From a virus: DNA of 29,577 bases. The notes under the pieces were generated by a model. That model worked only from the letters and a program-made list of their open reading frames with translations. It had not been told where the DNA came from and ran no database searches. The translations under genes and the position numbers were made by a program. The stretch spans positions 1-29,577 of the IMG/VR virus record IMGVR_UViG_3300028829_004034, one strand, 5' to 3'. Below, in pieces: positions 1 through 29,577 of the stretch (within the stretch, counting starts at the first letter, position 1; every line of letters begins with the position of its first letter).

Positions 1-152
1 CACTGTACTGGGGATTCCCAGCGATACGGCCCACTACCCCCGTATCTGACGCCAATGGTTCAAGCGGTTGGTCCTTCTCCCGACAGGACGCTCGTTAGAG
101 CTTTACGGCGTGTGAGGCCGATGGATTGTTTGGTTCGATGTAGGGGCGGGGC
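1..152. other. Left-edge region without a certain gene; clustered hairpins
   Basis: No convincing gene is seen. Four short perfect hairpins follow one another: 8-12/17-21 (CTGGG/CCCAG), 23-29/40-46 (GATACGG/CCGTATC), 71-75/85-89 (GTCCT/AGGAC) and 90-93/98-101 (GCTC/GAGC). One plus-strand frame is open from base 1 to a TAG at 154-156, so the region could be the last ~51 codons of a gene entering from the left. An open frame of that length is not improbable by chance at this base composition, and I do not recognise the peptide. Other readings are a structured RNA or a packaging-initiation region, because terminase genes lie just downstream. Confidence 0.3.
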
Positions 153-323
153 CTAGTTGAGGTAGGCGATCGCTTTCTGCTTGATGTCTGTGTTGCGGGC
201 CTTCTGTTCGCTGTAGGTCAGGGAGCGTTTGAGGTCGGTGGGTCTATTTAGGTCGGCAAGGGTTTCGGTTCGATGGAGTTGAACGAGTAGTTCTACGAAG
301 AGGTCTTTGTCGGCTTGGGACAT
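153..323 (-). CDS. Small 56-aa protein of unknown function
   Basis: I do not recognise this gene. It reads 56 codons from ATG (321-323 on the plus strand) to TAG (153-155). GGAG lies 5 nt before the ATG, and a near-consensus leftward promoter sits at 355-383, which together make it more convincing than its length suggests. The peptide begins MSQADKDLFVELLVQLHRTE and is polar and probably mostly helical, with no membrane segment or cysteine. It is transcribed away from the virion operon and is the only minus-strand gene at this end of the window. It could be a small regulator or an early host-takeover protein, but nothing in the sequence decides this. Confidence 0.6.
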   Translation of the reverse strand: MSQADKDLFVELLVQLHRTETLADLNRPTDLKRSLTYSEQKARNTDIKQKAIAYLN

Positions 324-339
324 ACTATCTCCAGTCGGT

Positions 340-361
340 GTATGATCTACTCACATGATAC
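340..361. promoter_or_regulatory. Imperfect inverted repeat over the leftward promoter start (possible operator)
   Basis: GTATGAT at 340-346 is mirrored, with one mismatch, by ATGATAC at 355-361. The repeat covers the -10 box and presumed start site of the leftward promoter at 355-383, a common place for a repressor site. It could bind the XRE or ribbon-helix-helix protein of this window, but this is inference only. Confidence 0.3.
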
Positions 362-383
362 AGCGATTGGTCGTAGGTGTCAA
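355..383 (-). promoter_or_regulatory. Leftward sigma70-type promoter for the 56-aa gene
   Basis: On the minus strand the -35 box TTGACA (378-383) matches the consensus. It is followed by a 17-nt spacer and the -10 box TATCAT (355-360), five of six matching. Transcription should start near 347-349, leaving a short leader with a ribosome site before the ATG at 323. Confidence 0.7.
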
Positions 384-400
384 GTGGATTTGCTTTCTGC

Positions 401-429
401 TTGGCATAGCGTGAGGAAAGCGGTATATT
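401..429 (+). promoter_or_regulatory. Rightward sigma70-type promoter for the virion operon
   Basis: TTGGCA (401-406), a 17-nt spacer and TATATT (424-429) form a near-consensus promoter on the plus strand. It lies 24 nt before the first rightward ATG at 454. It is the best promoter candidate I see ahead of the long packaging and virion gene run, and it is back-to-back with the leftward promoter at 355-383. Confidence 0.65.
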
Positions 430-453
430 ACGATCACAAAGGAGATAGGACCT

Positions 454-786
454 ATGGGCGGTAAGATGAGCAGGGACAAGGGGGCGCGGGTGGAACGGGA
501 GTTAGTAGCGAAGCTGAAGGAAGCGGGGGTGGATTCGAAGAAGGTGCCGCTGAGTGGGGCGGTCGAGGGGTATAAGGGCGACATTGTGCTGAGTAGGCTC
601 GGTGAACCGTTTGCAAGGAAGCCAGCGATTGATTGGATAGCGGAAGTGAAGGCGCGGAAGAATGGCGAGGGGTTCAAGACACTGGAAGGGTGGTTAGGGG
701 AGAACGATGTGCTGTTTCTTAAGCGGAACAATGCGGACCCGATCGTCGTGCTTACGTGGGATAACTTCGTGGAGTTAGTCAAATGA
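454..786 (+). CDS. Hjc-like PDDEXK nuclease / Holliday-junction resolvase
   Basis: A 110-aa protein resembling archaeal Hjc-type and phage PDDEXK resolvases. The N-terminus has the family pattern KGARVERELV (residues 9-18, with the conserved Glu14). A PLSGAVEGYKGD segment follows, with Asp43 as the probable metal ligand, and IAEVKARK (62-69) supplies the Glu64-x-Lys66 pair. In the family these residues cut branched DNA with Mg2+. In a phage the role would be to resolve recombination or replication branches before packaging, which fits its place just ahead of the terminase. GGAG at 441-444 supports ATG 454; Met5 (466) is an alternative start. The stop overlaps the next gene by four bases (ATGA), so translation is coupled. 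Fold assignment is from motif pattern only. Confidence 0.75.
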   Translation: MGGKMSRDKGARVERELVAKLKEAGVDSKKVPLSGAVEGYKGDIVLSRLGEPFARKPAIDWIAEVKARKNGEGFKTLEGWLGENDVLFLKRNNADPIVVLTWDNFVELVK

Positions 787-1250
787 AGGGTGAGGATGCA
801 GTATGGGCTATGCCGCCCCAAGCGCACGCCTTTCTATTCAATCACCTACCCGAGGGCGCTACGGTCATTGAGTTAGGTTCCGGTGCGGGATCGAAAGCGC
901 TGGCTGAGAAGTTTGAGTTGGTGTCGGTAGAGCACGATGTAGACTATATTGCAGGGCACAAGCATCGGGTGATCTATGCTCCACTGGTGGACGGCTGGTA
1001 TGACCCGGCGTTTATCTCTGAGCTACCGGACCTGTATGGTGCGGTCCTTGTCGACGGTCCCCCGGGGTCGAGTATGCGCACGGGGTTTTGGGCACATCAA
1101 GACCAGTTCGTGAGCCCTTTGCTCATTGACGACTGTCACCGCCCGGCAGAGTTGCATATGGCACTGGCTATTGCACAGGAACGGGAAGAGAGTATATCTA
1201 TTCACAAGCTGGTCGATGGACGATCCTTTGCAACGATAGGATGGTGGTAA
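783..1250 (+). CDS. Class I SAM-dependent methyltransferase-like protein
   Basis: A 155-aa protein with a Rossmann-type methyltransferase pattern. VIELGSGAG (28-36) is a motif I loop for S-adenosylmethionine, SVEHD (48-52) carries the acidic residue that usually binds the ribose, and VLVDGPPGS (88-96) resembles motif IV at the end of strand 4. It is short for the class and no separate target-recognition domain is visible, so the substrate (nucleic acid, protein or small molecule) is unknown. It starts inside the stop of the nuclease gene (ATGA). Its own TAA shares a base with the downstream ATG at 1250, placing it in the same coupled unit. No DPPY or PC motif typical of DNA methylases was seen, so DNA methylation is not the first guess. 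Confidence 0.65.
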   Translation: MKGEDAVWAMPPQAHAFLFNHLPEGATVIELGSGAGSKALAEKFELVSVEHDVDYIAGHKHRVIYAPLVDGWYDPAFISELPDLYGAVLVDGPPGSSMRTGFWAHQDQFVSPLLIDDCHRPAELHMALAIAQEREESISIHKLVDGRSFATIGWW

Positions 1251-1675
1251 TGGCCGATGTAGAAATCATGAGAGATTTAATGGACCGCTCGGGCACCATC
1301 TCGACGGTCAAGGTGAAGGATACGCTCTTCTATGGGATCGAACGGCCGTGGCTGGAGAATCGATCTTCTATTAGCTGTATCCCCACGGGCGACTACGTAC
1401 TAGAGCCGCATGAGTCGGTGAAGTTCGGCAATACCTGGGCCTTCGTTGGCGGGTCGGTGTCGCACTGGCCGCATGAGAACAACGTGCGCAACGCCTGTTT
1501 GATCCATGTAGCCAACTGGTCCCATCAAGTGCAGGGCTGTCTAGGCTTGGGCCTGTCGCATGGGATCGATGATCGGGGCTTCTTGGTCAAGTCGTCAAGG
1601 GATGCGATGAGCCAGCTTCGCTCTATTTTAAAAGAAGATCAGACCTATACCTGTACGATCCGAGCGTTCGCTTGA
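1250..1675 (+). CDS. DUF5675 family protein (possible cell-wall enzyme)
   Basis: A 141-aa protein with the DUF5675 pattern: an IERPWLENR block (30-38), CIPTGDY (43-49), LIHVANW (84-90), QGCLGLG (95-101) and a final SSRDAM block. The family is frequent in phages near lysis or packaging genes. The spaced His86 and Cys97 in an IH...GC arrangement recall L,D-transpeptidase-like active sites, so a role on peptidoglycan is possible but unproven. An ATG also exists at 1241, but 1250 is preferred: AGG/GG bases at 1238-1244 then sit at a proper distance, and the start forms a TAATG overlap with the upstream stop. The gene ends in a TTGA overlap with the terminase frame. Confidence 0.7.
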   Translation: MADVEIMRDLMDRSGTISTVKVKDTLFYGIERPWLENRSSISCIPTGDYVLEPHESVKFGNTWAFVGGSVSHWPHENNVRNACLIHVANWSHQVQGCLGLGLSHGIDDRGFLVKSSRDAMSQLRSILKEDQTYTCTIRAFA

Positions 1676-2700
1676 AAGACTACGACTTAGCCGCGATAGC
1701 CGAAGTAGCGGCCTCGCTCTCTGTGCAACCTAAACTGCATGAGGTGTATCAGGCGCAGTTCCCCGACACCTATAGCCAGATACTCTCGCTACTATCCTCG
1801 CCTTTCTACCGCTGGTATCCGTTCAAAGACGAGAAGGGCGATCCCTTTGCTCAGTGGGGCTTCTGTTCATCCAACCACAAGAACAAGTGGGCGACGGCGG
1901 GTAACAGAGCGGGTAAGACGGTGTCCGGCCTGATGGAAGATGTAGCCGATTGTCTCATGCTGGACGTTATTAGCAAGCGGCCGACGACCCGGTATAAGGA
2001 TCCACCGCAGATGTGGATCGTATCAGACACCGAAGAGACAGCGGTGGGCATCGTGGAGCGCGGTATTGTCGACGATGTGCTCGGCTCGGACGAAACGGGC
2101 TTCCTATGGAACTTCATTAAAGACGAATGCACTTACTCGGAGAAGAACGGATGGGCCGATCATGCGATCCACTGGACGAACGGGGCGACGATACAAGTCA
2201 AGTTCAGCACACAGAAGCGGAACACGTTTCAGGGGAGGAAGCTGGACAAGGTGCATCACGACGAGGTCCAGCCCCGCGACATCTATGGCGAATGCGTGGC
2301 ACGCTTAGCCGACAAGAATGGGTTCTTCACGGGCACCATGACCCCAATCTATGACGAGAAGCGCGGCGGGGGTATCCCTTGGTTGTATGAAGAGCTTTAC
2401 CTGCAACGGGAGAAGAAGAATATTGAGTTTCACAACTGGTCTATGCTGGACAACCCGTATATCCCGCAGGAGGCAAAGGATCGTCTTATGGAGCAGTGGG
2501 ACGAGGATGAGATCGACGCGAGGGTTTATGGGCACTTTGTTCCTATGGGTGTTAAACTGGCGTTTCCCACCAAGCTGATCCGTATGCAACGGCACCTAAC
2601 CTCGGCCCCTTGTCATGACGGCCACCTTGAGATGATCGATGGCAAGGCAGTCTTCGTTGAAACCGTAGAGGGCGACTATGACGTTGCGAATTTGGGATAA
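1672..2700 (+). CDS. Terminase large subunit, ATPase part (split gene, upstream frame)
   Basis: This frame encodes the DNA-packaging motor ATPase. GNRAGKT (77-83) is the Walker A loop, and VHHDE (194-198) is Walker B with the catalytic Glu198. TGTMTP (about 221-226) fits the coupling motif. The start appears to be TTG at 1672, overlapping the DUF5675 stop; an ATG lies at 1738, but using it would shorten the N-terminus. The protein stops at 2698-2700 after a linker, exactly where full-length terminases continue into the nuclease domain. That domain follows in the next frame from 2678. Either two separate polypeptides are made, or the frames are joined by ribosomal frameshifting, or the assembly has an indel. 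The ATPase call is firm; the split is the open question. Confidence 0.88.
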   Translation: MKDYDLAAIAEVAASLSVQPKLHEVYQAQFPDTYSQILSLLSSPFYRWYPFKDEKGDPFAQWGFCSSNHKNKWATAGNRAGKTVSGLMEDVADCLMLDVISKRPTTRYKDPPQMWIVSDTEETAVGIVERGIVDDVLGSDETGFLWNFIKDECTYSEKNGWADHAIHWTNGATIQVKFSTQKRNTFQGRKLDKVHHDEVQPRDIYGECVARLADKNGFFTGTMTPIYDEKRGGGIPWLYEELYLQREKKNIEFHNWSMLDNPYIPQEAKDRLMEQWDEDEIDARVYGHFVPMGVKLAFPTKLIRMQRHLTSAPCHDGHLEMIDGKAVFVETVEGDYDVANLG

Positions 2701-3403
2701 GCCACGGAAGAACAAGACCTATGCGATCGGGGGCGACCCTGCCGAAGGACTAGCGCACGGGGACGATAGCGTATTAGAGGTGGTGGACTGTGACAATGGG
2801 TGGCAGGTAGCCGAACTACAGGGGAAGATTGAGCCTTTTGCTTTTGCTGAGCACGCCTACATGCTAGGTATGTGGTATAATACGGCGTTGGTAGGGATCG
2901 AATCGAACAAGGATGGGGGCGCGAACAGGGCGCTCTTAGAGCTACAATACCCCAATATCTACTACGAGCAGAAGGATACGGGCGAACCCTACGATAAGCA
3001 CACGATGAAGATGGGGATCAACATCAATCTCCACAACCGCCATCGGCTGGTCGCGCAGTGTCGGCACATGATGGAAGAGCGGTTGGCTAAGTGCCACTCA
3101 CGGGAGCTAGTAGCGCAGTTTGAGATATTCGTTCTGCGGAACCTTAAATACGAGGCGATACCGGGCGGTAAGGACGATCTCGTTATGGCATGGGTGATAT
3201 GCTGTGAGATGATGCGGGTAGCCTGTGAGCGTAAAGCTAGCTTAGAGAGCACGTTAGCGCCTATGTTCGATGGTCGGCCGATTGATCTTGAGTCAGAGGA
3301 AGACCTTGATGTCGGCCTGATTGATCGGCATATAGACCAAGCGCGGAAGAAAGAAGTGCGCATTAACGAAGACTACTCATCCACTGTAGAATCCATGATC
3401 TGA
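2678..3403 (+). CDS. Terminase large subunit, nuclease part (split gene, downstream frame)
   Basis: A 241-aa RNase H-fold nuclease domain that cuts concatemeric DNA during head filling. Acidic metal ligands are visible at Asp20 (IGGDPAEG), Glu75 (GIESN) and Asp166/Asp167 (GGKDDLVMAW). The first residues, LRIWDKPRK, match the linker strand that normally precedes this domain in one-piece terminases. The frame overlaps the ATPase frame by 23 nt. It has its own ATG at 2678 with GAGG (2668-2671) 6 nt upstream, so separate translation is possible. A TAG in this frame at 2666-2668 limits any frameshift to 2669-2697. No introns or mobile genes separate the two parts. Confidence 0.88.
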   Translation: MTLRIWDKPRKNKTYAIGGDPAEGLAHGDDSVLEVVDCDNGWQVAELQGKIEPFAFAEHAYMLGMWYNTALVGIESNKDGGANRALLELQYPNIYYEQKDTGEPYDKHTMKMGININLHNRHRLVAQCRHMMEERLAKCHSRELVAQFEIFVLRNLKYEAIPGGKDDLVMAWVICCEMMRVACERKASLESTLAPMFDGRPIDLESEEDLDVGLIDRHIDQARKKEVRINEDYSSTVESMI

Positions 3404-3413
3404 AGGAGGACCT

Positions 3414-3659
3414 ATGCAAGAGCTACTGACCCTATTTGCCGTGACCGCACCGCTGGTGCTGGTAATCGGCTTGCTATTACGCCAACTGAACTTCGAACGT
3501 GCGGAGCGAGAGCGCACAATGGCGGGAGTGTTAAGACTAGCTGAGACAGTGCGTTACGCCCAGCTATCTAATGAATCACCTCAAGGCTTCGATCCCGAGT
3601 TCCTCGATGGGATTCGGGACCAGCGTTCATCGACCGTCTATGATGTGGAGGGAGCCTGA
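3414..3659 (+). CDS. Small single-pass membrane protein, unknown function
   Basis: An 81-aa protein with one N-terminal hydrophobic segment (about residues 3-24, LLTLFAVTAPLVLVIGLLL). A charged helix rich in Arg/Glu (about 27-45) and a polar tail follow. It has a very strong ribosome site (AAGGAGG just before 3414). Topology would place a short N-terminus outside and the charged part in the cytoplasm, or the reverse. It lies between the terminase and portal genes, where phages often keep small accessory proteins. It could be a holin-like or spanin-like protein, but no second membrane segment or lipobox is present. No family is recognised. Confidence 0.7.
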   Translation: MQELLTLFAVTAPLVLVIGLLLRQLNFERAERERTMAGVLRLAETVRYAQLSNESPQGFDPEFLDGIRDQRSSTVYDVEGA

Positions 3660-4198
3660 TGCCATCCATAGGTAAGAACCAGACAGCGAACGGGCACTTC
3701 CTTGGAGCCGGGGGCGGTAGGGGCGCGGCCTTCGACAATGTGGCGATTACCGCCGATGGGAAGCAGATCACGGAGACACAGGCGCGGCAGATGTCTTGGG
3801 ATTCGGAACAGGCGAAGGGAAAGGAAGCGATGTACGGTGCGCCCGATACCGTCGACGCGGAGATTGATAGGGCTTTAGAAGAAAGAACACATGAAACCGA
3901 TACCGTTCCCGTGCCCCAAGCGTTCGGACCTGAGCATATCCCCTTTAGTTCGGACATCTTCTTCAACGTCCCGAAGGTGAATATGATTGTGTCGGATACC
4001 CTGCCTCGCGGTAAGGTGTGGCACTTCCCCGCCAGTGAGAGTTATATGGTAGCGAGAGAGGATTGGGAAGAAGCGTGCGATAGGATGTCGAAGGAGTTGG
4101 ATGATATGAAGAGAGCCTCGCGCTTTACCAACAACGATACCCCGCCAGAGTCAGATCCGCAGATGGGCCCCCTCATGGCTATGATGGGCGGGTTGTAG
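3659..4198 (+). CDS. Hypothetical protein between terminase and portal
   Basis: A 179-aa soluble protein that I do not recognise. The N-terminus (about 1-30) is Gly/Asn-rich and probably flexible, the middle (about 45-75) is acidic and probably helical, and the C-terminus ends in a Met/Gly-rich tail (PLMAMMGGL). Its ATG shares one base with the upstream TGA (TGATG), with GGAGGGAG just before, so it is translationally coupled to the membrane protein gene. Its stop likewise shares a base with the following GTG. Genes in this position often encode minor head proteins or packaging accessories; that is inference from position only. No small terminase helix-turn-helix is apparent in it. Confidence 0.65.
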   Translation: MPSIGKNQTANGHFLGAGGGRGAAFDNVAITADGKQITETQARQMSWDSEQAKGKEAMYGAPDTVDAEIDRALEERTHETDTVPVPQAFGPEHIPFSSDIFFNVPKVNMIVSDTLPRGKVWHFPASESYMVAREDWEEACDRMSKELDDMKRASRFTNNDTPPESDPQMGPLMAMMGGL

Positions 4199-4341
4199 TG
4201 AAGTGGAAAAAGCTGATTTCACTGGCTAAGGATAAGCTGATTGACCATTTACAGCGCCGCGCTGAGCGGAAAGCGGATAAAGCCTACGCGAAGATGCTGA
4301 AGAAGATGGAAAAGGAGAGTGACGATTGGAGAAATAGATAA
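4198..4341 (+). CDS. 47-aa basic helical peptide
   Basis: A short reading frame of 47 codons starting at GTG, whose first base is the last base of the upstream TAG (TAGTG), a coupling arrangement seen repeatedly in this operon. The peptide is strongly basic (MKWKKLISLAKDKLIDHL at the start, then many Lys and Arg) and would form an amphipathic helix. It may bind nucleic acid or membrane. GGGCGGG lies 8-14 nt ahead of the start. Its stop is followed by the AT-rich gap before the portal gene. No family is recognised; the support is coding-like composition, position and overlap. Confidence 0.5.
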   Translation: MKWKKLISLAKDKLIDHLQRRAERKADKAYAKMLKKMEKESDDWRNR

Positions 4342-4418
4342 AAGCGCTTGACCTTCAATGTTAAATCTCTTAATGTTAAACTATTATAGCCAATTCCTGT
4401 CACTACGATTGTGGAGTC
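4342..4418 (+). promoter_or_regulatory. AT-rich gap with direct repeats ahead of the portal gene; weak promoter candidate
   Basis: This is the longest non-coding gap in the left half of the virion operon and is clearly more AT-rich than its surroundings. AATGTTAAA occurs at 4357-4365 and 4372-4380, a direct repeat with a 15-bp period. TTGACC at 4348-4353 could be a -35 box, but the best -10 at 17-nt spacing (TAATGT) is poor; TATTAT further on is too far away. A site for a phage activator or a second promoter for portal and capsid genes is plausible. GTGGAG precedes the portal ATG. Confidence 0.35.
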
Positions 4419-6572
4419 ATGGCAACAAATAGCACTATAGGCGGCGGTCCGATCACGCGCCAAGAGAGTAAGCCCACCTCAAAGGATGAGATACTCACCT
4501 TTGTTGATGATGCGTGGGGACACCTCAAGCAGAATCGATACAGCCTTGAGCAACAGATCAAAGAGGCGATCCACTTCTACTCGGGTGACCAATGGGTGCG
4601 CTATATGCCCCATTCACGCAAGTTCGTTAAGCACGGACTAGACGAGTGGGTGCCTACCCCCGTCACTAACCTTATTGTCCAACACACAGAACGCATACTG
4701 GATATCTTCACCTCGGGTGATATCCTTCCTATTGTCGACCCCGCTACACAGGATCAGCGCGATCTGGATGCGGCACGGGCCGCTACTCGCGTTCTGCATT
4801 CTGAGTTCGGTCGCTTAGGCACCGAAGAGAATCTGATTATCCCTGCCGCTACATGGCTAGCGATTGCAGGGAATGCGTTTGTATCCGCTACCTATAATGC
4901 GCGTAAGGGCGATAAGGTGCGTCGCCCGAAGAAAGAGATTGTCCAGAGCCCGATCCAACAGGATGTGCTCAACTGTCCCCAATGCGACCTCACTGTCCCC
5001 GCTGTTACTCAGCAGTCGAGATGCTCGTCGTGCGGTGGCAACCTAGTACCGGGCAAGGCGCATCAGCTAGATCATACAGGCGCTCCGCTCATGCTCGACC
5101 GCGAACAGGAGATCGATGGGGAGTTCGATGAGTTCTCCATTGGTCAGATCGAAGAACACGTAATATCCCCGCTAAATTTCTATCCCGAACCCGCCTCTTC
5201 GATGAAGCGTGTGCGCTATGCGATGGAAGTAGAGCCGATGTCGGTGGATGCGGTCAAGGCGATGTTTGGGTCGAAGGCCAAAGACCTTGTATCCGAATCG
5301 ATTGAGTTCGATTCGTTTGGTGGCACCTACGGCGAAGCGCTCCAGATGGACTTCATGACACAGAACGAACAGCAGAAAGACCATGTGCTGGTCAAGTTCC
5401 TTCGCCATGTGCCTGATCGACGCTGGAAGAAGGGGATGCTCAACATTGTCGCCAACGGCAAGGTGCTCTATCAGGGTAACTTGGATGATGCAGGGGATGG
5501 TAAACTGCCGTATGTGCATCTGAAGTATCGCCATATCCCCGGTTCTTTTTGGGGCGTGTCGCTATTAAACGACTTGATCCCACAGCAGAAGCGCCTTAAC
5601 GCGATCGATAGCCACCTCGTATCGAACCGCAAGCAGATGGTATCAAACCAGTGGCTAGTGCCGCAGGGTTCAGGGGTGACGAAGGTTGATGGGCGCAGTG
5701 GTCTGTTGATCCCGTGGACTCCCGCAACGTCGGGCGGCTTCAAGCCCGAGCGCCTTCAGGGTGTGCCGCTACCGAATCAGGTGGTGCAAGAGCGCGATCA
5801 GGTAAAGACTGATATGGAAGTAGTGTCGGGTGCACAGGAAGTGCTGTCTGGTGGTGTGCCCCCCGGCCCTGAGACAGGCGCCGCGATTGAGGCAATCCAA
5901 GAGCAAGCCTTTCGTCGGTTCGGTCCACTCGTCAAGATGTGGCGTGCAGGGCTGGCGCGACATGAGCACCGCAAGCTACTCTTAGCGAAGATGCACTGGA
6001 AGGAAGAGCGCCTTGTGCGCGTGCTCGGTGACAACTCAGACCTTGAATCCTACTACGTCCGTGGGGCTGACCTGCGGCAAGCACAGGATATGACCGTGCG
6101 CGTAGGCATCGGCCTCGACTATTCGCAGTCGGCTCAGAGGTCGAAGATCATGCAAGCCGCTGAACAGGGTTTGCTCGGTGATATGCGCGATCCAATGGTG
6201 CGCGGGAAGATACTAGAGCGCCTCGACATCAAGGGCTTTGAATCCGAATACACGCTGGATGCGAAGAAGGCACGTCGATATCTGGAGACTATGAAAGAGG
6301 GGAAGGAAGTGCCCCCGCCAGAGATTGTCGACAACCACGCGATACAGTTCCAAATCTATAAAGACTATATGCTGACCTCAGACTTCGAAAACCTTCGGCC
6401 CCCGATCCAAGACGCTATTCGTCAACGGGCGCAGATCCATCAGCAGGTCATGCAACAGATGCAACAGCAAGCAATGGCACAAGCGGAAGCCGCTAAGGGC
6501 GCTCCCGAAGGTGCCTCGGATCAGTTAGCCCAACAGGGCATAGCTGGTGCCGCCGTACCCACGCAACAATAG
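4419..6572 (+). CDS. Portal protein (P22-like size class) with Cys4 insertion
   Basis: At 717 aa it is close to the P22 portal (725 aa) and holds the place between terminase and scaffold. The portal forms the dodecameric ring through which DNA enters and leaves the head. An N-terminal helical region (about 25-75, with FYSGDQW) and PTPVTNLIVQHTERILDI (about 86-103) look like the portal core. PYVHLKYRHIPGSFWGVSLL (about 366-385) leads into the stem and clip region. The C-terminus is Gln/Ala-rich (about 665-717) and probably a helical barrel as in P22. Unusually, residues 186-205 contain C-x2-C-x12-C-x2-C, a zinc-ribbon-like knuckle inserted in the wing region. The downstream scaffold ATG is 11 nt away. 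Confidence 0.85.
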   Translation: MATNSTIGGGPITRQESKPTSKDEILTFVDDAWGHLKQNRYSLEQQIKEAIHFYSGDQWVRYMPHSRKFVKHGLDEWVPTPVTNLIVQHTERILDIFTSGDILPIVDPATQDQRDLDAARAATRVLHSEFGRLGTEENLIIPAATWLAIAGNAFVSATYNARKGDKVRRPKKEIVQSPIQQDVLNCPQCDLTVPAVTQQSRCSSCGGNLVPGKAHQLDHTGAPLMLDREQEIDGEFDEFSIGQIEEHVISPLNFYPEPASSMKRVRYAMEVEPMSVDAVKAMFGSKAKDLVSESIEFDSFGGTYGEALQMDFMTQNEQQKDHVLVKFLRHVPDRRWKKGMLNIVANGKVLYQGNLDDAGDGKLPYVHLKYRHIPGSFWGVSLLNDLIPQQKRLNAIDSHLVSNRKQMVSNQWLVPQGSGVTKVDGRSGLLIPWTPATSGGFKPERLQGVPLPNQVVQERDQVKTDMEVVSGAQEVLSGGVPPGPETGAAIEAIQEQAFRRFGPLVKMWRAGLARHEHRKLLLAKMHWKEERLVRVLGDNSDLESYYVRGADLRQAQDMTVRVGIGLDYSQSAQRSKIMQAAEQGLLGDMRDPMVRGKILERLDIKGFESEYTLDAKKARRYLETMKEGKEVPPPEIVDNHAIQFQIYKDYMLTSDFENLRPPIQDAIRQRAQIHQQVMQQMQQQAMAQAEAAKGAPEGASDQLAQQGIAGAAVPTQQ

Positions 6573-6583
6573 GAGATTGACCC

Positions 6584-7480
6584 ATGTCGGAAGCTACGCC
6601 GCAGACCCCTGCACAGCAGGAACCTGTGATTGCGCAACCGCAAGAAGTGTCCGAAGATGTATTGGCAGAACTATACCTCGACCGGACAGGTATTATTCCT
6701 CAACAGGAAGAACCAGAAGCACCAGAAGCACCAACTGAAACGCCCGTTGCTCAGGCACCTGTCGTACAGGCGTCTAACACCGATGAGGTTGCTCAGCTAA
6801 AACAGCAGTTAGGACAGGTTCAGGGCGCTTTAGCCTATGCCGCTCAGAATCAGCAGAACACCCCTGTAGCACAGGGGCCGACGCTGGAAGAGCAGATCGT
6901 AGCAGAGAATCCAGAACTAGATGCTTCCGCTGTAAAGTGGCTAGCAGACACCTCGCGCAAGATCGCCGCGAGTGAGATCGAAACAGCCGTAAAGCCTCTG
7001 CAAGATCAGATGCAACAGATGCAGAGCTATGTGCAAGCGTCGGCTTCGAAAGAAACGCTGTCGACCTTTGATACGGAAATGAATGCACTGGCAGAGCAAG
7101 CAGGGATTCCCGCAACGGATACCTACACGCGCAACTCGCTTCGTGACGTAGTTACGGCGCGGGGAATGCGGGCTCATGGTAATGCGTTCAACATGGATCA
7201 CGCTCGTCAAATCTTCGCGGAAGCGAACAACGAGCGCTTGCAGACTGGGCATCAGCAGAACACCCAGTATGTCGAGCAGAAAACCAACGAAACAAACAAT
7301 GCGCCACCCGTAGCACACGCCGAATCGAACGCAGGGGGCGGTATCGAATCCATACAGAATGCGATCCGTGATCCGAAGAACAAGTCAATGGACTTCAGAT
7401 CATCGGGTATGCAAGACATGGTGACGAGCTTCCTTAATGCGGGAGACAAAGCGGTCAGTAAGCTACTCGGTAGCCAATAG
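6584..7480 (+). CDS. Scaffolding protein
   Basis: A 298-aa, very acidic, Gln/Glu/Ala-rich protein directly between portal and major capsid, the usual scaffold position; P22 gp8 is 303 aa. The first ~70 residues are Pro/Glu/Gln-rich and disordered (EEPEAPEAPTETP). Two predicted helical stretches follow (about 66-90 and 120-160, with repeated QMQQMQ-like heptads). The C-terminus ends in a short helix (MQDMVTSFLNAGDKAVSKLL) that could dock onto the coat protein, as in other scaffolds. It would direct procapsid assembly inside the head and then leave or be recycled. AGGAG at 6572-6576 supports the ATG. No protease motif is visible. The call rests on position, size and composition. Confidence 0.8.
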   Translation: MSEATPQTPAQQEPVIAQPQEVSEDVLAELYLDRTGIIPQQEEPEAPEAPTETPVAQAPVVQASNTDEVAQLKQQLGQVQGALAYAAQNQQNTPVAQGPTLEEQIVAENPELDASAVKWLADTSRKIAASEIETAVKPLQDQMQQMQSYVQASASKETLSTFDTEMNALAEQAGIPATDTYTRNSLRDVVTARGMRAHGNAFNMDHARQIFAEANNERLQTGHQQNTQYVEQKTNETNNAPPVAHAESNAGGGIESIQNAIRDPKNKSMDFRSSGMQDMVTSFLNAGDKAVSKLLGSQ

Positions 7481-7493
7481 AAAGAAGTAACTC

Positions 7494-8753
7494 ATGGCTG
7501 GTTTCTTAGGCTCCGCTGTAACCCATACCAATGGGAACAGTGGTTTTAATGCGGCACTGAAGGAGTTTTACCTTCCGCGCCTAGTTTCAACGATCAACGA
7601 GAAGCGCGTCTTGATGATGCGCTTAGAGAAGGACGCTGGGAAGACGGACGTTTCAGGTCGTCATGCTCGCGTCCCGGTCAACATCCGTGGATCACAGGCT
7701 ATCGGCGCACGCGCTGATGCCAATGGGGGTCCGTCCTTGCCGACGCCGCAACAGCAGACCTTCGTTGAGTTGATGATCGGTTATGCGTTCAACTACGGAA
7801 CGATCCGTGTGACGCATCCTGTGATTCAGGCTTCGAAGAATGACCGTGGTGCCTTTATCAAGGCTATCGGCTCAGAGATGGACGGCATACGCCGCGACCT
7901 GAAGAACGATGTCAACCGCCAGTTATACGGTGATGGCACGGGTGTCTTGGGCGTGACGAGCGCCGCTGGTGCGGACACTACCACGTTGGTCTTGCAGTCG
8001 GGCCATAAGGTCAAGAACGGCATGATCCTTGATATCGATGATACGCTGGCGGGTTCCTCGCTGGTGGTTGATTCGCTTACTTGCTCGGGCGTATCGGGCA
8101 ACAACGTCACGGTTGAATCGGAAAGCTGGGCTGATGATAGCTACGTCTTCCGCGAAGACAATGCCGGGAACGAGATGATGGGGCTCTTGGGTATCGTAGA
8201 TTCCAGCACGGCTTCTACCACGATCCTCACCACGCTTCAGGCGATCTCTCGTAGCACGTATCCTGAGTGGAACTCGCTGGTCAAAGACAACTCGGGCACC
8301 GCTCGGGCGATCACGGAAGACCTGCTCGACGAGGCCATCCTTGATCTTCAGTCCACGGCTGAAGGCGATACTAGCATCATGATCACCTCGCCCACGCAGT
8401 ACCGCAAGATTGCCCACCTCATGACCGCTGACCGTCGTTACTCTCCAGAGATGGAGCTTGACGGTGGCTTTACGGCGATCAACTGGGCAAACATCCCGAT
8501 TGTGTGGGATAGGGACTGCCCCCGTATGGGTCAGCGCGTCATTGATGCCGCCGACACCGATATGATCTTCGGGTTGGACGAGGCTGAACTGAGCATGTAT
8601 CAGTTGGCCGACTGGGACTTTGACGACACGGACGGCAACGTCTTGCATCGTCGCCAGGATGTGGCCGCGTATGACGCGACCTTGTTCTACTACGCCAACT
8701 TGGGAACGACCGACGCTTCCAAGCACTTCGTTATCCGCGACCTGTCTCGGTAG
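7494..8753 (+). CDS. Major capsid protein (HK97 fold)
   Basis: A 419-aa coat protein directly after the scaffold gene. The N-terminal arm and extended loop region (AALKEFYLPRLVSTINEKRV, then VPVNIRGSQAIGARADANGG) and the helical segment RGAFIKAIGSEMDGIRRDL (about 120-138) look like an HK97-fold coat of the P22-type size class. A Thr/Ser/Val-rich beta insertion (about 165-215) may be a surface domain. The C-terminal part contains MITSPTQYRKIAHLMTADRR (about 300-320) and ends with VIRDLSR. Hundreds of copies form the icosahedral shell. GAAAGAAG precedes ATG 7494. A strong hairpin follows the stop at 8772-8801, which may adjust expression relative to downstream genes. Confidence 0.9.
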   Translation: MAGFLGSAVTHTNGNSGFNAALKEFYLPRLVSTINEKRVLMMRLEKDAGKTDVSGRHARVPVNIRGSQAIGARADANGGPSLPTPQQQTFVELMIGYAFNYGTIRVTHPVIQASKNDRGAFIKAIGSEMDGIRRDLKNDVNRQLYGDGTGVLGVTSAAGADTTTLVLQSGHKVKNGMILDIDDTLAGSSLVVDSLTCSGVSGNNVTVESESWADDSYVFREDNAGNEMMGLLGIVDSSTASTTILTTLQAISRSTYPEWNSLVKDNSGTARAITEDLLDEAILDLQSTAEGDTSIMITSPTQYRKIAHLMTADRRYSPEMELDGGFTAINWANIPIVWDRDCPRMGQRVIDAADTDMIFGLDEAELSMYQLADWDFDDTDGNVLHRRQDVAAYDATLFYYANLGTTDASKHFVIRDLSR

Positions 8754-8771
8754 AGTCTAGGGTGGGGAGAG

Positions 8772-8801
8772 GCGGGGCGGCTCTGACATAGGTCGCCCCG
8801 C
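8772..8801 (+). terminator. Stable hairpin after the capsid gene (partial terminator or mRNA stabiliser)
   Basis: GCGGGGCG (8772-8779) pairs perfectly with CGCCCCGC (8794-8801) over a 14-nt loop. Only two T residues follow, so it is not a complete intrinsic terminator. Its place right after the major capsid gene suggests attenuation or 3'-end protection of the capsid mRNA, so that the coat is made in excess over the next genes. Confidence 0.55.
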
Positions 8802-8820
8802 TTAACGAAGAGGAAACATT

Positions 8821-9165
8821 ATGGCATCATTAACCGTACCAAGGAATGCCCCGCGCTTAGGCGCAGGGATCAACTACGGCCAGAAGACTGTCACCTCGGC
8901 CGATGCTTCAGGCGGTGTTGAGATCGTCCCTGCCTTAACGGGCTACCGCGCTGTCATTGATCGTATTGCGATCAACACAGCGGGAACGGAAGTAGTCTCA
9001 CTGCTGGCTGGCACAGACGCCTTAACCGCAGTAATGACGTTAATCTCAGGGCACATTCATTATCTCTATGACATTAGCTCAGATGTGATTAGCGAAGCGA
9101 TCAAGATCGACACGGTGGATAGTGGCGTGATCAGCGTCGTTGTCCATTATCACTACGAAGAATAG
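8821..9165 (+). CDS. Small probable capsid-associated (decoration-like) beta protein
   Basis: A 114-aa protein composed mainly of alternating hydrophobic and polar residues, suggesting a compact beta-sandwich, with no membrane segment. It starts MASLTVPRNAPRLGAGINYG and ends in VVVHYHYEE. It lies immediately downstream of the major capsid gene, where decoration or head-stabilising proteins are usual, and has GAGGAAA before its ATG. I do not recognise a named family. The decoration role is inferred from position, size and beta character. The 38-nt gap after it has only a 4-bp stem (AGGC/GCCT). Confidence 0.6.
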   Translation: MASLTVPRNAPRLGAGINYGQKTVTSADASGGVEIVPALTGYRAVIDRIAINTAGTEVVSLLAGTDALTAVMTLISGHIHYLYDISSDVISEAIKIDTVDSGVISVVVHYHYEE

Positions 9166-9203
9166 GCGACTTCGGCCTTTAACGGATTATAAGGAGCAGA
9201 ACA

Positions 9204-9821
9204 ATGGGTGTAAGAGATAGAAACATAGACTGGCAACGCAAATCAGAATTCATCGACGCAGGGCGCTTTGCTCAGGCGGCGGCAACGACCACGCTGGTAT
9301 CTATGGATACTGGCGGTATGGTCATGACCGAAATGTCTACCTTCGGCTTCGGTGGTCTTCTTGTTGGGGCTACAGGCGACAAGGCAACCGCCTTAGATTT
9401 TAAGGTGGCAAGGGAAGCAGATCCAGCGCATGAGATTGGTGTTCGCGTATTATGGGCACCGAACGCGGCTGTATCGACTAGCGACGTGATTCTTTTTTCT
9501 GTTCACCGCGATCAGTTTGATGTAGGTGAACCTATAGTGACGGCGGCAACGGTTCTTGATACGGTTATCGCCGCACAGTCTCCAACAGCCACTACAGCTT
9601 ACGCGCTTCATCGGACTAGTCGTGGCGTTATAAACGCAGACACGTTCGACTACACAATGCGGCAAGGCGGGTTCCTCTTTGAGGTGAATGTTGGCACGTT
9701 CACTGGATTTGAGGTGACCGACGTTCTCTTCCTCGGTCTGGAAATCGACTACATGCCGCTCTTGTGTGAGAACTCTAACGAGACTATCGGCGCTCGTAAC
9801 TCAGATCTAGTGGCGGGCTAG
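9204..9821 (+). CDS. Probable minor capsid or decoration protein
   Basis: A 205-aa soluble protein with a beta-rich pattern (for example GGMVMTEMSTFGFGGLLVGA around 37-56 and FEVNVGTFTGFEVTDVLFLGLEID around 157-180). No catalytic motif is visible. A strong ribosome site (AAGGAG) precedes the ATG, suggesting good expression. It follows the smaller beta protein and precedes the glycosyltransferase, so both small proteins may be surface proteins of the head, and this one a possible target of the sugar transfer. That link is inference. I do not recognise the family. Confidence 0.6.
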   Translation: MGVRDRNIDWQRKSEFIDAGRFAQAAATTTLVSMDTGGMVMTEMSTFGFGGLLVGATGDKATALDFKVAREADPAHEIGVRVLWAPNAAVSTSDVILFSVHRDQFDVGEPIVTAATVLDTVIAAQSPTATTAYALHRTSRGVINADTFDYTMRQGGFLFEVNVGTFTGFEVTDVLFLGLEIDYMPLLCENSNETIGARNSDLVAG

Positions 9822-10910
9822 ATGAACTACGCACAGATCACCTATTCGCTACAGGACGCGGAACGGGGCTTGGATGCGGCACAGAAACGGGCCGTGCCCT
9901 GTTTCTTCCAGTGGCTTAATTGCTTCGGGAGTAAGTCGATCCATACCGTTCGTGAAGCGGATGATCTGAGCCAATATGATGTGGTCCACCTGCACTTGGC
10001 AAGCTTGACCTATGATCTTGCGCGTCAGGTGCGGGGCCGCATCGGTTGGAATGCAGACACCAAAATCGTTGTTTCGGTCGACTATGGCTTAGAGCTATGG
10101 CGGCACTGGTTGGGCAACCCTGAACAGTTGCTCGACAACCTATCCTACGCAGACATTATCACCGCACCAGAGCCCGTAGCCGCTGAGCTACTCGCGGATC
10201 TGACAGGGCGTGAAGTTCTGCTAACGACAAACCCTGCACCGATCAAGAAGCTGAGCCGCTCCAAGAGCGAGAAGCGCGATGGCATATCGGTCACGACGCA
10301 CCGCTACGATAAGAACGCCTATCTACCCTACTGGGTAACCCGCGACTATAAACCGTCGCATCTCTTTGGGCACACCGATGGGGATAAGCGCGAGGGCTTA
10401 GGGCGCACCGATAACACGACCCTGATGTATGATCGTGTGCATCCGATGTATGCGCACGAAGAGTATATGAGTAACCTGTCGCGTCGGTATGTGAACTTCG
10501 ATAGCTACACGGTGCACAGCCCGGGCCGCACGCAGATCGAATGCGCGGCAGTAGGTGTGCCCTGTATCGGCTACGAAACGTCATGGGCGCAGACGGTCTT
10601 GTTCCCTGCGCTTACCTTTAGGGTGAACGACCTGAACGGAGTGCGCAAAGCGATGCGCATGCTCCACGAAGACGAAGCATTTTACTACGATGTCATGCAC
10701 TATGCCTTTGAGAAGCTGGACTTCTTCGACATACCCGCTTGTGGTCAGCGGCTCAAGGCGGCACTGAAGGGACCCGAAGAAAATGATGATTCCGGACTGG
10801 AGCTTTGTGAAGAAGATGAAGGCGCACGATCCGTTGCTGGAAGTGCAGTGGATGGAGAAGAAGCAACGCTGGCTGATCTGTCGCCTACAGAACAAGCTCA
10901 ATCGACCTGA
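9822..10910 (+). CDS. GT-B-fold glycosyltransferase-like protein
   Basis: A 362-aa protein with features of GT4-like enzymes. DVVHLHL (53-59) is typical of the end of an N-terminal Rossmann strand. KIVVSVDYGLELWRHW and ADIITAPEPVAAELLADLTG (about 110-130) resemble the H-G-x and sugar-acceptor regions, and SPGRTQIECAAVGVPCIGYE (233-252), with Glu240, matches the nucleotide-sugar E-x-x-A-x-G-x-P motif of the C-terminal domain. It begins directly after the upstream stop. The classical recognisable domain ends near residue 320. The last ~43 residues are acidic and lie in the 128-nt overlap with the next gene, so they may be a secondary extension. Target could be virion proteins, DNA or host glycan; none is shown. 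Confidence 0.72.
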   Translation: MNYAQITYSLQDAERGLDAAQKRAVPCFFQWLNCFGSKSIHTVREADDLSQYDVVHLHLASLTYDLARQVRGRIGWNADTKIVVSVDYGLELWRHWLGNPEQLLDNLSYADIITAPEPVAAELLADLTGREVLLTTNPAPIKKLSRSKSEKRDGISVTTHRYDKNAYLPYWVTRDYKPSHLFGHTDGDKREGLGRTDNTTLMYDRVHPMYAHEEYMSNLSRRYVNFDSYTVHSPGRTQIECAAVGVPCIGYETSWAQTVLFPALTFRVNDLNGVRKAMRMLHEDEAFYYDVMHYAFEKLDFFDIPACGQRLKAALKGPEENDDSGLELCEEDEGARSVAGSAVDGEEATLADLSPTEQAQST

Positions 10911-11229
10911 ACGTATGACCATCGTTATGACGGTGGAAGGGCCGGGGCATACCTATCGGCCCCTAGATGATCGCACGCTGGATATGCTGAAAGCCTGTGA
11001 CCACCATCGGCGCGGCGCCAAAGCGGTCGTTGAAGAGATGATCGAAAAGCAACGCAAGGGCGAAGAGCTTGCCCACAAGCAAGCGCGAGATCAGATCGAA
11101 GACATAGCCCGTGACGTTACGCCCATCGGGGGCTACGTCGATGAGACTATGGGTTCGCGGAACGTGCCGAAGGAAGACTCACGGATCGCAGAGAAGAGAA
11201 GCTCTACTTACAAGACCAAGCCGAGATGA
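10783..11229 (+). CDS. Hypothetical head-tail region protein overlapping the glycosyltransferase gene
   Basis: A 148-aa basic protein whose first 43 codons lie over the 3' end of the glycosyltransferase gene in another frame. It begins MMIPDWSFVKKMKAHDPLLE and has a tidy alternation of Trp, Lys and hydrophobic residues (VQWMEKKQRWLICRLQNKL, about 21-39). A helical Lys/Glu-rich middle (about 68-105) and a flexible end follow. The N-terminal sequence looks like real protein, so the overlap is probably genuine coding in this frame. The ribosome site is modest (AAGGGA about 11 nt upstream). It lies just ahead of the adaptor gene. No family is recognised with confidence. Confidence 0.6.
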   Translation: MMIPDWSFVKKMKAHDPLLEVQWMEKKQRWLICRLQNKLNRPERMTIVMTVEGPGHTYRPLDDRTLDMLKACDHHRRGAKAVVEEMIEKQRKGEELAHKQARDQIEDIARDVTPIGGYVDETMGSRNVPKEDSRIAEKRSSTYKTKPR

Positions 11230-11230
11230 T

Positions 11231-12142
11231 ATGACACCGAATGAGATGTACGAAGAGTTCAACTCGCTTCTCGACACCGACGATGGCTTTCTCACGGGGG
11301 CTGAAGTATGGCGCAAGCTGGATGCGGCCAACCGCGAGATATTCCGCGTCATAGCGAAGCAAGACCCGACCTACTTTGTGCAGACGGAAACGATCACGCT
11401 CGTCGCAGATACCGCGCTCTATGACCTGCCGCTGAATGCGCGGCTCGGATCGCGCATACTGTTCACGGAAGATATAGCCAACGGCACAGAGATCACGCCC
11501 CTGCAAGAACTCAGATCGTTACTCGACTTCGATGCCCCGGGCATAGCGAACACCACCACCTCATACCACTTCATCATGGAGGGTAAGAAGGTGCGGATCG
11601 TCGGCAAGCCGGGCTCTTCAGGCAAGACGGTTCGCGTATGGTATATCCCCACCTTTGGTCAGATGATCGAAGGGGAGATCAGCGCGGCGACTACGACCAC
11701 GCTAACGCTCTTCACAGATGCCCCCAACTACACTACGAACTTCGGTAAGCCGGATGTGCGGGACGACTTCTATAACGGCATGGAAGTGCTCATCACAGAG
11801 AATGCGGGCGTAGGAGATCAGCGCACTATCACAGACTACACGGGGGGCTCGACCCTGACGATCACGGTCGATAGCGCATGGTCCGAAACGCTGTCGACTA
11901 CTTCGGGATCGAAGACGAGATTTGCTATCATGTCGCCTGTGCCCGAAGACTTTCACCAGATGGTGCCTATGCGCTCTGCTATCGATGGGGCTATCAAGAC
12001 CCGCACGCGGATCGATGATATATCGCGGGTCTACTATGGCTACTCAGGACGGCCCGGGCTAGAGAAAGGCTTGTTGGCTTGGCTTCAGAATAGACAAGAT
12101 GCTTCCCTCAACTTGGTGGTCCCAATGGATGTGAGCTACTGA
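11231..12142 (+). CDS. Probable head-tail adaptor (neck) protein
   Basis: A 303-aa protein taken from ATG 11231, two bases after the upstream stop. Upstream in-frame sequence merely overprints the previous gene. The N-terminal half is helical (MTPNEMYEEFNSLL, then EVWRKLDAANREIFRVIAKQ about 25-44), like adaptor proteins that stack under the portal. A beta insertion (about 145-235, TTTTLTLFTDAPNYTT) precedes a helical C-terminus containing AIDGAIKTRTRID. Adaptors of the SU10 or P22 gp4 type link portal to tail and are found at this point of the gene order. The assignment is by position, length and helix pattern, not by an invariant motif. Confidence 0.55.
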   Translation: MTPNEMYEEFNSLLDTDDGFLTGAEVWRKLDAANREIFRVIAKQDPTYFVQTETITLVADTALYDLPLNARLGSRILFTEDIANGTEITPLQELRSLLDFDAPGIANTTTSYHFIMEGKKVRIVGKPGSSGKTVRVWYIPTFGQMIEGEISAATTTTLTLFTDAPNYTTNFGKPDVRDDFYNGMEVLITENAGVGDQRTITDYTGGSTLTITVDSAWSETLSTTSGSKTRFAIMSPVPEDFHQMVPMRSAIDGAIKTRTRIDDISRVYYGYSGRPGLEKGLLAWLQNRQDASLNLVVPMDVSY

Positions 12143-12663
12143 TGGGCGCTCCCTCTCTGATTGATGCAATGTCCTCTGCTACGGGCGACTTCTACGCCGA
12201 AGCGGTGCGTGGGCAAGAAGTGCAGGGTGGACCGATAATGCCCCCTTCAGCGGGTATCAAGGCGCTCTTGCAAAAGCTGACGAAGAGTAATGCTGGAAGT
12301 ATTGGCCGTGAGGTGTTTTCAAAGGCAATCAAGGATCCCGACTTAGCCCACGTTCCCCGCAAGGAACTACTAGGCGACGTTGGAGGACGGGCGGGAACGC
12401 GGCTATCGAATACAGTTTTCAAACATACCCGACCAAGCCTAACCTCTCGCGGCATGGTAGATGATGGGGTGGAAGCGGCAAAAAGAAAAGCTAGGGGCTT
12501 ACTTCGCGGGAACGGCGGTGCACAAAAAGCGTTTCGCGGTCTACCCCTCGCCAACATCTTGAAGATGCTCAATCAGGGCGGTGAGAATATGGGCGATGCG
12601 ATCGGCATGGATAACGAGCCCCTCATGAAGCTGGGTCAAGCCCTGATGGGAAGCAAGCAATGA
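12142..12663 (+). CDS. Hypothetical protein of the head-tail module
   Basis: A 173-aa basic protein of unknown function. It has a flexible Gly/Pro-rich start (about 20-40), a Lys/Arg-rich middle that includes VEAAKRKARGLLRG (about 112-125), and a C-terminal segment with ANILKMLNQGG and LMKLGQALMG helices. Its ATG shares a base with the adaptor stop (TGATG) and its end overlaps the next gene (ATGA), so it is tightly coupled to both. It could be a minor virion protein that contacts DNA, given its charge, but this is inference. Confidence 0.6.
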   Translation: MGAPSLIDAMSSATGDFYAEAVRGQEVQGGPIMPPSAGIKALLQKLTKSNAGSIGREVFSKAIKDPDLAHVPRKELLGDVGGRAGTRLSNTVFKHTRPSLTSRGMVDDGVEAAKRKARGLLRGNGGAQKAFRGLPLANILKMLNQGGENMGDAIGMDNEPLMKLGQALMGSKQ

Positions 12664-14330
12664 TGGAGCGTGATGGTGCCTTTACGTGGGAAGAGAACGA
12701 TCTGCTCGGCGGGATCCGTCAGGACTCCACCGAATCGATCCGACGCTATCGGAAGATACAGAACCTACAGTTGTTCAATGAAGGGGCGATCACCAAAGAC
12801 CTCGGCTTACGCCAGCTAAGCGGAACGACGATTGGCTCTTCTACGCTCGACACACTCGCAGGGTATGACTGCCACTTTAACGATGAGACACAGATCCTCG
12901 CCGTGATACAGGAGGGGGCCAGCAATGCCGACCTCTGGACCTACGATAACAACACTAAGACCTTCTCGGCGCAGTCCCGCACGATAGCAAATGATGTGCG
13001 CGTAGATATGATCATGTTCGCTGATAAGCTCCACATACTAGATGGGGTCACGCTACAGACAATGACCTCGGGTAAGACATGGGCGACCCCGGGCGATGCT
13101 ACCTACTCCAACCCCTGCTTCTTTGGCGCCGTCTATGCGAACCGTTTGATTATTGCGGGGAATGCAACCTATCCCTACTCGTTCTTCCCTTCGGGGTTGC
13201 GCGACTCAGGCACATGGGATGCTTCACTGGCGGTTGATGTGACGGGCGCACAGGGTGAGCAGATCACCGCGTTAGGCACAATGGGACAGTTCCTTATCGT
13301 AGGGGGGCGCACTTTTACTCGCGCTTACTACCTCGGAACCGCGTCACCTCGGGATTGGGACTGGGATGAAATTAGTGCGTTGACGGGTCCTGCGCATCAT
13401 GCATCTTTTGTCTCAATCCCGTCTACGCATGGTCAGTCGGGCCGCAACGTCGCCTTCTTCTGGTCGGTCGATGGGCCGATGATGCTGATCCAAGAGGGGG
13501 AGGGCATACCGAAGATGGTGAGCTTAGTGCCACCGATCGTCAAGGCGGTGCGTGGGCTCGACCACCAAGACCTAGATGGGCTCGCTGTTGATCGCTACTC
13601 GGATGTGCAGGGGGTCTACGTGCCTGAGTATGATGAAGTGCGCTTCTCAGTAACAAAGAAGACGACCTTCGCAGGGGGTGTCAGCAAGCACGACGAGTGC
13701 TACTGCCTTAACTTAACCAGTGCGCTTCGATCCGCGCAGGGTCAGCAAGGCGCTTACCCCTACTGGCGCGTGCGAAACAACACCAACAAATCGTTACCTG
13801 TGCAGACGATCTTCCAAGCGCGTATGCACCCTGATAGTCACCTGCCATCCAATGTCGGGGTTGTGCGGTGTCTCTGCGCACAAGACGGTTATGTCTATGA
13901 GATGGATTCACGGGCGCAGTATAAGGATTCAATAGAAGGAACTGAATATTCTATATCGATGCTTGCGCGTAGGGATGGGTATGATGGAGTCGAAGACGGG
14001 GTTCGCAATCACACGAAGTCGGCACGGCAGGTTTATGCACGAACAACCCTCGTAGGGAACTACGATCTATTCATTAAGCTAGTCGCAGATGGTGGCGCTC
14101 GAGAGAAATCAAAGAGCGTGGACCTGTCAGGCGACCTCAATGAGTGGGGTGATTCACGCGATTGGGGCGATGGCACGCTCTGGAACGCAGGGGACTTCGT
14201 GAACGCTAGAGCAACCCCTGCGGTACTAGGCAAGAAGTTTGATATAGAGTTTTACGACAACGGGAATATCGAAGGTGAATTTCAGATGAACTCATTTAGT
14301 ATACTTGGATTCGTAGAGGATAGACGATGA
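12660..14330 (+). CDS. Tail hub / packaged-DNA stabilisation protein (P22 gp10-like)
   Basis: A 556-aa beta-rich protein with repeated blade-like units (for example LDTLAGYDCHFNDETQILAV about 62-81, MIMFADKLHILDGVTLQTM about 120-138, ALGTMGQFLIVGGRTFTRAY about 204-223). This suggests a beta-propeller-like tail hub as in P22 gp10 (472 aa). Such proteins close the portal-adaptor channel and hold packaged DNA until ejection. It lies between adaptor and tail fibre genes as expected. The start at 12660 (MMER) forms an ATGA overlap with the upstream stop. The last ~100 residues (with DLSGDLNEWGDSRDWGDGTL) may be an added domain contacting the fibre. The call is by pattern and position. Confidence 0.65.
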   Translation: MMERDGAFTWEENDLLGGIRQDSTESIRRYRKIQNLQLFNEGAITKDLGLRQLSGTTIGSSTLDTLAGYDCHFNDETQILAVIQEGASNADLWTYDNNTKTFSAQSRTIANDVRVDMIMFADKLHILDGVTLQTMTSGKTWATPGDATYSNPCFFGAVYANRLIIAGNATYPYSFFPSGLRDSGTWDASLAVDVTGAQGEQITALGTMGQFLIVGGRTFTRAYYLGTASPRDWDWDEISALTGPAHHASFVSIPSTHGQSGRNVAFFWSVDGPMMLIQEGEGIPKMVSLVPPIVKAVRGLDHQDLDGLAVDRYSDVQGVYVPEYDEVRFSVTKKTTFAGGVSKHDECYCLNLTSALRSAQGQQGAYPYWRVRNNTNKSLPVQTIFQARMHPDSHLPSNVGVVRCLCAQDGYVYEMDSRAQYKDSIEGTEYSISMLARRDGYDGVEDGVRNHTKSARQVYARTTLVGNYDLFIKLVADGGAREKSKSVDLSGDLNEWGDSRDWGDGTLWNAGDFVNARATPAVLGKKFDIEFYDNGNIEGEFQMNSFSILGFVEDRR

Positions 14331-16714
14331 GCACGCTTACACTGACCTTATCAGGCGCGAACGGCAATCCGCAAAACTGGACGGATGTTCAAACGCCACT
14401 CAATGAGATACAGACATGGGCCAATACGACCAAGCTATCCTACGTCAACCTACAAGACAATGGCTTACGGCCCGTCAACCTACGCACCTATGATCGGGTT
14501 GAGGCTGTGCGGATCAAGGTGCACAACTCAACGGGAGCAGGGCTTAACGCGAACGACCTAGTCTACTTCTCGGGCACATACAACGATGGCACCGACGACT
14601 ATCCACTGGTGGCTAAGGCGATCTCTACCGCTACCGCCTCAACTAACTACTTTGCGCGAGGTGTGGTGGTCGATGCGATTCTCGACGGAGCCGATGGCAC
14701 AGTAGCGGTCTTCTATGAAATAACGGGCGTAGATACCTCGGGTGGTGCGGTAGGAGATCCGATCTACCTATCGACCACGGCAGGGGGCTGGACGCGCACA
14801 CAGCCTACGGGGGGTCAGTTCTTACAGACGGTAGGCACGATCACTGTAGTGCACGCTAGCACAGGGCGTGTTGTCTGTTCGCTCGGTTCGGTTCCTGAGT
14901 TCCTCACGGGCGGCACCAGCGGCATTGATGCCTCACTGGAAACGCTAACGCTGACGGATGCCCTTGTAGTCGATGGCACTACAGATACCACATCGGGCAC
15001 AACGGGTTCTATTCAAACGGACGGTGGCATAGGCGTTGCTAAGGCGCTCTTCGTTGGCACTACCTCTACGCTGACAGGCGTAACCACGCATGGCGGCAAT
15101 GTAGTCTCCGACACGGACAGCACGGATGACCTTGGGACTTCCAGTGTCCGGTGGGCGAACCTCTATGTGGATTCCGTGGGGGATACAGGGCAAGACCTCA
15201 CGGTAGCAGCCACCACGGTGAACCTCCCATCAGGCCATGTCTTTGACTACAACGCCGCTGATGTGACCCTCACCCACACGGCCAACCACCTGACGATAGC
15301 GGGGGGTGAGTTAATCGCCACGCTGGATGCCACGGCAGTCCTCGCTGATGGCGTAACAGCCACCACGCAGAGTCAGTCAGACGGATCAACTAAGGTCGCT
15401 ACGACTGCCTATGTGGACACGGCGAGTGCAGGGGGTGTCTCCCTCTCAGGTTCCACGAACAACACCATCGCCACGGTCACGGGCGCAGATGCCCTTGCAG
15501 GCGAGGCGAACCTGACATTTGATGGGACTACGCTTGACGTTGTAGGCAACGCTGGCGTAGGCATAGCGAGGACGGATGGAACACTGCACGTTCACACGGC
15601 TACTGCTGGAACTGTTGCGCCTCCCACAACAGCAGATGATCTAATCATTGAAAACAACAATCACGCTGGCCTGTCATTTCTCATGCCTGATGCGAGTCAG
15701 GGCTATTTAAATTATGGATGTCCGTCCAGTAATAGCTTTGCGGTTTTAAACGCATTCTACAATAGCGGATCGCCATATATGAATATGATCGTCAACGCCG
15801 CAGAACGTATGCGTATCGAATCCAGCGGCAACGTGGGGATTGGGACGAGTTCACCGTCATCGTGGGATGCATCAGCAGATCATCTATTAGTCGTGTCTAA
15901 TAGTGCCAATTCATCGGGTGCAGATACGTCTAATCTTGTGCTGGATGTGACATTTGCTACAGCCAACTCTGCTATCATGTTCACTAATGGAGCTAAGGCG
16001 TTTAGCAGTGCAGAGGGGGCTATACAATACGACCACAATACAAACTCTATGCGATTTAGAACCAGCGCAACGGAGCGTATGCAGATTGACTCCAGCGGCA
16101 ACGTGGGGATTGGGACCACGCCAAGCTATGCTTTAGATGTTTCTAAGAACAATGACTCAGGTTACATTGCTAATGTCGATCAAGTTGGAACTGCGACAAA
16201 CTCTCATGTCCTACGCTTAGAATACTCTGGAGCCACTATAGATAATAATAATGGCGTATTCTTGGGATGCTTTGATACTACAACCTCGCGTATGTTCATC
16301 TACTCTGACGGCGATCTTGCCAACCACGACGGCACCTACGGCACTATATCAGATGTCAAATTCAAACAAGATATTCAAGATGCGCGGAGTTATTGGGACG
16401 ATTTAAAGTCTCTCCAATATCGCAAGTTTCGGCATAAGGCAGACGTAGAGGCAGACCCCGATGCACCGTATCGCTTGGGGTTGGTCGCACAGGAGGTTGA
16501 GGCGGTATTCCCTGCCTTAGTGCCTGAGTCTCCCGATCCATTGGTCCCGATAGTGGATGTGGACGGTGAGCTTGTATTGGATGCAGATGGTGAACCTACC
16601 TACGAGGAACAGACGTATCATAAATGGGTTAAGTCGAGCATCATAGAAGGGCCGATCATGGCGAGTGTCGTGCAAGAATTACAGCAGAGGGTCGAGGCAC
16701 TGGAGGCAGTCTAA
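14327..16714 (+). CDS. Tail fibre/spike with C-terminal S74 intramolecular chaperone
   Basis: A 795-aa trimeric-type fibre. The N-terminal ~190 residues, which probably attach to the virion, contain GANGNPQNWTDVQTPLNEIQ and a VVVDAILDGADGTVAVFYEI domain. A long Thr/Gly/Ser-rich beta shaft (about 200-640) carries repeats such as GNVGIGTSSP and GNVGIGTTP, typical of phage fibres. The last ~120 residues are a peptidase S74 chaperone domain: ISDVKFKQDI places Ser675 and Lys680 at the spacing of the family's autocleavage dyad, followed by YRLGLVAQEVEAVFPALV. After trimerisation the domain would release itself before Ser675. The end (QELQQRVEALEAV) is a coiled coil. Expected role is receptor recognition. 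Confidence 0.88.
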   Translation: MSTLTLTLSGANGNPQNWTDVQTPLNEIQTWANTTKLSYVNLQDNGLRPVNLRTYDRVEAVRIKVHNSTGAGLNANDLVYFSGTYNDGTDDYPLVAKAISTATASTNYFARGVVVDAILDGADGTVAVFYEITGVDTSGGAVGDPIYLSTTAGGWTRTQPTGGQFLQTVGTITVVHASTGRVVCSLGSVPEFLTGGTSGIDASLETLTLTDALVVDGTTDTTSGTTGSIQTDGGIGVAKALFVGTTSTLTGVTTHGGNVVSDTDSTDDLGTSSVRWANLYVDSVGDTGQDLTVAATTVNLPSGHVFDYNAADVTLTHTANHLTIAGGELIATLDATAVLADGVTATTQSQSDGSTKVATTAYVDTASAGGVSLSGSTNNTIATVTGADALAGEANLTFDGTTLDVVGNAGVGIARTDGTLHVHTATAGTVAPPTTADDLIIENNNHAGLSFLMPDASQGYLNYGCPSSNSFAVLNAFYNSGSPYMNMIVNAAERMRIESSGNVGIGTSSPSSWDASADHLLVVSNSANSSGADTSNLVLDVTFATANSAIMFTNGAKAFSSAEGAIQYDHNTNSMRFRTSATERMQIDSSGNVGIGTTPSYALDVSKNNDSGYIANVDQVGTATNSHVLRLEYSGATIDNNNGVFLGCFDTTTSRMFIYSDGDLANHDGTYGTISDVKFKQDIQDARSYWDDLKSLQYRKFRHKADVEADPDAPYRLGLVAQEVEAVFPALVPESPDPLVPIVDVDGELVLDADGEPTYEEQTYHKWVKSSIIEGPIMASVVQELQQRVEALEAV
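15821..16116 (+). repeat. 26-bp perfect direct repeat inside the fibre gene
   Basis: The same 26-bp run occurs at 15821-15846 and 16091-16116, 270 bp (90 codons) apart in the same reading frame. It encodes the SSGNVGIGT shaft repeat. Flanking codons differ in sequence but keep similar residues, so the unit looks like an old duplication kept identical only at the core, or a site of recombinational exchange between fibres. Confidence 0.85.
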
Positions 16715-16782
16715 TGCCTATCCTAATGCTACTCAAGATGCTCAAGATCGCAGTAACCATTCGCGTCAAGCTTGGCGCCTAA
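16714..16782 (+). CDS. 22-aa amphipathic cationic microprotein
   Basis: A 22-codon frame whose ATG shares its A with the fibre stop (TAATG). GGAGG lies 7 nt upstream, one of the stronger ribosome sites here. The peptide begins MPILMLLKMLKIAVTI and ends RVKLGA: hydrophobic with regularly spaced Lys/Arg and no acidic residue, so a helix or membrane-active peptide is plausible. It is followed within 15 nt by the next gene of the small-gene cluster. At this length only the start context supports it. It may instead be a leader that couples translation of the downstream genes. Confidence 0.4.
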   Translation: MPILMLLKMLKIAVTIRVKLGA

Positions 16783-16797
16783 ACGAAGGGACCCGTT

Positions 16798-16998
16798 ATG
16801 ACTGAAGAGACTGAAGCGCCTACAAACAATGATAAGCTCATTGCCGCACTAACCGCTGAACGAGATAAGCGTGCGGAACAACTGCTCAACAACGATGCAC
16901 ATTGGTCGCGGCTCGCAGGTGCAGTAGATGCGCTGAGTGGCCGCTACTCGGTAACAGAGGATGCTAACAATGAAGGAAATCAAAAGGCTGTGGGGTAA
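16798..16998 (+). CDS. 66-aa helical protein, unknown
   Basis: A 66-aa polar protein that reads as a helix from about residue 10 to 45 (DKLIAALTAERDKRAEQLLN, then a second amphipathic part). The tail is acidic and flexible. AAGGGA precedes the ATG. Its 3' end overlaps the next small gene by 29 nt. Small helical proteins in this place, between fibre and lysis-type genes, are common in phages but without known function. No family is recognised. Confidence 0.6.
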   Translation: MTEETEAPTNNDKLIAALTAERDKRAEQLLNNDAHWSRLAGAVDALSGRYSVTEDANNEGNQKAVG

Positions 16999-17140
16999 GC
17001 TGGGACCGAAGCACAAGAAGTCTGCTAAGATAGGGGCAGGGTTTGTGATTGCCTTTCCCTTGATTAAGTGGTTAGGCATGGATACACAACTGGCCAACGA
17101 TGTAGCAGAGTGGGCCTTAACCCTGTTAGGTGCATTATGA
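16970..17140 (+). CDS. 56-aa small membrane protein (lysis-accessory or holin candidate)
   Basis: A 56-codon gene, with AGAGG (16956-16960) 9 nt before ATG 16970. The first ~20 residues are strongly basic (MKEIKRLWGKLGPKHKK). A hydrophobic segment follows (about 18-37, AKIGAGFVIAFPLIKWLG), then a second weakly hydrophobic helix at the C-terminus (AEWALTLLGAL). This arrangement suits a small inner-membrane protein. It overlaps the upstream gene by 29 nt and the next by four bases (ATGA). A pair of tiny membrane proteins after the tail genes is a typical lysis cassette shape, but no endolysin is visible next to it, so holin is only a candidate. Confidence 0.55.
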   Translation: MKEIKRLWGKLGPKHKKSAKIGAGFVIAFPLIKWLGMDTQLANDVAEWALTLLGAL

Positions 17141-17388
17141 GCGATGTGACACAGCCCGTAAATGATCTAGTCCATCTGGTATCGGGTGGGGGTGGTGCGG
17201 TAGGTGGAGCTACGGGATTCTATTTGCTTCAGCGCTTAATGAGCAACGGCAACGGTAATAAGGATGATATTGCTAAGATCGTAGAGACTTCAACTATGAA
17301 CTCATCGAAACTAGAGAGCATAGACAACGGCATACACGAACTCAATGTAACGATGGCAGAGATCAAAGGAGCACTGGCGCGTGGCTGA
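17137..17388 (+). CDS. 83-aa protein with Gly-rich hydrophobic segment (possible holin/pore partner)
   Basis: Taken from ATG 17137, inside the stop of the previous gene (ATGA). An earlier in-frame ATG at 17068 would overprint that gene. Residues 10-35 are Gly-rich and hydrophobic (VSGGGGAVGGATGFYLLQRL), like a glycine-zipper membrane helix. The remainder is a polar helix with heptad-like spacing (IVETSTMNSSKLESIDNGI). The C-terminus overlaps the next gene's GTG. With its neighbour at 16970 it could form a lysis or membrane pair, or it could be a small virion component. There is no family match I can defend. Confidence 0.5.
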   Translation: MSDVTQPVNDLVHLVSGGGGAVGGATGFYLLQRLMSNGNGNKDDIAKIVETSTMNSSKLESIDNGIHELNVTMAEIKGALARG

Positions 17389-17947
17389 TGCAAAGATAAC
17401 GGCTCTAACCGAGCTAACGGATGTAGTCGATGCCGACATGCTGGCGATCGTAGACGATGTGGCAGGCACGCCTATCACGAAGAAGGTGTCTCGCGCCAAC
17501 CTGATCGGTGAGTTCTTTCAGTTCGGGCAGATATATACCGATGCAGGGTCAGGCAGTCAGACGCTCTCGTCGGGCTCATACACGACACTCACGCAGTTCG
17601 ATAGCAATGGTCCATCCTCGTCATTGGTTACACCCGACGCGGCCAACAACAAGATCACCGTCACAGGCACAGGGTTTTACTACGTCACGTTCTCCCTGTC
17701 CTTCTCAGGCACGGGGTCAACCACATGGGAAGGGCATGTATTCTGGAACGGCACCGAGGAAGCGAACATCGCTTTCAAGCGCAGGGTGGGTAGTGGGGGT
17801 GATATTGGTGTGATCGCGGCAGCGGGGATCATTGATGTGACCACAGGAAGCACTGACTTCGATGTGCGGGTGCAGCCCGATGGAGCATCTAAGGATATTG
17901 TAGTGGAAGAAGCACAACTCTGCGTGTTTAGGATCGCGGCGACCTGA
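17381..17947 (+). CDS. C1q/TNF-like fibre or accessory tail protein
   Basis: A 188-aa protein starting at GTG 17381, with AAAGGAG about 9 nt upstream. The N-terminus, ADAKITALTELTDVVDADML then VDDVAGTPITKKVSRANLIG, is a motif common at the start of phage fibre-associated proteins. From about residue 60 to the end it reads as a jelly-roll of C1q/TNF type (GFYYVTFSLSFSGTG, then VFWNGTEEANIAFKRR, DFDVRVQPDG), which usually trimerises. A receptor-binding or fibre-tip role fits its place after the S74 fibre gene. The fold is inferred from the strand pattern; binding target is unknown. Confidence 0.65.
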   Translation: MADAKITALTELTDVVDADMLAIVDDVAGTPITKKVSRANLIGEFFQFGQIYTDAGSGSQTLSSGSYTTLTQFDSNGPSSSLVTPDAANNKITVTGTGFYYVTFSLSFSGTGSTTWEGHVFWNGTEEANIAFKRRVGSGGDIGVIAAAGIIDVTTGSTDFDVRVQPDGASKDIVVEEAQLCVFRIAAT

Positions 17948-18393
17948 TGGCCTTTCTTTTACAGGAAACAGGCGATAAATTACTACAAGAGACAGACGAT
18001 AAGCTCATTGTCAACGAAGAGATACTCGTTCTCAATGGACCGACGATTGAAACGGTCAACCTGTCGCACTCTATTGCCGACCAGAAGATACCGATCCTGA
18101 TGGTGGACGATCACGGCGAAGAGGCGGTTGGCCTAACGTCACCAACGATTGTTGCATCGAAGGCAGGGGCGGCTAGTGCCTCACTGTCTGACGGGACATG
18201 GACGGACCTTGGACAAGGCTTATATACGATCACATTAGATGCGACCGATACGGATACACTGGGCTGGCTCTTCTTGCACATAGAGCATCCCGCCGCTGTG
18301 TTCGGTCATGTCTACGCAGAGGTTGGGGTCGATCCCACAGAGCGTAGGACCGACTATATTCGCACCAGAACACTTCACCGAAGGACCCCTTAA
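17947..18393 (+). CDS. Hypothetical virion-associated beta protein
   Basis: A 148-aa protein whose start shares a base with the upstream TGA (TGATG). The N-terminus holds a doubled unit, LLQETGDK then LLQETDDK, resembling the short leader seen in many phage baseplate or fibre accessory proteins. The central part has strands ending in WTDLGQGLYTITLDATDTDT (about 88-107) and GWLFLHIEHPAAVFGHVYAE (about 109-128), which looks like an Ig-like domain of fibre accessory proteins. Function unknown; a tail-associated role is inferred from position and composition. Confidence 0.6.
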   Translation: MAFLLQETGDKLLQETDDKLIVNEEILVLNGPTIETVNLSHSIADQKIPILMVDDHGEEAVGLTSPTIVASKAGAASASLSDGTWTDLGQGLYTITLDATDTDTLGWLFLHIEHPAAVFGHVYAEVGVDPTERRTDYIRTRTLHRRTP

Positions 18394-18394
18394 A

Positions 18395-18754
18395 ATGGCT
18401 GAGCCGACGCTAGACGAGCGCTTGTATGAGATCAACCTGAGAGAGTTTGAACGATTGCAGAAGCAGTCGTCCCGGCTCCAATCAGAGATCACTGGATACA
18501 TCCAAACCCTTACCTTAGAGGCGCTAGCGGAAGCACAGCTAGACCACGTTAAGGTGGGGATCGATACCGATCACACCGTTGATCAAGTGGAAGGTGTGAT
18601 AAGCGGTCTACGAGATAAGCGCGAGAAGCAACTGCGTGCGGCAAAAGCATCGATCTTTAACTGTTCCAATGACCTCAAGCAACTACACGACCGTCGCAGT
18701 GTGCTGACGGCACAGGCGCAAGAGCTATTGGAACTTGAACAGGAGACAGGATAA
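18395..18754 (+). CDS. 119-aa coiled-coil protein
   Basis: Taken from ATG 18395, one base after the upstream stop, with GAAGGA about 10 nt ahead. Sequence before this start overprints the previous gene. The protein is almost entirely helical with Leu/Arg/Glu heptads (EINLREFERLQKQSSRLQSE about 12-31, DKREKQLRAAKASIFNCSND about 73-92, VLTAQAQELLELEQE at the end). It probably forms a coiled-coil oligomer. It precedes four internal virion genes and its stop overlaps the next ATG (TAATG). It could be an assembly chaperone or a small virion component; no family is recognised. Confidence 0.6.
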   Translation: MAEPTLDERLYEINLREFERLQKQSSRLQSEITGYIQTLTLEALAEAQLDHVKVGIDTDHTVDQVEGVISGLRDKREKQLRAAKASIFNCSNDLKQLHDRRSVLTAQAQELLELEQETG

Positions 18755-19200
18755 TGGCTATAGACCCAGTGACAGGTGCCGCGCTCGTTTCAGGTGGGTT
18801 TAAGATAGGCGGCTCTATCCTAGATCACTTCATGAACAAGGGTGCATCGAAGGCGCAGAACAAAGCGATGAACGAGATGCTCAAGATCGCTCAGTTCCAA
18901 GCTCAGCTTCAGAAGAAGCAAGCGGATATCGATCTGCCCTTTCGAAAGAATCTCTTTGGTGCACTACAGGACCGCACCAACAGGAAGACGCCACGGTTCA
19001 TGCAACGCGACTTCACGCCGAACAACCCACATAGGAATGTGCGACGCGTAGCACCGAAGACGAGTGGGCTTTCACCCGAACTCTTACAGGTGCTCATGAA
19101 CCAGTCTTCACAACCACGCGGCGGCGGTCGGAACATTAGTGGCACGCCACAGAAGATAGGCAATCCTTTGCTGGCTAACCGAGGCTCAACGGGAACATAG
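18754..19200 (+). CDS. Small internal virion protein candidate
   Basis: A 148-aa basic protein. The N-terminus is Gly/Ala/Ile-rich (AALVSGGFKIGGSILDHFM, about 9-27) and could form an amphipathic membrane-seeking helix. The middle is helical and Gln/Lys-rich (FQAQLQKKQADIDL about 48-61) and the C-terminal third is disordered, Arg/Asn/Gly-rich. The order of a Gly-rich start, a helix and a long flexible tail resembles small ejection proteins of podoviruses. It is the first of four genes before the operon end, three of them large, which is where ejection proteins lie in P22-type phages. Assignment is by position and composition. Confidence 0.5.
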   Translation: MAIDPVTGAALVSGGFKIGGSILDHFMNKGASKAQNKAMNEMLKIAQFQAQLQKKQADIDLPFRKNLFGALQDRTNRKTPRFMQRDFTPNNPHRNVRRVAPKTSGLSPELLQVLMNQSSQPRGGGRNISGTPQKIGNPLLANRGSTGT

Positions 19201-19203
19201 ATC

Positions 19204-21840
19204 ATGGCTGAAGAAAACAAGCTCATAGACGAATTTGGAAACGTAGATCAGGAGCTAGAGGCTCTCTTTGCACTGCTCTCTACGCAAGTAGATGATCCTA
19301 ATCAACCTGCGAACCCCTACTACGAACAGATGCAACGGCTTAATGCCGCGCTGAGTGGGGATGATAGTTCTGTTCAGCAGTCTACGGGTGCGTTTGCCGA
19401 TGTGATCAAGGATTGGGGAGCGAGAGCCGCTGACGCTCAAGAGCCCACAGTGATTGATGATGTCGTGTTGACGAGTAATCAAGAGCAACAGGTTCAATTT
19501 GATGAGGTACTTCGTCAACTGAACCTAGCTCTTGGTAATCAGACCAATAGCCCAGAATACTATCAGGGCATTGGTGAGGGCGACGTTACAGGGACTTCTA
19601 CTGAAACAACCACAACCAGCACCTCTGGTGGAACCACGACAACGGGAACCACGAACGGTCTGCCTACTGAGTTTCAGAACTTCCTTACGACCATTCAGCA
19701 ACTATCACCGGGAGTCACCGATGCGCTCGGTGGGTTGGGTGGAATAAGCGATAGCATAGGTGGGATCAGCGATGGGCTGGGCACCTATGGCTTAGGCGGT
19801 GAGCTTGAGAAGCTTCTTGGTCAGGCTGGTGGATTGAGTGATTCGCTCGTAGGTGAAGGGGGCTTAGGTCAGGATATCGGTGGCTTAAGTTCAGCCCTTG
19901 AAGGGCTCTTCGGGGACGCGGAAGGTATAGGCACTGCCTTAGAAGGCATCAACTTCGGTGGACTTGAGGGGCAGGTTAGTGGGCTAGAGCAACGCCTATC
20001 TCAGATACCTGGGCTCGGTGGGCTAGAGCAAGGGATTGGTAGCTTAGAATCGCGCCTTGGCAACCTCTTCAGTGGCATACCCAATGAGCTTGCTAGTCCC
20101 ACGGGAACGAGTGGCTTCAATACAAACAGTCTCATCAGTGGACTCAATGACTTCTTCTCGGGCGATTCGTTTGCAGGGGATGTGAGCAATTACTTCTCGG
20201 GTGATGGTGGTGGTCAGCTTGGTATCCCTGACGGGTTACTCTCTAGCCTTGGTGGAGTAGAGCAGGGCTTAGGCAATGCCTCGCCCCTCATGAGCAACCT
20301 GCTCTCCGAACTGCGAGGCTTTAATCCGAGTGATGGCTTCGCAGATAGCTTGAGCAGTTTCTTCAGTGGAGAATCTAATCCGCTGAAGAATCTTACGGGT
20401 GGAGCGGCGATACCTGACAACTTGAGTGGCTTGCTTTCTGGCTTGACGCAAGAGCTATCGGGCTTCACACCTTCGATAACGAATATCAATAGTGGGCTAG
20501 ACAGTCAGCAGATGGGTCAGATATTCTCTGACCAGCTAACGTCAGGTCGCTTCAATGCCGAACTGCAACAGATGTTTCGTGATTTCCAGCCTGATATCAA
20601 TGCTAGGCTAACGGACTTCTTCGCAGGGCCGAACAACCCACTAGCTAACATTAGTGCAGGTGGTATAAGTAAAGACGACTTGGCGGGTGCGTTCGCAGAG
20701 ATACCGGGCTTTGACAATCTACCCGCGATATCTACGAACTTCAGTGATGTGCTCTCTCAGCTTGATCCGAGCCATTTGTTCGGGGAAAACTTCACTCAGG
20801 GTATTCGGGGCGCCTTGGGCATAGAAGAAGGGCAATCCTTTGAGGGTCTACTGAGTGAGATGCTTGGGAATGGGGGTGGCCTTGGTGGTGTTCAGCCTAC
20901 GGGTTCCTTGCCCATGACGGACGATCAGATTAAAAGCTTCATTGAGCAGACGATTGATGGGTCAGCACAGATCTCTACGGGTGCCGCTCTAGACGCAGGG
21001 GACGTCGGTGGACTGACAGACGACTTTACGCTAGGGGCGGCACAGGATGAGTTCGGTGACTTCATCTTTGACCAAGCGATACTGGATCAGCCAGAGATCA
21101 CAGACTTCTCTGACTTCCTGAAATTCCCCCTTATGGATGGGCTGGTTAATGCCTTGGGCACAGCCAACCCCTTTGATACGCGTAAGCAAGAGCTAACGGC
21201 TGGGCCACAGGCACGCATCGATCAGCACTTCGATGAGGCGCGGGAGAACCTAGAGCATCGCTTTGGTGTCCTTAACAACTTCGGTTCACCAGCGGCGGCG
21301 GCACAGATGCGCAAGCTAGAGAATGACAGGGCGCTAGCTAATCTGGATGTCGATAGTCAGTTTGGTCTACAGGCAGCGCAGTCGGATGAGATGCTACGGC
21401 GCAATCGCTTGAGCGATCTATCCTCGGCACTGGGCTCAGAGTTCAGCCGGACACAGCAGTCGATGAATCAGCAAGCGCAGTTCCAGCAACAGGCCGATCA
21501 GGGACTATCCAACTTTATCGCTCAACAGCAAGCGGCGTACATGGATCCACTCAAGTTCCAAGATGAGGGGTTACGCTTACAGCTTGGTGGGCTTGGCTCT
21601 AGCCTAACGCCTAACGTAGGGGCGGCGACAACGGGGCTAGGTAATATCAGCACAGCGGCGAACAACGCGATGGCATCCAATAGCAACTCTATCGGCAATG
21701 CCGTGGGTGGGTTGGGCGATGCGTTTGGTCAAGCCTTCACGCAGGGGACCCAGCCAGCCGTGCAATCCTTGCCCCAAAATAAACCGCTTACTACTCCCCT
21801 TGGAGTGGCTCAGCCGTTCGGTCAGTATCCAACGCAATAG
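19204..21840 (+). CDS. 878-aa Gly-rich internal/structural virion protein
   Basis: A large protein. Residues ~165-560 are Gly/Leu/Ser-rich with degenerate repeats. One series is LGGL/GGLE units (for example GGISDSIGGISDGLG). Another has four motifs of the type FFSG or FFAG near 317, 330, 386 and 471, two followed by NPL. This region would form a long flexible or helical membrane-active stretch. The C-terminal ~170 residues are helical, Gln-rich and coiled-coil-like (QARIDQHFDEARENLEHRFG, then AQFQQQADQGLSNFIAQQQA). The mix of Gly-rich and Gln-rich helical domains fits an internal virion or DNA-ejection protein. No peptidoglycan-cleaving motif was seen. Name and role are inferred from position and composition. 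Confidence 0.6.
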   Translation: MAEENKLIDEFGNVDQELEALFALLSTQVDDPNQPANPYYEQMQRLNAALSGDDSSVQQSTGAFADVIKDWGARAADAQEPTVIDDVVLTSNQEQQVQFDEVLRQLNLALGNQTNSPEYYQGIGEGDVTGTSTETTTTSTSGGTTTTGTTNGLPTEFQNFLTTIQQLSPGVTDALGGLGGISDSIGGISDGLGTYGLGGELEKLLGQAGGLSDSLVGEGGLGQDIGGLSSALEGLFGDAEGIGTALEGINFGGLEGQVSGLEQRLSQIPGLGGLEQGIGSLESRLGNLFSGIPNELASPTGTSGFNTNSLISGLNDFFSGDSFAGDVSNYFSGDGGGQLGIPDGLLSSLGGVEQGLGNASPLMSNLLSELRGFNPSDGFADSLSSFFSGESNPLKNLTGGAAIPDNLSGLLSGLTQELSGFTPSITNINSGLDSQQMGQIFSDQLTSGRFNAELQQMFRDFQPDINARLTDFFAGPNNPLANISAGGISKDDLAGAFAEIPGFDNLPAISTNFSDVLSQLDPSHLFGENFTQGIRGALGIEEGQSFEGLLSEMLGNGGGLGGVQPTGSLPMTDDQIKSFIEQTIDGSAQISTGAALDAGDVGGLTDDFTLGAAQDEFGDFIFDQAILDQPEITDFSDFLKFPLMDGLVNALGTANPFDTRKQELTAGPQARIDQHFDEARENLEHRFGVLNNFGSPAAAAQMRKLENDRALANLDVDSQFGLQAAQSDEMLRRNRLSDLSSALGSEFSRTQQSMNQQAQFQQQADQGLSNFIAQQQAAYMDPLKFQDEGLRLQLGGLGSSLTPNVGAATTGLGNISTAANNAMASNSNSIGNAVGGLGDAFGQAFTQGTQPAVQSLPQNKPLTTPLGVAQPFGQYPTQ

Positions 21841-21851
21841 GAGCGTAGCAG

Positions 21852-22868
21852 ATGGCAATCAACTTAGGTCAAGGCAGTCCGCTCAAGTCGATCATGAACA
21901 TGCTCGGCCAAGCAGGGGCACAGCATACGGCACAGGCTAACCAGCGAACGAACCTGACCGAGCAGGGGTTCGACATAGCACCGCAAGAGCTACCCGATAA
22001 CCCCTTAGCTAAGATCATGAGCATCCTTGGTGGACCACAGTCTCTTGATGGGCGCGTCACGCCGAACGCTACACACCCTTCTAATGTAGCGCTAGAGAAA
22101 CAGCGCATGGTCAATGAGTCCTTTGCGAACACAGCGCGTCAGCAGAGTGAGACAGCACGGCTAGCGGAAGAAGGTCGACAGAAGAGGCACGTAGAGACGA
22201 TAGCCGCCGATGAGCGCAGAGAGAATAAGCGCGTAGAAGCGGAAGCGAAGAAGCAACAGCGGATCCATCTCAAGGAATTGCGCACAGAGATGATTGAGGC
22301 GCAGAAGTTTATGGCGACCTTAGCGCAGAAGAATCAGCTAACGCCCTCTGAGATGAAGGATGCACTCGACCTGACGACAGAGATCGACAATCGCATCGAA
22401 GGGATCGCGGAAGGCACCATGCAAGATTGGCTATTGCCCGATTTCTTTCCCGGCGGTGAAGAGTTCGTTATTGGCAAGCTAACCGACAAGACAAGCATCT
22501 GGTATAACCCCGGTGCGGCTCGACAGATCGAAGAGCTACAGCGAATGAAATCTGATCTGATGAACACGGTGTCTCAGTTGCCTAAGCTCCGTGGAACGCA
22601 GACAGGAGCAACGAGCAACAACCCTGACCTAGAGATCGAAGAGACACTCGACGTGGTTGCCGATACGCTAAGCCAACAGGCAATGAGCGGGACACAGACC
22701 TCACTCGGTCGTATTGGAGCGCCCGCTAATCTCTTTGGTGGGGGCACTAATAATATAGAAAGCATCTTAGCGAAGCTGGCTAGTCAGAAAGAAGCGCAGG
22801 GACAGCGTGTTATGCAACAGACGATGAGCGGTTTACCGCAACATATGTTGGAAGAAGAGGGGTTCTAG
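21852..22868 (+). CDS. Internal virion protein, helical
   Basis: A 338-aa protein. The N-terminal ~80 residues are disordered. A long charged helix runs from about 80 to 165 (Glu/Arg/Lys heptads such as ARLAEEGRQKRHVETIAADE). A helical region continues to about 235, and a Gln/Thr/Ser-rich tail ends at MLEEEGF. AGGAG lies 8 nt before ATG 21852. It sits between the 878-aa and 1249-aa proteins and is read in the same direction with minimal gaps, so the three probably form one ejection complex. No family is recognised. Confidence 0.6.
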   Translation: MAINLGQGSPLKSIMNMLGQAGAQHTAQANQRTNLTEQGFDIAPQELPDNPLAKIMSILGGPQSLDGRVTPNATHPSNVALEKQRMVNESFANTARQQSETARLAEEGRQKRHVETIAADERRENKRVEAEAKKQQRIHLKELRTEMIEAQKFMATLAQKNQLTPSEMKDALDLTTEIDNRIEGIAEGTMQDWLLPDFFPGGEEFVIGKLTDKTSIWYNPGAARQIEELQRMKSDLMNTVSQLPKLRGTQTGATSNNPDLEIEETLDVVADTLSQQAMSGTQTSLGRIGAPANLFGGGTNNIESILAKLASQKEAQGQRVMQQTMSGLPQHMLEEEGF

Positions 22869-22869
22869 T

Positions 22870-25800
22870 ATGACACAAGCCTTTGATGAAGACAGCACGG
22901 CTCGGCTGGTTGATCTCTTCCAGCGCTTTCCTGAGAAGCAAGAGGAAATACTTGCGGGTATGCGTGCGCGAGGGATAGACCCTTCGCAGATCGGTGAGAT
23001 GCTACCGTTCAATGTAGAAGCCGAAGCGGGAGAGATGGGTAAGGGGCTGATGGAAGGCTTGAGCTTTGGTGCCTTGGACCAAGGCCAACCTGACATACGT
23101 GCGGGCGATGTAGACCTACCGTTCTTCGGTGAGGTGTCTCCCTCTCGCTTTGCTGGTAACGTAGCAGGGTCATTGCCCTTTGGTATTGGATCATACATGA
23201 CCGCAGGTAAGCTTGCGGCTAAGGCTGGCCTGACAGGGACAGGTGCTAAGGTTGCTACGCATGTGGGCGGTGAAGCACTGCCCGGTGCCGCTGAGGGGTT
23301 GGTATCTTCCCGTGGAGACTTAGCGGAAGCAGGTCGCCATGCCGCGATCTGGACGAGCGTAGGGCTGATGGGAGAAGGCACCTTTCAGATGCTAGGCAAA
23401 GCGCTCAAGAGGGCAGGGAAAGGGCTACCCTTAACGAGCCCACAGAAGCGCGCCGTAACTGAGTATGAGAAGATCAAAGCTCGCGTCACTGACAAGCTAG
23501 ACGCTGAGGTAGAGAAGTATAAACCAGAATGGTATAAGAAATTCCAAGAGAGCGCTGACCCTGATGTCAGTGAGTATCCTATGGCCCCACCGAGCGTGGT
23601 CGCTTCAGCGCGGGGTGCATCGGGGCCTGTCTATATGGGCGTAGCATTGGGCCGCTTTAACATAGCGGAAGGCATGGAGAAGATGGACGAGATTCTCAAG
23701 GCGCGGCTATCGGGACTACCCGAGGCTCGACAGGTTGAGATCCGTGCGGCCATGACCGATGCGAACAAACGCATATTGGATAAGCTAAACGAAGGATCGT
23801 TTAGTCCGAACGAAGCACAGGACGAGCTTGAGTCGATCCTATCAGGCAAGGGGTCGATCTTTGATATGGCAGAACGTGACCTGAGTAATGTCAGGGCAAA
23901 GGTTGGAGACAAAAAGCCCAAGCTTGAGAAGTTCGTAGACGATGAGAATGCCCGAGCGGTCCCTCTTCAGCCTCTGACGGAAGCAGATCAGGCGGCGGTC
24001 GATGATGCGCTTAGTGCGCTCAGTCAAGGACGCACGAAGCGTGGGGGTCAAGCCGACCAGACTGACTTCTCTATCGATGAAGACGCAGGGGTATCGGCTG
24101 ATGGGGAGCCGCTCTCGCGACGCACCTCTGACCAGCCCGTCGACAGCGAGGGGAACATACTACCCGCTGAGACTGAGGTGGGTATCACCGAGCAACAGGC
24201 GGCACGGATACATGATCTAGAGAACAAGATCGAAGCGGAAGGGTTTGAAGTGCCCGAGGCTGACAAGCTCTCTGCGGATATGAACAGTGGTGAGGCGCGA
24301 GTGCGTCGGGCTGAACTGACGGACCTGCTCAATCGCATACAGGGACGTAACCATAAGCGGGCCTTGCGCGATGTGCTACAGGAAGAGATCGATCCACGGA
24401 TGCTCAAGGATCCGTTCGATATCGAAGAGGGGTTAGACCCTGCTAAGATGTCACGGGCTCAGCGTGCACAGTGGAACATGACGAAGGAACAGCGCCCTGC
24501 TCGGGATGGCTCAGACCTACACACCAGCCGTGAACCACAGGTGACGGTCTTCACTGATCCAGACGATGATCTGATAGAGCTACGTACACCGGGCTTGCCT
24601 TGGTATCTACAGATACTACCCCCGTCCTCACGATGGGGGCTAGGCGCCAACCCACGCACAAAGACACGGTTAGTCGATACGCTGGATAACCTTGAGTTAA
24701 TCAGCAGAGATACGCACAGCTACCTCAAGCGTATGCAAGAAGCCTTCAAGTCGTTCCAGCCGAAGATGCAAGATCGGATAGGTGCGCTGTTGGATCGTCC
24801 CACTGGTCGCGGTGCGGTAGAGACATCGGCTACGCTCAAGCGATCGCTCATGCGTGCACTGGACTCGGACGCGGCTACGGCAAACCGTATCCTCACCGAA
24901 GAGGGGCAGAGCGTGTTGGTCCCTGCTTACACAGAGATACGCGGTATCTTAGATGAGTTAGCTGACAGGCTGAACCTAGAGCCGGGGCAACGCATCACGC
25001 AATACTTTCCCCATGTCTTTGATGGACAGTCGGGTAGTTGGCGTGCGAACCGTGTGCTCATGGAGCTTGGCGGTCGCGGTCGAGCCATAGAGGGACTGAT
25101 GCCAGCAGGGGAAGGTGTGACGGGCCTACCTAAGAATCGGCGCTTTGGTAATGTGCTAGAGCGCAAGGGCTCAGAGCGTGAGAACTTCACTAACGATTAC
25201 AACGAAGACCTTGAGGCGGTGCTGTATACCTACATCCGTGGGGCGGTCGACAAGCAGTATATGGATCCGCTGATTGGTCGAGTGCAGAAGACGATCGATA
25301 GCTTGCCGCGCAAAGACCAGAACGGTAAGAAGCTCTACAACCATGAAGAGCTACAGCGCTGGTTCGGCTATGTCATGGGCCAGCCTACGCGCTGGAAGCA
25401 TATACAAGCGCAGTGGTGGCGCAACAATGAGGCGTTCAACCGCTGGACAGACAAGGCGGTCGAGTGGCTGGGCAACGCCGAAGAGAAGGGCTTGATGGAG
25501 CAAGCGAGGAAGGGGCGCGTGGGACCAGACGGTCAGCGCATCCCGTACTCCAAGCAAGAAGAGCGACAAGTAATAGAGTTTTTCGATAAGTTGGTGCGAG
25601 ATGCAGATAACTTTGAATCATACCCCGGCTCAGAGCGAAAGCACCTGAAGGATTCTAGCAAGACCATGCAGAAGTATCGCGCACGCTTGGCGCTGATGGT
25701 CGATGATATACGAGCAGGGCTGTCGGATCCAGCAGGTAAGCCGATCCTCTTAGAGAAGCTGTACGGCCTCATGGTGGTCAACAAGCTGGGCCTGTCTGTT

Positions 25801-26619
25801 TCCCACGGTATCATGAACGGGACGCAGACACTCACCAACACCGTGCCCACGTTGGGCCTACGCTACACCACTCGCGGCGTGAAGCATTACGTAGAGCGAG
25901 AGAACCCGATAGCAGAGATCGGTGGGCGTAAGGTTAGTGACATCATAGAAGAGTCGGGTATCAAAGCGGATTTCCCCGAAGCCAAAGAGTTTATACCCGA
26001 GGGGCTAGGGCTATGGAAGGATGTAGATAACATAGCTATGACCCCGGCGACCCTGTCAGAAGAGTTCAACCGAACGGTTGCGCTGATGGGGCAGTATGAG
26101 AAGAGCATTGTTGAAGAGGGCTTAGACCATGCGCACGCCTTGGCGAAAGCACGCCAGCTAGTACGCAAGACGCAGTTCTCATTCAACCGTGGGGGCACAC
26201 CGCCGATACTGCAAGGCCCGTTGGCTAGGTTTCTGCTCATGTTCAAGAGCTACACCATGCACCAGACGAACTTCTCAGCGGAGCTACTAGAGGACGCAAT
26301 CAAAGGGAACCCCGGCCCGTTCATGAAGCACATGCTGGGCTACCTTACGATGGCAGGGGTAGGGGCTACGGTGCTCGGTGAACCGGGAGCCGACACGAAC
26401 TTTGGTGATCGTTCCGGCCACCCGCTCATGGATCTAGTGCCCTCGCAGGGTCGCTCCGTGGGAGAGACTGTCGGTGGGCCACCGTCGAGCGCCTTGATCG
26501 AAGCACTGCATGGGCAGTATAGTGCGGCGTTCGATGAGGTGTTCACACCCACCGCGTCGAAGCGTGCGGAACGTGCCATAGAACAGGGCGATCCGATGGA
26601 AGCATTGGGTCTGCGTTAG
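22870..26619 (+). CDS. 1249-aa large internal virion / DNA-ejection protein candidate
   Basis: The longest gene in the window and the last of the rightward block. Residues ~85-185 are Gly/Ala-rich with hydrophobic stretches (FAGNVAGSLPFGIGSYMTAG) that could enter a membrane. Residues ~330-540 are acidic and largely disordered. From about 570 a helical body runs through LPWYLQILPPSSRWGLGANP, ITQYFPHVFDG and QWWRNNEAFNRWTDKAVEWL. Near 1060-1135, EEFNRTVALMGQYE, then ARQLVRKTQFSFNRGG and FLLMFKSYTMHQTNF, resemble the large-polyvalent-protein (LPD38-type) modules of big phage proteins. No transglycosylase motif was found. In comparable podoviruses the biggest protein at this place is carried in the head and injected. 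Confidence 0.6.
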   Translation: MTQAFDEDSTARLVDLFQRFPEKQEEILAGMRARGIDPSQIGEMLPFNVEAEAGEMGKGLMEGLSFGALDQGQPDIRAGDVDLPFFGEVSPSRFAGNVAGSLPFGIGSYMTAGKLAAKAGLTGTGAKVATHVGGEALPGAAEGLVSSRGDLAEAGRHAAIWTSVGLMGEGTFQMLGKALKRAGKGLPLTSPQKRAVTEYEKIKARVTDKLDAEVEKYKPEWYKKFQESADPDVSEYPMAPPSVVASARGASGPVYMGVALGRFNIAEGMEKMDEILKARLSGLPEARQVEIRAAMTDANKRILDKLNEGSFSPNEAQDELESILSGKGSIFDMAERDLSNVRAKVGDKKPKLEKFVDDENARAVPLQPLTEADQAAVDDALSALSQGRTKRGGQADQTDFSIDEDAGVSADGEPLSRRTSDQPVDSEGNILPAETEVGITEQQAARIHDLENKIEAEGFEVPEADKLSADMNSGEARVRRAELTDLLNRIQGRNHKRALRDVLQEEIDPRMLKDPFDIEEGLDPAKMSRAQRAQWNMTKEQRPARDGSDLHTSREPQVTVFTDPDDDLIELRTPGLPWYLQILPPSSRWGLGANPRTKTRLVDTLDNLELISRDTHSYLKRMQEAFKSFQPKMQDRIGALLDRPTGRGAVETSATLKRSLMRALDSDAATANRILTEEGQSVLVPAYTEIRGILDELADRLNLEPGQRITQYFPHVFDGQSGSWRANRVLMELGGRGRAIEGLMPAGEGVTGLPKNRRFGNVLERKGSERENFTNDYNEDLEAVLYTYIRGAVDKQYMDPLIGRVQKTIDSLPRKDQNGKKLYNHEELQRWFGYVMGQPTRWKHIQAQWWRNNEAFNRWTDKAVEWLGNAEEKGLMEQARKGRVGPDGQRIPYSKQEERQVIEFFDKLVRDADNFESYPGSERKHLKDSSKTMQKYRARLALMVDDIRAGLSDPAGKPILLEKLYGLMVVNKLGLSVSHGIMNGTQTLTNTVPTLGLRYTTRGVKHYVERENPIAEIGGRKVSDIIEESGIKADFPEAKEFIPEGLGLWKDVDNIAMTPATLSEEFNRTVALMGQYEKSIVEEGLDHAHALAKARQLVRKTQFSFNRGGTPPILQGPLARFLLMFKSYTMHQTNFSAELLEDAIKGNPGPFMKHMLGYLTMAGVGATVLGEPGADTNFGDRSGHPLMDLVPSQGRSVGETVGGPPSSALIEALHGQYSAAFDEVFTPTASKRAERAIEQGDPMEALGLR

Positions 26620-26629
26620 TACATAGAAA

Positions 26630-26659
26630 GAGGGGGGTTGGCGCTACCCTTCCCCCCTC
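26630..26659. terminator. Bidirectional terminator hairpin between convergent blocks
   Basis: GAGGGGGG (26630-26637) pairs perfectly with CCCCCCTC (26652-26659) over a 14-nt loop. It lies 10 bp after the stop of the 1249-aa gene and 4 bp beyond the last minus-strand small gene, exactly between the two convergent blocks. The flank to the right is AGTTTA and the left flank on the minus strand is TTTCTATG, so modest T-runs exist on both sides. Confidence 0.75.
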
Positions 26660-26662
26660 AGT

Positions 26663-26737
26663 TTACCTCCAGCGGCGTAGTAGCTCATAGGCTACGGTTA
26701 CGCTAACCGCCTTGGCAAGCTGTGTCAGCCAGTGCAT
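26663..26737 (-). CDS. 24-aa hydrophobic/basic microprotein
   Basis: A 24-codon frame on the minus strand with a perfect AGGAGGT ribosome site 6 nt before its ATG (26735-26737), starting 14 nt after the Rad52-family gene stop. The peptide begins MHWLTQLAKAVSVTVAYELL and ends RRWR: a single hydrophobic helix with a basic end, long enough to insert partly in a membrane. A 6-bp hairpin (CGGTTA/TAACCG, 26695-26709) lies inside it. As the last element before the terminator it may be a real tiny gene. The ribosome site is far stronger than needed by chance, but proof needs comparison. Confidence 0.5.
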   Translation of the reverse strand: MHWLTQLAKAVSVTVAYELLRRWR

Positions 26738-26750
26738 CCGACACCTCCTA

Positions 26751-27650
26751 TTACACCCCGATGTTGTTGTCGAGGTGCTGGTTGATAGTCGCCGTGATCC
26801 TCTTGTGAAGTTCTTGGCGACGCTCTATCGTATCAGGCACGTTACCTTTCACGATAGATTCTACGAAGGGATGCTCTAGTACGAGCCGCCCCACTTCCAT
26901 GTTCCACCCCTCTTCCGAATACAAGGCTGGCATTTCGCGCAACTGATCTATGATCGATCGCATCTTGTCATAGTCCTTCTTCCCTACGGCATTCGCCTTC
27001 GGCACCTTGTTAGCGTTGATGGTGTGGTAATACATGGCATCACCTACTCGCTCCTTCTCAGCCTTACACATGCGTAAGAAGTCGTAGTAGTCTACAGTCT
27101 TCGGTGGCTCAGCCGCCTTAGCAGTTGCTTCAGCGGCCACCTCTTCTACTGTAGTTGGTTCCACCTTGGGGGCGGCACTGGGTTCCTTCTCCTTGGCTAT
27201 GCGTGCACGCGCATCGCTGGCTGTCTCCACCCCCTTCTTCTCATCGTCGTAGAGCGAGAGCCCGAACTGATTGCCCCAGTATCGGGCGCACCGTTTGAGC
27301 GCATCGGTCACGGCTTCCTTCGCCGCTCCCTCTATCGCATCGCCGGGAGCACCCGCAAAGCCCGTGCCTACGCCAACGTCTTGATGGGTCACACCCTTCA
27401 TGGACACTTCCATGAGGCAAGTGTACGAACAGCGGAACATCTCGCGGCCGTTCTTCTCATAGTTTGAGAGGTCGGCTTCTCTGAGTTCGATCACTCGGCT
27501 TTCCCATCCATCGTAGCCAAAGAATACGTTGGCTTGCTGGATGATCCACCAGCCCTCGACGTAGGCTAACGACGAACCCCCCTGCTTGCGTGTCTTTACG
27601 GCATCGCGGGGCAGAGGGGCATTGAGGCGTGCGGTTAACATGTCTTCCAT
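26751..27650 (-). CDS. Rad52/Rad22-family single-strand annealing protein
   Basis: A 299-aa protein starting MEDMLTARL at ATG 27650, with AAAGGA about 8 nt upstream. Longer in-frame sequence upstream reads through the tRNA and is an artefact. The N-terminal ~150 residues show the Rad52 pattern: RKQGGSSLAYVEGWWIIQQA (21-40), NVFFGYDGWE, then GDAIEGAAKEAVTDALKRC and YWGNQFGLSLYD. The family anneals complementary single strands around an oligomeric ring in phage recombination. A linker rich in Ala/Glu/Pro (about 155-200) separates a C-terminal helical domain of unknown role. With the upstream Gam/Gp157-like protein it suggests a phage recombination pair. No exonuclease gene lies in the window. 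Confidence 0.88.
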   Translation of the reverse strand: MEDMLTARLNAPLPRDAVKTRKQGGSSLAYVEGWWIIQQANVFFGYDGWESRVIELREADLSNYEKNGREMFRCSYTCLMEVSMKGVTHQDVGVGTGFAGAPGDAIEGAAKEAVTDALKRCARYWGNQFGLSLYDDEKKGVETASDARARIAKEKEPSAAPKVEPTTVEEVAAEATAKAAEPPKTVDYYDFLRMCKAEKERVGDAMYYHTINANKVPKANAVGKKDYDKMRSIIDQLREMPALYSEEGWNMEVGRLVLEHPFVESIVKGNVPDTIERRQELHKRITATINQHLDNNIGV

Positions 27651-27671
27651 AGGCTGATCCTTTCGGTTGAT

Positions 27672-27748
27672 TGGGGTGAACGACGGGACTTGAACCCGCA
27701 ACCTTCTGAGTCACAGTCAGATGCTCTATCCAGTTGAGCTACGTTCAC
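27672..27748 (-). tRNA. tRNA-His (anticodon GTG), CCA encoded
   Basis: A full cloverleaf on the minus strand. The acceptor GTGAACG pairs with CGTTCAC, the D stem is GCTC/GAGC and the anticodon stem TCTGA/TCAGA carries loop CTGTGAC (GTG at positions 34-36). The T stem GCGGG/CCCGT holds TTCAAGT. The 3' end is C73 followed by an encoded CCA. The base before the acceptor is T, so the G-1 that marks tRNA-His is not encoded. The gene lies between the ribbon-helix-helix and Rad52-family genes. Confidence 0.93.
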
Positions 27749-27750
27749 AG

Positions 27751-27795
27751 CGATGGGGTCGGGGAACCTGTGGCCTACTCCCCTCCCCCTTATCG
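27751..27795 (-). terminator. GC-rich hairpin between the ribbon-helix-helix gene and tRNA-His
   Basis: Two stacked arms, CGATGGGG...GGGG (27751-27764) and CCCC...CCCC..ATCG (27780-27795), can pair with a small internal mismatch and a two-base bulge over a 15-nt loop. The right arm includes the stop of the ribbon-helix-helix gene. There is no T-run, so it may be a processing or attenuation structure in front of the tRNA rather than a full terminator. Confidence 0.45.
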
Positions 27796-28062
27796 TTGGG
27801 GCTCTAGCCAGAGTTCACGCCCTGACCGCACTGCTTTAGCCGTTGGCTTAGGGCGAGGTATCTCGCGGCTTCCGATCATAGCACGGATGTCTTGCTCGGC
27901 CTGATCCAAGATGTCTAACCCTTGGTCATTCTCTATCACAAAGGATCGCATGTAATCGCGTAGCACTGCACTGGGCACTACGTTCAAACCTTCAGTCGCC
28001 TCTTGGAAGCGAGTCCATAGGGCCTTCTCGGTTCTGAATTGTACCGTATGCGAGTCACTCAT
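27790..28062 (-). CDS. Ribbon-helix-helix DNA-binding protein
   Basis: A 90-aa protein with a strand-helix-helix pattern at residues 5-43: HTVQFRTEKALWTRFQEATE, then a turn and VPSAVLRDYMRSFV. This is typical of Arc/MetJ/CopG-type dimers, which insert the strand (TVQFRT) into the DNA major groove. The C-terminal half is Asp/Glu-rich then Pro/Lys/Arg-rich, probably flexible. AAAGGA precedes ATG 28062. An AT-rich inverted repeat lies 16 nt upstream of the ATG at 28078-28098, so self-repression is likely. It could control the recombination genes downstream. A nickase accessory or antitoxin role is an alternative, but no toxin partner is adjacent. Confidence 0.7.
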   Translation of the reverse strand: MSDSHTVQFRTEKALWTRFQEATEGLNVVPSAVLRDYMRSFVIENDQGLDILDQAEQDIRAMIGSREIPRPKPTAKAVRSGRELWLEPQR

Positions 28063-28077
28063 CGTGCATTCCTTTCT

Positions 28078-28098
28078 GCGTAAAAAATAAAATTACGC
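28078..28098. promoter_or_regulatory. AT-rich inverted repeat upstream of the ribbon-helix-helix gene (operator candidate)
   Basis: GCGTAA (28078-28083) and TTACGC (28093-28098) form a perfect 6-bp inverted repeat around a 9-bp A/T-only centre. It lies 15 bp upstream of the gene's ATG at 28062, overlapping where its leader would be. The spacing suits a dimeric or tetrameric regulator such as the gene's own product. Confidence 0.5.
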
Positions 28099-28106
28099 TC
28101 AAAAAG

Positions 28107-28135
28107 AATGTCACGACAAGCACTCACACTGTCAA
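28107..28135 (-). promoter_or_regulatory. Weak promoter candidate before the ribbon-helix-helix gene
   Basis: On the minus strand a perfect -35 box TTGACA (28130-28135) is followed at 17 nt by GACATT (28107-28112), which matches only three of six -10 bases. The 105-bp gap at 28063-28167 is otherwise AT-rich and holds the operator candidate; it has no other visible gene. Confidence 0.3.
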
Positions 28136-28167
28136 GCCACTGCTAAACCCTGCTATTCGACTTGGAC

Positions 28168-28731
28168 TTAATCGAACGCGGGCTCTCCGCTTTCGATTGA
28201 ACCTGTGATGGGGGTAGCTTCCACTACATGTTCGTTCAGCTTGACAGTAAGTTTATCGGGGCCACGTTCTATCGTGACGCTCTCCATGACCTCGCCTGTG
28301 TCCTTGAAGTGTGCCATGATTGCCTTCTTGTCGGGGGTCGTTGTGGTCTTCTCATTGAGAAGGTTAAGGTAGCCCTCTTTCACAGCCCACGATTTGAAGG
28401 TATCGGGGTCTTCGATCTGGACCGACTCGCGGCCCATGACGATAGAGACCTTGCCATGCACTAGCTCTAGCTTCTTTGATCGGGTCGACTCCATATAAGC
28501 GCGTAGGGCGTGTTCGTGCCATGCTCGCTTCTTGGCGATCTTGATTAGGCGCAGGTCTTCCCATAGACTGATTTTATCGATCTCTGCTTTGGCGTGGACC
28601 TTGACCTGACGTTCTTGTTCCATCCAATAGTGCAGATGGCGAAAGGCATCTTCCGCATCAGATGTGTTCGCCACCATTGGCGCTTCCTCTTCATAGACAT
28701 AATCTTCCAGCGGTTCAATCGTTTCCATCAT
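28168..28731 (-). CDS. Gam/Gp157-like protein (host nuclease inhibitor candidate)
   Basis: A 187-aa protein. The N-terminal ~30 residues are acidic (EPLEDYVYEEEAP). A long helical hairpin follows (about 35-88), with DAFRHLHYWMEQERQVKVHA and LIKIAKKRAWHEHALRAYME. A small beta domain follows (LELVHGKVSIVMGRESVQIE about 87-106, then FKSWAVKEGYLNLL). This order, coiled helices then a KxxxGxxxxR-type beta domain, is that of phage Gam-like and Gp157-family proteins, which protect DNA ends from host nucleases. The ATG at 28731 overlaps the XRE gene's TGA, and GGAGAGTG lies just ahead. It pairs in function with the Rad52-family protein. Assignment is by architecture. Confidence 0.65.
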   Translation of the reverse strand: MMETIEPLEDYVYEEEAPMVANTSDAEDAFRHLHYWMEQERQVKVHAKAEIDKISLWEDLRLIKIAKKRAWHEHALRAYMESTRSKKLELVHGKVSIVMGRESVQIEDPDTFKSWAVKEGYLNLLNEKTTTTPDKKAIMAHFKDTGEVMESVTIERGPDKLTVKLNEHVVEATPITGSIESGEPAFD

Positions 28732-28740
28732 TCACTCTCC
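28720..28740 (-). repeat. Repeated translation-initiation box, copy 1
   Basis: A 21-bp stretch with GGAGAGTGA and ATGATGGAAAC on the minus strand, here starting the Gam/Gp157-like gene. The same 21 bp recur at 28971-28991 in front of the XRE gene. Confidence 0.9.
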
Positions 28741-28982
28741 TTGCTCTCGCGGAGCTTGGCTATTCGAAGCTTAACCGCTTCTGTTATAGGGACTATTCCT
28801 TGTTCTATTTTTGATAGATACGACTGTGATATGCCTAATTTCTCAGCATACGCCAGTTGTGATAATCTTAAAATTCGCCGCTGGCCTCGTATGCCGCTCT
28901 CCACTGGTCGCAGAGTGATAAGAGTTGGCGACTCTGCGTAGATATACCATTGCTCTCCACGCACTTCAACCGTTTCCATCAT
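28728..28982 (-). CDS. XRE-type helix-turn-helix transcription regulator
   Basis: An 84-aa protein. The first ~30 residues are a short beta-type leader (VRGEQWYIYAESPTLITL). Residues 37-78 are a lambda-repressor-like helix-turn-helix: LRLSQLAYAEKLGISQSYLS (38-57) with the typical Gln-x3-Ala and G-I-S-x-S-Y-L-S-x-I-E core, then EQGIVPITEAVKLRIAKL. It should bind an operator as a dimer. It lies at the head of the recombination genes, so it may regulate this operon or the divergent promoters near 355-429. It is short and has no self-cleavage domain. The start uses the same ribosome box as the next gene. Confidence 0.75.
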   Translation of the reverse strand: MMETVEVRGEQWYIYAESPTLITLRPVESGIRGQRRILRLSQLAYAEKLGISQSYLSKIEQGIVPITEAVKLRIAKLRESKESE

Positions 28983-28991
28983 TCACTCTCC
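28971..28991 (-). repeat. Repeated translation-initiation box, copy 2
   Basis: Identical to 28720-28740 over 21 bp, carrying the ribosome site and the MMET start of the XRE gene. The two genes therefore begin with the same residues, MMET-I/V-E, though the rest is unrelated. Confidence 0.9.
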
Positions 28992-29001
28992 AATTTCAAA
29001 T

Positions 29002-29568
29002 TCAGATGACTATCATCTCCAACTTCTCTATGCGCTCTTGCATCTTGTCCAGCCTAAGCTTGATAGTCGGCTCGTCTACCTCACGGTAGGCATCCAGCTT
29101 GCTAACGCGAGTCTCTACTGCTTTGATGTAGTCGTATAGTCCCACAAGTTGACATTCCAGAATCTCATTGATCTGCTCTTGCATCTTATTCTGCTTATCA
29201 TTCGATAAGCTCACATGATAGCGAAGGTCGAGTATCGCCGCCACGATCTCGGCATCGCGTTGTTCGATGCGCTCGGCGTTACGATCACAGACGGCCAACG
29301 CATTCGCTACCGTGTCCACAAATGCCCTTACTGCACTCTCGGACAACTCTGAGATAGCGCGGGAGTCGATATGCCCTACGTTGTTTTCCTCCAACTCCAG
29401 CGGCTTCAGCGGAGCAGGGCTATCACCACCATCACGGTCAGTGCCGCGTTCCACAGCATTAGGAACATCGCTATCTGATCCACTCGTTTCTTCTCGTCCA
29501 TCCTCTGCTCCTTTCTCCAAAAACTTCTTAGTTTTACTCCAAGCGGTGCCGTTGACTGCAATACTCAT
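29002..29568 (-). CDS. 188-aa coiled-coil protein, unknown; 5' end at window edge
   Basis: An acidic protein. The N-terminal ~65 residues are low-complexity (SGSDSDVPN, then GTDRDGGDSPAP) and the remainder is a long coiled coil with Leu/Ile/Glu heptads (ERIEQRDAEIVAAILDLRY about 98-116, KMQEQINEILECQLVGLYDY about 127-146, ending in MQERIEKLEMI). It probably forms a rod-like oligomer. The start ATG at 29568 has only nine bases before it in the window and no clear ribosome site, so the true start could lie outside. Part of the low-complexity stretch is also read in another frame as a 31-aa membrane peptide (29406-29501). No family is recognised. Confidence 0.6.
   Translation of the reverse strand: MSIAVNGTAWSKTKKFLEKGAEDGREETSGSDSDVPNAVERGTDRDGGDSPAPLKPLELEENNVGHIDSRAISELSESAVRAFVDTVANALAVCDRNAERIEQRDAEIVAAILDLRYHVSLSNDKQNKMQEQINEILECQLVGLYDYIKAVETRVSKLDAYREVDEPTIKLRLDKMQERIEKLEMIVI
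29406..29501 (-). CDS. Nested 31-aa membrane peptide
   Basis: A 31-codon frame nested in the coiled-coil gene, shifted by one base. It starts MDEKKRVDQ and continues with a hydrophobic run (IAMFLMLWNAALTVMVVIAL) before ending LR: a charged head, a ~20-residue transmembrane helix and one Arg, as expected of a tiny membrane protein. AAAGGAG lies 6 nt before its ATG (29499-29501), a clearly better ribosome site than that of the surrounding gene. The encompassing frame is low-complexity over exactly this stretch, which would fit overprinting. A chance hydrophobic frame cannot be excluded. Confidence 0.45.
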   Translation of the reverse strand: MDEKKRVDQIAMFLMLWNAALTVMVVIALLR

Positions 29569-29577
29569 CCACGTTTC

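Follow-up and report, generated by a model that had tools for sequence, protein, structure and literature searches.

In some models of viral packaging motors, such as that of T4 gp17, the nuclease domain of each subunit moves or grips the DNA as it is translocated, a role that presupposes a tether to the ATPase domain. Terminases encoded by two genes have been described for Arthrobacter phages of cluster AY, most of which carry the ATPase and the nuclease as separate terminase genes according to two reports (PMC11920828; PMC12820723). For instance, gp2 and gp3 of phage BillyTP (PP978841) overlap by 17 nt and the second gene lies in the +1 frame. A search of the open literature on split terminases uncovered only the cluster AY reports. 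Here, we describe a terminase locus in the record of an uncultivated virus (phage) of 29,577 bases; the whole stretch of DNA that was analysed is referred to as the window. The locus is best explained as a genuine two-gene terminase of chimeric origin that was split once and whose ATPase and nuclease are separate polypeptides, and we consider this explanation highly probable.

The ATPase (motor) gene was recognised from its open reading frame (ORF) and motifs at positions 1672..2700 of the plus strand; it starts with TTG and encodes 342 aa. The ORF contains, on the same strand, the Walker A motif TAGNRAGKT (1894-1920), the Walker B motif VHHDE (2251-2265) and the coupling motif GTMTP (about 2332-2346), which are kept in the ATPase alignments, and it matches the PHROG terminase large subunit with an E value of 2e-12. 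Residues 293-342 (2548..2697, plus strand) form a C-terminal tail, which would correspond to the linker judging from alignments and a low-confidence model. The nuclease gene of the RNase H type (2678..3403, plus strand; ATG start, 241 aa) lies in the +1 frame and overlaps the ATPase gene by 23 nt (2678..2700, plus strand). Its acidic residues D20, E75 and D166/D167 (2735-2737, 2900-2902 and 3173-3178, plus strand) are invariant in an alignment of 24 sequences. A Shine-Dalgarno-like GAGG (2668..2671, plus strand) is located inside the ATPase gene 6 nt before ATG 2678, and a TAG (2666..2668, plus strand) closes the nuclease frame upstream of this start. An initial annotation had already described the coordinates of the two frames and their overlap, the Walker motifs in the first frame, the metal-binding acids in the second, the private ribosome site and the in-frame TAG, all of which are borne out by the sequence. 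It had also read LRIWDKP as a linker strand, and this stretch indeed aligns with LRVYDRP of a fused relative (L104, see below) and with LEIFEKP-type strands of fused homologues. The E values of the ATPase profile against the first ORF and of the nuclease profile against the second are around 1e-171 and 1e-124, respectively, with profiles that include the window's own sequence. The start sites of both ORFs are kept among the nearest relatives, in which the start methionine of the nuclease occupies the same position. Thus, the observation of two ORFs is far beyond chance.

Portal and major-head genes are located downstream of the terminase pair, whose neighbourhood is conserved. Directly downstream of the nuclease gene, nearly all split members encode a small hydrophobic and probably membrane-bound protein, which has 81 aa in the window (3414..3659, plus strand) and homologues 3' of the nuclease across the clade. 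Near the right end of the window, the minus strand encodes a Mu Gam-like end-protection protein (28168-28731; E 1e-20). A tRNA-His is predicted at 27672-27748 of the minus strand, where a minus-strand block encoding a recombinase-like protein ends. Most proteins encoded at 9204-14330 and 19204-22868 have no PHROG match, including some of more than 500 aa (12660-14330 and 19204-21840), and the virion of this group is therefore largely uncharacterised.

The comparison with related genomes proposed in the initial annotation was made by scanning IMG/VR with each half and with alignments. The clade relatives are uncultivated contigs, none of which is certified complete. Two genes were found in 36/36 other clade contigs (counted by contig name) where both parts are visible, which is the opposite of the uninterrupted close relatives that the annotation had named as speaking against its reading. 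The ATPase identity to the window ranges from about 99% down to about 43% among these contigs. The phage collection contained no member of the split clade from a cultured phage or host genome, the best nuclease match being about 38% identical, and a search of 84,980 genomes yielded only two hits, both belonging to the V-type terminases defined below. The proteins show the features of a large terminase subunit (TerL), namely ASCE-type ATPase motifs and a nuclease of the RNase H fold in which three acidic positions are conserved. However, the two domains are not joined in one polypeptide in the window or in any of the 36 contigs.

Sequence profiles and structural models indicate that the two halves are of different terminase lineages, the ATPase being of the Arthrobacter/LUZ24 type and the nuclease of the Vibrio-podophage/T4 gp17 type, without a significant cross-match. 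The ATPase matches fused terminases of the Arthrobacter phage Jasmine, the Microbacterium phage Shocker, LUZ24 and a Megaira phage, and the nuclease matches those of Vibrio podophages, a 595-kb uncultured phage and T4-like phages; we labelled these two groups J-type and V-type, respectively. When compared with 54 J-type and 23 V-type sequences, the split ATPase profile scored 1e-48 against the J-type and 0.07 against the V-type, and the split nuclease profile 9e-48 against the V-type and 0.06 against the J-type. The J-type and V-type profiles matched each other weakly (0.01 for the ATPase and 0.03 for the nuclease, with probabilities under 4%). Moreover, the Walker A motif reads GNRxGKT in the split clade and the J-type, and xRQLGxxT in the V-type. 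The dual affinity could be exaggerated by uneven rates of change. The nearest structure to the nuclease model (mean pLDDT 79.5) is T4 gp17 (E 6e-13), and the nuclease profile matches the RB49 gp17 nuclease (E 1e-14). A sequence search of solved structures with the ATPase found none, and its fold was therefore compared via a model (mean pLDDT 74.6), to which the D6E and P74-26 terminase ATPases are nearest (E from 4e-8) and T4 gp17 ranks only 26th. The J-type match of the ATPase extends to the vicinity of residue 292 (about FVPMG). The subsequent tail, LAFPTKLI...GHLEMIDGKAVFVE, resembles by eye the V-type linker YFPTSKVF...GELFKNEKGEVNFLE, with a profile score that is not significant, and the crossover may thus lie at the ATPase-linker boundary. 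In a study of the phage Adele, the trees of terminase ATPases and nucleases did not strictly agree, and transfer at the level of subdomains was suggested (PMC12846349).

Both families also occur in a single uninterrupted ORF of 605 aa on L104, an uncultivated 39-kb contig (IMGVR 3300030392_001562), with E values of 6e-75 for the split-clade ATPase family and 4e-54 for the nuclease family. L104 is the only fused chimera seen; neither this contig nor the different lineages of the halves had been noticed in the initial annotation. In the ATPase tree, which was rooted on 55 fused J-type rows, the split members form one clade (100/96) and L104 is sister to all of them. In the nuclease tree, which has several long branches and a bootstrap that is not fully settled, they fall on one side of a branch (100/98) and L104 is placed among the fused rows. 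The state 'split' changes once in each tree. Since L104 represents the same chimera in the unsplit state, the domain swap probably preceded the split, and the simplest history consists of the swap and one later split; re-fusion was not seen. The distances of the ATPase and nuclease genes are highly correlated (Mantel r = 0.95, 16 genomes, 0/5000 permutations), which indicates that the two genes travelled together. An independent exchange of the two genes inside the clade was considered and is not seen given this correlation. A second terminase was not found in seven longer relatives, which are not certified complete.

Based on these observations, we propose that a J-type-ATPase terminase took up a V/T4-type linker and nuclease by recombination, giving rise to a fused chimera such as L104, and that a single later break just before the strand LRIW divided this chimera in the ancestor from which the clade descends. 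Two adjacent and probably translationally coupled genes would give the ATPase and the nuclease as distinct polypeptides, the nuclease being translated from ATG 2678 by means of the ribosome site within the ATPase gene, at its 3' end. The two cistrons are likely expressed by coupled translation, and separate ribosome sites would permit unequal amounts of the two proteins. These may bind each other and the portal and join there non-covalently; the ATPase would pump the DNA and the nuclease would cut it at initiation and termination. That this pair packages and cuts at the portal is predicted from the gene neighbourhood. In fused homologues, the strand at the position of LRIW directly follows two linker strands. 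As low-confidence strands are predicted at residues 317-322 and 325-330 of the ATPase and the model of the nuclease opens with a strand at residues 2-5, pairing between the ATPase tail and the nuclease is plausible, and the separated linker strands may still pair between the chains. Given that each protein retains its full set of catalytic residues and that their genes are inherited together, the two most likely work jointly as a terminase without a covalent link. We lean, with some reserve, towards a motor and a nuclease of different lineage that join in trans as separate proteins, possibly in unequal numbers.

Separate genes would also permit the nuclease to leave the motor, in which case the ATPase alone would package the DNA and the nuclease would do another job. 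A precedent is phi29, which packages unit-length DNA without the need for terminase cleavage, and in which the nuclease function is dispensable (PMC11476376). However, the nuclease gene of the split clade stays beside or near the ATPase gene and is inherited together with it, the protein retains all catalytic acids, and the longer relatives yielded no further terminase nuclease. A nuclease outside the motor is therefore unlikely, and a two-part terminase acting as a unit is preferred.

The initial annotation had offered three readings of the locus: separate motor and nuclease polypeptides, programmed frameshifting and a sequencing indel. The first is supported by the clade relatives, which are all split and vary in frame. 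The nuclease lies in the +1 frame with an overlap of 23 or 29 nt in the window, L004, L005 and L017, with a 1-nt gap in L007 and L008 and with a 352-nt gap in L025. It is in the +2 frame, with TAATG or a 4-nt ATGA/GTGA overlap, in L006, L009, L010, L022-L024, L027-L030 and L078. Genes in the same frame either abut directly (TAGATG in L020) or are separated by gaps of 18 to 477 nt (L031, L033-L035, L037, L073-L075 and L077). In several lineages, the gap holds a complete ORF, usually with overlaps of a few bases with the adjacent genes. These ORFs encode 116 aa in L025, 86-92 aa in L031/L033/L034 and L035, and members of a family of about 163-196 aa in L073/L075 and L097 (L073:4131-4622, L075:3375-3866, L097:2563-3153), of which L038 has a copy elsewhere and not between the genes (L038:1821-2417). 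A weak DUF5681 similarity and the position suggest, but do not prove, that this family is a small terminase subunit. A Shine-Dalgarno 4-mer precedes the nuclease start by 3-13 nt at 19/26 junctions, compared with 19% of the upstream positions in the same genes, a count that is descriptive because the sequences are related. The ATPase gene often ends with Glu-Ala-Ala (GAG GCG GCA), in which the Shine-Dalgarno site is contained.

A programmed +1 ribosomal frameshift at 2669-2697 would produce one full-length terminase, either alone or alongside the separate products. The window junction taken alone could allow such a shift, as the frames overlap and LRIWDKP would carry the protein on, and the same +1 frame is present in L004, L005 and L017. 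However, other members would need a +2 shift or stop-codon readthrough or, with complete genes between the two parts, have no possible route. Moreover, no known slippery motif is recognisable by inspection of positions 2669-2697, and the nuclease has its own conserved start, usually with a ribosome site. Neither one direction of shift nor an overlap of constant length is conserved. Given the varied frames and gaps and the inserted ORFs, no single recoding event fits the whole set, and programmed frameshifting was rejected as very unlikely. An intron- or intein-interrupted TerL was also rejected because the genes overlap in the window and ordinary ORFs occupy the gap in most relatives that have one; scanning L025, L077 and L166 against Rfam gave no match. 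Finally, metagenome contigs do have one-base errors, and a one-base change would join the frames, but a sequencing or assembly indel in an intact gene is practically inconceivable since the junction is identical in an independent contig (3300028844_003681; L003), which is 99.7% identical to the window over 7,171 bases with 19 substitutions and 0 gaps, and since the 36 other contigs are split as well, many of them in ways beyond any single indel.

Terminases of the J-type that are split elsewhere were also encountered. In L161-L163, L165, L166 and L168, the break lies inside the ATPase domain, immediately after the coupling motif TFTPL/TATPL. The frames mostly overlap, for example L162:1720-2469 and 2405-3244, and the two parts are about 300 nt apart in L166. 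It appears to be another type of terminase split that arose independently.

A clade with separate ATPase and nuclease proteins, sometimes with genes between them, makes it possible to ask directly whether the motor depends on the tether and on a 1:1 ratio. If the two-gene terminase works as proposed, a covalent linkage of the domains would be unnecessary for packaging and the nuclease would be recruitable and exchangeable. The chimera and its unsplit sister record a domain swap in TerL, and trees of whole TerL proteins, a standard phage marker, can thus mix two histories. Furthermore, gene callers may annotate just one half of a split terminase.

Among the known systems, the fused V-type terminases (Vibrio phage 252E42.2 and the uncultured phage LR756511) and T4 gp17 share the nuclease family with the window; however, they are single polypeptides and their ATPase is not detectably of the same family. 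Conversely, the fused J-type terminases (Arthrobacter phage Jasmine, Pseudomonas phage LUZ24 and the Megaira phage) share the ATPase family, but they are also single polypeptides and their nuclease is not detectably that of the window. L104 has both families, and differs in being fused and in its longer linker. The cluster AY phages, represented by BillyTP, resemble the window in that the ATPase and nuclease domains are encoded by two consecutive overlapping genes. However, their proteins belong to other families (phrog_19179, phrog_21277 and phrog_9), and the split-clade profiles gave no cross-hit with them at an E value of 1e-2. Thus, the split in cluster AY is independent of that in the window clade. 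Moreover, inserted genes or mixed ancestry are not reported for cluster AY in the accessible parts of the two papers (PMC11920828; PMC12820723). As far as searched, a clade-wide terminase split in an uncultivated phage group is new, and so are the distinct origins of the two halves, with L104 as the unsplit sister, and the genes inserted between them.
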